64,000 nucleotides of DNA, taken from contig NZ_CP040021.1 in the NCBI RefSeq assembly GCF_005280275.1, positions 2,691,001-2,755,000 of the forward strand, read 5' to 3'. The notes beneath the pieces were generated by a model that saw only the letters and a program-made list of their open reading frames with translations, did no database searches and was not told where the DNA came from. Shown here one piece after another: positions 1 to 64,000 of this stretch. The translations under genes and the position numbers were made by a program. Within the stretch, counting starts at the first letter, position 1. Every line of letters begins with the position of its first letter. The stretch comes from Salinivibrio kushneri (GTDB lineage: Bacteria; Pseudomonadota; Gammaproteobacteria; Enterobacterales; Vibrionaceae).

Positions 1-1476
<1,476 letters not shown>

Positions 1477-1650
1477 AAGTTTGGTGTTTCCGTAGAAACT
1501 GCTCAATGAATACTGATTACTGTTTATCTCCGAAGAGACAAACGAATTGACTGTGCCGAACAACTATAAAAGTTGTCGTTTGGTCACTCAGTTCATTGAA
1601 TAAATCTTTTTGTCTATTCTTAACGAGTGCCCACACAGATTGCATAGGTC

Positions 1651-1666
1651 AAATTGTTAAAGAGCG
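1651..1666 (-). promoter_or_regulatory. rrn leader boxA antitermination element
   Basis: The minus strand reads CGCTCTTTAACAATTT, which matches the rrn boxA core (TGCTCTTTAACA) that loads NusB/NusE for rRNA antitermination. It lies about 175 nt upstream of the mature 16S 5' end, as expected for the leader. Confidence 0.85.
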
Positions 1667-1707
1667 TTGACTGTGCGAAGCGGCGCTTCGCTCGGTCAGG
1701 GCTGCGT

Positions 1708-1735
1708 ATCTTACGCGCCTTACCGTTAAAGTCAA
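1708..1735 (-). promoter_or_regulatory. rrn promoter, proximal
   Basis: The minus strand shows a -35 TTGACT (1730-1735), a 16-bp spacer and a -10 TAAGAT (1708-1713). This is the closest of three tandem sigma-70-like signals ahead of the 16S gene and sits just upstream of boxA, so the transcript would contain the antitermination signal. Confidence 0.6.
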
Positions 1736-1824
1736 GAAGAAATTTTATCTTTTATTTTCAACCCAACCGGGTGAAACAAAACCTCTTTTTGACCTCCCTA
1801 ACGCTTAGCGTTAAGTGGACGGCT

Positions 1825-1852
1825 ATCTTAATCTTTTAAAAACTCACGTCAA
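1825..1852 (-). promoter_or_regulatory. rrn promoter, middle
   Basis: The minus strand shows a -35 TTGACG (1847-1852), a 16-bp spacer and a -10 TAAGAT (1825-1830). An A/T-rich UP-like stretch lies immediately upstream (1853-1875). The 16-bp spacing is the same in all three rrn promoters here and is typical of growth-rate-controlled rRNA promoters. Confidence 0.6.
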
Positions 1853-1930
1853 GCGTTTATTTTTATTTGATTTTTTGCTTCGACATGCTTGCTGAACGCT
1901 TGCCCTGCGTGCCGTGTCGATGTGGGGCGT

Positions 1931-1958
1931 AGTATAGCGACACGGATCACACTGACAA
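1931..1958 (-). promoter_or_regulatory. rrn promoter, distal, with GC-rich discriminator
   Basis: The minus strand shows a -35 TTGTCA (1953-1958), a 16-bp spacer and a -10 TATACT (1931-1936). A C/G-rich discriminator (ACGCCCCACA) follows and an A/T-rich UP-like block (1962-1983) precedes it. GC-rich discriminators are characteristic of ppGpp/DksA-controlled rRNA P1 promoters. The remaining bases up to 2150 show no other gene. Confidence 0.7.
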
Positions 1959-2151
1959 GGGATTTTTACGTTTTTTATTTCGACTGAGCAATAATCCACC
2001 TAAAATGATGAATAACCAGCGTTTTGAAACATTCTTGATACGAGACCTTTACCGCAAGGTAACGCTGGCTTGTTTTCTTGGTCTTTTTCACGACATGCAT
2101 TGCCGGACTGTTGTCATGTCATCACTTTAATTGTTCTATTTAATGACGCTT

Positions 2152-2634
2152 ATGAAATCACCAGTTAATTTTGCTTTAGTCATCTGCATCGCTGTCCTTG
2201 GCGCGATTATCGTCAGCCTCATGGACGTCAACTCACCCGCTCTTTCGTTTGCTGTGGGTGCAATACTTAGTGGTCTAGCTTGCCTATATCTTCCTTTACC
2301 CAATTTTATTCAGCCAGAGCAAAGGCCATCTACATCAACACCATCAAGCGAAAAAGAAGAAGAGTCTCCGCAAAGCAAAACGCTATACGTCGGAAACTTA
2401 CCTTATCGTGCGAATGAAAATGATGTGCGCACGCTGTTTAGCGAACATGGAGAAGTGTTTGCCGTTCGTCTTATGAAAGACAAGCGAACCGGCAAGCGAC
2501 GAGGATTTGGTTTTGTGGTGATGGCCGCCGGGCATGCCGACGACGCTATCAACGCACTCAATAACAATGTTTATGGCGAGCGGACACTTAAAGTCCGTGA
2601 AGCGAATGAGCCAAAAAAGCAGGCGAATAGCTGA
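2152..2634 (+). CDS. Membrane-anchored RNA-binding protein with one RRM domain
   Basis: A 160-aa protein counted from the ATG at 2152. An in-frame ATG at 2143 and a TTG at 2131 are alternatives, and none has a strong ribosome site. Residues 5-50 form two hydrophobic segments, followed by a Ser/Pro/Glu-rich linker (about 53-76) and one RNA recognition motif (about 77-150). RNP2 is LYVGNL (78-83) and RNP1 is KRRGFGFVV (about 115-123), with the aromatic residues that stack on RNA bases present. Short RRM proteins occur in Vibrionaceae and other gammaproteobacteria, but their targets are largely unknown. The membrane segments suggest it holds RNA at the inner membrane; that is inference. Its 3' end overlaps murI tail to tail by 47 bp. 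Confidence 0.85.
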   Translation: MKSPVNFALVICIAVLGAIIVSLMDVNSPALSFAVGAILSGLACLYLPLPNFIQPEQRPSTSTPSSEKEEESPQSKTLYVGNLPYRANENDVRTLFSEHGEVFAVRLMKDKRTGKRRGFGFVVMAAGHADDAINALNNNVYGERTLKVREANEPKKQANS

Positions 2635-3409
2635 CATCCGTAAAACCTATCGATCGGATAAAGTCCGCCAAAGCATCGGCTTTAATAGGGGTTGCCGTCG
2701 CATAAGCATAATGCTTTGACGTCGCAACGGTAGCCCTTTCGTCGCTATATAGACTGACCAGCGAAACCACGCGACGCGCAATCGCATCTCCCGAATCAAT
2801 TAAACGGACTGAGTCACCCACTACTGATTGGATTTCATCACGCAGTAAAGGAAAGTGAGTGCAACCCAGTACGAGGGTATCGACGGTTCCTTTAAACGGT
2901 CGCAATATAGCCGCGAGATCTTGCTGATTCACCGCCTCCCCCCGGAGTTTGCGTTCTGCCATATGCACGAGCGCCGTGGTACCGACTGAGACTACCTGGC
3001 AATCTTTGGCAAAGTCCGCCACTAATTGTTCGGTATAAGGGCGGGCGACGGTGGCTGGCGTAGCGAGCAAGCCAATGATTTTTTTCTGACTGATCGCTGC
3101 TGCAGGCTTGATCGCAGGCACAACCCCCACGACCGGAAGCGCTAACTGCTGACGGAGCGTCGGTAATACCAACGTCGATGCGGTATTGCATGCAATGACC
3201 ACGATATCAATATCATGATGCGCACACACAGCGCGCACTTGAGCCGCCACCCGTGTGACCAAGCGCGTGTCCTCTAACTCACCGTATGGAAAAGCTTCGT
3301 TATCGAACAAATAGGTGTAGTTAGCGTCAGGTAGCTGCTCTCGCACTGACTGATAAATCGATAAACCACCCACACCAGAGTCAAAGATCAGAATGTTAGG
3401 CTGCGCCAT
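2588..3409 (-). CDS. murI: Glutamate racemase
   Basis: Interconverts L- and D-glutamate to supply D-Glu for peptidoglycan; cytosolic and cofactor-independent. The 273-aa length fits the family. The N-terminal motif IFDSGVGGLS (8-17) contains the conserved Asp10-Ser11. The two catalytic cysteines are Cys74 in ACNTAS and Cys183 in GCTHFPLL. It lies downstream of btuB on the same strand, as in E. coli, but a hairpin with a T-run separates them. The C-terminal coding region overlaps the 3' end of the convergent RRM gene. Confidence 0.97.
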   Translation of the reverse strand: MAQPNILIFDSGVGGLSIYQSVREQLPDANYTYLFDNEAFPYGELEDTRLVTRVAAQVRAVCAHHDIDIVVIACNTASTLVLPTLRQQLALPVVGVVPAIKPAAAISQKKIIGLLATPATVARPYTEQLVADFAKDCQVVSVGTTALVHMAERKLRGEAVNQQDLAAILRPFKGTVDTLVLGCTHFPLLRDEIQSVVGDSVRLIDSGDAIARRVVSLVSLYSDERATVATSKHYAYATATPIKADALADFIRSIGFTDVSYSPAFLAHSLHGL

Positions 3410-3423
3410 GAGTCACCCATACA

Positions 3424-3456
3424 ATAAAAACGCCCTTATCATAACGACAAGGGCGT
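3424..3456 (-). terminator. Intrinsic terminator between btuB and murI
   Basis: On the minus strand the 8-bp stem ACGCCCTT/AAGGGCGT (11-nt loop) is followed directly by TTTTATT. It sits just after the btuB stop, so it should end most btuB transcripts and make murI depend on read-through or its own promoter. Confidence 0.75.
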
Positions 3457-3487
3457 GAAGAAAGCTAGTATCGCAGAGAAGCTATCA

Positions 3488-5296
3488 CTAGTACTGATAG
3501 TCCAACGTCATAAAGTAGGCGCGTTCAGGCGCAGGATAACCACCCGCGGTTTCGTAGTCTTTATCAAATACATTATCGACTTTACCTTTTACGGTCAGAT
3601 TATCGGTCGCCTGATAGGATGCAGTGACCACCCAAAGACTATAACTACCTAAGCGGTCATTCCAATCAGTTCGCTCGCTTTGATATTGCCACTGTGTGCC
3701 CAGCAATACGCGTTCCCATTGGTACGATGTATCCCATTTCGCCACCCGTTTGGCGCGACGCTGGAGCTGCTCACCCGTTTTCTCATTTTCAGGATCTTTG
3801 TATTCTAAAGATATGCGGTTGTGTAAAGCGTGCACATCAAAGTTGGCAATAAACTCAACGCCTTCGATCTTAGCCTTGTCCACGTTTTGATTCTGGCCAT
3901 TGGGGTAACTGCCTGCATACTGAATGAGATTATCAATGCGATTGATATAGCCTGTAAGTGACCAATCAACGTCAGCCGTCACGCCACGAAGAGCAAGCTC
4001 GGTGTTGGATGATTCCTCCGGCTTGAGCGTTGCATTACCGCCCCATCCGTAAAGTTCAGTCAGACTTGGGGCCTTAAAAGCGGTGCCGTAGCTGGCGACC
4101 AATTGATATCCATCCGCTATCGCAAGGCCCGCGCTTGTCTGCCACGTCGTATGTTGTCCGTATTGTTCGTTATCATCCGAGCGTGCGCTTGCCTCAATAG
4201 ATAGTGGCTCTACTGGGCTAAATTGCGTTAAAAGGTAAGTGCCAAGGTTATCACGCGGGTTGATTGCAATATCATCGGGGTTGGTAATCAAGCTTCCTTC
4301 ATTAAAGGTATCTTGTCGATAATCCACACCACCACCAAGCAGCCAATCCTCCGTAGCTTGATACTGGAGTCCCAACGAGGTAGAGACTTGCTCAACATCT
4401 GAAGTTTTATTGTTTTTACGGTCACTGCCAGGGCTGTAGTCATAGTTTTCTTGTTGGGAGATTTCTGCGCTGAGTGTTGCACTCCAGACCCCTGAGCGAT
4501 AATTCAGATTGCCAGCCAGTGCTTGGCTTTCTAACCAGCCATGTTTCAAGCTCCCTGAATAATCGTAATCGTATTCATTCTGGTACCAGCGTCCGGTGAT
4601 ATCGGCCGACCAAGATGCATTCCAACGATGGCTGTATCCAAGTTGTGCATTGCGGCCAGTAAAACCATGCTGATCACCCCGGTTACTTGCCATCGGATGA
4701 ACATTGTATCCATCATTGGACTCATACCCAGCCATGCCAGAAAAGTGACCCTTATCGCCCAATTTTGTTGCCCAAGCGCCGTTAATCGCATTATGATCCA
4801 AACTGCCCATGGTTACGGAAACATTGGCTATCTCTTTATCGGTTTTGGTGATGATATTGATCACACCACCAATCGCACTCGACCCATACAGTGTGGCGCG
4901 TGCGCCGCGAATGATCTCAATCCGCTCGATACTGTTTACTGGGATCTGATTAAAATCCACCGAGCCTGTGATGGACGAGGCCATACGCACCCCATCAATC
5001 AAGACTAAAGAGTGGTCTGATTCTGTGCCGCGCATAAAAATAGAGGCAATTTGTCCACGGCCTCCGCTTTGAGCAATCTCGATGCTCGGTACCGTGCGCA
5101 ATACATCGACAAGGCTTCGCGCCTGCAAACGCGCAATGTCTTGACGCGTCAAAATGGTTGCTGATTGCAATACCGAGGCATCGGACTGCGCAAACCGACT
5201 GGCGGTCACCACCACCGTTTCGGTGTTTGGCTCGGCCCACGTGCTCACAGGGAAAAATGACGCTGCCACCAGGCTCGCCACTATCTGTTTGTTCAT
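3488..5296 (-). CDS. btuB: TonB-dependent vitamin B12 outer-membrane transporter BtuB
   Basis: Takes up cobalamin across the outer membrane using TonB energy. The 602-aa length fits the BtuB family. A signal peptide ends around residue 21 (STWA/EPN). The TonB box ETVVVTAS follows at about 26-33, then the plug domain (SLVDVLRTVPSIEI, IEIIRGARATLYGSSAIGGVINI) and a 22-strand-type beta-barrel. The C-terminal residues FMTLDYQY are the terminal beta-strand with an aromatic end. RBS AGGAAGGA precedes the ATG. The 5' leader carries a cobalamin riboswitch, which supports a B12 rather than siderophore substrate. Confidence 0.95.
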   Translation of the reverse strand: MNKQIVASLVAASFFPVSTWAEPNTETVVVTASRFAQSDASVLQSATILTRQDIARLQARSLVDVLRTVPSIEIAQSGGRGQIASIFMRGTESDHSLVLIDGVRMASSITGSVDFNQIPVNSIERIEIIRGARATLYGSSAIGGVINIITKTDKEIANVSVTMGSLDHNAINGAWATKLGDKGHFSGMAGYESNDGYNVHPMASNRGDQHGFTGRNAQLGYSHRWNASWSADITGRWYQNEYDYDYSGSLKHGWLESQALAGNLNYRSGVWSATLSAEISQQENYDYSPGSDRKNNKTSDVEQVSTSLGLQYQATEDWLLGGGVDYRQDTFNEGSLITNPDDIAINPRDNLGTYLLTQFSPVEPLSIEASARSDDNEQYGQHTTWQTSAGLAIADGYQLVASYGTAFKAPSLTELYGWGGNATLKPEESSNTELALRGVTADVDWSLTGYINRIDNLIQYAGSYPNGQNQNVDKAKIEGVEFIANFDVHALHNRISLEYKDPENEKTGEQLQRRAKRVAKWDTSYQWERVLLGTQWQYQSERTDWNDRLGSYSLWVVTASYQATDNLTVKGKVDNVFDKDYETAGGYPAPERAYFMTLDYQY

Positions 5297-5343
5297 TGGT
5301 TGTTCCTTCCTATCGCGAGAATGTGCAGCGACGTGCTGCGTCT

Positions 5344-5549
5344 GTGGGCTGTATTCGGACTTAAGAGCATGGCTTTCGCCGCCTACTGCTAACGACTTCC
5401 CATCGCATACTATTTATCAGCATTGGCGACAGTGTCTGACCTTGGGTCGGGTTAGGGTCGTTCTCTTACACCGCTGCGCGTCAGTTGCGGACTCTCACCG
5501 CATTCCTGTGATCCGTCCTATTGGGTATAGACAGAGCACTGACCCACGC
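5344..5549 (-). promoter_or_regulatory. Cobalamin riboswitch upstream of btuB
   Basis: On the minus strand the leader contains the family signature segments in order. First comes a GCGGTGAGAGTCCGCAACTG block (complement of about 5483-5502) running into ACGCGCAGCGGT. A B12-box-like region GACACTGTCGCCAATG follows, then GATGGGAAGTCG and the 3' element AGTCCGAATACAGCCCAC. GTGGG (about 5544-5548) can pair with CCCAC (5344-5348) to close P1. In this family adenosylcobalamin binding usually hides the ribosome site. The aptamer ends about 48 nt before the btuB ATG, which fits translational control. Confidence 0.92.
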
Positions 5550-5684
5550 AGGGATAGTAGCCGTCTAGATGGATATTGTCCATTGATAACCTTATTGAAT
5601 AAGGGAGAATCGTGAGCAAGGGTGGACATAGCTGGGGATTTGTCTAAAATCTGCGCTCATTTTCCAATCGCTGAGGCAGCCATC

Positions 5685-6788
5685 ATGACCAAGGCTCACA
5701 CCGCCGTTGACTACGACACACAGCTTGCTGAGAAAGTCCAACGACTCAATGCACAACTCGCGCCGTTTCACGCACCTGAGCTAGAAGTTTTTCGCTCACC
5801 GGAAACCCACTATCGGATGCGCGCAGAGTTTCGGGTATGGCATGAAGGCGACGACCTGTATTACATCATGTTTGATCCTGCGACCAAGCAAAAATATCGC
5901 GTCGATACCTTTCCTGCCGCGAGCCGCTTGATCAATGACCTCATGCCTCTATTAATGGAGGCCATCAAGCCCAACGACGCCTTGCGACGTAAACTGTTCC
6001 AGGTTGATTTCCTCTCCACCTTAAGCGGTGAGATCTTGGTGTCGTTACTCTATCATCGCCAGCTAGACGAAGAGTGGGACAGCGCCGCGCAAGCGCTTAA
6101 ACAACGTTTGAACGATGAGGGTTTTAATCTCAACCTGATTGGCCGTGCGCGCAAGCAAAAGAAAGTGCTAGACCGCGACTACGTTTTGGAAAAGCTCAAT
6201 GCCGATGGTCAGACATTGATCTACCAGCAAATTGAAAACAGCTTTACCCAACCTAACGGGCCGGTGGCGGAAAAAATGCTGGAATGGGCCATTGATTGCA
6301 CCCGCGATAGCCAAGGCGATTTGCTGGAGCTGTATTGCGGGAACGGCAACTTTTCCCTCGCCTTGGCGAAAAACTTTCGCCGCGTCCTCGCCACCGAGCT
6401 GGCGAAACCCTCAGTGCAATCGGCGCAGTACAATATTGCCGCCAACAATATCGACAATGTGCAGATTATTCGCATGTCTGCCGAAGAATTCACCCAAGCA
6501 ATCAATGGCGAGCGCGAGTTCCGCCGCTTAAAAGATCAAGGGGTGACGCTGAGCGACTATCAGTGCAATACCATTTTTGTCGATCCCCCTCGTGCGGGCA
6601 TGGATGATGAAACCTGCAAAATGGTGCAAGGTTACGATCGGATTTTATATATCTCCTGTAACCCTGAGACTTTGGCCGAAAACCTAGAACGCCTCAGCCA
6701 AACACACCGCATTAGTCGCTGTGCGCTGTTTGATCAATTCCCGTTCACCCACCATACCGAAGCCGGGGTGTGGTTAGAGCGCAAATAG
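5685..6788 (+). CDS. trmA: tRNA (uracil-5-)-methyltransferase
   Basis: Makes m5U54 (ribothymidine) in the T-loop of tRNAs from SAM, and also in tmRNA in E. coli. From the ATG at 5685 it has 367 aa, matching the E. coli 366 aa; that ATG has a GAGG ribosome site 8 nt upstream. An upstream in-frame GTG at 5622 would add 21 unrelated residues. Motifs include the SAM loop [22 protein letters not shown], and the catalytic-Cys motif [12 protein letters not shown], plus the terminal Glu region [12 protein letters not shown]. It is divergent from btuB, as in E. coli. Confidence 0.96.
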
Positions 6789-6815
6789 TCACGGCAAGCA
6801 AGCGCGGATAAACGT

Positions 6816-6843
6816 AAAAAGGCGTCTTCTCGACGCCTTTTTT
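6816..6843. terminator. Bidirectional terminator between trmA and yijD
   Basis: A perfect stem AAAAAGGCGTC/GACGCCTTTTT with a 5-nt loop sits between the convergent trmA and yijD genes. A/T runs on both sides allow it to work in both directions. Confidence 0.85.
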
Positions 6844-6873
6844 GCGTTTCGCCAACGGCTGTCTTAAAAGCAA

Positions 6874-7257
6874 TTAGACGTCAGAGGCGGTATCGTTTTT
6901 CGCTTTGCGGCTGAAAAAGCCCAGTTTATGGCCGACCCAGAACGCCAGTGCCATGGCAACCAAAATCGAGAAGAAGTTGCCGCCCAGCTCTGGCATTTGC
7001 ATACGGATAAACGCTGAATAGCCAAATGCTCCCACTAAGAAGCAGGCAAACGCAATCAGCGGCGTGCCTTCAGTCAGCGGCTGGCGTTCGTGAAGTTGGT
7101 AGCAAGCGTGCACGGCCAGTACAAACGCGAGAATGGGAAAAATAGAAAATGCCACACCACTGACGAACAGTGTCGCGAGAGTTGCACTTCCACAAATGCC
7201 GGTAACCAGTGCCAGCAGCAAAAATTTACGTTCTGATTTCACTTGCTCGTGTTCCAT
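6874..7257 (-). CDS. yijD: DUF1422 family membrane protein (YijD-like)
   Basis: A 127-aa integral membrane protein with about four hydrophobic segments (residues 10-32, 35-50, 60-80, 90-112) and a basic C-terminus. Function is unknown. The assignment rests on size, membrane topology and position directly downstream of fabR (13 bp gap), the conserved enterobacterial and vibrio arrangement. Likely cotranscribed with fabR. Confidence 0.85.
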   Translation of the reverse strand: MEHEQVKSERKFLLLALVTGICGSATLATLFVSGVAFSIFPILAFVLAVHACYQLHERQPLTEGTPLIAFACFLVGAFGYSAFIRMQMPELGGNFFSILVAMALAFWVGHKLGFFSRKAKNDTASDV

Positions 7258-7270
7258 GTCTTCACCTGTT

Positions 7271-7906
7271 TTATGACAGTTTTTCCTGTAAGGCTCGCCG
7301 CTCCCGGTCTTTGCGGTACCAGTAAGCTCCCTTGGCTATCATGCGTAATTGTAACACCATGCGCTCGGACAATTCTGCGCGGGCGTGAGGATCGAGATCA
7401 AGCGCTTCCGCGCCCATATTAAAGACCAAGATCACACATGCTTCCGACTGATTGTACGCTTCTTCATAGGTGAGCTGCGTGCGAGATTGTAAATACTCGG
7501 TCAACTCAGCAACAAAATGTTGGATTTCTCGAGCCACGGCAGCACGGAATGCCGAAGAGGTGCCTGATCGCTCGCGCAAAAGTAGCCGAAACACATTGGG
7601 GCTGCTTTCGATAAATTCCATAAAGGTTTCTACCGAGGTGCGTACCACACTGCCTTCCGCGGCGATCCGCTGACGCGCCTGACGCATCAGTTGTCGGAGC
7701 AATAGTCCGCCCTCGTCGACCATGGTCAACCCCAGCTCATCCATATCTTTGAAGTGACGATAGAAAGAAGTAGGGGCGATTCCCGCCTCGCGCGCCACTT
7801 CGCGTAGACTGAGGCTAGAAAAACTGCGTTCAGCACTGAGCTGGCTGAACGCCGCATCAATGACAGAACGGCGCGTTTTTTCTTTTTGTTGTGCTCGAAT
7901 ACCCAT
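7271..7906 (-). CDS. fabR: TetR-family repressor of unsaturated fatty-acid synthesis
   Basis: Represses fabA/fabB-type genes in response to the unsaturated to saturated acyl-thioester balance. The 211-aa protein opens with [15 protein letters not shown]. The TetR helix-turn-helix follows at about 30-55 ([20 protein letters not shown]), nearly identical to E. coli FabR. The C-terminal ligand domain includes [19 protein letters not shown]. It forms a two-gene unit with yijD and is divergent from sthA. A 10-bp palindrome overlaps its predicted transcription start (see findings). Confidence 0.96.
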
Positions 7907-7923
7907 CGCACTCTACTCATGGT

Positions 7924-7941
7924 CACCATGGTGTCACTATA
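7924..7941 (-). promoter_or_regulatory. fabR promoter -10 and overlapping palindrome
   Basis: The minus strand has a good -10 hexamer TATAGT (7936-7941). Around the expected start of transcription lies the perfect palindrome CACCATGGTG (7924-7933). A symmetric site there could be an operator, for example for autoregulation. It does not look like the published FabR site of E. coli fatty-acid genes as I remember it. Confidence 0.4.
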
Positions 7942-8101
7942 CGCAATTTTAGCGTTTAAATCAGCCAATCTAGGCGGCGCTCCCCATCGCTATCGCGCGG
8001 ATTGGAACACAGATTTGGCTGCGAAAGTTAACCTTACGGATAATAAGCGTTAAACTGGTCATAAACAGATGTTGCAATAATGAAAATAAGGTCTGAACCC
8101 T

Positions 8102-9520
8102 ATGAGCAAGTCAAGCCCTCGCCCGCAAGATCATTTTGACGCTATCGTAATAGGCAGCGGCCCCGGCGGAGAAGGGGCCGCTATGGGCTTATCCAAAGCC
8201 GGTAAGCGAGTCGCAGTGATTGAGCGAGAAAGCACCGTTGGCGGTGGTTGTACCCATTGGGGCACCATCCCGTCTAAAGCACTACGCCACACTGTCAGCC
8301 GGATCATTGAATTCAATCAAAGCCCTATCTACACCCAAAACAGTAAGAGTATCCACAGTACCTTTTCTCAAATACTCAGCCATGCCGAGTCTGTGATTGG
8401 TAAACAAACCCGCATGCGCCAAGGGTTCTATGACCGCAACCAGTGCACCCTGCTCCATGGCAACGCCGAGTTTGTCGATGCGCATACCTTAACCGTGCAT
8501 CATAGTGATGGCAGCGCTGATACTTACACCGCCGATCACTTTGTGATTGCCACCGGCTCTCGCCCTTATCAGCCTGCCGATGTGGATTTTTCTCACCCAC
8601 GCATCTACGACAGTGACTCCATTTTGTCGTTAGCCCATGATCCGCGCCATGTGATGATTTATGGGGCAGGCGTGATTGGCAGTGAATATGCGTCTATCTT
8701 CCGCGGACTCGGGGTCAAAGTGGATTTAATCAATACCCGTGACCGCTTGCTGTCATTTTTGGACAATGAAATCTCTGATGCTTTGTCTTATCACTTTGGC
8801 AGTAGCGGTGTCATGATCCGCAATGATGAGACCTATGAGCGCATTGAGGGCACGGATGATGGCGTGATTGTGCACCTTGAGTCAGGCAAAAAAATGAAAG
8901 CAGATTGTCTGCTCTATGCCAATGGCCGCGCAGGCAATACCGATAAACTCAATTTGTCCTCGGTCGGCCTTACACCTAACTCGCGTGGGCAGCTCGACGT
9001 TGATAGCGAAAGCTACGCAACAGAAGTGGGGCATATCTATGCCGTCGGTGATGTGATTGGTTATCCTAGCCTTGCCAGTGCCGCTTATGATCAAGGGCGT
9101 GTGGTGGCGGAAGCCATTTGCCAAGGCAACGCCAACGTGCGCTTGATTGAACACATCCCCACGGGGATCTATACCATTCCAGAAATCAGCTCAGTGGGTA
9201 AAACCGAGCAAGAGCTCACCGCAGAAAAAGTCCCGTATGAAGTTGGCCGATCGCTATTCAAGCACTTAGCACGCGCGCAAATCGCGGGGATGGATGTCGG
9301 CAGTTTAAAAATCCTTTTCCACCGCGATACCCGCGAGATATTAGGCATTCACTGCTTTGGTGAACGCGCCTCGGAAATCATTCATATCGGCCAAGCGATT
9401 TTTGAGCAAAAAGGCGAAGGGAATACCATCGACTATTTTGTGAATACCACCTTCAACTACCCGACCATGGCCGAAGCTTACCGGGTGGCGGCGCTTAATG
9501 GCTTGAATCGCTTGTTCTGA
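8102..9520 (+). CDS. sthA: Soluble pyridine nucleotide transhydrogenase
   Basis: Cytosolic FAD enzyme that reoxidises NADPH with NAD+. The 472-aa protein is like E. coli SthA (466). The FAD dinucleotide fold is at about 13-40 ([13 protein letters not shown]) and the NAD(P) fold at about 181-210 ([17 protein letters not shown]). The second FAD motif is IYAVGDVIG and the C-terminal dimer domain includes [16 protein letters not shown]. The disulfide-reductase motif is degenerate, with Cys50 kept but the second Cys replaced by Thr55 ([10 protein letters not shown]). That is the hallmark of SthA versus lipoamide dehydrogenase. RBS AAGG lies before the ATG; divergent from fabR as in E. coli. Confidence 0.96.
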
Positions 9521-9530
9521 ACGGTAATCA

Positions 9531-9555
9531 AGAAAACGGCACCTGACGGTGCCGT
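9531..9555 (-). terminator. Terminator after cysQ
   Basis: The stem ACGGCACC/GGTGCCGT with a 4-nt loop lies between convergent sthA and cysQ. On the minus strand it is followed by TTTTCTTG, so it best ends the leftward nudE-cysQ transcript. Confidence 0.65.
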
Positions 9556-9561
9556 CAATCA

Positions 9562-10374
9562 TTACGATGCCCGCAGTATCGACGACCACGCGAGCGACTC
9601 ATCCCCTAACACAATAAAGTTAGGGTTCTGTAATGAGTCCCGTTCGTTGTATGACAAGGCCCCTAGCTCGGTGCTCAGAATACGTCCACCCGCTTGCTCG
9701 ACAATGCACTGTGTCGCCGCCGTGTCCCACTCCCCTGTGGGGCCCAAGCGCAAATAACAATCGACTGCGCCTTCTGCGACCAAGCAGGCTTTGAGTGCCG
9801 CCGAACCTAACGGCACCAAATCATAATTAATTTCAGGTGCCAGCTTTTCGGTGACCGCATGAATATCTTGGCGACGGCTAATAGCGATTGAGATTGATGT
9901 GAGCGTCTCTTCTCGCTTCATTGTCGAGATGCGATGCATTTCGCCATCTGGGGTTATTTTCCAGGCCCCTTTGTCTTGGCAAGCATAATAGGTCACCCCG
10001 GAGACGGGCGCATACACCACGCCCATCACGGGATGGTTGTCCTCCACCAGCGCGATAATAGTGGCAAAGTCACCGCTGCCCGCAATGAACTCTTGGGTAC
10101 CGTCTAGCGGGTCAATCAACCAATAGCGCTGCCATTGCTGACGGTCGCTTAATGGCACACCACAGTCTTCTTCCGATAACACGGGGATGTCTGGCGTCAA
10201 CGCGGTGAGCTTTTCCGTGATCAGCTTATGTGCCGCTAAATCAGCACTGGTCACTGGGGTTTGGTCACTTTTGGTGATCGCTTCAAAATCACCGTCTTGG
10301 TAAATATCTAAAATAACCTGACCCGCAGAGCGAGCAATCTCAATTACCTCGGGCAACAACTCAGGCAGTGCCAT
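9562..10374 (-). CDS. cysQ: 3'(2'),5'-bisphosphate nucleotidase CysQ
   Basis: Hydrolyses PAP (3'-phosphoadenosine 5'-phosphate), the by-product of sulfate activation, to AMP. The 270-aa length fits the family. Inositol-monophosphatase-fold metal motifs are present: SEED (about 91-95), DPLDGTQEF (about 112-120) and the C-terminal GEWDTAATQ (about 211-219). It starts 3 bp after nudE and is probably cotranscribed with it downstream of the gsp operon, the usual vibrio arrangement. Confidence 0.95.
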   Translation of the reverse strand: MALPELLPEVIEIARSAGQVILDIYQDGDFEAITKSDQTPVTSADLAAHKLITEKLTALTPDIPVLSEEDCGVPLSDRQQWQRYWLIDPLDGTQEFIAGSGDFATIIALVEDNHPVMGVVYAPVSGVTYYACQDKGAWKITPDGEMHRISTMKREETLTSISIAISRRQDIHAVTEKLAPEINYDLVPLGSAALKACLVAEGAVDCYLRLGPTGEWDTAATQCIVEQAGGRILSTELGALSYNERDSLQNPNFIVLGDESLAWSSILRAS

Positions 10375-10377
10375 GCC

Positions 10378-10932
10378 TCACCTCTCAGATTGTAAGTACT
10401 TCAGCGCCATCATTAATGCGGTGATACTGCGCGCTTCACAGAAATCACCGTGGGTGAGTAACTCTTCCGCTTGGGCAAGTGGCCAACGAATGATCTCAAG
10501 CGGTTCAGGCTCATCCCCTTCTAGGCTTTCTGGATACAAATCACGTGCCAACATAAGCGTCATGCGGCTGGAAAAGTACGACGGTGCCAGAACAACCTCT
10601 TTCAGTGGCACTAGCTCACGGGCACCTTGGCCGATTTCCTCTTTCAGTTCCCGCACTGCGGCTTGCTCGGGCGCTTCACCCGGGTCAATCAGTCCTTTGG
10701 GAAAGCCCAGCTCATACTGCTCTGTCCCTGCGGCATATTCGCGTACCAGTAAGAGATCGCCCGATTCGGTCACCGGCACCATCATCACGGCATTACGCCC
10801 CGACGGTTTCATCCGCTCATAGGTACGCTCGACGCCATTGCTAAAAATCAGCTCTAGCGACTCCACTTTAAACAAGCGAGAAGCGGCGACCACCTGCTTA
10901 GACTGAATGTGAGGAAATTTACGCTGCGTCAT
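10378..10932 (-). CDS. nudE: ADP compounds hydrolase NudE (Nudix)
   Basis: Nudix hydrolase acting on ADP-ribose, Ap3A, Ap2A and NADH in E. coli. The Nudix box G-x5-E-x7-REUXEEXGU is complete (GLIDPGEAPE, then RELKEEIGQG). The family segments APSYFSS and DLYPESLEGDEPEPL are nearly identical to E. coli NudE. I start at the ATG at 10932 (184 aa; E. coli 186), with AAGGG about 13 nt upstream. A GTG at 10947 would add five residues. It lies downstream of gspN with a 42-bp gap. Confidence 0.94.
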   Translation of the reverse strand: MTQRKFPHIQSKQVVAASRLFKVESLELIFSNGVERTYERMKPSGRNAVMMVPVTESGDLLLVREYAAGTEQYELGFPKGLIDPGEAPEQAAVRELKEEIGQGARELVPLKEVVLAPSYFSSRMTLMLARDLYPESLEGDEPEPLEIIRWPLAQAEELLTHGDFCEARSITALMMALKYLQSER

Positions 10933-10974
10933 ATCGTGATTTGCCACCCTTTTTGATAAGCCTATCAGGCCTTG

Positions 10975-11721
10975 TTAGCCGCGAAAAGAAAAGCGATAGC
11001 GTCCTTGATTATCCGGTGCGCCTAACCAAGAGAGAGGTGCTTTCATTGGCTCAGGATAGGCTGGCCCCGGCTTCAGCCATCCTGACACAGAGTATCGCCC
11101 AGACGGTGTAATTGACAATGAAAACTTATTACTCAACGACGGGGAATCACCTTGCCCCCGCGCCGCGACACCTTGGCCGTCACAGGCGAGAGAAGCACGC
11201 AATGGGATATCATTGAGCCGTCCCGAGGGCAGGGTTAGCCCGGCCTGCTGCCACTGAATCCGTCCCGCTAACTGCTGACACCCTGACTCTGCCAACACCG
11301 CCTCGCGGACAATCACATCCAGTCGGCCATCAATCGACACACTCGGCGGCAGGGCCACCGAACGAGTCAGCAGGTGCGCCGGGGCAGAGAGCAAGGTTTG
11401 AGAAAGCGTTAGCTCGGTGCCATTAAAACCCACCACGCCTTTTCCGCTGAGACCTTGCGGGCCTTTAACCTTGATGGCCGTTTCCAGTGTGGCGCGGGTC
11501 AATAACCGATGCCAATGGAGATCCCATTGTACTGGGCCGACAGCCTGGTCTTGCCAACGAACTTGCCTGATTTGGCCCTGCCAGACAGTGCCATGGATAC
11601 CGCTAAGCTGTAGCTCGGCCGGCAAAGGCGCTAAGCGCAGTAAGGTTGCTGGGGCGTGCACTATCGCACTCACAATAAAAACCAACAGACATCCTACTCC
11701 TATCAGTACTTTTTTCCCCAT
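10975..11721 (-). CDS. gspN: Type II secretion system protein N
   Basis: A 248-aa protein with an N-terminal signal-anchor (LIGVGCLLVFIVSAIVHAPA, residues 4-23) and a periplasmic domain. The motif LSGIHGTVWQGQ (about 39-50) is typical of GspN. GspN is a poorly understood, often dispensable periplasmic/inner-membrane component of T2SS. It is the last gene of the gspC-N operon, 2 bp after gspM. Confidence 0.92.
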   Translation of the reverse strand: MGKKVLIGVGCLLVFIVSAIVHAPATLLRLAPLPAELQLSGIHGTVWQGQIRQVRWQDQAVGPVQWDLHWHRLLTRATLETAIKVKGPQGLSGKGVVGFNGTELTLSQTLLSAPAHLLTRSVALPPSVSIDGRLDVIVREAVLAESGCQQLAGRIQWQQAGLTLPSGRLNDIPLRASLACDGQGVAARGQGDSPSLSNKFSLSITPSGRYSVSGWLKPGPAYPEPMKAPLSWLGAPDNQGRYRFSFRG

Positions 11722-11723
11722 GG

Positions 11724-12218
11724 TTAGCGCTCCAGCTGCAGTCGGTTGACTTTCACCACACCGGCCGTATCGGTCGCTTCAGTGCTTAAGCGAACGACTT
11801 GAATCCCGTGTCGCTGCGCCAGTTGCTCTAGCCACCGTAGTAATTGATTAAACGGTAGAGGTTCGAGACCCAATTGCACACTGTCTTCCCCAGGCTGTAA
11901 CCGTGTAATGGTCAGATTGAACTCACCCGCACTGGCCGCGATCACTTGGTTAAGCGGTTGGTTTCGACTGGCCACCACTTGGCGACTGTGTCCAGACTGT
12001 GAACGCAATTGCATAATATGATTGCGTTTTTGTTGCAGCTCACGGTAAATCTTTCGCTCACTGATCACGGCAGTCCGTGCCTGATCAGCTTGTGTCTGTA
12101 TCGGCACCACAATACCCCAATAAAGCACACTTAACAGCAACACACCGCCGGCAACCAACAAAAGCCGCTGCTCGCGCACGCTGATCGACTGCCACTGTGC
12201 CTGAATACGTGCGATCAT
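11724..12218 (-). CDS. gspM: Type II secretion system protein M
   Basis: Inner-membrane platform protein (164 aa) that partners GspL. It has a short cytosolic N-terminus, one membrane helix (LLLVAGGVLLLSVLYWGIVV, about 20-39), a periplasmic coiled-coil and a ferredoxin-like domain. A single-TM 160-165-aa protein in this operon position is characteristic. Its ATG overlaps the gspL stop by 4 bp (ATGA), implying translational coupling. Confidence 0.94.
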   Translation of the reverse strand: MIARIQAQWQSISVREQRLLLVAGGVLLLSVLYWGIVVPIQTQADQARTAVISERKIYRELQQKRNHIMQLRSQSGHSRQVVASRNQPLNQVIAASAGEFNLTITRLQPGEDSVQLGLEPLPFNQLLRWLEQLAQRHGIQVVRLSTEATDTAGVVKVNRLQLER

Positions 12219-13459
12219 GATTGGCTCCTTAAGGTAAATTCACCGCTGACCGTCTCACCACTGCGATTAAGCTGCCCCAAGTCTGTCGCATAATGCTCAC
12301 TCAAGGCAGCACGTAAGCGTTCAAATTGGGCGAAATCATTGCCGGTTGCCCTCAGTATCAAGGCGTCGCGATTGGCTTGATAACGCAGTGCCTGAAGCTC
12401 GATACCGGGCACCTCTGTGAGTAGGGGAGCTAACTGCGCCAACCAAGGTAAAAGCGCCGCATCATGTTGTTGGTTTTCCAACCGCGCGATCTCTGCATCC
12501 ATTTGCCGCACCATGTATGAGCGCGTCGGGATCCGCTCATACTGCGGCAAGGTTTGACGAAACAGGGCTTCGCTTTGCGTCCGTAGGGCCTGCGCTTGCT
12601 GTTGGGTATCACGAATCGACAGCCATTGCTCGACACCAAGCAAACCAGCGATAGCGACCAATAGACACGCGGCAGGTAAAAAGGGTTTCAGTGTCTGCTT
12701 GGTTTGACTTTGCGGTCGATAATCTCCGGTTAGTATATTGGCCGTCACCGAGTGGCTGTGCATGGCCAACACGTGCAGCGCCGCCTCTGTATGCCACTCA
12801 GATTGAAACGGTAAGGCATGAAAGGGATTGGACGTTTGCCGATCACTTTCACCGTAAGCGTCAATGCTAAGAGTACGAGTCTGCTCAGGCGTGTTACTGT
12901 CCGCCTGCGCTTGCTGCTGTCGCCACCAAGTCTGTCCCCAAAAGGTGAGCCAGTCCGCCGAGCCTACCACGCCTTGATTGGCCCCCAAACGGCACAACCA
13001 CTGTTCACCCAATGCCAACAGTGATAATGACTCGGGTTGCCAAGGTATACACAGCACATCGGGGATCCACTGCCGTGCACTTATCCCGGCTTCGTCCAAC
13101 GCTTGTTGCCAAGCTTGCATTTGCTGATGCGCCACCACGGCCACCTGTGCCGTGTCTGCCTGGGTGTCAACAATACTCACGTGTACCGCTTCCACCTCTT
13201 CCGCCAAGGCTTCCTCGAGTAAGTAAGGCACCACCTTGTCGCGCTGGCGCCGAGATCCAGGGGGCAATGTCACCGAGGTTAATGTTAACCAAGTGCTGTC
13301 CACCAACACCACCACGGGTCGTGTTTGTGCTTGCTCGGTTAACGCTGACAGTTGCTGACAACAGCCGCTATCCACCACCTGGTTATCACTGGTACGAACC
13401 TGCGCCCAATAAACGGGCTGGCTGGCATCACTGATCCTTATTATCAGTCGCTCGCTCAC
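12215..13459 (-). CDS. gspL: Type II secretion system protein L
   Basis: Bitopic protein linking the GspE ATPase to the inner-membrane platform. I start at the GTG at 13459 (GTG-AGC-GAG; 414 aa), which has GGAGG 5 nt upstream. The longer upstream ORF lies in the gspK coding region and is unrelated to GspL. There is an N-terminal actin-like cytosolic domain (about 1-240), a membrane helix (about 265-283, FLPAACLLVAIAGLLG) and a C-terminal periplasmic ferredoxin-like domain. The first 32 bp overlap the gspK 3' end. Confidence 0.93.
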   Translation of the reverse strand: MSERLIIRISDASQPVYWAQVRTSDNQVVDSGCCQQLSALTEQAQTRPVVVLVDSTWLTLTSVTLPPGSRRQRDKVVPYLLEEALAEEVEAVHVSIVDTQADTAQVAVVAHQQMQAWQQALDEAGISARQWIPDVLCIPWQPESLSLLALGEQWLCRLGANQGVVGSADWLTFWGQTWWRQQQAQADSNTPEQTRTLSIDAYGESDRQTSNPFHALPFQSEWHTEAALHVLAMHSHSVTANILTGDYRPQSQTKQTLKPFLPAACLLVAIAGLLGVEQWLSIRDTQQQAQALRTQSEALFRQTLPQYERIPTRSYMVRQMDAEIARLENQQHDAALLPWLAQLAPLLTEVPGIELQALRYQANRDALILRATGNDFAQFERLRAALSEHYATDLGQLNRSGETVSGEFTLRSQS

Positions 13460-14432
13460 GCATTCCTCCGAACTGACGGCGTACAATGGAAACCTCGCCC
13501 TCGTCTTGATAGTGCAATAGTGCCTGGATGTGACGTTGGGCAGAGGCCACCTGCACATCGGCTTGTAATAAAAAGAACTCGCTGGTCACGCTGAGATAGG
13601 ACACGACTCGCTCTCGCTCGGCGTCATCAAACTCGGGGAGACTCAAGGTGTCGATAAACGCGGCGACACTTTTCCACCCTGCTTCAGGCCGCTGCGCAAT
13701 CACCTGCTGCGCTTGTTCCACCGGTAACGCGGAGGTAAATAGTGCAGAAAGCAAAGGCGCTTGTTTCTCGGTTAAGGTATTCACATTGACCTTAAGCTCA
13801 GCGCTAGGCAACGCGCAAAGCTGGGGCGAGGCACGCCGAAACACGTCACCATTCACCCCACGCACCGCACGCCACTCACTCACATCGGCCAGCAACGCAT
13901 CCGCCGTCACATACGCAGGCTGGACGCTTTCATAGTGCGCGTCTTCTGCCCCGAGCGACTGATCCAGCTGATTGTTTTCATCAATAAAATCACGGCTTGC
14001 TTGCGCGATGACATCCGCTTGATAACTATCTTCCACATACTGTCCCACCAACGCCCGCAACACAGTGACCTCATAGGGTGTCGCCCCACCCACTTTGACG
14101 CCGCGCAACTGTAAACTATTAAGGTTAAAACAGGCGCTCGCATCTTGTAAGTGCCCACTTACTTTCCCGCCATCGAGCGGAAAGGTTCGAGCCGGCTCTG
14201 CCCAGGCCTGACTTAAATTCACCGTCTCACTGCCTGCTAAGCTCTCACGCAATACCGATGCCGCCAACCCCTCAACCGCATTGCCAAACCAGTAGGCTTG
14301 CTGAAAATGCAGCTGGTTTTCAGCGCGATGATAGTTGGTGTACAACCGCGACGCCATGTTCCCGGCAATCGCGGTCATCAGCGCCATGATCATCATCACC
14401 ACTAAAAGGGCCGCGCCTCGCTGCCGACTCAT
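13428..14432 (-). CDS. gspK: Type II secretion minor pseudopilin K
   Basis: Large tip pseudopilin (334 aa from the ATG at 14432, whose ATGA overlaps the gspJ stop). The prepilin leader MSRQRG precedes the mature start AALLVVMMIMALMTAIAG. Position +5 is Val rather than the Glu of the other pseudopilins, which is normal for GspK and fits its place at the very tip. The large inserted alpha domain and the helix-hairpin-helix-like region near the C-terminus are present. Upstream in-frame codons (to 14573) lie inside gspJ and are not used. Confidence 0.93.
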   Translation of the reverse strand: MSRQRGAALLVVMMIMALMTAIAGNMASRLYTNYHRAENQLHFQQAYWFGNAVEGLAASVLRESLAGSETVNLSQAWAEPARTFPLDGGKVSGHLQDASACFNLNSLQLRGVKVGGATPYEVTVLRALVGQYVEDSYQADVIAQASRDFIDENNQLDQSLGAEDAHYESVQPAYVTADALLADVSEWRAVRGVNGDVFRRASPQLCALPSAELKVNVNTLTEKQAPLLSALFTSALPVEQAQQVIAQRPEAGWKSVAAFIDTLSLPEFDDAERERVVSYLSVTSEFFLLQADVQVASAQRHIQALLHYQDEGEVSIVRRQFGGMRERATDNKDQ

Positions 14433-15067
14433 TGCGCCTCCCGCTGCAAGGGAGCCGGCAAGGTTTGCCCAGCCACGAGATAAGTGCGTACTAACTGGCC
14501 ATAGCGTGGATGGGTAAAGCGCACTTGAACCGCTTTCGGTAATGCGTGTTTGGTATCGAAACCGTCCTGCCAACCCTGTTTGACGTAGAAGCGAAAGCTC
14601 AAATCATCAATATCACTGAGCAGCGTCGCCACCGCGGGCTCATCGCTCGCCGCTTGGTCAGGGTAACGCCAGCGCAAGCGCTCAAGCTTGCCCTCGCGCT
14701 GACGGTACCCGACCGCCACCACTTCACCACGCGGAAAGCGCATTTGTGGATTAATCCAGCCGGTGCGGGTAAAGCGCACGCCCATTGCGTCACTTTGCAA
14801 CACGTCAGAACCAGCGATTAGCAGCTGCTCTGTTGGCGCTTGTCCTTCGACCCGCTGACGTCTTGCCGCCATTTGCCGAAAGTCACTGTCCATGATCACC
14901 AACGCGCGCTGCAGTTGCTGTAAGGTCTCCCCCACCTGCTGAGACTGCTCATCACTGCGCTGCACGGTTTGCAGGACTTGGTAGGCGGTCAAACTAATGC
15001 TGGCGAATACCACCAACGCCAACAGCACTTCCAATAAGGTAAATCCTCGTTCAACGCGTGGCGACAT
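14429..15067 (-). CDS. gspJ: Type II secretion minor pseudopilin J
   Basis: A 212-aa minor pseudopilin. Leader MSPRVERG, cleavage before FTLLEVLLALVVFASISL, with the conserved Glu5. Forms the tip complex with GspI and GspK that starts pseudopilus assembly. The start overlaps gspI by 17 bp and the stop overlaps the gspK start by 4 bp. Confidence 0.94.
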   Translation of the reverse strand: MSPRVERGFTLLEVLLALVVFASISLTAYQVLQTVQRSDEQSQQVGETLQQLQRALVIMDSDFRQMAARRQRVEGQAPTEQLLIAGSDVLQSDAMGVRFTRTGWINPQMRFPRGEVVAVGYRQREGKLERLRWRYPDQAASDEPAVATLLSDIDDLSFRFYVKQGWQDGFDTKHALPKAVQVRFTHPRYGQLVRTYLVAGQTLPAPLQREAQ

Positions 15068-15428
15068 AGGTCCTCACGGTCACTAACGGGTTATCGGTCT
15101 CTGCGGCGGCAGCCACTGACATATCAACCGCACGCAACTGGCCGGTTTCTGTGGCGACTGGCGCCAACTGCCATTGCCATTGTTGCCCCGCCATCTCAGT
15201 CGTGCCTTGCGTGGCTTTATCTGGCACCTTAGCGCTGAGCACCACCTCGGCCAGCTGGTTATCCGCCACCATAGCGGCTAAGGTTTTTTGTTCTAAGCGA
15301 CTCAGTGAGCGGGTGTGTTGCCCCGTGGCTTTCATCACACTCAGCGCCGCCACGGCAAAGATCGCTACCGCGACTAAGACCTCAAGCAAAGTCATTCCCT
15401 GTTGTGAGTTAGCGCGCACTAACATCAT
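15051..15428 (-). CDS. gspI: Type II secretion minor pseudopilin I
   Basis: 125 aa from the first of two adjacent ATGs (15428 and 15425), preceded by AGGAG. The peptide is MMLVRANSQQG, then MTLLEVLVAVAIFAVAAL, with Glu5 after the cleavage site. Upstream in-frame codons lie in gspH. GspI nucleates the pseudopilus tip. The start overlaps the gspH 3' end by 20 bp. Confidence 0.93.
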   Translation of the reverse strand: MMLVRANSQQGMTLLEVLVAVAIFAVAALSVMKATGQHTRSLSRLEQKTLAAMVADNQLAEVVLSAKVPDKATQGTTEMAGQQWQWQLAPVATETGQLRAVDMSVAAAAETDNPLVTVRTYVATR

Positions 15429-15975
15429 CGCCCTCTCCTGCACGCTGCCAGGTAAACTGCGCCAGTTCATTGGCTTTGAGCTGCCAGACCGCACGGCCAT
15501 CTGTTTCAATCATCAGGGTAAACGGCGTCAGCTCACCATTGGGCAGTAGCCAGATTTGCGGTGGCGCCACCGTCTGCTCATCGTCCTCGTCAAACAAATC
15601 CTCAAACAGCGGCTTATCCTCGAACAACCTGTCTTGTTGCTGCCAACCAAAGCCGTCCATGGTTAAGACAAAGCGGCTTTGCTCGGGCAAGCGCCCTTGG
15701 GTCGCCCAGCGGTCACTGCTGACTGGTTGCCATTGTTCTTGTCCCAACACTAAAAGTTGATAGCGCTGTTGCTCGATACGCACGCCATAGGTACGCCCTT
15801 CCAACCAGCTTTGCTCTGCCCACAGCTTCATCCGCTGATACAGTGCTTGACCTGCTTCTTGGGTACGGGTGTCGGCCGGTTCAGGCCACACCATGATCAC
15901 GCCCGAGGCGCTCACCGCAACGATGACCACCACCAGCAAGATCTCGAGTAACGTAAAGCCGGCTGCTTGACGCAT
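15409..15975 (-). CDS. gspH: Type II secretion minor pseudopilin H
   Basis: A 188-aa protein. Leader MRQAAG, cleavage before FTLLEILLVVVIVAV, with Glu5. Beta-rich C-terminal domain. Thought to connect the tip complex with the GspG shaft. Starts 2 bp after gspG. Confidence 0.94.
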   Translation of the reverse strand: MRQAAGFTLLEILLVVVIVAVSASGVIMVWPEPADTRTQEAGQALYQRMKLWAEQSWLEGRTYGVRIEQQRYQLLVLGQEQWQPVSSDRWATQGRLPEQSRFVLTMDGFGWQQQDRLFEDKPLFEDLFDEDDEQTVAPPQIWLLPNGELTPFTLMIETDGRAVWQLKANELAQFTWQRAGEGDDVSAR

Positions 15976-15977
15976 GT

Positions 15978-16412
15978 TTATTGCAGCTCGTTGAGGTTCC
16001 AGTTACCAATGTCTTGGTTAACCCCTTCCCCGCCTTCTTGACCATCAGCGCCTAGAGAAAAGATATCGACCACCCCGTGCTCGCCTGGGCTGACATAGCG
16101 ATAATCGTTATTCCATGGGTCTTGCGGTAAACGCTTGATGTAGCCTTGTGCCGGATAATTACGGGGCACCGGCTCACTTTGCGGCTGGGTCACTAGCGCG
16201 TCTAAGCCTTGGTCGGTAGTGGGATACTGGTTGTTATCCAGTTTGTACATATCCAGCGCATTTTCGAGCGCGCTGACATCCGCCACCGCTTTTTTCACCG
16301 CGGCTTTGTCTTTGTTGCCCAGTAAGTTAGGGGCAACAAAACTGGCGAGTAACCCAATAATCACCACCACCACCATGATCTCGAGCAGGGTGAAACCTTG
16401 TTGACGACGCAT
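15978..16412 (-). CDS. gspG: Type II secretion major pseudopilin G
   Basis: Shaft-forming pseudopilin. I start at the ATG at 16412 (144 aa), which has AAGGAG 6 nt upstream; the in-frame ATG at 16439 would add nine residues without a ribosome site. Leader MRRQQG, then FTLLEIMVVVVIIGLLAS with Glu5. Calcium-site region (SLGADGQEGGEGVNQDIGNW) and the PYP-type turn NQYPTTDQGLDALV are characteristic. Of the five pseudopilins here this should be the most abundant; it is cleaved by PilD, which is not encoded in this window. Confidence 0.96.
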   Translation of the reverse strand: MRRQQGFTLLEIMVVVVIIGLLASFVAPNLLGNKDKAAVKKAVADVSALENALDMYKLDNNQYPTTDQGLDALVTQPQSEPVPRNYPAQGYIKRLPQDPWNNDYRYVSPGEHGVVDIFSLGADGQEGGEGVNQDIGNWNLNELQ

Positions 16413-16440
16413 CGCTTTCTCCTTGTTTAAATTATTCAAA

Positions 16441-17676
16441 TCACAAACCCACCATGTCGTTCATGGCAATGATTGGCATCAAGGTGGCCACCACAATAAA
16501 AAGCACTAATCCGGCCATCAGTACAATCATTAACGGGCCAAATATCCCTAAGGCAACATTCACTTGCGCCTCAAAATCTTTGTCTTGGTTGTCAGCTGCG
16601 CGTGAGAGCATGGGTTCCAATTCTCCACTGCGCTCGCCGCTAGCAATCATATGCAGCATCATCGGCGGAAACAGCCCAGATTGGTCAAGCGCAACACGCA
16701 AGCTGGCCCCCTCACGCACTTTGTCGGCGGCCTCTAATACCCGTTTGCGCACATACTGGTTAGTGATCACTTGCGCGGCAACCTTCATTCCGTCCAACAA
16801 GGGGATCGCACTGGCGGTGCAAATCGCTAAGGTACGAGCAAAACGCGATGTATTGAGGCCGCGAGCAACACGGCCAAGAATGGGCAGAGAAAGCTTTTGC
16901 TTATCCCAAGCCAAGCGCCTTTGCGTGTCTTTCAATAACCAACGAATACCCATACTGACAAGGGCTAGCCCACTGACTACCCACACGCCCCACTGGGTAA
17001 TAAAGTCACTGGCGTTTAAGAGAAACTGAGTTGATGCGGGCAGTGATTGCCCGGTTTGGACAAATTGACCGACGATATCAGGCACCACGGTGGCCAACAG
17101 GAAGGCGACAATCAACACCGAAAAAAAGGTCAAAATCGCCGGATACAGCATGGCTTGCAGCAAGGTCGCTTGAATGCGTTGACGGTTTTCCACATAGTCA
17201 GCCAGCCGCTCAAGCACAGTGCCCAAATGGCCCGCTTTTTCACCCGCCGAAATCATCGCCCGGTAGAGTTCATCGAACACCTGCGGGTAGTCCGCCAAGG
17301 CATCGGCGAGTGTATACCCTTCCATCACTCGCGCGCGCACACTGGTCATCATGCTGCCAATTCGCGGTTTCTCGGCCTGCTCTGCCACCGCTTTTAAGCA
17401 CTCCTCCAGTGGCATCGCCGCCTCAATCAAGGTCGCCAACTGACGGGTGATTAGCGATAGCTCCTGGGTGCTAATACCGCGTCCGCGCTGACGAAAAAGT
17501 GGTTGAGAGGCCGTGCTTTTTTGTGTTGCACGCTGACGGGTCGTGGCCTGGACCTCGAGAGGAGTAAAGCCCTTGTCGCGCAATTGCTGTCGCGCTTGAC
17601 GTGCCGTATCGGCTTCAATCACGCCCTTGCGTTTACGTCCTCGCGCGTCCAGTGCTTGGTAGTCAAAGGCAGCCAT
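16441..17676 (-). CDS. gspF: Type II secretion inner-membrane platform protein F
   Basis: A 411-aa polytopic protein with two T2SSF repeats (about 75-195 and 275-400) and three membrane helices (about 170-195, 222-242, 375-398). N-terminal [18 protein letters not shown] is the usual GspF opening. Contacts GspE and GspL. The gspE stop and gspF ATG share one base (TAATG), so translation is coupled. Confidence 0.96.
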   Translation of the reverse strand: MAAFDYQALDARGRKRKGVIEADTARQARQQLRDKGFTPLEVQATTRQRATQKSTASQPLFRQRGRGISTQELSLITRQLATLIEAAMPLEECLKAVAEQAEKPRIGSMMTSVRARVMEGYTLADALADYPQVFDELYRAMISAGEKAGHLGTVLERLADYVENRQRIQATLLQAMLYPAILTFFSVLIVAFLLATVVPDIVGQFVQTGQSLPASTQFLLNASDFITQWGVWVVSGLALVSMGIRWLLKDTQRRLAWDKQKLSLPILGRVARGLNTSRFARTLAICTASAIPLLDGMKVAAQVITNQYVRKRVLEAADKVREGASLRVALDQSGLFPPMMLHMIASGERSGELEPMLSRAADNQDKDFEAQVNVALGIFGPLMIVLMAGLVLFIVVATLMPIIAMNDMVGL

Positions 17677-19211
17677 TAACTCTCCTTGGTCACTCGCATC
17701 ACTTCTTCCAGGGTGGTTTCCCCGTTCAGCACCTTGGCCAAGCCGTCATAGCGAATGCTGGGGCTTTGCGCTCGCACGGCTTCCTCGATGGCATGCTCAC
17801 CGGCATCATGATGAATCAGCGCTTGTACCTTCTCATCCACGGTCAACAGTTCATGGATCCCGGTGCGGCCGCGATAGCCTTTTTGGTGGCAATGCTCACA
17901 ACCACTGGGTTTATACAAGGTGATGGGATCGCCTTGATCAGCAAGCCCCACATCCACAAACAATTGTTGCTGCGTGTCGTCGGCTTGATAGGGCACACGG
18001 CAGTGTTCACACAGCGTACGAACCAAGCGCTGTGCTAATACCCCGAGTAACGATGATGAAAGCAAGAAAGGCTCAATCCCCATATCGCGCAAGCGGGTCA
18101 CCGCCCCTATCGCGGTGTTGGTATGTAATGTGGACATCACCAAATGGCCGGTCAGGGAGGCTTGAACTGCAATTTGAGCGGTTTCTAAGTCGCGAATTTC
18201 CCCCACCATCACCACGTCAGGATCTTGGCGCAACATCGCACGCAGCCCTCTCGCGAAGGTCATATCGACTTTGGGGTTTACCTGAGTTTGCCCGATCCCG
18301 GCCAGATCGAACTCGATCGGATCTTCAACGGTGAGAATATTACGATCCTCACTGTTAATGGTTTGTAACCCGGCATATAGGGTGGTGGATTTCCCCGACC
18401 CGGTCGGCCCAGTAACCAACAAAATACCATGAGGCTTGCGAATAAGCGCTCGGAACCCTTGGTGAAGGTCAGGCGCCATACCTAGCTGGGCTAAGTCAAG
18501 CTGGACCGCATGCTTATCGAGTAAACGCATGACCACTCGCTCGCCATGGGAGGAGGGCATGGTCGACACCCTGACATCCACCGCACGACCACCAATACGG
18601 ACTGAAATACGGCCATCTTGCGGTACGCGTTTTTCGGCAATATCCAGCTTGGCCATCACTTTCACTCGAGAGACTAACAGCGGTGCCAGTTTGCGACTCG
18701 GCGAGAGCACTTCTCGTAACACCCCATCGACGCGGAAGCGAATCGATAACGCATGCTCAAAGGTTTCAATATGGATATCAGACGCGCTTTCTTTGATCGC
18801 TTCTCCCATCATTGCGTTGATGAGCTTGATGATCGGCGCATCATCTTCCGATTCCAGCAGGTCTTCGCTTTGTGGCAATTCCTCCGCGAGAGAGAAAAAA
18901 TCATCACTGTCTGCATCAGCGCCAATATCCGCCATTAACTGTTGGGCATCGGCGCTATCACGTTGATACAAACGGGTGAGGTGTTGGTCAAAGTCACTGT
19001 CCGAGACGATTTCAGGTGCTAAGTTACCCCCTAACACCCGTTGTACTTCTGCTAAGGTCTCTGGCGTTACGGAGGACAAGCACAGCAAGCGCGTGCGCTC
19101 GCTACCCTCAGTGTCATTGAGTAATATCACCCCATGACGACGGGCAAAGCCAAACGGTAATTGCCAAGCAGCGTTTGGATCTCGGCTGAGCTCTGCCGCG
19201 CGATCACTCAT
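17676..19211 (-). CDS. gspE: Type II secretion ATPase E
   Basis: Cytosolic hexameric ATPase driving pseudopilus assembly (511 aa). The N1 domain occupies about 1-90. Walker [10 protein letters not shown] is at about 266-274, with an Asp/His-box region and Walker B-like VGEIRD. The zinc tetracysteine pair CEHC...CEHC, near residues 399 and 433, is complete. Start overlaps gspD by 4 bp. Confidence 0.97.
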
Positions 19212-21223
19212 CCTGCTAGCTCCGCTTTTAGCACGCGTACCTCGGCTGGCATCACCGCCTCACTATTGTAGTCCGGCAGCACCGGTTTCTCAGCGTCGGG
19301 CATCAGCTTCACGCCCTCTTGGGCGCGCTGTAATTGCTCGGCGCGGATATAATTGTATTTACGCTGCGTCACACCATCCGCGGTCAAACCAGTACGAATA
19401 ATGGTCGGTTTAATAAACAGCATCAGGTTCTTCTTTTCAGTCTGAGTCGAGGTCGACTTAAACAAGTGCCCTAACACGGGAATATCCCCCAGCACAGGCA
19501 CCTTGGACTCACTCTCTACCGTGCGCTCATCAATCAAACCACTTAGCACAATCATCTGTTGGTCACCCACCATCACAGAGGTGGTCAACTGGCGCTTACC
19601 AAAACGCACATCCACTGCGCCACTGGCACCCAATACATTGGACACTTCCTGCTCAATATCCAATAGCACCGCCGAGCCTTCATTGATTTGCGGGGTCACT
19701 TTCAGTTTGATGCCCACATCTTTACGCTCAACGGTTTGGAACGGGTTATCGTTATTCGAGCCCGTTTGCGAACCAGTGATGACGGGCACTTCTTCCCCTA
19801 CCACAAACGAGGCTTCTTGGTTATCCAGCACCGTCAGATTAGGCGAAGACAGAATATTGGATTCATTATTCGACGCCACGGCCGTCACCAAAGCGGTCCA
19901 ATCGCCCATGACCACGCCAGCCGCCAAGCCATTTAAGCCACCTAAGACTTCATTAAGCGCCGAGTAGTCGCCTGATTCGGTGATAGGAACATTGTACGGT
20001 GTGCCATCATCTCGATAGCGCACTTCAGTGCGCGTTGTATCTTCTGCTGCTTTTTGTCCCGTGAGATAGCTTGTTACGCCCACCCCTGCGTTATTAAACT
20101 GAATGCCGCCGTTTTCCAGCGAGCCCCACTGTACGCCGAGGTTCGCGCCATCGGATTCCGACATTTCCACAATCAGCGCTTCAATCAACACTTGTGCGCG
20201 GCGAATATCGAGCTGGGAAATCACGCTTTCAAGGGTTTTTAAAATATCAGGCGGGGCGGTAATTACCAGCGAGTTGGTCCCTTGATGCGAGGAGATTTGT
20301 ACTGCTTGATCATTCACGCTCGGCTTGGCGTTTTTCTCTTTTTCTTTCAAAAGATTATCCGAAACGCCCTGTAATACATCTACCACGTCTTCCGCTTTGG
20401 CGTAGCGAAGATAAATCACGCGACTATTGCCCGTGGTCGCCATTTCTTGGTCGAGTTGTTTGATAAGTTCAATCACCCGTTCACGGACTTTGGGCTCACC
20501 AGAAACCAACACCGCATTCAGGCGCTCATCGGCGACAATGCGTGGTTCTAATAGCTCAGGGCGGGTGTTAGCGTTATCACGCTTATTGAGGGTGTCGACA
20601 ATCCGCACCATTTCCGCGGCTGACGCGTGATCAAGACGCACGACTTCGACTTTTTTATCACCAGCCTGATCGACGCGCTGAATAATATCGGTTAAGCGAT
20701 TCACCACCGCGGCACGTCCGGTAATCATGATCACATTGGCCGGATCGTAGTGCACCACATTTCCCGCCCCGGCATTATTGATAAGCTGACGTAACAGCGG
20801 CGACAACTCACGCACCGAGACGTTTTTTACCGCCACTACTCGCGTGACCACCTCATCGCCCACCACGTTGTCAGCTTCACCGACCACTGGCACGGGCGAG
20901 GTTTTGGCATCTTTGTCACGTACCACCTTGACGACGCCGTTATCCATTTCCACCACCGCAAAGCCATACACTTCTAGGACATTGAGGAAAAACTGATAGT
21001 ACTGCTCCTCGGTCAGGGTGTTGTAGCTGCGGACGTTGACCGTGCCTCTCACGGAGGGATCGACAATGATGGTCTTTTCTAGGTTACGGCCCACAATTTC
21101 AATAAATTCCTGAATGTCAGTGCCTTTAAATGATGCACTGAATTCCGCCGCGCTCGCCGACAGCCCAGAGAAAAGAAAAGTCACAGCGATGAAATAGGGG
21201 ATCAGTCGTTGCCTTAAATTCAC
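19208..21223 (-). CDS. gspD: Type II secretion outer-membrane secretin D
   Basis: Outer-membrane secretin channel, 671 aa. Signal peptide ends near residue 26 (SASA/AEFS). The N0 domain follows ([20 protein letters not shown]), then N1-N3 repeats with Gly-rich KH-like folds. The secretin core (about 330-600) has [11 protein letters not shown] and the terminal [19 protein letters not shown]. The C-terminal tail may be the S-domain, but I cannot see a pilotin gene here. Confidence 0.97.
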
Positions 21224-21261
21224 GTCACGCTCCTACTGCCGCGCGCAGCGGTGGTTGTAAT

Positions 21262-22188
21262 TTATAATTGAATCGAGATGTCATGTTGCTGTCCTTGCCG
21301 CTCGACCACCAGATCAAGCGTGCCCTGTTGTTGAATGCGACTGAGAATGTCAGGCAGTGCCACCGAACGACTGAGCTTGAGGCCATTAATCGCAATCGCG
21401 ATGTCTCCTGGTTGCAACCCAGATTGTTCAAACAACACCGGGTTTTTCCCAGGGGTGAGACGAAAGCCTTTCAGCGCCTTGGCATCACCCACTTGCGCGA
21501 GCTGCACATAATCAAATAGACGCTGAGGATTTTGATTGAGCTGCTGCGCAAGATTGACCGGCCAGTCAGTGCTGGCTCCCTCATGGGGCGTGGGCTTTGG
21601 GGGCGCTACCTCCCCTTTTGACGGTGAAAAGACGGTTTGCGGCGTGCTATCCGCCTCTACGCCTGGCATCAACAATGCCTCTCGCCGTGTTCCCTGGCGT
21701 AAGATCACCCGATCTGACAACACCTGGTCAATACTGACTTGGGTGCCGTTTACCTGCTCACCCACCCCATAGGTGGCCTGCTGGCCGCGATTGGCGATCA
21801 CCGCCAACGCGCGGGATGGTTGGTCACTGGCCACCACCCCTACCAAGGTTAATTGCAAGCGTGTTTCCGGCACCTCGCTCACTGCTTGTCGACGCTGCGC
21901 CTTCGAGGCTTGATAACGCCCGAAAAGCTGGGCATTGATCACAGGTGCAAGAGACAGCCTGTTCCCGGGTGATTGAGAGGTGGACGCTTCGTGCACCACA
22001 GGCGACTGCGTAGGAGGCGCAGGCTGATAAAAAGCCCACACCAGACGACCTGCCAACCATGCGAGCACGCAGACTAGGCCAATATTGAGCCAAGGGGCAG
22101 CGCGACGCAGTGTTTGTGGCGACAAAGAGAAGCGATTATGTTGGCGTCCTGCCTGAGAGATCATGCCTTTTAAACCAATTTGGGTCAC
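21262..22188 (-). CDS. gspC: Type II secretion protein C
   Basis: A 308-aa inner-membrane protein that links the platform to the secretin and helps choose substrates. One membrane helix (about 34-52, LNIGLVCVLAWLAGRLVW) precedes a Pro-rich linker. The homology region follows (about 85-160, INAQLFGRY...LVGVVASDQPSRALAVI). The C-terminal PDZ domain is at about 215-308 (GLQPGDIAIAINGLKLS). First gene of the operon. The start is uncertain: GTG at 22188 as given, or the ATG eight codons later. Confidence 0.94.
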   Translation of the reverse strand: MTQIGLKGMISQAGRQHNRFSLSPQTLRRAAPWLNIGLVCVLAWLAGRLVWAFYQPAPPTQSPVVHEASTSQSPGNRLSLAPVINAQLFGRYQASKAQRRQAVSEVPETRLQLTLVGVVASDQPSRALAVIANRGQQATYGVGEQVNGTQVSIDQVLSDRVILRQGTRREALLMPGVEADSTPQTVFSPSKGEVAPPKPTPHEGASTDWPVNLAQQLNQNPQRLFDYVQLAQVGDAKALKGFRLTPGKNPVLFEQSGLQPGDIAIAINGLKLSRSVALPDILSRIQQQGTLDLVVERQGQQHDISIQL

Positions 22189-22414
22189 CGTTTATCCATT
22201 GATGGCTTTTTTTGCCAGCAAGTTCCATCATTAGATTACGAAAAGCTGGGCATGCTAGCAAAAACGCATTGTGATAGTGAGACTTTTTCAGTCATAGACC
22301 GGTATTTTATCGAAGTCATCGACTGGACGGGCAGCGAAACCGCGATGCTGTGATACTGCTCTAAAGTAAATTTTGTGCTAATGTCGCCGATCCAGATTGC
22401 GCAGGAGTTGGATG

Positions 22415-22819
22415 ATGAAAAACCACACATCAACGCCTTTGACGGCGGTCAGGTTGGACAAGTGGCTGTGGGCCGCCCGCTTTTACAAAACGCGCTCCGT
22501 TGCGCGCAACATGATAGATGGCGGCAAAGTGCAGTACAATGGCCAGCGTGCTAAGCCGAGTAAAATGGTAGAGGTTGGGGCAGAAATCCGCCTTCGCCAA
22601 GGCCATGATGAAAAAACCGTCACGGTTATGGCACTTTCAGAGCAGCGACAGGGAGCGCCGATCGCGCAAACCCTGTACCAAGAAACCGAGAGCAGCCTCG
22701 CCAAGCGCGAGCGCGAGTCAGAAATGCGCCGCTTGAACGCACACAATCCGCGTCCCGATGGGCGACCGGATAAAAAGCAACGCCGAGATATTCGTAAGTT
22801 TAAACAAGGCATAGACTAA
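22415..22819 (+). CDS. hslR: Ribosome-associated heat-shock protein Hsp15
   Basis: Binds free 50S subunits that carry a nascent chain and helps recycle them. 134 aa from the ATG at 22415 (E. coli 133). The adjacent ATG at 22412 is equally possible; AGGAG lies upstream. S4 RNA-binding domain at about 11-70 ([19 protein letters not shown]). The basic C-terminal tail is rich in Arg/Lys ([15 protein letters not shown]). Followed closely by hslO, as in E. coli. Confidence 0.95.
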
Positions 22820-22853
22820 GGCCGCGAGCGCGCCATTGCCGGAGAGAAATTGC

Positions 22854-23729
22854 ATGTCAAACGATCAACTACACCGTTACCTATTTGAAGATGTGTCTGT
22901 GCGTGGTGAGCTGGTTAAGCTCGATGACACCTATCAGCGCATACTGGAAAACCAAGATTTCCCGGCACCGGTCAATGCCTTGCTGGGAGAGATGCTTGCC
23001 GCGACTAGCTTATTGACCGCGACACTCAAGTTTAACGGCTCAATCACAGTGCAACTGCAAGGCGATGGCCCTGTCTCTCTCGCGGTGATTAATGGGGATC
23101 ATCACCAACAGCTGCGTGGTACCGCGCGCGTCAAAGGCGACATCAAAGACGATGCGACCTTGCCGGAGATGATGGGGAAAGGCCAACTCATCATCACCAT
23201 CGAGCCTGTCGAAGGTGAACGCTATCAAGGTATCGTCGGTCTGGAATCTGACAGCTTACAAGCCTGTCTTGAAGATTACTTCGCCCGTTCAGAGCAACTG
23301 ATGACCCGCCTTTGGTTGCGTACGGGTGAGCATGAAGGTAAACCGCATGCGGCGGGGATGATGCTACAGGTGCTCCCCGACGGCAAAGGCGACGAGGGCG
23401 ATTTTGAACACCTTGCTCAGCTTACCGACACCATCAAAAACGAAGAGCTATTTAGCTTGCCTGCTAAAGATGTGCTGCATCGTTTGTACCACCAGGAAAA
23501 AGTCACGCTGTATCCCGCACAAGAGGTGGTATTCAAATGCAGCTGCTCACGTGAGCGCAGTGCCAGCGCCATCGCCGCCATTGAGCGCAGCGAAGTGGAT
23601 AAAATGGTGGCAGAAATGGGAACCATTCATTTGCATTGCGATTATTGTGGTACAGACTACGCTTTCGATAGTGTTGATGTGGCAGCCATTTTCGAGCAAA
23701 ACGCGGACTCTTCCTCACAAATGCAATAA
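22854..23729 (+). CDS. hslO: Redox-regulated chaperone Hsp33
   Basis: Holdase activated by oxidation through loss of zinc and disulfide formation. 291 aa from the ATG at 22854, with GGAG upstream; an earlier in-frame ATG at 22836 lacks a site. The C-terminal zinc motif is complete (KCSC, then CDYC). Substrate-binding N-terminal domain is typical. Second gene of the hslR-hslO operon, ended by the strong terminator at 23781. Confidence 0.96.
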
Positions 23730-23780
23730 CAGCGTGCTACATATTTAGCGCTCCGAAGCAAATCCAGCTGACGGAGTTCA

Positions 23781-23807
23781 AAAGCCAGCATTATGCTGGC
23801 TTTTTTC
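23781..23807 (+). terminator. Terminator after hslO
   Basis: 10-bp stem AAAGCCAGCA/TGCTGGCTTT with a 3-nt loop followed by six T. It separates hslRO from pckA. Confidence 0.9.
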
Positions 23808-23903
23808 TTATACCTACCCGACTTAACTCACATTTTTTCTCGCATTATTTTTGTACAAACAATAATAGGTCTTTGGGTAGCGCAAACGATTAACTAAGCG
23901 TTA

Positions 23904-23920
23904 CCATGTCTATGACATGG
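23904..23920. promoter_or_regulatory. Perfect 17-bp dyad upstream of pckA
   Basis: CCATGTCTATGACATGG is a perfect 7-bp inverted repeat around TAT, about 130 bp before the pckA ATG. No terminator T-run follows, so it looks like an operator rather than a terminator. The cognate regulator is unknown. The rest of 23808-24051 shows only A/T-rich leader sequence. Confidence 0.35.
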
Positions 23921-24051
23921 CACCTGGTGGTCCGTACCCTACAATCAAAATAACCCCAGTGTGCCGTCTTGTATGGAGTCAGTCCCTGAAGTCACATTTT
24001 CAGGTTGCTAGCACAAAGACAGTTAACAACATCTTACCCCAAGGAGCACCT

Positions 24052-25680
24052 ATGACTGTCCTGAACGTCGAACCCGAGGTCGCTGACATCGATCTTTCCT
24101 GTCATGGTCTGGAAAATGTCAAAGAAGTCATCCGTAACCCCTCTTATGAGCAACTGTTCGAGGAAGAAACCAAACCTGGGCTGGAAGGCTATGAAAAAGG
24201 CGTGGTGACCGAGCTCGGCGCGGTGGCGGTAGATACTGGTATTTTTACCGGCCGCTCACCAAAAGATAAATATATCGTCCGCGACGATACCACGCGCGAT
24301 ACCGTCTGGTGGTCTGATCAAGGCAAAAACGACAACAAGCCGATTGACCAAGCAGTATGGAAGGATCTTAAAGCTCTCGTCACTGATCAGTTATCAGGCA
24401 AACGCCTGTTTGTGATTGATGGCTATTGCGGTGCCAACCCGAACACTCGTCTGCGTATTCGCGTGATCACCGAGGTAGCCTGGCAAGCGCACTTCGTCAA
24501 AAACATGTTTATCCGCCCAACCGAGGAAGAGCTGAAAGACTTTGAGCCCGACTTCGTGGTGATGAACGGTGCCAAATGCGTCAATACCAAATGGCGCGAG
24601 CAGGGTCTGAACTCGGAAAACTTTACCGTTTTCAACCTCACCGAACGCATGCAGCTCATCGGCGGCACCTGGTACGGCGGCGAGATGAAAAAAGGCATGT
24701 TCGCGATGATGAATTACTTCTTGCCACTGCAAGATATCGCGTCGATGCACTGCTCGGCCAACATGGGTAAAGACGGCGACGTCGCCATCTTCTTTGGTTT
24801 ATCCGGCACCGGGAAAACCACCCTCTCTACGGATCCCAAACGCCAGCTGATTGGTGATGATGAACACGGCTGGGACGACCATGGTGTGTTTAACTTCGAA
24901 GGCGGGTGCTACGCGAAAACCATCAAGCTATCGAAAGAGGCAGAGCCTGATATTTACAACGCCATTCGCCGGGATGCGTTGCTGGAAAACGTCACCGTTC
25001 GCGGCAATGGCGCCATCGACTTTGACGATAACACCAAAACAGAAAATACCCGTGTCTCGTATCCGATTTATCACATCGACAATATCGTTAAGCCGGTGTC
25101 GAAAGGCGGCCATGCAAACAAGGTGATTTTCTTGTCGGCGGATGCGTTTGGTGTGCTGCCCCCCGTGTCTAAGCTGACCCCAGAGCAAACCAAGTACCAC
25201 TTCTTGTCGGGGTTTACGGCGAAGCTTGCAGGCACGGAGCGTGGCATTACCGAGCCGACACCTGCGTTTTCTGCCGCCTTTGGTGCCGCCTTCTTGACCT
25301 TACATCCCACCAAGTATGCCGAGGTGTTGGTCAAACGTATGGAAGCCGCCGGCGCGGAAGCCTATTTGGTCAACACGGGCTGGAACGGCTCAGGCAAGCG
25401 GATCTCCATCAAAGATACGCGGGCGATCATTGACGCGATTTTAGATGGCTCCATCGAAAAAGCGGAGACCAAGTCAATTCCAATCTTTAATTTGGAAGTG
25501 CCCACCTCACTCGACGAAGTGAGCGACGGCATTCTTGACCCGCGTGATACCTATGTTGATCCCCTTCAGTGGGAGAGCAAAGCCAACGATCTGGCACAGC
25601 GCTTTATCGATAACTTTGAAAAATATACCGATACCCCCGAAGGGGCCGCACTGGTCTCAGCGGGTCCCAAGCTAGACTAA
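24052..25680 (+). CDS. pckA: ATP-dependent phosphoenolpyruvate carboxykinase
   Basis: Converts oxaloacetate to PEP at the start of gluconeogenesis. 542 aa from the ATG at 24052, with AAGGAG 5 nt upstream; the longer upstream reading frame has no ribosome site. Key motifs are the P-loop [10 protein letters not shown] (about 247-257), [19 protein letters not shown], and the Mn-binding Lys/His region before it. Followed by a GC-rich hairpin at 25688-25713. Confidence 0.97.
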
Positions 25681-25687
25681 CCCCCTG

Positions 25688-25713
25688 CCCCGTATCGTGC
25701 GTGCGATACGGGG
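25688..25713 (+). terminator. Hairpin after pckA
   Basis: CCCCGTATCG/CGATACGGGG, a perfect 10-bp stem with a 6-nt loop, 7 bp past the pckA stop. No T-run follows, so it may stabilise the mRNA 3' end or be a Rho-linked barrier rather than a true intrinsic terminator. Confidence 0.5.
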
Positions 25714-25806
25714 CCACCTCCCCCACGGTTATACTGGCTAATAGTTGAAGTTACGGCACTTTTGCGCCAGTCTTATTGCTACTGATTGCCTTGATAGGGT
25801 TGGTTC

Positions 25807-27651
25807 ATGCGCATCCTGGCCAAACTGTTCGCCAGCTTTTTCATTCTCTGTGTCACCGCATTATTGGTGTTAGCAGTTCTCTTTCACACGCGTTATAGCA
25901 CCGCGCTGTTTCATCATGTTGTCTCGCCTTGGCTGCCAGGCGATCTCTCCGCCAAACAGGTGGTCTATCATTGGCGTCAACCACTGAGTTTGACCCTCAC
26001 CAAGCCTAGCTATCGCGTCGGTCCCCAACATTGGCAAGCCGACCGCCTGCGCGTGCAGCTCGATGCCACGCGATTGCCACGCATTCATTGGCTGCGTATT
26101 GATGGTCTGGCTATCGATCTGACTGAGAGCACGCCACCGCCTAGCCTAGAGATGTTGCCTGCGTCTGTGCAAATCGGCCGTGTCTTGTTCAACGACTTAG
26201 ATCTCATTGGGCAAGGTTGGCAAGCGCGCCACGTGAGTGCCCAGCTTGATGAATGGCAAAAGGGCGACTCACCATGGGGGTCGGTCCGTGGTCGCGCACA
26301 ATGGGAAGCCAAACATATCGATTGGCACGGCCTCACGCTCTCTCATGCGCTCCTGGATGCCACTCCCTCCCCTAAAGGGTGGCAACTGAATGGGCTCTCA
26401 TTTCAATGGCAACGTGCGGCCTTTAGCGCCCAAGGGCAATGGCAACCTGGTGTACTCGCCTTGAGCCAATTGACCATTAGCAATGCCATCGTAGACAGTG
26501 AGCAAACACAACAGCAGCTTCGCGAGGCCTTGTCACATTGGCCGTCCGACACCCAACTCACCATCGATCGTGCCGACGTTCGTCAACTCAGTGCCGAAAC
26601 AGATCGGCTATCGGTTAATGCACTGACCTTATCAGCGGAACAATTAATGTTTTCGCCTCAGTCGCCTTGGTGGCATCAGCCTCAGCTACGCGCTTCGTTT
26701 AATGCCGACTATATCCGTTGGCAAGGACACACGTGGGAGCAGCCTCTAGGGGAGCTGGAACGTCGCGGTGACAATTGGATAGTCAACCAACTCACTAGCC
26801 AGTGGCACGAAGGGTTTATCGCGATTTCCGGCCAATTTTCTCCCCAGGCTTGGCAAATCGATAGACTACGCGCGAATGGCCTCACTCTCAGCCGCGAACG
26901 GCTTAGCCCGCTGATAAGCGCATTGCCAGATTGGCCGCACCATATCGTCGTGACCGATCTGTCGCTCAAACACAATGAGTGGTTGGCGTTATCGCCGCAG
27001 TTTCCCGTCAAAGTGGATGGCATTGATATTGACGGTCGCGACCTGCGTGTCAGTCGCGACCAACAGTGGCAACTGCGTGATGGCACGCTCACCGCAAGCG
27101 CCAGCTATGCCAGCATCAACCAACAATGGCTAGCAGAGCCTTATTTGCGGTTAGAAGCGAACGACGGTCACGTCAACTTACGTCAATTACTATTGGGCTT
27201 TCCTGACGGGCAATTGGCGGCCTCTGGCCAGTGGAACTACAACACACCGAGCCTACCGTGGTCATTCCAGGTTGACGGCCTCAACGTCCCCTTATCCCTT
27301 TATCAATCATGGTTCAACTGGCCGCTGCCTTTAAGCGGATTTCACGATCTTCAAGGGCAATGGTCTGGGCTAGCGTCTGATACTGAAAGTTTCAACGTAG
27401 GCTTAAGTGGCACACTCGCTGCCACCCTATTAGATGGCCACGCGGATGTCATGCCAGATAAAGGCTGGCCAGCGCGAATTTCTGAGTGGTTTCAAAAAAC
27501 GCCGGCCAAACAGCGTCAGTCGCAGTCGTTCCCATTTGCTCAACTTTCTCTAAAAGCCGATCGTGGCGATATCACGGGCATTCTTCAGGGGGAGACATCC
27601 GTATCGATTGATTGGCCGATTTATCAAACCGCCACCCCAAGGGTGCGTTAA
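25807..27651 (+). CDS. AsmA-like envelope protein
   Basis: A 614-aa protein with an N-terminal membrane anchor (about 5-27) and a long periplasmic region rich in short beta strands, Trp, Gln and Leu. Repeated blocks of the type LRVQLDATRLPRIHWLRIDG suggest the repeating beta-groove (RBG/AsmA) architecture used by bacterial bridge proteins for lipid transport. Full-length AsmA is of similar size (about 620 aa). Its exact role is unknown. It ends 4 bp inside the convergent yiiD gene. ATG with GGTTGGTTC upstream; the ribosome site is weak. Confidence 0.7.
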   Translation: MRILAKLFASFFILCVTALLVLAVLFHTRYSTALFHHVVSPWLPGDLSAKQVVYHWRQPLSLTLTKPSYRVGPQHWQADRLRVQLDATRLPRIHWLRIDGLAIDLTESTPPPSLEMLPASVQIGRVLFNDLDLIGQGWQARHVSAQLDEWQKGDSPWGSVRGRAQWEAKHIDWHGLTLSHALLDATPSPKGWQLNGLSFQWQRAAFSAQGQWQPGVLALSQLTISNAIVDSEQTQQQLREALSHWPSDTQLTIDRADVRQLSAETDRLSVNALTLSAEQLMFSPQSPWWHQPQLRASFNADYIRWQGHTWEQPLGELERRGDNWIVNQLTSQWHEGFIAISGQFSPQAWQIDRLRANGLTLSRERLSPLISALPDWPHHIVVTDLSLKHNEWLALSPQFPVKVDGIDIDGRDLRVSRDQQWQLRDGTLTASASYASINQQWLAEPYLRLEANDGHVNLRQLLLGFPDGQLAASGQWNYNTPSLPWSFQVDGLNVPLSLYQSWFNWPLPLSGFHDLQGQWSGLASDTESFNVGLSGTLAATLLDGHADVMPDKGWPARISEWFQKTPAKQRQSQSFPFAQLSLKADRGDITGILQGETSVSIDWPIYQTATPRVR

Positions 27652-28592
27652 CGCAGTAGTGCCAACTGAGGCGCAGGCTGTGCGGTGGCGCCATCGTCTG
27701 ATGGCAGCAATACGTAGGTGCCGGTAAACACGCCGGCCTTATCGTCGCCACTAAAAAACTCTACGTCGAGCGTGACACGCGCGCGGCGACCATTTTCCAG
27801 CCTATCCAGCTCACCGCTCAAGTTATCCAGCGAGACACTCGCCCTTGGCCGTTCTGCCACTGGGCTGCGGTAGCGAATATGGCTGTCTGCGAGGACGATA
27901 TCCGCGCTGAGTTGGCGCTCTTTCATCAACAGCCATACCATCCCCCACCCCGCGAGCGTAGCAAGACTAAAAATACTGCCCGCAAACATGGTATGACGTG
28001 GATTCAGGTTGGCATTTAAATTGGCACACACTTCAAAGTGATAGCCGGTGAATTGGCTGATCTGTACCCCCATTTTATCACTGATGGGGATTTGCTCTTG
28101 CCAGCGCTGCTGTAGTTCGGTACACCACTCAGGATGACGCACCACATCAGACAAAGGGTCTAAAGGTTTCACCATCTGTTGATGACGGATCGGCCCGCGT
28201 TCATCACTGAGATCTCCCTGACGCACAAAGTCGTGTTGTGCATAAAAGCTCACCGCCTCTTCTCGGGCACTACACACAAGACGCTTAGCTCCCTCTTGCC
28301 GCGCCAACGACTCCAGCGCCATTAATATGAGCGCCCCGAGGCCACGATTACGAAAATCGGGAGAGACCGCCATATAGCGGATCTGTCCATCATTGTCTGG
28401 GGTTAAGTAAAGACGCCCGATGGCGACGGGATCATCGTCACTGTCGACAATCATTCGATGACAGGCATTGCCATCATAGGCATCGCGCTCTGAGCCGCGC
28501 GGCGCATGCCAAGGCTCTCGCAACATGCGATAGCGAAAGTCATAATAACGCTCAAGCTCTTGCTCTGTGCGTGGCGTGACGATTTTAAACAT
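27648..28592 (-). CDS. yiiD: Bifunctional GNAT acetyltransferase/thioesterase (YiiD-like)
   Basis: A 314-aa fusion. Residues 1-145 form a GNAT acetyltransferase with the acetyl-CoA loop region FRNRGLGALILMALE. Residues about 160-300 form a hot-dog YiiD_C thioesterase domain (FTGYHFEVCANLNANLNPRHTMFAGSIFSLATLAGWG begins it; see about 182-218). Related to proteins that initiate or feed fatty-acid synthesis in some bacteria, but the substrate here is unknown. Last gene of yihY-dtd-yiiD, with a 26-bp gap after dtd. Confidence 0.9.
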   Translation of the reverse strand: MFKIVTPRTEQELERYYDFRYRMLREPWHAPRGSERDAYDGNACHRMIVDSDDDPVAIGRLYLTPDNDGQIRYMAVSPDFRNRGLGALILMALESLARQEGAKRLVCSAREEAVSFYAQHDFVRQGDLSDERGPIRHQQMVKPLDPLSDVVRHPEWCTELQQRWQEQIPISDKMGVQISQFTGYHFEVCANLNANLNPRHTMFAGSIFSLATLAGWGMVWLLMKERQLSADIVLADSHIRYRSPVAERPRASVSLDNLSGELDRLENGRRARVTLDVEFFSGDDKAGVFTGTYVLLPSDDGATAQPAPQLALLR

Positions 28593-28618
28593 GCCTATCT
28601 CTCCCTGTTAGGCGCACA

Positions 28619-29053
28619 TTATACCTGAAGCCAGAAAGTCACCGGCCCATCATTGACCAAGCTGACTTTCATATCCGCGGCAAACTGACCGGTTTGCGTC
28701 TTCACGCCGGCCTGCTGACAATCGTGACAAAACACCTCATACAGGCGTTCAGCGTCGGCGGGTGATGCGCCTGAAAAACTTGGACGCATTCCTTTTTTCG
28801 TGTCAGCCGCGAGGGTGAACTGAGAGACCACCAGTAACTCGCCTCCCGCCTGTGACACATTGAGGTTCATTTTTCCTTCGTCGTCTTCAAAGACACGATA
28901 ACCGCGCACTTTATGCGCCAGTTTGGCTGCCTGAGTCTCGGTGTCGCCTTTTTCGACCCCTAGCAGCACCACCAAGCCTTTTCCTATACAGCCCAGCGTC
29001 GTACCTTCTACGGTCACACTGGCTTCACTCACGCGTTGAATGAGGGCGATCAT
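28619..29053 (-). CDS. dtd: D-aminoacyl-tRNA deacylase
   Basis: Removes mischarged D-amino acids and Gly from tRNA. 144 aa (E. coli 145). Signature motifs: [17 protein letters not shown] (about 77-93), which carries the catalytic-loop Thr, and the C-terminal GPVTFWLQV with the Gly-cisPro motif. Starts 29 bp inside yihY, so the two are coupled. Confidence 0.96.
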
Positions 29054-29960
29054 GGGTTTCCTCTTTTTCCATGGTTAAAGGAACAGATGACGCATCTTGA
29101 GCGCGCGACCACCAGCGTTCAGATTCTCTCAGCGTCGCCGTCACTTGGGCACCAAACAATACGATACACCAACTAAAATACACCCAGACAAAGAGAATCG
29201 GGATCACTGCCAACGCGCCATAAATCAGTTGATACGACGGAAAATGGGTGACATACAAGGCGAAGACTTTCTTGCTTAATTCAAACAGGATACTCGCCAC
29301 CGCCGCTCCAACAAAGGCATGACGCAGACGCACGCGCGTATTGGGGACCAAGGTATAAAGCCCCATGAAGGTCAATGTGGTCAGGATAAAGGGCAAAATG
29401 CGTAGTAAGGTGGTAAATAAATCGTTGGCAATCCCACTTTGTAATAACGACAGCGAGGTGAGATAGGAGCTCAACGCAATACTGGTGCCAATAAGAATCG
29501 GCCCTAAGGTCAGCACCATCCAATAGATGGAAAAGGCGATCATTGTGGGTCGCTTGGTCTGAATCTTAAAGGTGTGGTTCAAGCTCTTATCGATCGCCGA
29601 AATAAGCATAATGGCCACCACAAACAAAAAGCTCACCCCCACTGCCGTCATTTTACCGGCATTGGCCACAAACTCATTAAGGTAGCGTGCAACCACCTCG
29701 CCAGCCGCCGGCACAAAGTTGTTGATCACAAACTGCTGTAAAGTGTCTCCCACCTCGGAAAAGCCAGGGAAACTCGAAAAGGCGGATAACACCACCGTCA
29801 CTAACGGCACAAGGGATAGCAGCGTGACATACGCCATATGGCCCGCACTCACCGTGAGCCGATCTTCGCCCATACGCCGCCATAAATGGGCCAGCATCGC
29901 CATCAACCAATCACGGTGATGACACCACGTCTTCTCATCCAGGATCCCAATTTTGCGCAT
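29025..29960 (-). CDS. yihY: YihY/BrkB-family inner-membrane protein
   Basis: A 311-aa protein with six predicted membrane helices (about 48-66, 108-128, 150-172, 190-210, 222-242, 252-275). The family was once called ribonuclease BN, but E. coli RNase BN is a different protein; the true function is uncertain. First gene of yihY-dtd-yiiD, an order shared with E. coli and other vibrios. Confidence 0.93.
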
Positions 29961-30030
29961 CCTTCCACCTTAACCTTGTGTTAGCCTTAAGCGTAATGAG
30001 TGTACATGATTTATGATTAAGGAGTTGCCT

Positions 30031-30666
30031 GTGCGGGTTATCTTTCTGTTTGCTATCGGCTTAACCCTACTCACCGGCTGTCAGTCTGCCTATTACTCAG
30101 CCATGGAGCAAGTGGGCATCCATAAACGCGATATCATGGTCGACAGAGTCGAAGACGCGTCTGATGCGCAGCAAGCGGCGCAATCTCAGTTTAAAAATGC
30201 ACGGCAAGCTTTGAGCCAGCTCACCCAGTTTGACGGTGGGGAGCTACAAGCCGCCTACGACGCAGTGGATAGCCAGTATCAAACAAGCCATGAAGCCGTC
30301 ACCCGCGTGCGTGAACGCATCGATGCCCTTGAGTCTGTCTCTGAAGCGCTGTTTGATGAGTGGGAAGACGAATTAGACTTGTACACCAATCAACGCCTGC
30401 AGCGTGATAGTGAGCAGCGCTTACGCCAGACTCGTGAGGAATACGAGCGACTGCGTGATGCCATGCGTCGTGCCGAACAAACCATGACACCGGTACTGAA
30501 CACGCTGCAAGATAACCGGCTTTATCTCAAACACAACCTCAATGCCCGCGCAATTGGTGCGTTACAAGGTGAGCTGGATGCCCTTTCGGGCGAGATAGAC
30601 CGCGCAGTCGCTGACATGCAACGCGCCATCCAAGCGTCAAATCGCTTTATCCAAACCCTCAATTAA
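30031..30666 (+). CDS. DUF2959 lipoprotein
   Basis: A 211-aa lipoprotein. The lipobox LLTGC places the lipidated Cys near residue 17 of the signal peptide. The mature protein is a long, charged helical coiled-coil (heptad-like Ala/Leu/Gln, about 35-200), predicted to be periplasmic. I start at the GTG at 30031 because AAGGAG lies 6 nt upstream. The ATG at 30013 would place that ribosome site inside the gene. Function unknown. Confidence 0.85.
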   Translation: MRVIFLFAIGLTLLTGCQSAYYSAMEQVGIHKRDIMVDRVEDASDAQQAAQSQFKNARQALSQLTQFDGGELQAAYDAVDSQYQTSHEAVTRVRERIDALESVSEALFDEWEDELDLYTNQRLQRDSEQRLRQTREEYERLRDAMRRAEQTMTPVLNTLQDNRLYLKHNLNARAIGALQGELDALSGEIDRAVADMQRAIQASNRFIQTLN

Positions 30667-30675
30667 ACGCTAGCC

Positions 30676-30703
30676 AATAAAAAAGGCACCCGAGGATGCC
30701 CTT
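30676..30703. terminator. Weak bidirectional terminator between DUF2959 gene and typA
   Basis: Imperfect stem AAAAGGCA/TGCCCTTT with an A-run before and TTTGT after, between two convergent genes. The stem has one bulge, so termination may be partial. Confidence 0.5.
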
Positions 30704-30733
30704 TGTCCATATCGCGCGGTGATGCCCGCGTGA

Positions 30734-32560
30734 TTAACCTTTACGACCTGCGCGCTTACGCTCGGTTTCGGTCAATAGCTTCTTACGGATACGAATGCTC
30801 TCCGGCGTCGCTTCAACCAGTTCATCATCATCGATAAACTCAAGCGCCTGCTCCAAGGTGTACTTGATCGCTGGGCTTAATACCTGCGCGTCATCGGTCC
30901 CTGAGGCACGAACGTTGGTCAGCTGCTTACCTTTCAAGCAGTTAACTGTCAGGTCGTTGGCACGATTATGAATACCAATCACCTGACCTTCGTATACTTC
31001 GTCACCGTGCTCGGCAAACAAGCGTCCGCGGTCTTGCAAGTTAAATAGGGCGTAAGTCAGTGCTTTACCCGCTGCGTTTGAGATCAACACACCATTAATG
31101 CGCTGGCCTATATCTCCACCTTTGTACTTACCGTAGTGGTCAAAGGTATGATAAATCAGGCCTGAGCCCGAGGTCAGCGTTAAGAACTCTGTTTGGAAAC
31201 CAATCAGGCCACGAGATGGCATCACAAAGTCCATGCGCACACGGCCTTTGCCGTCTGGTAGCATGTTCGTCAGCTCACCTTTACGCAGGCCGATGCTTTC
31301 CATCACGCCACCTTGATGCTCTTCCAGTACGTCAATGGTCACCGTCTCAAACGGTTCGAGTTTCTCGCCGTTTTCTTCTTTGATGATCACTTCTGGGCGC
31401 GATACCGCCAGCTCAAAGCCTTCACGGCGCATGTTCTCGATCAAAATCGACAAGTGCAATTCACCACGGCCAGAGACACGGAATTTATCCGGGTTATCTG
31501 TCTCTTCCACGCGCAGTGCCACGTTGTGAACCAACTCTTTTTGCAGACGCTCAAGAATGTTACGTGAAGTGACGTATTTACCTTCCAGCCCTGCAAACGG
31601 TGAGGTATTGACCTGGAAAGTCATGGTCACAGTGGGCTCATCCACAGTCAGTGCGGGCAGCGCTTCGACATTGCTTGGATCGCAAATCGTGTCTGAGATT
31701 TTCAGCTCACCCAAACCGGTAATCGCAATAATGTCGCCGGCAGAGGCTTCATCAACGTCATGACGCTCAAGGCCCATGTAGCCTAAAACACTGCCCACTT
31801 TGCCATTACGCTTGCTGCCATCGGCGCTTACAATCGTCACTTGCTGATTCGGCTTAACCGAACCTCGGGTGATACGACCCACGCCAATAACCCCCACATA
31901 GGAGTTGTAGTCCAGCTGAGACACCTGCATTTGTAGTGGCGTGGTGATATCAACGTCAGGCGCGTCAACGTTATCAACGATCGCGTTGAACAACGGCTCC
32001 ATATCCTCGCCTTCTGTGGTTTCTTCTAGACTCGCCCAGCCGTTAAGGGCTGACGCATAAACCACTTGGAAATCCAATTGCTCATCGGATGCACCTAATG
32101 TGTCAAACAAATCAAACACTTGATCCATCACCCAATCCGGGCGCGCACCTGGGCGGTCAATCTTGTTGATAACCACAATCGGCTTTAGGCCATGAGAGAA
32201 GGCTTTTTGGGTCACAAAACGGGTTTGCGGCATTGGACCGTCTACTGCGTCCACCACCAGCAATACCGAATCAACCATCGACATGATGCGCTCAACTTCA
32301 CCACCAAAGTCGGCGTGTCCCGGCGTATCAACGATGTTAATGCGGTAGTCATTCCAGTTAATGGCCGTGTTCTTGGCCAAGATGGTAATGCCACGCTCTT
32401 TCTCAATGTCGTTTGAGTCCATGACACGCTCTTCCACCTCACCGCGGGAAGCCAGCGTACCGGATTGCTGCAGCAGCTTATCCACTAGCGTGGTTTTACC
32501 GTGGTCAACGTGGGCAATAATGGCGATATTTCTTAATTTATCTGTCTGTATGTTGGTCAT
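30734..32560 (-). CDS. typA: Ribosome-associated GTPase TypA/BipA
   Basis: Translational GTPase that assists 50S assembly and growth at low temperature in E. coli. 608 aa. G1 [10 protein letters not shown] (about 16-25), G3 [11 protein letters not shown] and G4 [13 protein letters not shown] are intact. The EF-G-like domains II, III, V and the BipA-specific C-terminal domain complete it. It precedes glnA divergently, as in E. coli. Confidence 0.97.
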
Positions 32561-32711
32561 GGACTCTCTTTTTCACTCGATAGACGGGGCGCGCGCCGAA
32601 GTTGGCAAGCTATGCTAACACGACGGCACCGCCACCTGATTAAAAAAACGGCCGTAATGTACCAGATTTTGTCGCAAAACCCACCTTATTATGTGAATTG
32701 GCTCACCGTCC

Positions 32712-32728
32712 CCCGGGTTTCACCCGGG
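32712..32728. other. Strong hairpin in the typA-glnA intergenic region
   Basis: CCCGGGTTTCACCCGGG folds as a 7-bp GC stem with a 3-nt loop, about 150 bp upstream of typA and 350 bp upstream of glnA. No T-run accompanies it on either strand, so a terminator role is doubtful. No other feature is evident between 32561 and 32848. Confidence 0.4.
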
Positions 32729-32848
32729 CACAACTGGTTATTTATTGTGCAAATACAAGGATTCATCGTGATTGGGGAAAAAATGAATTTTTAAAGACCG
32801 CCCACACTCTTGTCATGTAATGTCTGCTACAAAGAGGGGGGCGACGCA

Positions 32849-32865
32849 TGCACGCATCTCGTGCA
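32849..32865 (+). promoter_or_regulatory. NtrC enhancer site 1 for glnA
   Basis: TGCACGCATCTCGTGCA is a palindromic 17-mer with the half-sites TGCAC and GTGCA of the NtrC (GlnG) box. It lies about 150 bp upstream of the sigma-54 promoter. Confidence 0.75.
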
Positions 32866-32910
32866 AAGCGACGCACCGTCTTTGCCCCTTGCACCAGATG
32901 CGATCAAAGG

Positions 32911-32927
32911 CGCACCATGATGGTGCA
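32911..32927 (+). promoter_or_regulatory. NtrC enhancer site 2 for glnA
   Basis: CGCACCATGATGGTGCA differs at one end base from a near-ideal NtrC box (TGCACCAWWWTGGTGCA). It lies about 90 bp upstream of the sigma-54 -24 element, a spacing like the E. coli glnA enhancers. Confidence 0.85.
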
Positions 32928-32999
32928 AATTGCACGCTTTTGAACAAGGCTGCACACGATTTTATCGCGTTAAACGCCGTTTGGCGCGGCTTAAAATTG

Positions 33000-33016
33000 T
33001 TGGCACGGTTTTCGCT
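33000..33016 (+). promoter_or_regulatory. Sigma-54 promoter of glnA (glnAp2-like)
   Basis: TTGGCACGGTTTTCGCTTTG has -24 TGGCAC and -12 TCGC at sigma-54 spacing, almost identical to the E. coli glnAp2 promoter. It sits about 60 nt before the glnA ATG. With the two NtrC sites upstream, transcription should rise under nitrogen limitation. Confidence 0.9.
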
Positions 33017-33077
33017 TTGTCATGCAGCAAGGAGCCAACGCGCTATTTACTCAATTTGACACCGGAGGTTATTTCAC

Positions 33078-34487
33078 ATGTCAGTAGAAAACGTGCTCGC
33101 ACTGATCCAAGAAAACGAGGTGAAATTCATCGACCTGCGCTTTACCGATACCAAAGGTAAAGAGCAACATGTTTCTATCCCCTCGCATCAAATTGATGAT
33201 GACTTCTTTGAAGAAGGCAAAATGTTTGATGGCTCATCGGTCGCGGGCTGGAAAGGCATTAATGAATCAGACATGGTGATGATGCCAGACGCCAGTTCGG
33301 CCGTGCTTGACCCCTTTACCGAGGAAAGCACCCTGAATATCCGTTGTGACATTCTCGAGCCCTCAACCATGCAAGGCTACGACCGTGATCCTCGCTCGAT
33401 TGCTAAACGTGCAGAAGATTACATGCGCGCATCTGGCATCGCCGACACCGTATTGATCGGTCCTGAACCAGAGTTCTTCTTATTCGATGACGTTAAATTT
33501 GCCACCGATATGGCCGGCTCGTTCTATAAAATTGACGACGTCGAGGCAAGCTGGAACTCAGGTACCGCCCTCGAAGGGGGAAACAAAGGTCACCGTCCAG
33601 GCGTAAAAGGCGGCTACTTCCCGGTTGCCCCCGTTGACTCATCACAAGACATCCGCTCTGCCATGTCATTAGTGATGGAAGAAATGGGCCTAGTAGTTGA
33701 AGCGCACCACCACGAGGTGGCGACAGCAGGTCAGAATGAAATTGCTACCCGTTTCAACACCTTGACCACCAAAGCCGACGAAATCCAAATCTATAAATAC
33801 GTGGTGCATAACGTTGCGCACGCCTTTGGTAAAACGGCAACCTTTATGCCTAAGCCACTGGTTGGTGACAACGGCTCAGGGATGCACGTCCACCAGTCGC
33901 TTGCCAAAGATGGGCAAAACCTGTTTGCCGGTGATAAATATGGCGGCTTGTCTGAAACCGCGCTGTATTATATTGGCGGTGTCATCAAACACGCACGTGC
34001 GATCAACGCCTTCGCCAACGCCTCAACCAACTCGTATAAGCGTCTGGTCCCAGGCTTTGAAGCACCGGTTATGTTGGCTTACTCGGCACGTAACCGCTCA
34101 GCATCAATCCGTATCCCAGTGGTGCCGAGCCCGAAAGCTCGCCGTATTGAGCTGCGCTTTGCCGATCCAACGGCCAACCCTTATCTCTGCTTCGCCGCCA
34201 TGCTAATGGCTGGCCTCGACGGGATTAAAAACAAGATCCACCCTGGCGATGCCATGGATAAAGACTTGTACGACTTGCCTGCAGAAGAAGCAGCGGAAAT
34301 CCCAACCGTCGCTGAGTCCCTTAAAGAGGCACTACAGGCCCTTGACGATGACCGCGAGTTCCTAACTGCTGGTGGTGTGTTCTCGGATGACTTCATTGAC
34401 TCTTACATCGCGCTGAAGGGCGAAGATGTTGAGCGTATCCAAATGACCACCCATCCCGTGGAATTCGAGCTGTACTACTCGGTATAA
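33078..34487 (+). CDS. glnA: Glutamine synthetase, type I
   Basis: ATP-dependent synthesis of glutamine from glutamate and ammonium; the main nitrogen-assimilation enzyme. 469 aa, as in E. coli. Motifs: [11 protein letters not shown] (about 51-61), the glutamate loop and metal residues in [21 protein letters not shown] and GMHVHQS. The adenylylation region with the target Tyr is DKDLYDLP (about 393-400), so GlnE control is expected. ATG with GGAGG upstream. Head of a glnA-glnL-glnG group split by a terminator and a DUF4124 gene. Confidence 0.98.
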
Positions 34488-34509
34488 GCGCGCAAACAAC
34501 CCAAATTGT

Positions 34510-34535
34510 AGCCCACCTCGCAGGTGGGCTTTTTT
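34510..34535 (+). terminator. glnA terminator
   Basis: 9-bp stem AGCCCACCT/AGGTGGGCT with a 3-nt loop and five T. Located 23 bp after glnA, so most transcription should stop before glnL, as in E. coli. Confidence 0.9.
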
Positions 34536-34599
34536 GTGCTTTTTACCCGCGCCATCTCGCTTATCATTGCCAGTATCTGCAGATAAAAAAGGGGAAGCG

Positions 34600-35139
34600 A
34601 TGCGCTGGCTAACCATTATCGTGCTCAGCCTCACTGTCACCTGCCAGGCTGGCACGGTTTACCAATGGCAGGATCAAAACGGACAATGGCATATTAGTGA
34701 TCAGCCTCCCAACGCGCCCCACCAAGTGCGCCATTACGCGCCCTCGCCGGTATCGCCACCGTTAACGCAACCGCCGCAGACACCCCCCACGCCCACACAT
34801 CAATCAAACGTGACGATCACACTGGTTCACCCCAGTGATGGCGCGACGTTGCGCAGCAACCCCGGCAAGGTTTCCGTAAAAGCCATTCTGGCCCCGGCGG
34901 CGTCCCCAAGCGACCACGTGCAGCTGGTGATGGACGGTCAACCCGTTCAGGCTCACCCTGAGCAGACGCGCAGCGCCTCACAGCTCACACTGCAATGGCA
35001 CCTCGGCCCGGTAGACAGAGGCACCCATCGCTTTAAAGTGCGCGTTTTAGAAAACGGCAAGATAATTGCATCGTCCTCTGAACATCAGGTGTATTTGCAT
35101 CGCGCCCACGTGAATCAGCCACATCGCGCGCATGATTAA
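34600..35139 (+). CDS. DUF4124 domain secreted protein
   Basis: 179 aa from the ATG at 34600, preceded by GGGGAAG; an earlier in-frame ATG lies in the glnA terminator. A signal peptide ends at about residue 17 (TVTCQA/G). The mature N-terminus GTVYQWQDQNGQWHISD is the DUF4124 hallmark. A Pro/Thr-rich linker (about 48-68) and an immunoglobulin-like C-terminal module (about 70-165) follow. Found next to glnL in many vibrios; function unknown, periplasmic. Confidence 0.85.
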   Translation: MRWLTIIVLSLTVTCQAGTVYQWQDQNGQWHISDQPPNAPHQVRHYAPSPVSPPLTQPPQTPPTPTHQSNVTITLVHPSDGATLRSNPGKVSVKAILAPAASPSDHVQLVMDGQPVQAHPEQTRSASQLTLQWHLGPVDRGTHRFKVRVLENGKIIASSSEHQVYLHRAHVNQPHRAHD

Positions 35140-35204
35140 CCCATGACAACGCCGATGCATTCACAAACCCAGCAGTGCAAGCTGCATCAAGCAAGGATCT
35201 CGAT

Positions 35205-35230
35205 TACACTCAATGCACCAAATCAGTGCA
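35205..35230 (+). promoter_or_regulatory. glnL promoter -10 with overlapping NtrC site
   Basis: A -10-like TACACT (35205-35210) sits 19 bp before the codon ATG at 35249's leader. The 17-mer TGCACCAAATCAGTGCA (35214-35230) is a clear NtrC box covering the expected start of transcription. This arrangement fits NtrC repression of glnLp, as described for E. coli. Confidence 0.65.
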
Positions 35231-35248
35231 AACAAGGACGCAACACGG

Positions 35249-36313
35249 ATGGCACCCGCTCAACTGTTCGACCACCTCCTCACCGCCATTATTGTGGTGG
35301 ATAGCCAATGGCGTATTCAGTATGTCAACGCGGCCGCCGAGCAGCTGATGCATCAAAGTGCCAGGCGCTTGCTGACGCGGCCGCTCACCGAGCAAATTCA
35401 GCACGCCAGCGTCGACTGGGCACAAATTGCCAACACCACACGGGCGGGGCAGAGCTTGACGGACAGTGATGTGACCTGGGTGGTGGACGGTCAGCCACAA
35501 AAGGTGCAACTCAGTGCCAGTCCGCTATTTGATCAAGAGGACGAAGGGCGGCTGCTACTGGAAGTGAATGTGGTCAGCCAACAGCAAAGGATCAGTAAGG
35601 AGCTGACCCAAAAAGCACAACAACAAGCGGCAAAAGAGTTGGTACGCGGCTTGGCGCATGAAATAAAAAACCCTCTTGGCGGCTTACGCGGCGCGGCACA
35701 GCTGCTAGAAAAGATGCTGCCTGATGCGAGCTTAGCGGAATATACGCAAATTATTATCGAGCAAGCCGACCGATTGCGAAACTTAGTCGACCGTTTACTG
35801 GGACCACAGCGTCCTGGGTTGCGCCAACGACAAAATATTCACGTGGTATTGGAAAAAGTCCGCCAATTGATCAGCCTCGATAACCACGAAGGCATCCAGA
35901 TCATTCGCGATTATGACCCTAGCTTACCTGATTTTGAGATGGATCCTGAGCAGCTGGAGCAAGCGATTCTCAACGTCGCCACCAATGCGGCGGATGCGAT
36001 AAGTGGTCAGCCAAACGCGCGGCTCACCTTGCGCACGCGCACAGGCTTTCAAACCGTGATCCATGGCGAGCGTCACCGGGTGGTCGCGCAAATTGAAATC
36101 ATCGACAATGGGCCCGGGATTGCGCCGCATCTGCAAGACACCTTGTTCTACCCCATGGTCACCAGCAAGGCTGACGGCAATGGGCTTGGACTCGCCATCA
36201 CTCATCATTTAATCGATCAGCATCAAGGGAAAATTGACGTGAATAGCTGGCCAGGCCATACCTGCTTCACCATCCAATTGCCAATCATAGAAAAGGACAC
36301 GCCACATGAGTAA
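35249..36313 (+). CDS. glnL: Nitrogen-regulation sensor kinase NtrB
   Basis: Cytosolic histidine kinase/phosphatase controlled by PII; phosphorylates NtrC. I start at the ATG at 35249 (354 aa; E. coli 349), with AAGGA upstream. The earlier in-frame ATG at 35213 lies inside an NtrC box and has no ribosome site. PAS domain about 5-110; H-box GLAHEIKNPLGG with catalytic His137; N, G1 and G2 ATP motifs DNGPGIAPHLQ and GNGLGLAI. Overlaps glnG by 8 bp. Confidence 0.95.
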   Translation: MAPAQLFDHLLTAIIVVDSQWRIQYVNAAAEQLMHQSARRLLTRPLTEQIQHASVDWAQIANTTRAGQSLTDSDVTWVVDGQPQKVQLSASPLFDQEDEGRLLLEVNVVSQQQRISKELTQKAQQQAAKELVRGLAHEIKNPLGGLRGAAQLLEKMLPDASLAEYTQIIIEQADRLRNLVDRLLGPQRPGLRQRQNIHVVLEKVRQLISLDNHEGIQIIRDYDPSLPDFEMDPEQLEQAILNVATNAADAISGQPNARLTLRTRTGFQTVIHGERHRVVAQIEIIDNGPGIAPHLQDTLFYPMVTSKADGNGLGLAITHHLIDQHQGKIDVNSWPGHTCFTIQLPIIEKDTPHE

Positions 36314-37715
36314 AGGGACCATTTGGATTGTTGATGATGACAGCTCTATTCGTTGGGTGATGGAGCGCACCCTCAGTGCTGCCGGCCTCACCTGCGATAC
36401 GTTTAGCAATGCTGAAAATGTACTCAGTGCCCTGCATGAACGTCGCCCTGATGTGTTGGTCTCCGATATTCGCATGCCAGGTAGCGATGGGCTGGCGCTG
36501 CTAAAAGCGGTACATGAGCAACATCCTGACTTACCTGTGATCATCATGACCGCGCACTCGGATTTAGATGCCGCGGTCAACGCCTACCAAAAAGGCGCGT
36601 TTGAATACCTGCCCAAGCCGTTCGATATTGATGAAGCGCTGGCCCTGGTTGAGCGCGCGCTGGCCCACTATAAAGAGCAGCAAAAGCAACAAACGTCACG
36701 ACAGCCGCAAACACAGACACCCGAGATCATCGGCGAGGCTCCCGCGATGCAAGAAGTGTTTCGCGCCATTGGCCGGCTGTCACGCTCCTCGATTTCGGTA
36801 TTAATCAATGGTGAGTCGGGTACAGGTAAGGAGCTGGTCGCCCAAGCGCTACATCGTCATAGTCCGCGGACCAATCAAGCCTTTATCGCGCTGAATATGG
36901 CCGCCATTCCCAAAGACTTGATTGAATCTGAGCTGTTTGGTCATGAAAAAGGGGCGTTTACGGGGGCCAACGCGGTCAGGCAAGGACGCTTTGAGCAAGC
37001 CAATGGCGGCACCCTCTTTTTGGATGAAATTGGCGATATGCCATTGGATGTGCAAACGCGTTTACTGCGTGTGCTGGCGGATGGTCAATTCTATCGGGTC
37101 GGCGGTCACGCGGCGGTCGATGTGGATGTACGCATTATCGCTGCGACCCACCAAGATCTTGAACGCTTGGTGACAGAAGGCAGTTTCCGAGACGACTTGT
37201 TTCACCGCTTGAACGTGATCCGCGTTCATCTACCCTCACTCAAAGACAGGCGCCAAGATATTCCCCAGCTGTGTCAGCATTTTCTTGCCCGCGCGGCCAA
37301 AGAGCTGGATGTCGAAGCCAAGCAACTCCACCCAGACACAGAAACCATGATGAGCCAGTTACCTTGGCCGGGTAACGTCCGCCAGCTAGAAAACACCTGC
37401 CGCTGGCTGACCGTGATGGCCAGCAGTAAGGAGGTGCTGCCCTCCGATCTCCCAAGGGAGCTGCTCAACCAGCCAAGTGCTATGACCGACAATGAAGCCC
37501 ATGATTGGCAGCAGGCTCTCACGTATTGGGCGCAAGATGCGATAACACAAGGACAACATGGTATTTTGCAACAAGCGCTCCCCAGTGTTGAACGCATCTT
37601 GTTACAATCGGCGCTCAAGCACACGCATGGTCACAAACAAGAGGCAGCTAAAATTTTAGGGTGGGGGCGTAATACCCTGACACGTAAACTCAAAGAGCTA
37701 AATATTGAGTCGTAA
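36306..37715 (+). CDS. glnG: Nitrogen-regulation response regulator NtrC
   Basis: Sigma-54-dependent activator, 469 aa, same length as E. coli. Receiver domain with phosphorylation site Asp54 (SDIRMPG). AAA+ domain with Walker A GESGTGKE and the sigma-54 contact GAFTGA (both present), then a Fis-type helix-turn-helix near the C-terminus ([22 protein letters not shown]). Binding sites for it are predicted upstream of glnA and glnL. Confidence 0.98.
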
Positions 37716-37826
37716 CTCATTATTGAAACTGACACTCTTTGAACCTCTGCTAAATTTAAGTAAAGAGATTGAGGTAAAATCTAACAATCATGTTGTTTTT
37801 TTTATAAGAGTAAAGTTGCTGTCCTG

Positions 37827-40379
37827 ATGAGAAACTTACGCCCATTGTCGATACGCGCTGCCGTGATGCTCCCCGTGTTTCTCGTCCTAACACTCACGCT
37901 GGTCGTGATCATTATTACCATCAACAACCACTATCGCGCCAGCTCGCAATTTGTCGGTAAGTTATTACTCGAGGATTACTCCGTCGGTATCGAGCGAGAC
38001 TTGCGCCAGTATCTTGTTCATCCATTTAATGCCAATATATTCGTTGCCGACAGCCTTGCCGCTCGGCTGGCCGACACGCCAACGACTGACGCAGGGCTGC
38101 GTGATTACCTTCTCAATAGCTACACCTCTCTCTATCAAGCCATGCCTCACATGCAGGCACTCGGTATCGGGGTCGATGCTGAGGGCGAGTATTTTGGCTA
38201 TCGTAAAAGCCAAGCTGGTCAGTATATTTTGATGGAACAAAGTGACGCGACCCAGGGTGCGCTGCGGATTTTTGATGGCCGCACCCCACACGCCAACGTC
38301 ATTTATCAAGACAACCACTACGATCCACGCATCCGACCATGGTACATTCCTGCTTTCAATCGTGAGCAGCCACGCTGGACCGACATTTACCGTGATGCCG
38401 ATGAGGTCGGTGAAGTCTCCTTATCGGCGATTGCCCCGGTAATGGTCGACGATAATGTGTGGGGCGTGGTCGCCAGCGACATCAAGCTCAATGCGTTTAA
38501 CCGCTTCTTAAGTGAGCGTCAACAAAAACTTGGGGGGGCATTATTTATTGTCGACGATGAGGGTCGGATGATCGCCCACAGTGGCCAAGAGAGCCCCAGC
38601 AATATCTTGCATTTTCCCGATATTAGCCATAACCCAGTCCTCGATAATACCATTAGTCAGGTCGCAAACGCGTGGCCGCCCGAACCCGGCCGTTTAGGCA
38701 AGCCCTTTAGTTTCAATATTGCCGACAAGGGCCATTTTTATGGCACCATTAAACAAGTGGCGATGCCCGCTCCCTTTCAGCATCAATGGTATGTAGTGGT
38801 CGCACTGCCCGATCAGCTACTGTTAAAAAACCTGCTAAGCCAGCAAGAGATCAGCATTTATCTGGTGATGACCATGGCACTGATCGGGCTTGCGGTGGTG
38901 TATTTCATTATACGCCAACTGACTCGCCCATTGAGAGACACCGCTGAAGCGGCAGCCAAACTGGCATCGGGCAACTTGACTTACCGCATCAATACGCCCG
39001 CAAGCCTGCGGGAAATCTCGATACTCAAAGAAGCATTTAACAATATGTCGGTCAAGTTACAGCAGTCGTTCAATGCACTGCGCCAACAAGTCCGCCAAGA
39101 TAACCTCACGCAACTCTATACGCGTGAAGGCTTGATTGAACAGGCTGCTGGCTTGCGCTATCACGCCCCCAATACCTTGGTGATTTTGGGGATCAACGGC
39201 TTTCGCAACATTAATGATAGCCTTGGACAAGAAGGCGGGGACACGCTTTTATGCGCGATCGCCGATCGACTCAGCGCCCTCTCCGATGGCTCTGGGATGC
39301 TACTGGCACGCGTGCGTGGCGATGAGTTCGCCGTTCTCGCCCCCAATACCACTAACCGCACGCAATCAGAGGCATTGGTCGATCAGTTACTGAGTTTGTT
39401 TAAGCGCCCTGTCACCATTGGCAACGATGATGTTTTGGTCGACGCGTGTGCGGGGGTCGTCTTTGGCTACACCTTTGGCGATGCCATTTATGAAGGCCTT
39501 GATCACGCCGGTCTCGCATTGAGCGAAGCCAAACGCAGTGAAACAGCGATGTATGTGTACTTTGAAGCCAATATGCAGGCACGGATTCAAGAGCAATCAA
39601 GGCTCCTCCTCGAGCTTCATCACGCCGTACAGCATCATCAATTTGAGGTGTATTACCAACCCTTTGTCCGCTTGCTTGATGGCCGCTTCTGCGGCGCGGA
39701 AGCCTTGGTGCGCTGGCGCCACCCTACGCGTGGCATGGTCTCCCCGGCTGATTTTATTCCCGTCGCCGAGCAAAGTGGCTTGATCAATCAAATCGGCATG
39801 CAGGTACTCGAGCAAGCCGCTTATGACACCGTGGCGCAGATTCAAAAAGGCTTGTGGCCAGCCAATTATCAGCTGCACGTGAATTTATCCGCACGTCAGC
39901 TACTGTCGGCCGACTTTATCGACAAACTGCAAAGCGTGCTGGATCGTACCCAACTGCCAGCGGAGAATTTAACCTTGGAGATCACTGAGTCACAGCTGAT
40001 GAGTCATGAGCACTTAGCGACCTCAGGGTTAACCAAAATCCGCGCGCTAGGAATTAAAATTGCTATCGATGACTTTGGCACCGGCTATTCATCGCTGGCA
40101 TACCTTCACCAAATGGCGTTTGACAGCCTTAAGATTGATCGCAGTTTCGTTCACTCGATGACCGAAAACAGCACTAACCAGCGCATCATTGAAGCCGTGG
40201 TTGCCATGACACGCGGTATGGATGTGCACCTGGTGGCCGAGGGCATAGAAACCCAGGAAGAAGCCGAACGGCTGCGTGACATTGGTTGCCACTTTGCACA
40301 AGGCTTCTTGTTTGCTAAACCCCTCCCCTTGGCGGAACAACCAACAGAACGGGTAACGGATAAGCTCCCCACGCGATAG
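37827..40379 (+). CDS. Cache-HAMP-GGDEF-EAL cyclic-di-GMP enzyme
   Basis: An 850-aa membrane sensor. Membrane helix (about 12-32), periplasmic Cache domain (about 50-330), second helix (about 347-367) and HAMP (about 368-420) precede the output. The GGDEF domain has a degenerate motif, RGDEF, and lacks the usual first Gly, so cyclase activity is doubtful. The EAL domain is intact ([29 protein letters not shown]). I predict a c-di-GMP phosphodiesterase responding to an unknown periplasmic ligand. Starts 111 bp after glnG. Confidence 0.93.
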
Positions 40380-40461
40380 CTGTCACGCCATCGACACACT
40401 GACTACTGACGATAAGAGAGTCACTCGCTATACTGAGCCCCAACTCACCTGCTGGGAACCG

Positions 40462-41466
40462 ATGATGATAACAAAAGACTTACCCGTGACAGATTTGCAC
40501 CGTCACTTGGACGGCAATATTCGTATCGACACTATTTTGGCGCTAGGGCAAAAATTTGCGATGCCACTACCCGCTACCGATATCGAGTCACTGCGCCCAC
40601 ATGTGCAGGTGGTCAAGAACGAACCCGATTTAGTGGCGTTCCTGTCTAAGCTCGATTGGGGCGTAGCCGTATTAGGGGATTTAGATGCCGTCCGCCGCGT
40701 CGCCTACGAAAACGTAGAAGATGCCTTAAACGCGCAAATTGATTATGCCGAGTTGCGCTTTTCGCCCTACTACATGGCGCTGAAGCATCAGCTCCCCCTC
40801 GAAGGGGTGGTAGAAGCCGTGGTCGATGGTGTACAGGCGGGTAGCCGCGACTTTGGCGTGAAAACCAACTTGATTGGCATCATGAGCCGTACCTTCGGCA
40901 CAAAAGCCTGTATGGCCGAGCTGGATGCACTACTGACACAAAAATCACACTTAGTGGCCATCGATCTGGCCGGTGATGAACTGGGCCAACCGGGCGACCA
41001 ATTCACCGAGCACTTTGCCAAAGTGCGGGCCAGCGACCTGCAAGTGACCGTGCACGCTGGCGAAGCCGCTGGCGCCGCCAGTATGTGGCAAGCAATCAAC
41101 GAACTCGGCGCCACCCGAATCGGACACGGGGTGAAAGCAATTGAGGATCCAGCGCTGATGGATTACTTGGCGAAACACCAGATAGGTATCGAAACTTGCC
41201 TGACGTCAAACATCCAAACCAGCACCATTGCTGATCTCGCGCAGCACCCGGTGCGTCAATTCCTCGACCATGACATTCTGGCCTCGTTAAATACTGACGA
41301 TCCAGCCGTGGAAGGGATTGAATTACCCTATGAATATGAAGTCGCTGCCCCTGCCGCGGGCTTAACGCCGGCGCAAATCACCACATTGCAAGAAAATGGC
41401 CTTTCGATTGCTTTCTTGTCTGATAGTGAGAAAGCCGCACTGAAAGCCCACGCGGCAACACGCTAG
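40462..41466 (+). CDS. add: Adenosine deaminase
   Basis: Converts (deoxy)adenosine to (deoxy)inosine; zinc enzyme of purine salvage. 334 aa (E. coli 333). Zinc ligands HxH (DLHRHLDG, 11-18), catalytic Glu in HAGEAAGA, and the NTDDP loop (about 275-279) are present. Two adjacent ATGs, at 40462 and 40465; GGGAACC lies upstream. Confidence 0.96.
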
Positions 41467-41503
41467 GTCGTCGTCGAGCCACTCCACGCGAGCCTCACGC
41501 CGT

Positions 41504-41529
41504 AAAAAACCGCCATTTGGCGGTTTTTT
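41504..41529. terminator. Bidirectional terminator between add and hemN
   Basis: Perfect stem AAAAAACCGCC/GGCGGTTTTTT with a 4-nt ATTT loop between the convergent genes. Confidence 0.92.
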
Positions 41530-41534
41530 TAAGG

Positions 41535-42908
41535 TTAAATCACTCGCGAAAACTGTTGCTGACGCGCTCTATCTCGCAAATAAACATCAAAGCTCATACA
41601 GATATTGCGGATCAGCATACGGCCCGTTTTGGTCACTGAAATCGTTTTATCAGTCACCCGGACCAAGTCATCATCGATAAAGCACTGCAGTAACGCCAGA
41701 TCCTCAGCAAAATACTGATCAAAATCTATCTGGTAACGTGTCGCAATGTCCGCTTTCTCTAGGGTGAAATTACACATCAGCGCTTTAATCACATCACGAC
41801 GAATGCGGTCATCCGGCTCAAGCATCACGCCTTTGAATAGGGCATGGCGCTCGGCATCCACTTGCTGATAATACGCTTTCATCTCTTTTTGATTCTGCGC
41901 GTAACAATCACCAATCATCGAAATCGCCGACACCCCGAGCCCGAGCAGATCACAGTCACCTTGGGTGGTATAGCCTTGGAAGTTGCGATGTAAACGCCCT
42001 TCACGCTGCGCCACCGCCAGCTCATCATCAGGCAGAGCAAAATGATCCATGCCGATAAACTGATAGCCAGCCCCCGTCAACGTATTGATGGTGTCTTGCA
42101 ACATGGTGAGCTTGGCGTCCGGTGAGGGTAAATCCTCTTCTTTGATTTTGCGCTGCGCCGCGAACAAGTTGGGCAAATGCGCGTAATTAAACACTGAGAG
42201 TCGACCCGGACGCATGGTAAGGACTTGCTCAAGCGTATTGGCAAACCCCTCTGGCGATTGGCTGGGCAAGCCATAAATCAAATCGAGATTGGTGGAGCGG
42301 AAGCCCAGTTCGCGGGCACGTTCAACCAAGGCGTGAATAAAGTCTTCATCTTGCTCTCGGTTCACCAGCTGTTGCACTTTTTTATCAAAGTCCTGCACCC
42401 CAATACTGATACGATTGAAGCCTTCATCGCGGAGATGATCGAGCATATCGAGTGGAATTTCGCGCGGATCGACCTCGATGCTGATTTCAGCCTCGTCTTC
42501 AAAGTCGAACTCTTGGCGTAGCAAGTGCATTAAGCGAGAAATTTGCGCTTTAGTGAGAAACGTCGGGGTGCCTCCGCCCCAATGCAGTTGCGTCACACGA
42601 CGTGAGCCAAGTAAAAATGCACGCTGACGGATCTCGTGCTCAAGCGCATCCAGATACTCATCCGCCTTATGCTGGTGCCGTGTCACCACTTTATTGCAGC
42701 CACAGTAATAGCAAAGTTTGTGGCAAAACGGGATATGCACATACAACGACAACGGGCGCTCAGGATACTGGCTACACGCCATATCAAATTCCGCGGGCGC
42801 AAACGCCTCATGAAATTCGAGTGCCGTCGGGTACGACGTATAACGGGGCCCTGAATAGTTGTACTTATTGATAAGGGCTTGATCCCAAATGATTTGTGGT
42901 GATGACAT
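41535..42908 (-). CDS. hemN: Oxygen-independent coproporphyrinogen III oxidase
   Basis: Anaerobic heme synthesis; radical SAM enzyme making protoporphyrinogen IX. 457 aa. The [4Fe-4S] motif is Cys62-x3-Cys66-x2-Cys69 (CHKLCYYCG), followed by Cys71, which matches E. coli numbering. SAM motif GGGTPTFL and the C-terminal HemN domain are present. No clear FNR box is visible in the 200-bp upstream region. Confidence 0.97.
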   Translation of the reverse strand: MSSPQIIWDQALINKYNYSGPRYTSYPTALEFHEAFAPAEFDMACSQYPERPLSLYVHIPFCHKLCYYCGCNKVVTRHQHKADEYLDALEHEIRQRAFLLGSRRVTQLHWGGGTPTFLTKAQISRLMHLLRQEFDFEDEAEISIEVDPREIPLDMLDHLRDEGFNRISIGVQDFDKKVQQLVNREQDEDFIHALVERARELGFRSTNLDLIYGLPSQSPEGFANTLEQVLTMRPGRLSVFNYAHLPNLFAAQRKIKEEDLPSPDAKLTMLQDTINTLTGAGYQFIGMDHFALPDDELAVAQREGRLHRNFQGYTTQGDCDLLGLGVSAISMIGDCYAQNQKEMKAYYQQVDAERHALFKGVMLEPDDRIRRDVIKALMCNFTLEKADIATRYQIDFDQYFAEDLALLQCFIDDDLVRVTDKTISVTKTGRMLIRNICMSFDVYLRDRARQQQFSRVI

Positions 42909-43068
42909 GGCTTACATTCCGCAAAAGCGCTTAGGAAAGGAGTAACAGCGTCTAGTGTGCCACAGCCTTAAGTCAGGTGTTTAGCACTACCCGCACTGAT
43001 GTTGCGAAAGTGTCGGCGAGATCGATTTTCGCCTAATAATTATAAGGGTATTGGGACAAAATGACAGT

Positions 43069-43096
43069 GGAAAGCAGCTGTTATCGGCTGCTTTCC
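43069..43096 (-). terminator. Hairpin downstream of DUF2489 gene
   Basis: Perfect 10-bp stem GGAAAGCAGC/GCTGCTTTCC with an 8-nt loop, 13 bp past the DUF2489 stop. The T-run on the minus strand is poor (ACTGTCATTTTG), so it is at best a weak terminator. The rest of 42909-43108 shows only the hemN leader. Confidence 0.5.
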
Positions 43097-43108
43097 AGGC
43101 AGTCACAC

Positions 43109-43603
43109 TCAGTGTGTCAGGATATGATCAGGGATGTGGCGACCCCCAGTAAAGGCAAGAATGTCTGAGAGCTCCACTTTTATTGCCTCTTCTAGACGCG
43201 CTTCATGTTTGGCTCGGTCTAAGTCGAGTCGCATGCGCTCATTCTTTTTCAGCCCCTTTCTTGCCTCACCACGAGGGGTATCTTTTACCGCCTCATACAA
43301 TTCAAACAAGGCCGGATAGCGGCTATCAAACTCAACCCGCTTATCGCCTTGTAGGTGATCCATGATCATGTAAAGACGGATCGCGGCCTCCGACAAATCG
43401 CATTGATCCTGCAGTGCGGCAAACGCAATCACATCAACGCTCTCAATGATTTTATCATTGCGTTGGTTGATCGCTGCCTCTTTCATCTCGGCTTGCCATT
43501 TGGTTTGTCGCTTTAGCTTCGCCAGCAATACGCCTGCGTACACCGACAACGCCAAAATAATCAGCGCCCCAAGTCCTGCCAATATCCAGATCCACTCCTG
43601 CAC
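43109..43603 (-). CDS. DUF2489 membrane-anchored protein
   Basis: A 164-aa protein with one N-terminal helix (about 5-28) and a charged cytosolic helical domain. Matches the DUF2489 pattern in size and topology, and in vibrios it lies next to yihI. Function unknown. Follows yihI by 13 bp in the same operon. Confidence 0.8.
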   Translation of the reverse strand: MQEWIWILAGLGALIILALSVYAGVLLAKLKRQTKWQAEMKEAAINQRNDKIIESVDVIAFAALQDQCDLSEAAIRLYMIMDHLQGDKRVEFDSRYPALFELYEAVKDTPRGEARKGLKKNERMRLDLDRAKHEARLEEAIKVELSDILAFTGGRHIPDHILTH

Positions 43604-43616
43604 CGGTTACTCCTTG

Positions 43617-44102
43617 TTAATCATCCTGTTGCTCAAATTTAGCCAGCAGGTCATCGTCATCATTCAACTCATTGTCGTCGGTCAGCAGGCCCAGTTTATC
43701 CATCAGCACTTCAATCCGATCCAGCTTTTCATCCACGTAAGCTTGCAAGCCCGCGCCCAACTTCTCACCATTTTCGATGCGATCCAGCAACACGTTCAGT
43801 TGTGGGTCTTGCTCAAGCTTTGCAAGCTCTTGCTCTGGCGTGAGTTTGGGTTGCTTCGGTTTTTCTGCATCCGTACCCAATGGGATCGGCTTTTTACTGC
43901 CAATGCGCGGGTCTTTTTTACCACCGCTGCGACGCACTTGCTTGTTGTCTTCTTCTGAATGACGCGAGCCGGCTTTCTTGCCCTTACGCTTTTTCTGCTT
44001 TTTCAGCATTCGCGCAATGCGGTCTTGCTCGTTCTGGTTTTTATCTACGTATTGCGCCGGGCCTTCCGATCCTACGCGGCGCGTTTTCTTTTTACGCGTC
44101 AT
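43617..44102 (-). CDS. yihI: Der GTPase-activating protein YihI
   Basis: A 161-aa protein that stimulates the ribosome-assembly GTPase Der (EngA) in E. coli. Lys/Arg-rich N-terminus ([11 protein letters not shown], and 34-50) and an acidic C-terminus ([19 protein letters not shown]) match the family. Overlaps the preceding methyltransferase gene by 4 bp (ATGA). Confidence 0.93.
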
Positions 44103-44749
44103 GTCTGTGGTTTCCTCATTAAAATTACGTCGTTGCCAATAAACGTGAGCGCCAAGCCAGCTTGGTGAGCTAAAAACTGGAACGTATGGCGACTAAAAAA
44201 GCTAACGTGAGTCAGATCGTTCTTATAGTGCCAGCGTGAAAAAGCATCTGGATCCTTAACCAGTTTGGTCATAATCCCCAAATAGCCGCCCGGTTTAAGC
44301 ATTGAGAGCCATTGATGCCACTGCGCCTTCGGCCAATAAAAATGCTCGATCGCCTCCGTACAGGTAATAAAGTCATAGCATTCATCCAGTACGTCGGTTT
44401 GTGGCGCATAGAAGGGATCATAGCAGGCCACATCATGCCCTGCGTCTCGCAACATACTCGCCAACACGGGCCCTGGGCCACAGCCAAAGTCTAGCCCGCT
44501 CGCAGGCACCGCCAATCGCGCCAGCAAGGGTGTGGCTAAACGCGATAAAAAGCGCTGGTAGCCTTGGTCCTCCGGGTGATTTTGGTGCAAATCATAAATG
44601 GCCTTTTCGTCCTCGGGCGCGAGCAGCGTTTGGCGATCAACAAATACCAACGCGCAATCCGTGCATTGAAAGTACGCACGGCGTTTGTCGGTATGATAAA
44701 GATGGGTTGTTGTGTGCTCACATAAAGGGCAGTGCTGCATATCATTCAT
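44099..44749 (-). CDS. Class I SAM-dependent methyltransferase with N-terminal zinc ribbon
   Basis: 216 aa from ATG 44749 (a second ATG lies 9 nt downstream). Residues 6-35 form a two-pair cysteine ribbon (CPLCEHTT...CTDC). The Rossmann methyltransferase domain includes [15 protein letters not shown] (about 83-97) and the later post-I motifs. Substrate unknown; such proteins often act on nucleotides or small molecules. Directly downstream of the Csr-type sRNA and first of the methyltransferase-yihI-DUF2489 operon. The ribosome site is weak. Confidence 0.85.
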
Positions 44750-44792
44750 CTATGCCAAAGGCTGGCGCGAATGTAGCAGAAAGTGGGTCAAT

Positions 44793-45109
44793 AAAAAAGC
44801 GACAGGCATAAAGCCTGTCGCGTATCGCGCTTGCGATAATAAGCGGATCGTGTCCGTCCTGGTACTGGGTTCATCCCTGATAAATGGCGCTTAGCGCCTT
44901 AGTATCAACATCCTGTCATTGTGGGTAGCATGCCTGCCTATCCGTCGCTTCCTGCGTCCTTGTCGCTCGACACCCACTACACATCCTGTGTCACGTCATC
45001 CTTGTGCGCCAACCTTGGCAACATCCACATCCTGTGGTTAGACCGTCCTGGTGCTCATCTGCCTTGCTTGGCTCAGTCTCTTGTCCTTAAGGCCAACGTC
45101 CTGTTGATA
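44793..45109 (-). ncRNA. csrC: CsrB/CsrC-family sRNA (RsmA/CsrA sponge)
   Basis: The minus strand contains about 14 GGA motifs, many as CAGGAT or CAGGAC, in roughly 315 nt, and several sit in hairpin loops (CCACAGGATGTGG and ACACAGGATGTGT fold with GGA in the loop). It ends in a classic terminator, GCGACAGGC/GCCTGTCGC with a 5-nt loop and six T (44793-44821). A -10-like TATGCT lies at 45116-45121. GGA repeats plus this terminator are the hallmark of RNAs that sequester CsrA. Position between engB/cytochrome c4 and yihI matches E. coli csrC. The symbol csrC is by synteny; the RNA family assignment is the secure part. Start is estimated. Confidence 0.88.
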
Positions 45110-45115
45110 GTGATA

Positions 45116-45121
45116 GCATAT
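45116..45121 (-). promoter_or_regulatory. Predicted -10 element of the Csr sRNA
   Basis: TATGCT on the minus strand, about 7 nt before the inferred RNA start. No good -35 is visible at standard spacing (TTCTAG is 19 bp away), which fits an activator-dependent promoter. Confidence 0.5.
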
Positions 45122-45195
45122 CGCAGTGACCGCGCTTGCCTAGAATGACCGCCAAATAAAATAAGAAGCGAAAATGTACATTGGAGGTAAAGCAA

Positions 45196-45309
45196 TGATT
45201 TTAAAGAAGATAAAAATATATCTTTCAAGAAGTGACGTGTTTTTCTTGCTAGCAAATAGCCAATCTCTCACACACGAGGTCGCTGTTATCGCTATCGGCG
45301 TGGTGTGAT
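45196..45309 (+). CDS. Possible small protein (37 aa) with strong ribosome site
   Basis: The ATG at 45196 follows GGAGG (45184-45188) with 7-nt spacing. The 37-codon frame begins MILKKIKIYLSRSDVFFLL, basic then hydrophobic, and ends TGA at 45307-45309. I do not recognise it. It lies divergently from the Csr sRNA, in the stretch that should hold that RNA's activator site. It may be chance. No homology can be judged here. Confidence 0.3.
45261..45273 (-). promoter_or_regulatory. UvrY/VarA (GacA-type) half-site
   Basis: The minus strand reads TGTGAGAGATTGG. The first ten bases equal the left half of the UvrY box I recall from E. coli csrB (TGTGAGAGATCTCTTACA); the right half is not conserved. 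It lies about 140 bp upstream of the -10, a distance seen for UvrY activation. Confidence 0.45.
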
Positions 45310-45356
45310 GTCAAAGCGCGGGCCTAGTGAGATGGCCGGGCGAATAAACGGGAGGG

Positions 45357-45390
45357 ATAAAAACGGCGGCGTTTATCACACCACCGTTTT
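45357..45390 (-). terminator. Cytochrome c4 terminator
   Basis: Minus strand AAAACGGTGG/CCGCCGTTTT (one G-U pair) with an 11-nt loop followed by a T-run (TTTTTATC). Located 19-50 bp after the cytochrome gene stop. Confidence 0.8.
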
Positions 45391-45408
45391 CGCAGAGCGG
45401 CTCGGTTA

Positions 45409-46026
45409 TTAGTGTAGCCCGCCTAAGTAGTTAGACAGCGCGTCAATTTCCTTGTCCGTCAGCTTCGCCGCGACCGACCGCATCATTTTGTTCATATCAT
45501 TATGACGCTCTGCGGCGCGGAACATTTTCAACTGACTGGCTAGGTACTTCGCAGGCTGGCCAGAAATTTTCGGGAAACCAGAAGAAGGGGTGCCGTTCCC
45601 GCGAGGACCGTGACAGGCTGTACAGGCTGCAATACCGCGCTCAGGATCACCGGCCATGTAGAGCTGGCGGCCTACCTCGATAGCGCCTTCAGGCGTGGTA
45701 CCAGGCTTGGGTGTTAAGGTTGCATAATACGCCGCTAAGTCTGCCATGTCCTGCTCAGAAAGCGGCGCGACCATGCCAGCCATTACAGCGTTATATCGTC
45801 CTTGCTCACCGCCGCTTTGCGCGCCGAGCTTAAATTCTTTCAGTTGTTTCTCTAGATAGTTGGCGTGCTGACCCGCCAAGTTTGGGTAATCAGGCAAAAC
45901 ACTGTTACCGTCAGCACCGTGACAGGCGACACAGGTATTGGATTTTGCTTTGCCCGCTTCAGCATCTCCTTGGGCCCAGACTGAAGTGCTGGCGAGGAGA
46001 GTCAATATTAGCGCTAATTTCTTCAT
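45409..46026 (-). CDS. Diheme cytochrome c4
   Basis: Periplasmic electron carrier to cytochrome oxidases. 205 aa with signal peptide MKKLALILTLLASTSVWA/Q. Two heme sites, CVACH (about 32-36) and CTACH (about 135-139), in two similar halves. Met ligands are plausible in the MAGMVAPLS and NKMMRSVAAKL regions. Commonly sits beside engB in vibrios and pseudomonads. Confidence 0.95.
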   Translation of the reverse strand: MKKLALILTLLASTSVWAQGDAEAGKAKSNTCVACHGADGNSVLPDYPNLAGQHANYLEKQLKEFKLGAQSGGEQGRYNAVMAGMVAPLSEQDMADLAAYYATLTPKPGTTPEGAIEVGRQLYMAGDPERGIAACTACHGPRGNGTPSSGFPKISGQPAKYLASQLKMFRAAERHNDMNKMMRSVAAKLTDKEIDALSNYLGGLH

Positions 46027-46175
46027 GACATTCCGTTTATAATTATCAAGCTTCCAGTACCACTACTTAGTTACCGTCATGGTACAATTACCGATCAAAA
46101 ACCGAGCACGGTTATTTTACACAAATTCACACAAAAGTAATCAGTCTACTACACCAAGACGAGACGGAGTTAACA

Positions 46176-46817
46176 GTGGAGCAATCACTTAATTACCGTA
46201 ACACCCAGTTTGTTACCAGCGCACCCGACATTCGCCATCTTCCTGATAATACGGGGATAGAGATTGCGTTTGCTGGCCGTTCCAACGCCGGTAAGTCTAG
46301 CTCCCTTAACCGTCTTTGTGACCAAAAGAGCCTAGCAAAGACCAGTAAGACACCCGGGCGCACACAATTAATTAACCTCTTTAAGGTGGACGAAGGTTGT
46401 CATATTGTCGACCTACCCGGTTATGGTTATGCCCAAGTCCCTTTGGAAATGAAAGAGAAGTGGCAGCGTTCACTGGGAGAATATTTACAAAAACGTGATC
46501 AACTTGGCGGATTAGTGGTGTTGATGGATATTCGTCATCCGATGAAAGACTTGGATCAGCAACTGATTTACTGGGCGGTAGAGTCTCACTTGCCAGTGTT
46601 GGTACTACTGACCAAAGCCGATAAGTTGAAATCAGGGGCACGTAAGCAGCAACTGATGAAAATCCGTGAAGCGTCACTGGCCTTTTGCGGCGATGTTGAG
46701 GTCGAGTTGTACTCATCGCTCAAAGGCATGGGCGTCGATAAATTACGCCGCAAGCTAGACGGCTGGTATCAACAAGATCCCTCTCCCCTCGCCGACGACG
46801 CACAACCAACCGATTAA
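46176..46817 (+). CDS. engB: Ribosome biogenesis GTPase EngB/YihA
   Basis: Essential GTPase of 50S assembly. 213 aa. G1 [10 protein letters not shown]3 DLPGYG and G4 LTKADK are present, and the circular order is normal. GTG start with GGAG 8 nt upstream. Upstream is the divergent cytochrome c4 gene. Confidence 0.96.
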
Positions 46818-46858
46818 CCCGCTTTAACGGGGAAAGCCTGCCTGTCACTGACGTAGAT

Positions 46859-46951
46859 AAAAAAAAGCCGACCCTCAATATGAGGGCCGGCGAATCTTTG
46901 TGCTTAAGCGATCTCAATCAGACCCTATAGACACATAAAGAACAAGAAGCT
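46859..46951 (-). ncRNA. Candidate unidentified sRNA (about 93 nt)
   Basis: The minus strand has a perfect -10 TATAAT at 46958-46963, a weak -35, then about 60 nt of unstructured sequence and a strong terminator. The terminator is GCCGGCCCTC/GAGGGTCGGC (one G-U pair, 5-nt loop) followed by eight T (46859-46866). The T-run exists only on the minus strand, so it is not an engB terminator. I do not recognise the RNA. A leaderless peptide or a simple backstop terminator for spf is possible. Confidence 0.55.
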
Positions 46952-47087
46952 GTGCGCATTATAACCAAGCCCTTAGCCAAAATTAAAGTAATTGCTCTAA
47001 TTTTTTTGAAAAGAATGGAATAATGCGAGTCAGCAAACGATAAAAAGGCAGTGGCAGGGTGACGCCTCGCGATGACGATTAGCCAAT

Positions 47088-47193
47088 AAAAAAAGCCCCA
47101 GTCAGTATCCTGACTGGGGCTGCTGAATCAGCCAAATCCAATAACGTGAAACAAAAGGTCTGAAAGATAGAACATCTTACCTCTGTACCCTAC
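47088..47193 (-). ncRNA. spf: Spot 42 small RNA
   Basis: The minus strand begins GTAGGGTACAGAGGTAAGAT, continues with the GTTCTATCTTTCAGACC region and ends in the terminator GCCCCAGTCAGGATACTGACTGGGGC plus T-run (described in parts: stem GCCCCAGTCA/TGACTGGGGC). This is nearly identical to E. coli Spot 42, which represses many carbon-use genes with Hfq. Located between polA and engB, its usual position. Confidence 0.97.
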
Positions 47194-47201
47194 GCTGTTA
47201 A

Positions 47202-47216
47202 CTGTATATCAATCAC
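47202..47216 (-). promoter_or_regulatory. Possible CRP-like site upstream of spf
   Basis: GTGATTGATATACAG on the minus strand resembles GTGA-N6-TCAC, with a poor right half (TACA). CRP represses spf in E. coli, but this match is weak and overlaps the likely -10. Confidence 0.3.
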
Positions 47217-47302
47217 TCAGTGTTGAAAAGTATCTTACGTAATTTTTTTTCATAAAAATAAACCTATTTAGCGTAAAAACGCCACAGATCAGGTGGATAA
47301 TG

Positions 47303-47334
47303 AATAAAAAAAAGCCGATAAAAATATCGGCTTT
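47303..47334 (-). terminator. polA terminator
   Basis: Stem AAAGCCGATA/TATCGGCTTT with a 4-nt loop; the minus strand continues with eight or more T. Located 40-70 bp after the polA stop. Confidence 0.9.
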
Positions 47335-47373
47335 CAGTGTAAAAAGACAGAAAGGTCAATAAAAACCCTGAAC

Positions 47374-50124
47374 TTAGTGGGCTTCTCCCCAGTTATCGCC
47401 GAACCCTGCTTCGGCGATCAAAGGCACATCCAAGTCAGCCGCTGACGCCATCAATTTCCGTACTTTGCTTTCAACTTTGGACATTGATGACGTTTTGACT
47501 TCCAACACCAGTTCATCGTGCACCTGCATCACCAGGCGAGCCTCATCCGCGGCGTTGGCTTGGATCCATTGATCAACCAGTATCATCGCACGCTTGATAA
47601 TATCGGCTGCCGTCCCTTGCATCGGCGCATTGATTGCCGCGCGCTCGGCCCCTTTACGACGCATGCCGTTTCGTGATTTTATTTCAGGCAGATAAAGGCG
47701 ACGACCAAAAATGGTTTCCACGTAGCCTTTTTCCGCCGCTTGCTCACGGGTGCGGTCCATGTAGGCCTTCACGCCTGGATAACGCTCAAAATAAGTATCC
47801 ATGTAACTTTGTGCTTCATGGCGACCAATCCCTAATTGACGAGATAAGCCGAAGGCACTCATGCCATAAATCAGGCCAAAGTTGATCGCTTTGGCGCGGC
47901 GACGCTGTTCACTGGTGACTTCATCGAGGCGGATACCCATCACTTCGGCTGCGGTGGCGGCGTGAATATCTTTGCCCTCTCGGAACGCTTCTAGCAAGGC
48001 TTTATCACCAGATAAATGCGCCATAATCCGCAATTCGATTTGCGAGTAATCCACCGCCAAAATGGTGTTATCCGCGTCTGCCGTAAAGGCCTCGCGAATA
48101 CGACGCCCCTGCTCGTTACGAATGGGGATATTTTGTAAGTTCGGATCGGTGGACGATAAGCGCCCCGTCGCAGTGACGGCTTGATGATACGAGGTATGCA
48201 CGCGGCCCGTTTGCGCATTAATCATGCGCGGCAATTTGTCCGTGTACGTCGATTTGAGTTTTGCCAGTCCACGGTATTCCAAAATCCGCGCAGGTAGCGG
48301 GTAATCGAGTGAGAGCTCTTGCAGCACTTCCTCATTGGTTGAAGGGCTCCCTGATGGGGTTTTCTTCACCACCGGCAGGCCCATTTTCTCAAACAAAATC
48401 GCTTGTAGTTGCTTGGGCGAGCTTAAGTTGAACTCTTCGCCGGCAATCTCAAAGGCTTCACGCTCAAGCTCAATCAAACGAGTATGTAGCGCCTCTGATT
48501 GGGTCGCCAGCTTGTCTTTGTCGATTAGCACCCCATGACGTTCCATGCGCGACAGCACGCTGACCAGCGGCATCTCGTAGCACTCAAAAATGGTTTTTAG
48601 TTTCTCGTCACTGGTGACTTTCCCAATCAGGTATTGGTGCAAACGCAACGTAATGTCCGCATCTTCCGCCGCATAAGGTGCCGCTTGCTCAAGCGGGATT
48701 TGGTTAAAAGTCAGTTGTTTCTTGCCTTTCCCGGCAATCTCTTCAAAGCTGATGCAGGTATGCTGCAAGTAGCGCTCAGCGAGGCTATCCATGTCATGAC
48801 GTCCCGCCACACTGTTATAGACGTACGACTCCAGCATGGTGTCATAGGCGATCCCTTTTAAGGTGATCCCGTGACGCGCAAACACACTGGCATCATATTT
48901 CAGATTTTGACCGACTTTCGCCGCTGAAGGATCTTCCAACCAAGGGCGTAATACGTCCAGCACCTGATCCAGCGATAACTGCGCAGGCGCTTCCAGGTAA
49001 TCATGAGCTACCGGCACATACGCCGCTTCACCCGGCGCGACGGCAAATGAAATCCCAACCAGATTGGCTTCCATATAGTTGAGGCTATCGGTTTCCGTAT
49101 CCACCGCGACCACCTCAGCCTCACGGATTTTTTCAAGCCAACTATCCAGCGCGTCGCGTGTCAGAACGGTCTGATAACCACTGCGGTCAATCGTGGCCGC
49201 TTGCGAGATAGGTTCATCAGACACCGCCTCTTCTGGCGCATCACCTTCATCCAGCTCTTTGAGCCAGCGGCGGAATTGCAAGTCACGATACATGGCCACC
49301 AAGGTGTCATTATCAGGCTCTTGCTTGACGAGCTGTTCAGGGGTGAAGTCCAGTTCAACGTCCAATTTTATCGTTGCTAACTGGTGTGACAAATAAGCCG
49401 ACTCTTTATGCTCTGTCAGTTTCTTCGCCATGCTCTTCGCACCACGGAAACCAAGGTCGGCGATACGCTCAAGGTTGGCGTAAATATCATCCAAGCCGCC
49501 CAGATTGGCAATCAACGCGGTCGCGGTTTTATCACCGACCCCAGGTACACCGGGAATGTTATCGACTTTGTCGCCCATCAGAGCAAGGTAATCAATCATA
49601 TGCTCAGGACCAAAGCCATACTTCTCACGCACCGCCTCAGGATCCATCACCACATTGGTCATGGTGTTGATTAAGGTGACATGCTCATCCACCAGCTGCG
49701 CCATATCTTTGTCACCCGTACTGATAAGCACCGGCATCCCCGCTTGTGAGGCTTGCGTGGCGAGCGTGCCAATCACATCATCGGCTTCCACCCCTTCTAC
49801 CGCGAGTAAAGGCAAACCCATGGCTTTGATAATCTTGTGCAAAGGTTCAATTTGCCCGCGTAGATCATCTGGCATCGGTGGACGGTTGGCTTTGTATTGT
49901 TCATACATGTCATCGCGGAACGTCTTCCCTTTGGCATCAAAAATCACCGCCACGTGTGAATGTGGATACTGTCGCAACAAGCTGCGCAGCATATTGACCA
50001 CCCCAAATACCGCGCCCGTGGGCTCGCCTTGGCTATTAGTGAGATTGGGGGACGCATGGTATGCCCGGTAAAGATACGAAGAGCCATCCACAAGGATTAA
50101 CGGATTGTCGGGAAGAGTTGCCAT
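47374..50124 (-). CDS. polA: DNA polymerase I
   Basis: 916 aa (E. coli 928). Domains in order: 5'-3' exonuclease (about 1-290, [21 protein letters not shown]), 3'-5' proofreading exonuclease (about 330-515, with VDTETDSL carrying the acidic motif), and polymerase (about 530-916) with motif [16 protein letters not shown] and motif C QVHDELV. All catalytic motifs look intact. It removes RNA primers and fills repair gaps. Upstream lies an A/T-rich 450-bp region with a DnaA box and clustered GATC sites. Confidence 0.98.
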
Positions 50125-50221
50125 ATCAGAATCTTGATCGCCAGTTAAACACGTTAGCCGTTAAGCATGCCACGAGTCTCGACCCCTGTTAACCATGGTT
50201 TTTCCCACAAGGTCGCCAATC

Positions 50222-50362
50222 TGTGGATAACTTTGTTGGTAATTATTTTATAGGGTTTTGATTTTGTCTAAACAAACATAAGAAATGGATTTTTTATTAA
50301 ATAAAAACATTAACTTAGGCAAAATCACAGGATCTAGATCTTGATCGAAAAAGGATCCTGTG
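50222..50362. promoter_or_regulatory. DnaA-box-like site and GATC cluster upstream of polA
   Basis: A perfect DnaA box TGTGGATAA (50222-50230) is followed by an A/T-rich stretch (50235-50325). Four GATC sites then fall at 50331, 50337, 50343 and 50354, inside the inverted repeat CACAGGATC/GATCCTGTG. GATC clusters suggest Dam/SeqA influence. This could be the control region of polA (leftward) and elbB (rightward). The rest of 50125-50577 shows no gene. Confidence 0.45.
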
Positions 50363-50577
50363 GTGTGGAAAAAGAAATCGCTACTGGCGTCAAAGGTTGC
50401 AGAGAAAGTCATCACAAACTGCGGAGATAATCACCAATTTCTCTTGCGATCTTGGCTACTATTTCGCATAAGCCCTTGGCCAATGCGACACTGTTAGACG
50501 CAATTAAGCGTAGACGACGCTTTAAGCATTGCCCACTCGGATTGCAATATTTTAAATGCCGATACAAGGAGAGCGTG

Positions 50578-51228
50578 ATGAAAAAGGTGGCTGTGATCTT
50601 ATCTGGCTGCGGCGTGTTTGATGGTGCCGAGATCCAAGAAACTGTGTTATCCCTACTGGCCCTCGAGCAAAACGATGCTCAATGGCAGTGCTTTGCCCCA
50701 GATATCGATCAGCACCATGTTATTAACCATCGTACTGGCGAAGCGATGAGCGAAACGCGTAATGTGCTCACTGAAGCCAGCCGCATTGTGCGTGGGGAGA
50801 TACTTCCGCTAACTGATTTGAACGCCGATGACTTCGACGCCCTACTGGTTCCTGGCGGTTTTGGTGCCGCGAAAAACTTATCGGACTTTGCTTACAATGG
50901 CGATCCGGTTCAGGTACACCAAGATATGTTTGCAGTGTGTCAGGCCTTTGCCCGTTCCGAGAAGCCTGCTGGCTATATGTGTATCGCCCCGATCATGATC
51001 CCGCAGATCTACCCAAAAGGCGTCAAAGGCACCATTGGTAATGAGCCAGACATCGCCGCCGCCTTTAACCGTATGGGCGGTGAGCATATCGAATGTCCAG
51101 TATCGGATTATGTGTTAGACCAACGCCACCATCTGCTATCCACACCGGCCTATATGCTGGCAACATCTGTGTCGGACGCCGCGAGTGGCATCAATCGGAT
51201 GGTGAAAAAACTGGTTGAGCTGGCCTAA
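50578..51228 (+). CDS. elbB: Isoprenoid biosynthesis glyoxalase ElbB
   Basis: DJ-1/PfpI-family protein, 216 aa from the ATG at 50578 (AAGGAG upstream; E. coli 217). The upstream ORF extension to 50452 has no site. Nucleophile-elbow region AGYMCIAP holds the conserved Cys. Glyoxalase III-like activity is reported for E. coli ElbB; its link to isoprenoid formation is older and indirect. Confidence 0.93.
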   Translation: MKKVAVILSGCGVFDGAEIQETVLSLLALEQNDAQWQCFAPDIDQHHVINHRTGEAMSETRNVLTEASRIVRGEILPLTDLNADDFDALLVPGGFGAAKNLSDFAYNGDPVQVHQDMFAVCQAFARSEKPAGYMCIAPIMIPQIYPKGVKGTIGNEPDIAAAFNRMGGEHIECPVSDYVLDQRHHLLSTPAYMLATSVSDAASGINRMVKKLVELA

Positions 51229-51250
51229 GCACACAATAGGAAGACACAAA

Positions 51251-51401
51251 GAAAAAAGCGACGCCGAGAGCGGCGTCGCTGTAACAGGTGAGCGCAAAAA
51301 CAAAGCTGTTTTAATAACAGTTTGCTGGCCCCAATACACTGGAAGCAATGTGAGCAATGTCGTGCCTTCAGCGCTGAGCATGTGGGCTTTGCCCTGAAGA
51401 C
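51251..51401 (-). ncRNA. ryhB: RyhB sRNA, downstream copy
   Basis: The minus strand carries the core GCACGACATTGCTCACATTG and its continuation CTTCCAGTG (51333-51366), as in E. coli RyhB. It ends in the terminator AGCGACGCCG/CGGCGTCGCT plus T-run (51251-51280). Promoter TTGAAA, 17 bp, TATTGT. It folds a 5' hairpin (CTTCAG/CTGAAG). Length is about 150 nt, longer than E. coli RyhB (90 nt), with sequence outside the core differing from the other copy. Hfq-dependent iron-sparing riboregulator; in vibrios it lies near here. Confidence 0.92.
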
Positions 51402-51409
51402 AAGTTAAC

Positions 51410-51428
51410 AATAACCATTCTCATTAGC
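51410..51428 (-). promoter_or_regulatory. Fur box of downstream ryhB copy
   Basis: Minus strand GCTAATGAGAATGGTTATT, similar to the 19-bp Fur consensus, overlapping the promoter between -35 and -10. Fe-Fur should block transcription here. Confidence 0.75.
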
Positions 51429-51562
51429 ATTTTCAACAAATAATTTCGATGCTTTTTGATTTGTTGCTCTTGTGCTCAGACTCTCTCGCTGTCATCAAAC
51501 TGTCATTGCATCCACCGCCATAATGCCAACATCCATCGTTCGAAAAGCCAGCACCCAGAAAA

Positions 51563-51707
51563 GAAAAAAGCGACACCCCGAAAGGTGTCGCCTAGCAAAA
51601 ATGGGCTAACTTAATCACTGTCTGATAAGCGCCCCGCTAATACACTGGAAGCAATGTGAGCAATGTCGTGCCTTCAGGGTTAAGCATGTGGGCTTGACCC
51701 TGAGTGC
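51563..51707 (-). ncRNA. ryhB: RyhB sRNA, upstream copy
   Basis: Second copy with the same 34-nt core at 51639-51672 (minus). It ends in its own terminator, GCGACACC/GGTGTCGC plus T-run (51564-51591). Promoter TTGATA, 18 bp, TATTAT. Its 5' hairpin uses CAGGGT/ACCCTG, while the other copy uses CTTCAG/CTGAAG. The spacer between the copies (51434-51560) shows no gene. Two RyhB genes in tandem with separate promoters are unusual. Confidence 0.92.
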
Positions 51708-51715
51708 GAGTTAAT

Positions 51716-51734
51716 AATAACCATTCTCATTATC
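51716..51734 (-). promoter_or_regulatory. Fur box of upstream ryhB copy
   Basis: Minus strand GATAATGAGAATGGTTATT matches 15 of 19 positions of GATAATGATAATCATTATC and overlaps the promoter. Both copies should be de-repressed under iron limitation. Confidence 0.82.
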
Positions 51735-51774
51735 GTTTATCAAGAAAAAAATATGCTTATTTTCCACTCACTGT

Positions 51775-52209
51775 TCATTTATTGATCTGCTTCTCAAAAT
51801 AAAGTCGATAATCGGCAGGCTGACCTTTTTGCTCCAATGCCACCATCTGATAGCCATGACGCACCAGCATGCACACCATCGCGGTAAAGCGGTTGCGTGA
51901 TTTGACCGCAAGTGTTTGATAGCCAGAAGCCGCTACCCAAGCTTCTTGAGCCTGTAGCAGCGCTTTCGCTACCCCTTGATCTCGCGCCGCTTTGCTCACC
52001 CCGCCCAGCCAGCTATAAAACTGGGTCTCACTGGTGGCATAGCCTATTTTAGCCCCCACAGGCTCACCGTTTTGATACGCGACCAATACCAATGCCGTGC
52101 GTCCGGCTAATCGCGCGCGGCATTGCTCCAAGGATACTCCTGCATCCAACTCGGGCACGCTGTTAAGTACCGTTACCGCCTCCTCTAAGTACCCAGCACG
52201 AATTTCCAT
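51775..52209 (-). CDS. GNAT-family N-acetyltransferase
   Basis: A 144-aa single-domain GNAT protein. The acetyl-CoA loop region DQGVAKALLQAQEAW (about 84-98) and the strand TLAVKSRNRFTAMVCMLVRHGY (about 106-127) fit the fold. Substrate unknown. Its promoter side faces yhhQ; it points toward the ryhB copies. Confidence 0.85.
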   Translation of the reverse strand: MEIRAGYLEEAVTVLNSVPELDAGVSLEQCRARLAGRTALVLVAYQNGEPVGAKIGYATSETQFYSWLGGVSKAARDQGVAKALLQAQEAWVAASGYQTLAVKSRNRFTAMVCMLVRHGYQMVALEQKGQPADYRLYFEKQINK

Positions 52210-52229
52210 CTCACCTCCTCGTATTGACG

Positions 52230-52257
52230 TAAAAAAAGAGCCGCGATGCGACTCTTT
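52230..52257 (-). terminator. yhhQ terminator
   Basis: Minus strand AAAGAGTCGC/GCGGCTCTTT (one mismatch) with a 3-nt loop followed by seven T, just after the yhhQ stop. Confidence 0.8.
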
Positions 52258-52270
52258 ATTCTGCGACTGA

Positions 52271-52939
52271 CTAGGACGTTTGCTGCACCGTCGCCGACGG
52301 CGTCACCTGTGTGATTCGTCGAATAATCAGGTTGAGCAAAACCCCATACAGAGGAATAAACAGTCCCAAGCTAATAATCAACTTAAAGGCATAATCTACC
52401 AAGGCGATTTCGACCCAGTGCGCCGCCATAAAAGCATCTTGGCTTTGATAAAACGCAATCGCGAAAAAGGCGAGCGTGTCTGACGCATTACCAAACAAGG
52501 TGGAACAACTGGGCGCGACCCACCATTGGCGCTGCTGACGTAACCGATTGAACACATGAATATCTAAGATCTGACCCAGCAAGTAAGCCATGAAGCTGGC
52601 AATCGCAATCCGCGCGACGGTGAGATTAAAGCTACCCAGCTGCTCCATGCCTTGATAACTGCCTTGGTAAAACAAGACGGATAACACGTAGGAAATCAGC
52701 AGCGAGGGCACCATCACCAGCAAGATAATGCGGCGCGCCAGAGTCGGACCATAGATCCTGACGGTTAAATCAGTGGCCAAAAAAATAAACGGAAAGGTAA
52801 AGGCTCCCCAGGTGGTGTGGAAACCCCAAACCGTAAAGGGGATCTGCACCAAGTAATTACTGGAGGCAATAATGATTAGATGGAATAGAACGAGGTAACC
52901 CAGCGCTTTACGCTGCTGAGCAAGGGAAAAGTGGCTCAT
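52271..52939 (-). CDS. yhhQ: Queuosine precursor transporter YhhQ
   Basis: VUT-family importer (222 aa) of queuine precursors (preQ0/preQ1 in E. coli). Six membrane helices are likely (about 15-35, 42-58, 70-92, 110-130, 150-175, 190-210). Family motifs SNYLVQIPFTVWGFHTTWG and FLATDLTVRIYG are present. RBS AAAGG upstream. A TATAAT -10 lies at 53017-53022 on the minus strand. I see no preQ1 riboswitch in the leader. Confidence 0.92.
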   Translation of the reverse strand: MSHFSLAQQRKALGYLVLFHLIIIASSNYLVQIPFTVWGFHTTWGAFTFPFIFLATDLTVRIYGPTLARRIILLVMVPSLLISYVLSVLFYQGSYQGMEQLGSFNLTVARIAIASFMAYLLGQILDIHVFNRLRQQRQWWVAPSCSTLFGNASDTLAFFAIAFYQSQDAFMAAHWVEIALVDYAFKLIISLGLFIPLYGVLLNLIIRRITQVTPSATVQQTS

Positions 52940-53051
52940 CGTGCACCTTTTTGTTATTGGGGGCGAGGGAACCCAAAAGACTTAGCTACCCGTCTACAGG
53001 CAGCGCGAGGTGGCGAATTATACAGCAATCAATCGCCGGTGCCAGTGCAAT

Positions 53052-53366
53052 TTAAAGAGGCGGATGACGCGTCCACCAATGGCGCAAAAAGGCAATTACC
53101 TCGTCGCCCTCATTATCCAGCGCTTCTACCCACACGCTCTGGGTATAATGTGCCGCTTTGAGCATCAAGCGCGTGCCTTCAAAATCAATCAGCCAGGTCA
53201 TCATGTCAGCGTCCTGTTGGCACTCAAGCACAGAGGCCGCGAGGGTGTCTAACAACGGCTGACAGACTTCTTTAGCATTATCCGCATCAAGCTGAGGCTG
53301 ATAAAACGCCAAGGTGCTGTCGGACGCCATCAGTTGCCAGTTACTCGGTGCCATAACCAAATTCAC
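53052..53366 (-). CDS. DUF3630 family protein
   Basis: A 104-aa soluble protein; short mixed alpha/beta, no motifs I can place. Overlaps recQ by 26 bp and is likely cotranscribed with it, as in many vibrios. Function unknown. Confidence 0.8.
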   Translation of the reverse strand: MNLVMAPSNWQLMASDSTLAFYQPQLDADNAKEVCQPLLDTLAASVLECQQDADMMTWLIDFEGTRLMLKAAHYTQSVWVEALDNEGDEVIAFLRHWWTRHPPL

Positions 53367-55227
53367 TTACACTAAGATGATCATCAATTAAGTCCAAAAA
53401 CGCATCGCCGAATTTTTCCAGTTTGCGTTGCCCGACGCCACTGACCGCTAAGAGTTCCGCTTGCGATGACGGCAGCATCTCAGCCATTTCCATCAAACTG
53501 GCATCGTTAAATACCACGTAAGGCGGAATATCTTCTTCGTCAGCAATGGCCTTGCGCAACTTACGCAACTTGGCAAACAATTTTTTATCGTAATGGCGCT
53601 GGCTCAGTTTGTTGGCTTTGGTGCGCGGGCTGAGGCCAATACGCGGCACCGCCAGCTCAAGGGCAATCTCGCTGCGCAGTAATGGCCGCGCTTGTTCGGT
53701 CAACTGCAGCACTGAGCTGCGGGCAATGTTTTGTACCAAGTAACCGCGGTGGATCAATTGGCGAATAATACTCACCCAGTATTCATGGCTCCACTCTCGC
53801 CCGATACCATAGGTAGAGAGCTTGTCGTGACCATGATCTTTAATGCGCTGATTTTGCATCCCGCGCAATACTTCCACCACATACCCGACCCCGAAGCTTT
53901 GGTTAACACGGTACACGCACGACAGCGCTTTTTGTGCTTGTTCGGTGCCATCAAAATGGGTGGGTGGGTCGAGACAAATATCACAGTTGCCACAAGGTGT
54001 TTGGCGGTTCTCACCAAAGTAGTTAAGGAGCACTAAACGGCGACAGGTTTGCGCTTCGGCAAACGCCCCCATCGCGGTCAGTTTATGGCTTTCGACCTGC
54101 TTTTGTGGCCCATCCGGTTTTTCTTCCAAGCAGCGATGGAGCCATCCCATGTCGGAGGGGTCATATAACAACACCGCTTCAGCCGGCAGTCCATCTCGCC
54201 CGGCACGGCCGGTTTCTTGGTAGTAAGATTCAATATTGCGCGGCACATCATAGTGCACCACAAAGCGAACATTGGGCTTGTTGATCCCCATCCCAAATGC
54301 CACGGTCGCTACCACAATGTTGACATCATCACGTTGGAACGCCTCTTGGACTGATCCGCGCGCCTCAGTGGTCATCCCTGCATGGTAAGCGGCGGCGAGC
54401 ATATTGTTGTCACACAGTTTTTGAGTGACCTGCTCAACCCGCTTACGGCTATTACAATAGACAATCCCGGATTGGCCGCGTTGACCACTCAGAAACTGCA
54501 CCAATTGGGCTAAAGGTTTGTGCTTTTCCAGCAAGGTGTAACGAATGTTAGGACGGTCAAAGCTACCCAGATGCACCAGCGGATCATGCAGGGCAAGGCG
54601 GGATAAAATATCCTCGCGCGTGGTGGCATCCGCGGTGGCTGTCAGCGCCATCACAGGCACGTCAGGAAAGTGCTGTTTGAGCTGGCCTAAAGAGGCATAT
54701 TCGCGACGAAAGTCATGGCCCCACTGGGAAATACAGTGCGCTTCGTCGACTGCAATCAACGCCAGTTGCCACTCTGTTAAGCGATGGATAAAGTCGCGCC
54801 CCAACGCGCGCTCAGGCGACACATAGAGTAGCTTCACCTCCCCCTGATTTAACGCACGCAAGGTATCCGCTTGCGCCTCAGGCGTCATCGCTGAGTTTAA
54901 GCACGCCGCGGCAACCCCATTGGCATTAAGCTGGTCAACCTGATCTTTCATCAATGAAATCAAAGGTGAAATCACCACGGTCAAGCCGGTGCGCACCAAC
55001 GCGGGGATCTGATAGCACAGAGACTTGCCTCCCCCGGTCGGCATAATGACCAAGGCATCACGCCCCGCAATCGCCGCATCAATCACCGCTTGTTGCCCCT
55101 CACGGAACTGGTGATAACCAAACACCGCTTTGAGTACCTGATGGGCAGGGCTCATGGCAGGATCAGCAATGGGGGCGTCGCTAGACGTTGACGCATCGGC
55201 ATGGGCGGGGGTGGCGGACATAATCAA
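53341..55227 (-). CDS. recQ: ATP-dependent DNA helicase RecQ
   Basis: 628 aa (E. coli 609) with an extra N-terminal tail. Helicase core with Walker A TGGGKSL, DEAH box, and SF2 motifs V/VI (TVAFGMGINKPNVRF, QETGRAGRDG). Zinc cysteines C-x16-C-x2-C-x2-C in CRRLVLLNYF...CGNCDIC; winged helix; HRDC domain near the C-terminus. 3'-5' unwinding in recombination and fork repair. Confidence 0.97.
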   Translation of the reverse strand: MIMSATPAHADASTSSDAPIADPAMSPAHQVLKAVFGYHQFREGQQAVIDAAIAGRDALVIMPTGGGKSLCYQIPALVRTGLTVVISPLISLMKDQVDQLNANGVAAACLNSAMTPEAQADTLRALNQGEVKLLYVSPERALGRDFIHRLTEWQLALIAVDEAHCISQWGHDFRREYASLGQLKQHFPDVPVMALTATADATTREDILSRLALHDPLVHLGSFDRPNIRYTLLEKHKPLAQLVQFLSGQRGQSGIVYCNSRKRVEQVTQKLCDNNMLAAAYHAGMTTEARGSVQEAFQRDDVNIVVATVAFGMGINKPNVRFVVHYDVPRNIESYYQETGRAGRDGLPAEAVLLYDPSDMGWLHRCLEEKPDGPQKQVESHKLTAMGAFAEAQTCRRLVLLNYFGENRQTPCGNCDICLDPPTHFDGTEQAQKALSCVYRVNQSFGVGYVVEVLRGMQNQRIKDHGHDKLSTYGIGREWSHEYWVSIIRQLIHRGYLVQNIARSSVLQLTEQARPLLRSEIALELAVPRIGLSPRTKANKLSQRHYDKKLFAKLRKLRKAIADEEDIPPYVVFNDASLMEMAEMLPSSQAELLAVSGVGQRKLEKFGDAFLDLIDDHLSVSEFGYGTE

Positions 55228-55389
55228 GCTCGTTATTCAAACTGGCGCTCATTCTACCGACACCCTGTAGGCGATGAAACCCTGAGCACAGAGAAAGGTG
55301 CTTGCGCCCATCCTTACAACTTGTTACATCTAGACAACATGCACACGTTGGTGTTCATCCCTGACCGACACTTATAACGAGACTGCGCT

Positions 55390-56325
55390 GTGATTCCTGA
55401 TCCCAAACGTACACGCCAAGGCGTGTTATTGGCCCTGGCGGCCTACATTATGTGGGGTATCGCCCCCATGTACTTTAAAACGGTCAACCATATTCCGGCG
55501 CCGGAAATTTTAGCGCACCGGGTATTGTGGTCGTTTGTCTTTTTGGCATTGCTGCTTTTTTTCACCCGTCGTTTTTATCAGCTCAAGCCAATTATTCGCG
55601 AACCGAAAAAGCTGTTGATGTTAATGCTCACCTCTTGCTTTATTGGCTGTAATTGGCTGATTTTTATCTGGGCGATTGTTAATAACCGCATGCTGGATGC
55701 CAGCCTTGGCTACTACATTAATCCACTGGTGAACGTGGCGCTGGGGATGATCTTTCTTGGTGAGCGTTTCCGCCGTCTGCAGTGGCTTGCCGCCGCGCTG
55801 GCGTTGGTGGGAGTGTTGGTGCAACTGATCACCTTTGGTTCACTGCCTTGGATTGCGTTGGTGCTGGCCACCAGTTTTGCGATTTACGGCTTACTGCGCA
55901 AAAAAATCAATCTTCCTGCGGTGCCGGGTTTGTTTGTGGAAACCTGCACACTCTTACCCATTGCGCTGATTTATCTGTGGCAGTTTGCCGATACATCCAG
56001 CGCCAACCTGCTCGAGAATCCCATTAGCCTAAATATGCTACTGGCCGCTGCCGGTTTGATCACGACGGTGCCTTTACTGTGCTTTACCGGCGCCGCCACC
56101 CGTTTACCCTTAACGGTATTGGGCTTTTTCCAATATATCGGCCCTAGCTTAATGTTTTTACTCGCCGTCGGCTTGTATGACGAACCCTTTACCCCAGATA
56201 AAGCCACCACCTTTGCCTTTATTTGGGCCGCCTTGGCGATATTTAGCTTTGATGCCTATCGAGCGAAGCGCCAGCAAGAGGCCAAGATAGAGACCACGCC
56301 TTTGTCAGCAGGAAAATCAGGATGA
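55390..56325 (+). CDS. rarD: EamA-family transporter RarD
   Basis: A 311-aa ten-helix drug/metabolite transporter of the RarD subgroup. GTG start. N-terminal GVLLALAAYIMWGIAPMYFK and HRVLWSFVFL are the RarD signature. Linked to chloramphenicol sensitivity in Pseudomonas; substrate otherwise unknown. Overlaps the next gene by 4 bp (ATGA). Confidence 0.93.
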   Translation: MIPDPKRTRQGVLLALAAYIMWGIAPMYFKTVNHIPAPEILAHRVLWSFVFLALLLFFTRRFYQLKPIIREPKKLLMLMLTSCFIGCNWLIFIWAIVNNRMLDASLGYYINPLVNVALGMIFLGERFRRLQWLAAALALVGVLVQLITFGSLPWIALVLATSFAIYGLLRKKINLPAVPGLFVETCTLLPIALIYLWQFADTSSANLLENPISLNMLLAAAGLITTVPLLCFTGAATRLPLTVLGFFQYIGPSLMFLLAVGLYDEPFTPDKATTFAFIWAALAIFSFDAYRAKRQQEAKIETTPLSAGKSG

Positions 56326-56966
56326 ATGAGTTCGCTATTCTCGCCACGCTGGCGGGGGTACATATGATTGCGCTGCTCAGCCCCGGGCCCGACTTTGCCT
56401 TGGTGCTCCAAAATGCGACCCGTTATGGCCGTGCCACTGGCTTGGCGATTGCGCTGGGGTTATCACTCAGTATTTTGGCACACACAATATTGAGCATTAC
56501 CGGCATCAGTCTATTTGTGCATCAGCACCCGCAACTCTTTATGTGGGTACAGGTGGCAGGGGGCAGTGTGCTGATGTATTTAGGCCTTAGCGCAATCAAA
56601 GGCTTGCTCGCCGCCACCACAGAGCCGGCGCAAACCGCCAATGATGCGCCTGCGGTACGCGGCCAAAAACAGGCCTTTTGGAAAGGGGTGCTGACCAACC
56701 TTTTTAACCCTAAAGCCTTGGTGTTTTTTATTTCGTTGATGAGTACCTTGGTGCCGGCCAGCATGTCTGCCAGTGGCAAAGCCATGGCCGTGGCGGTGGT
56801 GTTCTTACTCTCATTAGGCTGGTTTTCGTCACTCGCCTGGCTGCTGTCGGGCAGTCGCGTACAGCAAGTGCTCACCAAAGTCGCCCCGGTTATCGATGGC
56901 CTGTGCGCACTGTTATTTTTGCTGTTAGGTGGCGCGGTCGTTTGGCAAGCCGGCGTGTTCGGCTAA
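56322..56966 (+). CDS. LysE/RhtB-family amino-acid exporter
   Basis: A 214-aa six-helix exporter. The family motif LLSPGPDFALVLQNATRYGR (about 18-37) is intact. It could be a RhtC-like threonine exporter. Coupled to rarD by a 4-bp overlap. Followed by the ACGCCCAGC/GCTGGGCGT hairpin at 57007-57028. Confidence 0.9.
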   Translation: MNEFAILATLAGVHMIALLSPGPDFALVLQNATRYGRATGLAIALGLSLSILAHTILSITGISLFVHQHPQLFMWVQVAGGSVLMYLGLSAIKGLLAATTEPAQTANDAPAVRGQKQAFWKGVLTNLFNPKALVFFISLMSTLVPASMSASGKAMAVAVVFLLSLGWFSSLAWLLSGSRVQQVLTKVAPVIDGLCALLFLLLGGAVVWQAGVFG

Positions 56967-57006
56967 CGCCGCGGCAGAAAAAGCAGGCAATGGGATAAAG
57001 ACCAAT

Positions 57007-57028
57007 ACGCCCAGCCGAAGCTGGGCGT
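57007..57028 (+). terminator. Hairpin between LysE-family gene and uvrD
   Basis: Stem ACGCCCAGC/GCTGGGCGT with CGAA loop between convergent genes. A T-run (TTTTTT) comes about 7 nt later on the plus strand; on the minus strand it is weak. Confidence 0.55.
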
Positions 57029-57059
57029 GTATGACGTTTTTTCCGTTGAACCGTCGGGC

Positions 57060-59240
57060 TTAAAGCGCTTCCAGTTTAGCATACTGAGTCACCAACCACT
57101 TAATCCCTTCCCCATTAAAGGCAACTTGCACGCGGCTTTGTCCGCCACTGCCTTCAAAGTTGATGATGGTGCCTTCACCAAACTTAGGGTGTTGAACCCG
57201 CTGACCCAAACTAAATCCGGTTTGGTTAAAGTTCTCTTGAGTCTGCGTTTTGGAAAAACGACCACCGCTTGCAGCAGGGCGTGAGACATTGGCACGCATG
57301 CGCACTTCTTCCAAGCAGGCCTCGGGCAGCTCACGAATAAAGCGCGAGATCTTATGGAACATGTCTTTGCCGTACACACGGCGCATTTCTGCGTAGGTGA
57401 GATAGAGTTTTTCCATCGCTCGCGTCATACCGACATAGCAAAGGCGACGCTCTTCTTCTAAGCGACCCGCTTCTTCGGCTGACATCTGACTGGGGAACAT
57501 GCCCTCTTCTACCCCGACCATAAAGACTAAGGGGAACTCGAGGCCTTTGGCACTGTGCAAGGTCATCAATTGGACCGCATCATCAAACTCGTCCGCTTGG
57601 CCTTCACCGGCCTCAAGGGCGGCGTGGGCCAAGAACGCCGACAGCGGTGTCATACCTTCCGCTTCCGCCTCTTCAGGCGGCGTAAATTGGCGCGTGGCCG
57701 TCACCAACTCTTCCAAGTTATCGACACGTGCTTGCGCTTTTTCGCCTTTTTCTTGCTCGTACATGGCGCGCAAGCCGGAGTGACGGATCACGGCATCGGT
57801 CTGTTGATACAGCGCCATGTCACGGGTGTCATCTTCTAGCGCATTGACCAACTCGATAAACCGGCCCAACGCATTGGCCGCGCGTCCTGCCAACGCTTTT
57901 TCTGCCAAAATTTGCTCGGCAGTGTGCCACAAGGTTTGGCCGCGATCGCGCGCCGCGCCACGAAGCGTCTCAAGGGTACGATCACCAATCCCTCGAGTGG
58001 GCGTGTTCACTACCCGCTCAAACGCCGCATCGTCATTGCGATTCGCCATCAAACGTAAATACGCCAGCGCATCTTTGATTTCTTGGCGTTCGAAAAAGCG
58101 CATGCCGCCGTAGATACGATAAGGCAGGCCGGCTTGAATTAAGGCTTCTTCCAGCACCCGAGATTGGGCGTTGTTGCGGTATAAAATGGCGCTATCAGTG
58201 AGTGCGCCGCCTTCGTCTTGCCAGGTTTTGATTTTCCCGACCACAAACCGCGCTTCATCCAGTTCATTAAAACCGGCATACACAGAGATGGGCTCACCCT
58301 CTTTGCCCTCGGTCCACAAGCTTTTGCCCATCCGGTCGGCATTGTTTTCAATCAGGGTGTTGGCCGCTTGCAAAATCGTACTGGTTGAGCGGTAGTTTTG
58401 CTCCAAACGAATGGTCTGCGGGGTAGTGAAATCGTCCAGAAAACGCTGAATATTCTCGACTTTCGCGCCACGCCAGCCGTAAATAGATTGGTCGTCGTCC
58501 CCCACAATCATTACATGCGCCTGTTGGCCAGCCATCATACGCAGCCACGCATATTGGATGTTGTTGGTATCTTGAAACTCATCCACCAAAATGTGCTGGA
58601 AACGTGCTTGATAGTGTTCACGGATCACTGCTTTATCGCGCAATAACTCTAAGGTTCGCAGCAAGATCTCGGCAAAATCCACCAAGCCGGCGCGATCACA
58701 GGCTTCTTGATACGCCTGATAAATCCGCAGCCAAGTGCTTTCAACCGGATCATGGCGGGTATCAATGTGCTTGGGACGCAAGCCTTCGTCTTTTTTGCCA
58801 TTGATATACCAACTCGCTTGCTTGGCAGGCCAGTGTTTTTCATCCAAGTTTTGCGCTTTAATTAACCGGCGTAGCAAGCGCTGCTGATCGTCTGAATCAA
58901 GAATTTGGAAGTCTTGTGGCAGGTTGGCGTCTAAATAGTGGGCACGGAGAATACGATGGCAAATACCGTGGAAGGTACCACACCACATGCCAGAGGCCGT
59001 GCCTTGCATCAATTGCTCAATACGGCCACGCATTTCGGCTGCAGCTTTGTTGGTGAAGGTCACCGCCATCACCGAGAACGGCGACGCCTCTTCCACCCGC
59101 ATCAGCCAAGCCATACGATGAACCAGCACACGGGTTTTACCACTACCGGCCCCGGCAAGCACTAAATGGTTACCAAGCGGCGCGGCCACGGCGTCACGCT
59201 GTTTGTCGTTGAGTCCGTCAAGAAGAGTTGATACGTCCAT
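57060..59240 (-). CDS. uvrD: DNA helicase II UvrD
   Basis: SF1A helicase of nucleotide-excision and mismatch repair. 726 aa from the ATG at 59240 (E. coli 720; opening MDVSTLLDGLNDKQRDAV). The longer ORF to 59327 adds 29 unsupported residues. Walker A AGAGSGKTR, DEFQDTN and YVGMTRAME motifs are present. The C-terminal Tudor-like domain ends with WLVTQYAKLEAL. Confidence 0.97.
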   Translation of the reverse strand: MDVSTLLDGLNDKQRDAVAAPLGNHLVLAGAGSGKTRVLVHRMAWLMRVEEASPFSVMAVTFTNKAAAEMRGRIEQLMQGTASGMWCGTFHGICHRILRAHYLDANLPQDFQILDSDDQQRLLRRLIKAQNLDEKHWPAKQASWYINGKKDEGLRPKHIDTRHDPVESTWLRIYQAYQEACDRAGLVDFAEILLRTLELLRDKAVIREHYQARFQHILVDEFQDTNNIQYAWLRMMAGQQAHVMIVGDDDQSIYGWRGAKVENIQRFLDDFTTPQTIRLEQNYRSTSTILQAANTLIENNADRMGKSLWTEGKEGEPISVYAGFNELDEARFVVGKIKTWQDEGGALTDSAILYRNNAQSRVLEEALIQAGLPYRIYGGMRFFERQEIKDALAYLRLMANRNDDAAFERVVNTPTRGIGDRTLETLRGAARDRGQTLWHTAEQILAEKALAGRAANALGRFIELVNALEDDTRDMALYQQTDAVIRHSGLRAMYEQEKGEKAQARVDNLEELVTATRQFTPPEEAEAEGMTPLSAFLAHAALEAGEGQADEFDDAVQLMTLHSAKGLEFPLVFMVGVEEGMFPSQMSAEEAGRLEEERRLCYVGMTRAMEKLYLTYAEMRRVYGKDMFHKISRFIRELPEACLEEVRMRANVSRPAASGGRFSKTQTQENFNQTGFSLGQRVQHPKFGEGTIINFEGSGGQSRVQVAFNGEGIKWLVTQYAKLEAL

Positions 59241-59480
59241 CGCCACCTGCCATTTTACTGGGTATTTATACACTGGTTGGCGATTATACCAGCTCAGCGC
59301 TAAATTGCGCGCCCGATCCCGACGCAACTTTTTTAAGTATAAAATTCAGCATTTTATCCATCACCGCGCAAAAAAAACACTTAAATGGTGAAAGATTGTG
59401 CAGTGTTTTCCTATCTTGATTTATAGGCCCACCACGAATCAGAGGGCTGATAACACCAACACGGAACAAGAAGAGGATAC

Positions 59481-59744
59481 ATGATGAAAAACACTAACCT
59501 AGCTGTTGCCGCTGCTGTCACAGGATTGTTGGCGGTGGGTACCACCACACTCACTAGCGCACCGGCCCATGCGGCAGAAAAAGAAAAATGCTACGGCGTC
59601 GTTAAAGCAGGGGAAAACGACTGCGCCACCAGCACCAGCTCCTGTGCGGGCACGTCAACGAAAGATGGCCAAAAAGACGCTTTTGTCATGGTGCCTGAAG
59701 GCTTATGCGACCGCTTAGTCGGCGGCAGTACCTCGTCATCCTGA
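59481..59744 (+). CDS. bufA1: Bufferin-type copper-binding peptide precursor (DUF2282)
   Basis: An 87-aa secreted peptide; the second ATG at 59484 is also possible. AAGAGG precedes the ATG. The signal peptide ends at about residue 31-33 ([10 protein letters not shown]). The mature part has exactly four Cys (37, 48, 55, 76) in the family pattern [18 protein letters not shown] and GLCDRL. In characterised bufferins the enzyme encoded next door converts Cys residues to thiooxazoles that bind copper. Family assignment is strong; the modification is inferred. Confidence 0.88.
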
Positions 59745-59753
59745 TATGGCCGC

Positions 59754-59772
59754 GCCCGGGCTTGCCCCGGGC
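59754..59772 (+). terminator. Hairpin between bufA1 and bufB
   Basis: GCCCGGG/CCCGGGC with a 5-nt loop, followed by TTTGTC. A partial terminator or stabilising stem here would give more peptide than enzyme mRNA. Confidence 0.5.
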
Positions 59773-59799
59773 TTTGTCACTCGACCACAAGGAGCGACC

Positions 59800-60639
59800 A
59801 TGGATGAAGCAACCATTTTGACTGGCGTGGGACTCAGACAACCCCATCTCACCTACTTCGACCACTATCGCCCAAAGCTTGGCTGGTTAGAAATCCACAG
59901 TGAAAACTATTTCCGCCCTCACCGTCCGGCTTTTTCGACCTTGATGCGATTACGTGAGGATTACGCCATCAGCTGCCATGGCGTGGGATTATCGCTGGGG
60001 AGCGACGAGCCGCTTGATCGGGCCCATTTAGACAAGCTGTGTACACTGGTCAAACACGTCGAGCCACTGTTTGTGTCTGACCATTTAAGTTGGAGCCGGA
60101 TAGATGGGCAGCACTTTCACGATTTACTCCCCCTCCCATACACCGAGCAGGCATTGCGGGTGTTTTGCGCCAATGTGCAACAGGTTCAAGACGCGCTGCA
60201 GCGTCCTCTGCTGATTGAAAACCCATCGAGCTATTTAAGCTTTGCTCAGGGTGACTACCACGAATGGGAATTTCTCGCCGAAGTGCACGCTCGCACGGGC
60301 TGCGATTTACTGCTCGATTTAAATAATGTTCATGTCAGCGCGTTTAACCATCATTTTAGCGCCAGCACCTACCTTGACGCGATTCCTGCCCATGCGGTGA
60401 AAGAGATCCACCTGGCAGGGTTTACCGTCAAACACACACCCGCAGGAGAGATTTGGATAGACACCCATAACCAGCCAGTTAGCGAGGCGGTGTGGACGCT
60501 CTATCAACAGTGGATTGACCGCCACGGCCCACGCCACACCCTCATTGAATGGGATACCGACTTGCCCACGCCCGAGCGATTGTTAGCAGAAGCGGCCAAA
60601 GCCCACCACCGACTGGCTCGACACAAGGAGGCAGTATGA
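59800..60639 (+). CDS. bufB: Bufferin-modifying iron enzyme (DUF692)
   Basis: 279 aa from the ATG at 59800 (AAGGAG upstream). DUF692 TIM-barrel family, multinuclear iron enzymes that modify Cys. Metal-site segments ISCHGVGLSLGS, SDHLSW, IENPSSY, DLNNVHVSA, EIHLAGF and EWDTD are present in order. It follows bufA1 and should act on its cysteines, with BufC as partner. Confidence 0.93.
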   Translation: MDEATILTGVGLRQPHLTYFDHYRPKLGWLEIHSENYFRPHRPAFSTLMRLREDYAISCHGVGLSLGSDEPLDRAHLDKLCTLVKHVEPLFVSDHLSWSRIDGQHFHDLLPLPYTEQALRVFCANVQQVQDALQRPLLIENPSSYLSFAQGDYHEWEFLAEVHARTGCDLLLDLNNVHVSAFNHHFSASTYLDAIPAHAVKEIHLAGFTVKHTPAGEIWIDTHNQPVSEAVWTLYQQWIDRHGPRHTLIEWDTDLPTPERLLAEAAKAHHRLARHKEAV

Positions 60640-61376
60640 CGCTAGCCACCCTGCAACAGGCCTTTGCGGCCACATTGCGGGACGACCCTCAGCCGCTGCC
60701 GATAAAAGACGGTCGCCTTGCCGCTGACAAGCGAGTGCAGATTTATCGCAACCATTATGTGGTCACCCTGACCGACACCTTAAAATGCGTGTATCCCAAG
60801 ACCTGTGCGCTACTGGGTGAGGCGTGTTTTGACGCGGTAGCCCGTCATCATGCGATGGTGCATCCCCCGCAAACCGGGGTGGTGGAAGACTATGGCGCAC
60901 AGTTCGATGCGACCTTGCGCGCCCTACCCAATATTATCGAGCCCGTGCCGTGTTGCGCCGAGCTTGCCCGTTTTGAGTGGGCGCAAGTGGCGCTCACTCT
61001 CGCCCCAGCGTCTCCGCCGTTTGAAGGCAGCGCGCTCGCGTCGCTAAGCCCTGAGCAACAAGCGCAGGTTTGTTTACCGCTCAACCATCAAGCTCGTTTG
61101 TTTGAAAGTGACTACGCGGTCAGTGACCTGTGGCAAGCGATCGCCACCGAACAGTTCGAGGGCTTGGTGGTCGAGAAGCCGCAAGCTTTGTTGCTGGTTG
61201 CTCACCACGACAAGGTGCATTGGTACGCGCTCAATACCCATCATGTCAGCGTGCTAAAAACCTGCCCCCATACACCATTAGGCGCGCTGTCAGAGGCGCA
61301 ACTGGCGTGTGTGTCTGAGCTCGCGGCCATGAATGCATTTACCACCCCAACGACTGCCTATACTGCTAAGGAGTAA
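60636..61376 (+). CDS. bufC: Bufferin partner protein (DUF2063)
   Basis: 246 aa from the ATG at 60636, overlapping the bufB stop by 4 bp (ATGA); the ORF's earlier codons lie in bufB. The N-terminal DUF2063 helical domain (about 6-95, VQIYRNHYVVTLTDTL) is called DNA-binding in databases but acts as precursor-recognition partner in the bufferin and related systems. C-terminal domain less conserved. Confidence 0.9.
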   Translation: MTLATLQQAFAATLRDDPQPLPIKDGRLAADKRVQIYRNHYVVTLTDTLKCVYPKTCALLGEACFDAVARHHAMVHPPQTGVVEDYGAQFDATLRALPNIIEPVPCCAELARFEWAQVALTLAPASPPFEGSALASLSPEQQAQVCLPLNHQARLFESDYAVSDLWQAIATEQFEGLVVEKPQALLLVAHHDKVHWYALNTHHVSVLKTCPHTPLGALSEAQLACVSELAAMNAFTTPTTAYTAKE

Positions 61377-61379
61377 GCC

Positions 61380-61823
61380 ATGTGGCTAACCACAATCAAT
61401 CACACCTTCACTCGCGCGCTTACCCCACTGCAACCGCTACTTCTGCTGGTAGGCCGCGTCTACGTGGCGTGGATTTTTTTTCAGTCCGGGCTGATCAAAT
61501 ACCAAAATTGGGACAGCACCCTATACCTGTTCGAGTTTGAGTATCAGGTGCCTTTGCTGCCGTGGCAGCTGGCCGCGTATTTAGGGACCGCAGCGGAGCT
61601 GATTTTGCCGGTATTTGTTGCTTTGGGCCTGCTCGCGCGTCCCATGACCTTGGCGCTGTTTGTGTTCAACATTGTCGCGGTCGCCTCCTACCCACTGCTA
61701 TGGGAGCGTGGCTATGATGACCACATTATGTGGGGGGTGATCTTGTTGGTGGTCAGTGTGTGGGGGCCGGGTTGGCTTAACCTCGACAACTGGCTAGCCC
61801 GCAAACAAAGCGGCACCGATTAG
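61380..61823 (+). CDS. DoxX-family membrane protein
   Basis: A 147-aa protein with four membrane helices (about 20-36, 57-78, 85-103, 112-133). DoxX-family genes commonly end bufferin operons (bufD). Three bp after bufC. Ends 4 bp inside the convergent yigB. Role may be redox-linked, unproven. Confidence 0.9.
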   Translation: MWLTTINHTFTRALTPLQPLLLLVGRVYVAWIFFQSGLIKYQNWDSTLYLFEFEYQVPLLPWQLAAYLGTAAELILPVFVALGLLARPMTLALFVFNIVAVASYPLLWERGYDDHIMWGVILLVVSVWGPGWLNLDNWLARKQSGTD

Positions 61824-62548
61824 CGGTGCCACTGCTGAATAAGGGTATCGAGTTCAGATAGATCGTCGATCGCCACATCCGGCAAGGTGCGCCCTTTATG
61901 CATCATCGGGGACTGGCGCTCTGGGCGGATCCAACAGGCTTGCATGCCCGCTTGGCGCGCGCCAGCCACATCCGAGCTTAAGTGATCGCCCACATGTAAA
62001 ATACGCGCCGGGGCGAGGTCCAAGGCCTGCGCGGCCTTATCAAACATCTCGGGGCTCGGCTTGGCCTCTCCGTGTTCACCGGCACGGAAAATATGCTGGA
62101 AAAACGGCGTCAGGCCAATCGCATCGGTGTCGACGTTACCGTTAGTGATGGCCACCAATGGCAGTTTCTCGGACCAGGCTTTTAAGTAAGCCAAACTTTG
62201 CGCCGGCGGGGTAAAGTCACTGCGATATCCGCAAAAGAAGGTCGTCGCCGCTTGAGCTTGTGCGCGCGCCTTCTCCGCGGTTAAACCAACATGCTCTCCG
62301 GCTAAGGTCAGCTGGGCGACCCGCATCGCGGTGACGTCAAAGCGTTGGGCTGGATTCTCATCACGGGCTTGGCGGCGAAATCCCACAAGGGTGGCTTTAT
62401 CAAGCGCGGCGAGCGGGGGGCAGTGCTCACTCAAATAGTCGCTTAGCGCCGCCTCCGCGCGTGCGATCACCGGCCAGTTATCGTACAAGGTATCATCCAA
62501 GTCAAAACTCACCGCATCAAACGCGTTTAAGCGACGATAAAATTTCAT
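61820..62548 (-). CDS. yigB: HAD-family phosphatase YigB
   Basis: 242 aa from the ATG at 62548 (E. coli 238); upstream codons are in xerC. DxDxT motif VSFDLDDTLYDN, motif III Lys and GDHLSSDVAGA are present. E. coli YigB dephosphorylates FMN and 5-amino-6-ribitylamino uracil phosphate. One bp after the xerC stop. Confidence 0.94.
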   Translation of the reverse strand: MKFYRRLNAFDAVSFDLDDTLYDNWPVIARAEAALSDYLSEHCPPLAALDKATLVGFRRQARDENPAQRFDVTAMRVAQLTLAGEHVGLTAEKARAQAQAATTFFCGYRSDFTPPAQSLAYLKAWSEKLPLVAITNGNVDTDAIGLTPFFQHIFRAGEHGEAKPSPEMFDKAAQALDLAPARILHVGDHLSSDVAGARQAGMQACWIRPERQSPMMHKGRTLPDVAIDDLSELDTLIQQWHR

Positions 62549-62549
62549 A

Positions 62550-63527
62550 TCACGACTCCGAGTTGGTTTTTTTGCCTGCGCCGGGTTTACGAGCCCCTGT
62601 ACTGCGGGCACGAGGATGCGCCGAGTCATACACTTTGGCCAAGTGTTGAAAGTCCAAGTGGGTATAAATTTGTGTGGTGCTTAAATCGGCATGGCCGAGC
62701 AGCTCTTGCACCGCCCGCAAATCCCCAGACGACTCCAGCATATGCGTGGCAAAGCTGTGGCGCAGTTTGTGAGGATTAATATGGCTGTTTACCGCCTGCT
62801 TTTGTCCCCACTCCGCCATACGTTTTTGCACGCTACGGTGCGAAATTCGCTGGCCCAGTTTAGAGATAAATAGCGCCTCTTCTGGCCCTTTGAGGAGCTG
62901 GTTACGCACTTTCAGCCAGTTCATCACCCAAGTTTTGGCCATGCCGGAAAAAGGCACGATGCGCTCTTTTTCCCCTTTACCGGTGACACGCAAATCCCCT
63001 TTACGCACCGAGACATCACGCACGTTGAGATCCACCAACTCGGCTAAACGCAACCCTGCACCATACATCAGCTCCATCATCGCCCGATCCCGTACCGACA
63101 GCGGGTCGTCTTGATCCACCTCGAGCAGCTGATTCATTTCATCCACATCGAGGTTTTTCGGCAACTGGCGCCCTTGCTTGGGCGCAGCGACCCCTTTGGC
63201 CGGATTAGCCGCGAGCTGCTCGGTGAGAACGAGGTAGTCGAAAAAGCTGCGCAGTGCGGACAGCCGCAACGCAATACTGCCCGGTTTGAGGCCATCGCGT
63301 TTGGCTTGGCTCGAAATTTGTCGCACCCAGTCGGCATCTACATCTTGCCAATGAGCGATGCCCCGCGCGGTCAGAAAGTCGACAATCTTATCTAACTGGC
63401 GCTGATAATTACGTTGCGTATGGGCACTGAGGCCCCGTTCGCTGAGTTGATATTGATAAAACCGGTCAAGAGGGACCGTCAGTGAACGGGGGGCATTAGC
63501 AGCTTGGTCAGACGTTACCGTGGTCAC
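62550..63527 (-). CDS. xerC: Tyrosine recombinase XerC
   Basis: 325 aa; GTG start overlapping DUF484 by 4 bp. Resolves chromosome dimers with XerD at dif. Catalytic residues visible: Arg in [31 protein letters not shown] with the Tyr nucleophile. N-terminal SAM-like core-binding domain is at about 15-105. An extended basic tail ends the protein. Confidence 0.96.
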
Positions 63528-64000
63528 TGACGCTCACCCCTTTTTGCCCATTGGCTACATAAGATGGCTAAATGCGAGGCCAGTTGTTCAATAAAGAGCG
63601 TATCCATTTCTGGCTGAAAGTGCCCGCCATCGGCGCTCGCAAAGCTCAACAGTCCCCACTCTTTGCCTTCCCCTTTAATCGGTACCAGCGCAAAAGAGCC
63701 GAGCTCCGGTGGCGTTGCCATCACCGCTTCCGCATCCACACGGCGCAAGCGCCCAAGATAACAAGGACGTCCGGCAAAATGATGGCTTTTTAATTGCTCC
63801 ACCGCCTGACGTGAGATGGTCTGCAGCCCGTCGATAGGCGCATACACCCGTAAGCTAACGCTCAGTTGCAGTTGTTCGCTAAGTGCCGTTAACGCTTTTT
63901 GCACCGTCTGCGGTGTGTCGGCACGCAACAGTGCCTGATGCGCCTCAGCAAAAGCACGAAACAGGGCATCGTTTTTCGCCCCTAGGCTCATTAGCTGAGT
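63524..64000 (-). CDS. DUF484 protein, N-terminus cut by window edge
   Basis: GAF-like DUF484 family protein; at least 158 codons in the window. The frame stays open to the right edge (codons for TQL precede Met at 63991), so that Met is not the true start. Usually about 230 aa. It lies upstream of xerC, as in E. coli yigA. Function unknown. Confidence 0.88.

Follow-up and report, generated by a model that had tools for sequence, protein, structure and literature searches.

A candidate csrC-type CsrA sponge RNA gene between engB and yihI in Salinivibrio kushneri

Described CsrC and CsrB-type RNAs and the Salinivibrio locus

The closest described counterpart of the RNA gene considered here is CsrC of E. 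coli (b4457) and Salmonella, for which UvrY sites have been published, TGTGAGACATTGCCGATA upstream of E. coli csrC and TGTGAGACATTGACCATT upstream of Salmonella csrC (PMC4682653). In V. cholerae, the RNAs CsrB, CsrC and CsrD are reported to carry a csrB-type VarA site (TGTGCGAGATCTCTTACA) and to share an identical 3' stretch (PMC6550530). They resemble the Salinivibrio RNA in the presumed titration of CsrA under VarS/VarA, but differ from it in the box, which is of the csrC type in Salinivibrio. The csrB-type site and the shared 3' stretch make it most likely that 'CsrC' of V. cholerae is a paralogue of csrB and not the counterpart of the Salinivibrio gene, and the name 'CsrC' would thus appear to denote different genes in V. 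cholerae and E. coli. In published surveys, csrB-type copies in Vibrio number two to four (PMC6262261).

The window, the whole 64-kb stretch of S. kushneri DNA that was analyzed, contains the following features around the RNA gene:

43617..44102, minus strand: yihI (Der GTPase-activating protein; NF003560, 151 bits)
44099..44749, minus strand: predicted SAM methyltransferase gene, downstream of the RNA gene and overlapping yihI (weak UbiG match)
44793..45108, minus strand: candidate CsrC-type sRNA gene, about 316 nt, 14 GGA; start predicted to within a few nt; conserved in seven Salinivibrio genomes
44793..44821, minus strand: intrinsic terminator GCGACAGGCTTTATGCCTGTCGCTTTTTT, with a 9-bp stem (GCGACAGGC/GCCTGTCGC) and a T6 tract
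45115..45120, minus strand: TATGCT, predicted as the -10 element, some 7 nt upstream of the predicted start (opposite TAAAGT in the alignment with E. coli csrC)
45137..45146, minus strand: ATTCTAGGCA, conserved in the Salinivibrio alignment, -35 region
45255..45272, minus strand: predicted UvrY/VarA (GacA-type) box TGTGAGAGATTGGCTATT, centred at about -155 (weight matrix and genome pattern match)
45409..46026, minus strand: gene for a di-haem, c4-like cytochrome, upstream of the RNA gene (c-type cytochrome family matches)
46176..46817, plus strand: engB/yihA (TIGR03598, 237 bits)
47087-47203, minus strand: Spot 42 RNA between engB and polA, the same place as in E. coli, with polA beyond (117.8 bits, above the Rfam cut-off)

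The order on the minus strand is cytochrome c4 gene, RNA gene, methyltransferase gene, yihI and hemN, where the first gene is presumably that of cytochrome c4. In E. coli K-12 the order is polA-spf-yihA-csrC-yihI-hemN, and the same order and relative orientations are found in Salinivibrio, with the RNA gene between engB/yihA and yihI and on the yihI strand. The preliminary description was right to place the RNA between engB and yihI like E. coli csrC, but the cytochrome c4 and methyltransferase genes, which are additional to the E. coli neighborhood, also sit in that interval.

Besides genomic place and orientation, the Salinivibrio gene has in common with CsrC of E. coli and Salmonella a UvrY box of the csrC type at about -155 to -160, the GGA count (14 and 14) and the terminator core (GCGACAG...CTGTCGC). 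The E. coli RNA is shorter (246 nt vs about 316 nt) and the body sequences are little alike. The strong terminator noted earlier is present at 44793-44821, as in other sponge RNAs, and its core (GCGACAGG..CCTGTCGCTTTTTT) is common to the other aligned Vibrionaceae loci and the enterobacterial locus, that is, conserved to E. coli csrC. Conserved sequence on the 3' side of the terminator could be the promoter region of the methyltransferase-yihI operon.

The box TGTGAGAGATTGGCTATT is close to the published csrC sites of E. coli and Salmonella and, by sequence match, lies far upstream of the promoter, as is characteristic of sponge RNA genes: about 155 bp before the predicted start, compared to about 160 bp for TGTGAGACATTGCCGATA in E. 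coli csrC. The distance from the box to the first downstream GGA is also similar (171 nt in Salinivibrio vs 177 nt in E. coli). With a weight matrix based on the csrC-type boxes found in E. coli and in other genera, TGTGAGAGATTGGCTATT scores 24.8 bits, whereas the next-best place in the window reaches 16.8. It is also the sole exact match in the whole genome to a degenerate box pattern, which was drawn up after csrC-type boxes had been seen; a genomic site with one mismatch to the pattern falls within a coding gene and was discarded. Alignment of TATGCT to the TAAAGT of E. coli csrC places the start near 45108 and gives an RNA of about 316 nt; the assignment of TATGCT as the -10 element is a prediction that draws on this alignment and the E. 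coli annotation. The poor -35 is as expected for an activator-dependent promoter.

GGA motifs and folding of the predicted RNA

The preliminary description reported about 14 GGA motifs in approximately 315 nt of the minus strand, and this count holds, with 14 GGA in a predicted RNA of about 316 nt. In 44793-45126 the minus strand has 14 GGA and the opposite strand has 1, and it is the most GGA-dense minus-strand stretch of its length in the window (334-nt mean 3.9, sd 2.1). No long ORF was found on the RNA strand of the gene; many GGA on one strand of a non-coding RNA of 200-400 nt is the pattern of the sponge RNAs (Rfam clan CL00106). Given the G+A-rich composition, the count by itself is only moderately unusual: mononucleotide shuffles of the stretch contain 8.1 GGA on average and 63 out of 5000 reach 14, and segment-swap shuffles of the RNA body give a mean of 8.2 (sd 2.1), with a maximum of 15 among 100. 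Nevertheless, the GGA signal stands above chance because of the sequence context, the clustering of one motif and the preferential conservation of the triplets. Ten of the 14 GGA are in an AGGA context, and three of the four occurrences of CAGGATGT on both strands of the whole window fall in the RNA stretch; this motif resembles the published consensus for CsrA, RUACARGGAUGU (as quoted in PMC6550530). Across seven Salinivibrio genomes, in which the RNA measures 308-347 nt and has 11-18 GGA, GGA triplets are identical in 85% of relatives vs 56% for other triplets (terminator left out; permutation p about 0.001).

Two GGA hairpins are listed here for the predicted RNA:

45024..45036, minus strand: GGA hairpin around CCACAGGAUGUGG, close to the CsrA SELEX consensus
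44978..44990, minus strand: GGA hairpin around ACACAGGAUGUGU

The stability of the whole RNA fold is not unusual (z -1.27), and the GGA motifs have a mean unpaired probability of 0.69 vs 0.44 overall. Several GGA had been described as lying in hairpin loops, the exposed setting usual in sponge RNAs; this is true of 5 out of 14 in the MFE fold, and most GGA are located outside the MFE hairpin loops. Several small GGA hairpins show compensatory changes among Salinivibrio. The consensus fold of the seven Salinivibrio sequences comprises 76 pairs, 10 of which changed on both sides, compared to a mean of 3.9 in shuffled alignments (none of 500 shuffles as high) and 1-3 for slid structures. As the consensus structure comes from this very alignment, the share of paired cells is biased in its favor; the two-sided changes are the stronger evidence, although relatedness among sequences can also lift such counts above those of shuffles.

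Minor variation was seen within the genus. In Salinivibrio sp. ES.052 (L017:2853-3199) the 5' end of the RNA has a tandem ATCAAC expansion of five extra units. In one other Salinivibrio genome (L018, G003) the contig stops soon beyond the 5' portion of the RNA gene, and yihI is represented only by a fragment on a different contig, reflecting either an assembly break or a rearrangement.

Family assignment and rival readings

In the Rfam CsrB/CsrC search proposed in the preliminary description, the models did not reach their cut-offs. The CsrB model aligns to the Salinivibrio RNA over its full length with 22.4 bits (E 0.0033; cut-off 71), and the CsrC model (RF00084) gave no match in the window with an E-value of 1 or below. 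However, a syntenic enterobacterial csrC control locus likewise falls below the cut-off for all Rfam csr models, so that the cut-off was taken here as a detection threshold rather than a defining trait. A match to Hrs12 at 44792-44886 (32.9 bits vs a cut-off of 70) was set aside; the part of the alignment shown matches mainly the terminator hairpin.

A profile of 28 syntenic loci from other Vibrionaceae, none of them Salinivibrio, finds the Salinivibrio locus in two parts, the terminator together with its downstream sequence (6.5e-10) and the promoter with the 5' part (1e-5), and also finds E. coli csrC (1.9e-8, 1.6e-7). As it also matches the genome's own csrB region, partly in AT-rich upstream sequence (1.3e-8), the profile is better evidence of membership in the family than of a distinction between csrC and csrB; that distinction comes from synteny and box type.

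The genome encodes one CsrA, a UvrY/VarA (75% identity) and a BarA/VarS (1327 bits, cut-off 890), the partners of a sponge RNA. One canonical CsrB is located elsewhere in the chromosome (C1:668530-668913; Rfam CsrB 110 bits). Like the RNA described here it is a GGA-rich non-coding RNA with a VarA-type box and a terminator, but it has 25 GGA, a csrB-type box (TGTGCGATATCTCTTACA) and another genomic place, and is not a near-identical copy; no near-identical second copy of the csrC-type RNA was found in the genome.

Based on the synteny, the csrC-type box, the GGA content and conservation, the terminator homology and the presence of CsrA, VarA and VarS, the RNA is with high probability a csrC-type CsrA sponge RNA gene of Salinivibrio, and it is very likely an orthologue of enterobacterial csrC. 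The same lines of evidence bear out the earlier suggestion of a CsrB/CsrC-family sponge in the csrC-syntenic position. Phosphorylated VarA/UvrY, via the VarS/BarA kinase, would bind the box at about -155 and turn on a weak promoter, giving an RNA of about 316 nt whose 3' end would be set by the intrinsic terminator. The GGA motifs of this RNA, several of them within small hairpins, could bind several CsrA dimers and keep CsrA off its mRNA targets, in parallel with the separate canonical CsrB (25 GGA). The proposed tie between virulence-type control and this locus has no support, as sponge RNAs titrate CsrA and so exert their effect in trans.

The RNA stretch is on the strand of the methyltransferase-yihI operon and just upstream of it, with the terminator preceding the operon, as would suit a regulated 5' leader, an attenuator acted on by CsrA and not a free sponge. 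We consider this very unlikely. E. coli lacks the methyltransferase gene, yet its csrC is annotated as a separate RNA, and 14 sites far exceed a typical leader. The conserved sequence after the terminator could, moreover, provide the operon with a promoter region of its own. A survey of yihI loci, covering a subset of genomes per genus (g-numbers are working genus labels; g3 is Enterovibrio), bears on the same point: 13 g10 loci keep cytochrome c4-methyltransferase-yihI without the RNA, and because the neighboring genes stay where it is absent, the RNA is a separate unit.

Decay of a former csr gene, or a functionless, chance GGA-rich intergenic stretch, would account for the low Rfam score and for a GGA count that alone only moderately exceeds shuffles, and some g12 genomes do have reduced copies that contain 7-8 GGA and lack a VarA box. 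In Salinivibrio, however, the GGA are preferentially conserved, the hairpins show compensatory changes, and the VarA box, terminator and spacing are all kept, which makes this reading very improbable.

Distribution in the Vibrionaceae and beyond

The csrC-type sponge gene appears at the same place in several other genera of the family, but not in all. Enterovibrio (g3), g7, g9, g11 and g13, three of four g8 genomes and eight g12 genomes have a syntenic GGA-rich stretch accompanied by a VarA-type box. The RNA is absent, leaving a short gap, from 13/13 g10 loci examined and from the g2, g4, g5 and g6 loci examined, and it is absent from the syntenic place in one g8 and one g12 genome. The reduced copies occur in three g12 genomes (L164/L173/L213; G065/G029/G018), with a terminator visible in L164 and L173, and represent either decay or changed function. 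Most syntenic Vibrionaceae copies are detected by Rfam weakly or not at all, mostly below thresholds.

No published report of this Vibrionaceae gene was found in the literature on csrC with yihI, on Salinivibrio CsrA, on a fourth Vibrio Csr RNA or on V. cholerae genes near this place; within that literature, the csrC-type sponge RNA of Salinivibrio and its occurrence in Enterovibrio and the other genera are new. Considering this literature together with the genomes surveyed, the gene may be uncounted in such species, and the two to four Csr RNAs usually counted in Vibrionaceae on the basis of csrB similarity may be one short. Studies that delete the full set of Csr sRNAs in such species would then have to include it. 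The csrC lineage probably predates the split of Enterobacteriaceae and Vibrionaceae and persists at its original position across many Vibrionaceae genera, an extra sponge RNA that was overlooked next to the csrB-type copies counted in the literature, with several lineages having lost it or let it decay.

In other families of the order, too, GGA-rich stretches were seen at the place between engB/cytochrome c4 and yihI (L184, L185, L196, L190, L201, L158 and L155), some of them with a csrC-type box.

Follow-up and report, generated by a model that had tools for sequence, protein, structure and literature searches.

A 64-kb stretch of Salinivibrio kushneri DNA (64,000 nucleotides of contig NZ_CP040021.1, hereafter the window) carries two small-RNA-like units in tandem on its minus strand, copy A at 51743-51563 and copy B at 51436-51252, and their sequence makes it likely that both are functional, Fur-repressed RyhBs. 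RyhB is a textbook regulator, a small RNA (sRNA) which many bacteria use to save iron. The two complete minus-strand units were found where the original prediction had placed them, and each has, as it had claimed, a promoter-like site, a Fur-like box and a terminator-like stem of its own; the predicted range of 51251-51735 took in both units and cut off the -35 hexamer of copy A (51743-51738). The locus comprises the following parts, given in the direction of transcription of the pair:

51775-52209, minus strand: GNAT-type acetyltransferase gene, upstream neighbour (Pfam GNAT domains above cut-off, NCBIfam PRK03624 below its cut-off)
51738-51743, minus strand: copy A, -35-like hexamer TTGATA (consensus scan)
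51714-51719, minus strand: copy A, -10-like hexamer TATTAT (consensus scan)
51713-51731, minus strand: copy A, Fur-like box (15/18 against the 19-bp Fur consensus)
51674-51703, minus strand: copy A, predicted 5' hairpin
51639-51677, minus strand: copy A, 39-nt block identical in copy B, containing the RyhB core
51596-51638, minus strand: copy A, linker, unlike that of copy B
51563-51593, minus strand: copy A, terminator stem and U run (stem 51593-51568, 11 pairs)
51443-51461, minus strand: copy B, place of a second, upstream Fur-like box (7/8 Salinivibrio genomes; unrecognisable in the window genome)
51431-51436, minus strand: copy B, -35-like hexamer TTGAAA (consensus scan)
51408-51413, minus strand: copy B, -10-like hexamer TATTGT (consensus scan)
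51407-51425, minus strand: copy B, Fur-like box (14/18 against the 19-bp Fur consensus)
51363-51402, minus strand: copy B, predicted 5' hairpin
51333-51371, minus strand: copy B, 39-nt block with the RyhB core, same as in copy A
51283-51332, minus strand: copy B, linker
51252-51280, minus strand: copy B, terminator stem and U run (stem 51280-51257, 10 pairs)
50578-51228, plus strand: elbB, neighbour convergent with the pair (NF008747, 317 bits, cut-off 180)

Identity of the two units

Both promoter-like sites are sigma-70-like, TTGATA-18-TATTAT in copy A (51743-51714, 10/12) and TTGAAA-17-TATTGT in copy B (51436-51408, 9/12), and the predicted folding energies of the terminators are -17.4 kcal/mol for copy A and -19.0 kcal/mol for copy B. 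In the consensus scan neither the number of promoters (2 vs 1.7 expected from shuffled sequence) nor that of terminators (2 vs 1.2) was significant, so that the meaning of these sites rests on their position and conservation. We regard the Fur-like boxes as stronger evidence than these counts. They were scored against a 19-bp Fur consensus with a maximum of 18, which is a count of consensus matches and not a measure of binding. The main boxes, situated over the -10 elements, reach 15/18 in copy A and 14/18 in copy B and rank first and joint second among the positions of the window, one other position (13430) also reaching 14/18. For V. vulnificus, a passage of PMC8764119 reports binding of Fur-iron upstream of ryhB.

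The core had been predicted to be an identical stretch of 34 nt; the identity holds, while the exact block is longer, namely 39 nt, and is the source of all 25-mers present twice on the plus strand of the window. Copies A and B diverge most clearly in the linker between core and terminator. The 5' hairpins, also described as diverged, differ less than this implied, as both copies keep the stem and AGCCCACATGCT in the window genome. A terminator after the core, as expected of RyhB, follows in both units in the form of 11- and 10-pair stems with U runs.

An Rfam scan with an E-value threshold matched RF00057 to both copies across model positions 1-67 of 67, with 51.5 bits for copy B (E 1.6e-8) and 50.4 bits for copy A (E 2.9e-8). 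The covariance-model search suggested along with the original prediction therefore finds both copies at about 1e-8, but neither attains the Rfam gathering score of 55 bits, and a default scan of the window misses both. A scan of 18 family loci gave 4 at or above the gathering score, every one from genus g12; of the 14 others, 9 belong to single-copy genomes. Because the default cut-off misses RyhB at most of the Vibrionaceae loci scanned, we class the two copies as RyhB homologues that score under this cut-off. No further strong RF00057 match (next best E 0.18) and no other match to the 32-nt core within 3 mismatches was detected in the 3.44-Mb, two-contig genome of the window, and none of the 7 Rfam matches with E up to 10 in the interval 51100-51900 was to a PrrF model. 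Other features on the minus strand of the window are a Spot 42 sRNA near polA (47087-47203), a cobalamin riboswitch (5330-5558) and a partial 16S rRNA (1-1476).

Conservation, targets and the use of two copies

Both 27-nt core patterns occur without mismatch in all eight Salinivibrio genomes. Mean pairwise identity among these genomes is 97.2% in the promoter, 100% in the core and 97.6% in the terminator of copy A, and 95.9%, 100% and 94.2% in the respective parts of copy B; the hairpins show 79.6% (A) and 91.1% (B) and the linkers 94.9% (A) and 90.3% (B), with a background of 82.5% in the A-B spacer and 53.5% in the gap to elbB. The contrast is clear for promoter and core and modest for the linker and terminator of copy B, because part of the spacer (0.91-0.93 in windows near 51516-51476) and the elbB coding sequence (about 0.8-0.9) are also conserved. 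Covariation is nearly absent in the consensus folds (1/46 pairs and 0/45 pairs), and in an alignment of 21 single-copy relatives the flanks are too variable for a covariance model.

The place of the GNAT gene holds other sequence in 3/8 Salinivibrio genomes. In two genomes, G006 and G007 (L073, L074), the gene has seemingly been lost upstream of copy A with its last ~40 bases beside the promoter kept, and this kept end may be needed by the copy A promoter. In G001 a group II intron match (RF00029, 45.3 bits) is located just upstream of copy A (L068:1576-1648).

Judged by these patterns, neither copy looks like a pseudogene. A silent or decaying copy in the window species is most unlikely: copy loss does occur, for example in Photobacterium genome G085, where copy A is without its 5' part and half of its core, and copy B of the window has the weaker promoter score and has lost its upstream box, but promoter and terminator are conserved in both copies and the cores are free of mismatches throughout the genus genomes.

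Regarding partners and targets, the window's genome encodes Hfq, two Fur-family proteins and SdhC, as well as two proteins with an Fe/Mn SOD domain, of which we take the one of 194 aa to be SodB. Core-only duplexes were used in place of whole-length RNA duplexes, with 500 shuffled cores and 39 control ORFs as controls. The duplex of the core with sdhC has -30.9 kcal/mol, a value as low being found in 0/500 shuffled cores and 0/39 control ORFs, with a longest perfect complement of 5 nt and with the ORF finder's GTG as the sdhC start. The core also has a perfect complement of 9 nt across the start codon of sodB, a length that 1/39 control ORFs also reaches; the sodB duplex of -25.5 kcal/mol is not exceptional, being matched by 10/500 shuffled cores and 4/39 control ORFs. 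Passages of PMC5511505 name sodB, sdhC, gltB1 and fumA as RyhB targets in V. cholerae, judge sdhC to be probably not a RyhB target in Aliivibrio salmonicida, and give a 43.7-fold increase of ryhB in an A. salmonicida fur mutant. In the same species, after 15 minutes of iron limitation, ryhB rose 4.6-fold with sodB and sdhC remaining without detectable change, according to a passage of PMC4324432.

We propose that two complete RyhB sRNAs arose here through a tandem duplication in an ancestor of the sampled Salinivibrio genomes. When iron is plentiful, Fe-Fur would be expected on the box over each -10 element and both copies would be silenced; when iron is low, both would be transcribed as separate RNAs of ~150 nt. 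These presumably use Hfq, and through their identical core they would pair with the beginning of mRNAs for iron proteins, sodB and sdhC among them, and repress these mRNAs. Two copies would most likely raise RyhB output, while the separate promoters, together with the second box of copy B in most sampled species, may set different iron levels for switching on. The simplest advantage of the second copy would be dosage, which is for us about an even call. The core does not differ between the two copies, nor from that of many relatives with one RyhB, in agreement with shared targets and dosage, and the diverged linkers and the upstream box on copy B and not on copy A in 7/8 genomes would leave room for different roles.

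One such role is a graded iron response, in which a two-box copy B would be more tightly repressed than a one-box copy A and the two would answer to different iron thresholds. The upstream box of copy B scores 13-14/18 in 7/8 Salinivibrio genomes, compared with 12/18 in 2/8 and 9-10 in 6/8 at the corresponding position of copy A, and in the 6 Photobacterium pairs the upstream box of copy B (15-16) is higher every time than that of copy A (13-14). In the window genome, however, the copy B position scores 10/18 and the box is unrecognisable, so that the graded response is inapplicable there in this form; g4 and g11 likewise lack the box (0/16 units, scores 7-11), so its loss is common, and consensus matching is not binding. 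We consider a graded response unlikely. A second Fur-like box of at least 13/18, ~35 bp upstream of the main one, is present in 19/23 single-copy units of the genus Photobacterium, in 2/2 of g10, in 1/1 each of g3, g8 and g13, and in 1/13 of g2. It is equally doubtful whether tandem RyhB evolved repeatedly as a graded switch, with copy A serving mild and the two-box copy B severe shortage, and with box loss, as in the window species, retuning it.

Alternatively, the copies could have split their target sets, with common targets of the core and copy-specific ones reached through the 5' hairpin or the linker. The linkers differ between the copies yet are conserved within each (94.9% and 90.3%), the copy A hairpin loop is replaced in G006 and G007, and for the Salmonella pair a passage of the review PMC4211561 suggests that 5'-end divergence may separate the targets. 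The pairing core, on the other hand, is identical in both copies and the hairpins have AGCCCACATGCT in common in the window genome, and we regard split targets as improbable. Read-through of the copy A terminator could furthermore yield a third, long RNA that would have a sequence and control of its own, comparable to PrrH, the 325-nt read-through RNA across the 95-nt gap at P. aeruginosa prrF (passage of PMC2851614). The geometry would allow this, as the copies have the same orientation with 127 bp between the copy A terminator and the copy B -35, and part of the spacer is conserved; still, the two terminators are predicted to be strong, and copies A and B each carry a separate promoter-like site; we consider such an RNA very unlikely.

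Occurrence and origin of tandem pairs

The tandem pair is present in 8/8 Salinivibrio genomes, the window's included, with the cores 306-320 bp apart (306 bp in the window). A core within 3 mismatches was found in 303/329 family genomes and tandem pairs in 15/329 (8/8 in g1, 6/52 in g9 and 1/1 in g6), single copies being the rule among the family genomes searched. A further 11 family genomes (G045, G077, G087, G141, G216, G217, G218, G227, G276, G311 and G313) have at least two core matches, located on different contigs or far apart. A wide scan for pairs of exact 22-nt cores at a distance of 266-326 bp, which covered 84,980 species with one genome each and is blind to other spacings and to diverged cores, returned 11 stretches: 6 from Salinivibrio, 4 from Photobacterium (halotolerans, arenosum, galatheae, salinisoli) and 1 from Vibrio sp. 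Of7-15.

Photobacterium genome G085 (L127) is single by core search, yet a shortened copy A lies ~290 bases upstream of its copy B core. Here two Fur-like boxes are followed directly by the second half of the core and then a terminator, the 5' part being deleted, and the remnant resembles a minimal sRNA or a decaying copy. Among 44 single-copy loci G085 alone had another Fur-like box pair in the upstream 700 bases. A GNAT gene also precedes the G085 pair and the single-copy RyhB of one g11 genome, and elbB comes after the G085 pair.

The history of the copies was followed in a tree of 106 units, built on a short alignment, with weak support for many inner branches and a bootstrap that had not converged. 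Clade support is 96/91 for Salinivibrio A, 96/96 for Salinivibrio B and 100/100 for Photobacterium A. Identity between Salinivibrio genomes is 91.7% for A with A and 93.3% for B with B, and A and B are no more alike when taken from one genome (68.1%) than when taken from different genomes (68.2%), for which reason a recent duplication was rejected. A chance finding or assembly artefact was rejected as well, given the pair in 8/8 genus genomes with separate A and B clades. Tandem duplication, as originally proposed, is thus the right description on the basis of the Rfam matches, the parts and the phylogeny, and the comparison with related genomes that had been suggested for dating places it, from the clades and identities, at a time when the 8 sampled Salinivibrio genomes had not yet diverged.

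At least two origins of tandem RyhB are probable, because a 99/98 branch unites Salinivibrio A, Salinivibrio B, g4 and g11 to the exclusion of both Photobacterium copies, and this is incompatible with a single A/B duplication that preceded the two genera. A tandem pair already present in the common ancestor of Salinivibrio and Photobacterium is contradicted by this branch and not favoured. Strict groupings were rejected for Salinivibrio B with Photobacterium B (p-AU 0.0043), Salinivibrio A with Photobacterium A (0.0028) and all B copies (6.2e-05); the 99/98 branch is the better evidence, since an old duplication with scattered losses need not give those groups. Gene conversion between neighbouring copies could mimic the two-origin tree. 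The duplication in Salinivibrio may be older than the separation of this genus from g4 and g11: Salinivibrio A with g4 and g11 has p-AU 0.524 and a likelihood slightly above that of the free tree, Salinivibrio B with g4 and g11 has p-AU 0.482, and the grouping of Salinivibrio A with B has a support of 88/47 only. Bearing on a third origin, copies A and B of Vibrio sp. Of7-15 grouped together give p-AU 0.163; bearing on a single Photobacterium origin, Photobacterium A with B gives p-AU 0.263, and with G085 included they group in the tree at 28/65. Doubling of RyhB may thus have been favoured more than once.

RyhB cores were also observed on Vibrio conjugative plasmids (MOBF, MPF_F), namely V. 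tasmaniensis p2 and a V. tapetis plasmid, where they lie between traD and traI with Fur-like boxes of 15-17/18. The plasmid or plasmid-type cores are L171 (core at 2702), L174 (2631), L140, L142, L144 and L146; similar extra copies in the g12 genomes G227 and G311 were seen by eye beside TraD-/relaxase-like ORFs (ORFs read in L140 and L142). Two of four plasmid stretches examined (L172 of V. harveyi, L173 of V. parahaemolyticus) have no core within 2 mismatches, and a literature search found, among the matches listed, nothing on an iron-sparing sRNA in a plasmid transfer region. Two extra 9-nt CACATTGCT repeats are present in the RyhB core of copy B of the chromosomal tandem in Photobacterium G059 (L078) and of the plasmid-type L146 and L174, so that the pairing seed is expanded by repeats. 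Nine IMG/VR stretches (L162-L170) contain an exact RyhB core of 23 nt, in five cases ~225 bases away from where the stretch starts; these cores are possibly host flank or a RyhB paralogue adjoining prophages.

Comparison with known RyhB and PrrF systems

Literature searches on RyhB duplication and Vibrionaceae yielded, among the matches listed, no report of a tandem true RyhB, and the pair is a new arrangement of a well-known regulator. The Salinivibrio and Photobacterium pairs provide natural replicates for asking why duplicated sRNAs persist, be it for dosage, a graded response or new targets. With the RyhB of V. cholerae, Aliivibrio salmonicida and Escherichia coli (RF00057) the units have in common the core, a Fur-like promoter box, the terminator and complementarity to sodB and sdhC (for targets, passages of PMC5511505); they differ in that two copies are adjacent here and that their scores fall below the gathering cut-off.

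Pairs of true RyhB paralogues whose core is conserved while the ends have diverged are likewise known, as RyhB1/RyhB2 in Yersinia (also in a passage of PMC10342277) and as RfrA/RfrB (RyhB-1/-2) in Salmonella, but these pairs are distal on the chromosome, as stated in a passage of PMC4211561, in contrast to the window copies with their 306 bp from core to core. The closest likeness in layout is to PrrF1/PrrF2 of P. aeruginosa, which are also tandem, same-strand, Fur-controlled iron-sparing sRNAs close together (passages of PMC4211561 and PMC2851614). The 2014 review PMC4211561 describes, in the passage concerned, RyhB-like sRNAs such as PrrF as not significantly homologous to RyhB, and PrrF1 and PrrF2 are nearly identical, whereas copies A and B of the window are 68% alike.

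Follow-up and report, generated by a model that had tools for sequence, protein, structure and literature searches.

A set of four genes, bufA-bufB-bufC-doxX, lies on the plus strand at positions 59481-61823 of the 64,000-nucleotide stretch of Salinivibrio DNA analysed here (the window). The locus raises the questions of whether these genes form a complete bufferin operon, whether the operon was inserted between its flanking genes uvrD and yigB, and what switches it on. The sequence-only reading had described the set as complete and as a possible insertion. The features referred to below are as follows, in window coordinates.

57060-59252, minus strand: uvrD, divergent flank outside the operon (NF008743, 1310 bits)
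59389-59416, plus strand: ECF-type promoter element TGAAAG-N16-CTATCT (putative), 64 nt 5' of bufA
59481-59744, plus strand: bufA, predicted Buf1 bufferin precursor of 87 aa (PF10048)
59754-59772, plus strand: GC hairpin GCCCGGG-CTTGC-CCCGGGC in the bufA-bufB gap, 7-bp stem
59800-60639, plus strand: bufB, predicted MNIO (DUF692) bufferin maturase of 279 aa (NF050167)
60636-61376, plus strand: bufC, DUF2063 partner protein (PME type 1) of 246 aa (PF09836, 73.6 bits)
61380-61823, plus strand: doxX, DoxX-family membrane protein of 147 aa (PF07681, 62 bits)
61809-61833, no strand assigned: 10-bp hairpin from the hairpin scan, spanning the convergent ends of doxX and yigB
61820-62548, minus strand: yigB, convergent flank outside the operon (NF008018, 220 bits, slightly below the cut-off of 225)

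The families named in the sequence-only reading, a bufA1 precursor with four cysteines followed by DUF692, DUF2063 and DoxX proteins on the plus strand, were recovered by Pfam far above their cut-offs. The flanks were also correctly named, with uvrD divergent and yigB convergent. The description of the genes as all coupled holds for bufB and bufC, which overlap by 4 nt, and for bufC and doxX, which are 3 nt apart, but not for bufA and bufB, which are separated by a 55-nt gap with the GC hairpin inside. At their tail-to-tail ends, doxX and yigB have 4 nt in common, and the 10-bp hairpin spanning these ends is likely a terminator shared by both genes. An Rfam search returned no match. The order bufA-bufB-bufC, often with doxX, is the fixed order of Buf1 bufferin BGCs, and doxX is kept as the fourth gene across Vibrionaceae operons.

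BufB, the single relative of its kind in the whole genome, matches MbnB_TglH_ChrH in Pfam (344 bits) and scores 372 bits with NF050167, the NCBIfam model for bufferin maturases, above its cut-off of 310. The family matches at this locus are well outside what chance would give. The NCBIfam equivalogs of the Hvf type stay below their cut-offs at this locus (HvfB 214 of 360 bits, HvfC 58.5 of 142, HvfX 48.4 of 80). BufB can be aligned to 3BWW and TglH, and among 81 sequences 25 H, D, E or N positions are invariant or nearly so, including a DTH motif and an NN pair. The residues of a third iron site (site 3) have been studied in HvfB (PMC13419390), and in our reading the DTH and NN of BufB would correspond to that site. 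Searches of the PDB with the BufC sequence, single or as a profile, gave no match. The AF2 model of BufC (pLDDT 87.6) has two domains, and a fold search with this model retrieved TglI (E 1.8e-6), which is the partner chain in the TglHI complex, and 3DEE, a DUF2063 protein (E 1.3e-4). By its PF09836 match and its two-domain model, like those of TglI and 3DEE, BufC is a DUF2063 partner of the RRE type.

The precursor BufA is a DUF2282 protein (PF10048 in Pfam, 82.3 bits against a cut-off of 22.4). Its cysteines are residues 37, 48, 55 and 76, and the resulting 10-6-20 spacing is unchanged in all 79 named Vibrionaceae relatives. Judged by eye, the N-terminus is a putative Sec-type signal, with a Lys start, a hydrophobic core and an AHA/AE site in which AHA ends at residue 31. 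No NCBIfam equivalog was matched above its cut-off, and the only one to register was BufA2 (NF050166), with 28.7 of 60 bits. A BufA2 bufferin was ruled out on this score and on the cysteine count, which is four as against six or twelve. An oxazolin, or EGKCG captophorin, was likewise ruled out, as the precursor has no EGKCG repeat and the Hvf equivalog cut-offs are missed. The claim of a complete bufferin operon is backed by gene families, gene order, cysteine pattern, invariant residues of iron-ligand type and conservation. The set is very probably a complete and ordinary Buf1 bufferin operon, with modification and copper binding expected from its family. The gene cluster is of an already known kind, and its novelty seems to lie in its control.

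The 5' end of bufB needed correction. A start at 59746, which would give a longer frame, did not withstand comparison: a stop closes that frame in five of six sister genomes, and the longer frame is, judged from these sequences, an open-frame accident. The start is the ATG at 59800, with AAGGAG 5' of it, and in all sister Salinivibrio bufB begins at ATGGATGA, after AAGGAG. The stem of the GC hairpin in the gap is preserved in every one of the six sister operons of Salinivibrio and is absent from most other genera. A role as a partial terminator or RNA stabiliser is possible; that the hairpin sets the level of BufA above that of BufB is only a guess, because, at this composition, such a fold energy is nothing out of the ordinary (z-score -1.1). 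Two other genomes, G029 and G018, have strong hairpins of different sequence in the same gap.

To place the operon in its genomic setting, we determined where the maturase, DUF2282 and yigB genes lie in 61 genomes and mapped their neighbourhoods. The arrangement uvrD-bufABC-doxX is a standing one in about ten Vibrionaceae genera. The synteny of uvrD and yigB, which had been put forward as a check, held in part: uvrD and the buf genes stay together throughout these genera, but yigB is distant in two of them (g6 and g12, L087-L096), where about 40-50 kb separate the yigB-xerC-DUF484 block from uvrD-buf, so that the uvrD-yigB neighbourhood is broken. One sister Salinivibrio species (G006) lacks exactly the segment corresponding to window positions 59318-61820 and has about 112 unrelated bases instead. 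In this empty site (L081) there are short, imperfectly repeated GTAATATCG-like units that have no relation to the window and are perhaps a deletion scar. Within Salinivibrio, the derived state is, on this comparison, loss of the operon and not gain.

The suggestion that the operon may be an insertion was not upheld as far as a recent event is concerned. To our knowledge, most Enterobacterales have no bufferin operon at the uvrD/yigB site, and such an absence would fit a recent horizontal insertion between the two genes. The depletion of MNIO clusters in Enterobacterales (PMC13097082) points in the same direction. Against this, the uvrD-side location is identical in about ten Vibrionaceae genera, and the empty sister site represents a precise loss in a genus that otherwise carries the operon. 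Given this conservation across genera and the precise loss in G006, recent insertion fails as an explanation and is highly improbable. An old insertion that predates the Vibrionaceae ancestor is possible.

The region upstream of bufA carries the element TGAAAG-N16-CTATCT, which belongs to a motif, YGAAAK-N16-CTWTCY, present exactly in 58 of the 80 regions compared upstream of bufA (the window plus 79 named loci) as against about 0.05 in shuffles; the motif was defined partly on the same regions in which it was counted, and the shuffles and a spacer control are therefore the fair comparison. In that control, no other spacer between 10 and 23 gave a match, except 11 (five matches) and 12 and 17 (one each). 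The motif mostly lies 55-120 nt before the bufA start codon, and most of the 22 regions without an exact match are off by one or two bases. In this genome the strict motif occurs once, before bufA, and a looser form occurs seven times, close to the reversed-control count. When the strict motif was used in a regulon search, it returned bufA and a few scattered matches that were unshared between genomes, some of them within genes. A search of the bufA upstream region for a sigma-70-like site found none, with 1.8 expected by chance. As a fact of sequence the conserved element is solid; its form appears ECF-like, and so highly conserved a promoter before this operon looks new. Tandem bufA genes occur in some other operons, with two copies in several operons of L321-L324, L327, L332 and L334 (genus g8 and similar) and four in L312. 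In those tandem-bufA operons that have the promoter motif, it stands only before one copy, the first.

Every uvrD-linked operon is without a local sigma factor. Four ECF genes could be clearly recognised in the genome, namely RpoE, a FecI/FecR pair, one linked to a ChrR-type anti-sigma and one followed by DUF3379. NrsF had no match in this genome, while the Caulobacter control was detected. The DUF3379-linked ECF is absent from G006, which has no bufA, and from G011, which has bufA without the motif. All motif-bearing genomes scanned have this ECF and these two genomes lack both, a pattern that is suggestive only, as the genomes are kin. Among 296 Vibrionaceae genomes, 232 have DUF2282 and DUF3379, 22 have DUF3379 alone, 14 have DUF2282 alone and 28 have neither (Fisher p about 1e-15, kinship ignored), so that the DUF3379-linked ECF is present in 232 of 246 bufA genomes; these counts are not independent because the genomes are related, and relatedness inflates all of them.

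In 12 of the 14 genomes with bufA alone the precursor is a C-x7-C Buf1 precursor directly preceded by genes for an ECF and a zf-HC2 anti-sigma, and the motif is absent; the other two are G011 and G175, the latter a 74%-complete genome. No linked ECF and zf-HC2 pair was found at uvrD-linked loci, the lone match (L118) being a non-Vibrionaceae operon. All 12 x7 loci have the linked pair and none of the uvrD-linked loci does; a distinct sigma system, either linked or trans-encoded, therefore accompanies each bufferin type. The x7-type vibrio loci (L311-L320, L325, L328) have a tail like TGHGQLKAF and lie in genomes without DUF3379.

DUF3379 itself, for which a literature search found no paper using the name, has one likely membrane span at about residues 78-97, judged by eye. 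In its C-terminal part H113, H156, C157 and H166 are conserved at 91-100% in 58 sequences, and a sensor of Cu(I) in the periplasm would require such His and Cys residues. The ECF-DUF3379 pair (L226:1898-3134; G000:C1:2056397 onward), of which the ECF gene occupies G000:C1:2056397-2056942, is located between a thiolase gene and FadL-/MlaA-like genes. This trans-encoded pair, elsewhere in the genome, may switch on the operon. Transcription of bufA would then need the ECF, which would be held by DUF3379 acting as an anti-sigma with one span, and copper would be detected at a His/Cys site in the periplasmic part of DUF3379. The pair would take the place of the locally encoded pairs found elsewhere, sigF/NrsF in Caulobacter and an ECF with a zinc-finger anti-sigma in other vibrios. 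That DUF3379 is a copper-sensing anti-sigma is a tentative hypothesis, to which we give a somewhat less than even chance. A shade less probable is the full proposal that one-span DUF3379 senses copper through a periplasmic His3-Cys site, that its ECF is nearly single-target on the uvrD-linked bufferin operon across Vibrionaceae, and that bufferin control thus has a third mode.

A different sigma factor might instead read the bufA promoter (the ChrR-linked ECF, RpoE, or sigma-70 with an activator), in which case the DUF3379 pair would co-occur with bufA by shared ancestry; we regard this as having about an even chance. It fits the 22 genomes in which DUF3379 is found without bufA, and the fact that a genome holds essentially a single target of the strict motif. 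It also gains from the region 5' of the DUF3379-linked ECF gene. There, NGAAAK-N16-NGGTC is found in 37 of 58 sequences (a spacer of 12 gives 7, others tested give 0), but in most genera this site falls within a coding extension, FFRKK...SV, which Photobacterium-group genomes keep through synonymous CGT/CGC codons. Because of this overlap with a conserved coding extension, the motif is no proof of autoregulation, which it may or may not reflect. The -10 of Vibrionaceae bufA is also unlike the NGGTC box. Other observations count against the candidates named. The ChrR-type ECF follows bufA less closely, persisting in G006, G016, G017 and G024, all of which lack bufA, and the failure to find a sigma-70-like site counts against the third candidate. 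RpoE promoter sites read GGAACTT, which mismatches the bufA element. The joint absence of operon and regulator in G006, together with the regulator swap in x7 operons, favours the DUF3379 pair.

The family suggests how the product of the operon would act. In the cytoplasm, BufB and BufC would convert the central Cys 48 and Cys 55 into 5-thiooxazoles, and Cys 37 and Cys 76 would pair as a disulphide; in Buf1, the two central cysteines are modified and the outer pair forms a disulphide (PMC12452194). Sec would export the peptide, which would bind excess copper in the periplasm, and DoxX would have some supporting role. The same gene set is copper-induced in Cupriavidus and Legionella and is under sigF metal-stress control in Caulobacter (PMC10304878, PMC5413113, PMC3511200). 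It is conceivable that the thiooxazole peptide is made mainly against something other than copper (gold or a different soft metal, or sulphur or oxidative stress via DoxX), with copper secondary, given that gig operons are gold-induced, that sigF targets answer chromium and cadmium, and that MerC-bufferin fusions are known (PMC10304878, PMC3511200, PMC12452194). We consider this unlikely, as Caulobacter Buf1 was reported to bind copper and to protect growth (PMC12452194), and copper induces the homologous operons of Cupriavidus and Legionella.

The operon extends a known family and shows that a copper-buffering RiPP belongs to the near-core genes of marine Vibrionaceae and not to an accessory island. 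Should the regulatory reading prove true, it would give a function to DUF3379, and would provide an assayable case in which an ECF and its anti-sigma relay a periplasmic metal signal to one promoter.

Among known systems, the oxazolin/captophorin operons (HvfABC, FonABC) use an MNIO and a DUF2063 partner to install 5-thiooxazoles, and the Salinivibrio proteins are relatives of HvfB, HvfC and HvfX. Their precursors have EGKCG repeats, in contrast to the Salinivibrio precursor. The x7-type operons of other vibrios have a Buf1 precursor, MNIO and DUF2063 genes in common with Salinivibrio, but differ in their C-x7-C core, longer tail, directly 5' ECF and zf-HC2 genes, lack of the YGAAAK motif, and genomes without DUF3379. 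The gigPABT operon of Cupriavidus metallidurans and the GIG operon of Legionella comprise the same four gene families and are copper-inducible; gig lies next to an ECF gene of its own, the divergently oriented rpoQ, whereas the Salinivibrio operon has no linked ECF. The Buf1 BGC of Caulobacter vibrioides (CC3254-3257) is controlled by sigF/NrsF, a type of control that was rejected for Salinivibrio, where there is no linked sigma factor, NrsF is absent from the genome and the promoter boxes differ (YGAAAK/CTWTCY as against GTAACC/CGAA). The Caulobacter cluster nonetheless has the same bufA-bufB-bufC-doxX order and a four-Cys precursor with a signal peptide, the latter putative in Salinivibrio, and its sigF bufferin promoters, GTAACC-N16-CGAA (PMC3511200), share the N16 geometry of the Salinivibrio element.
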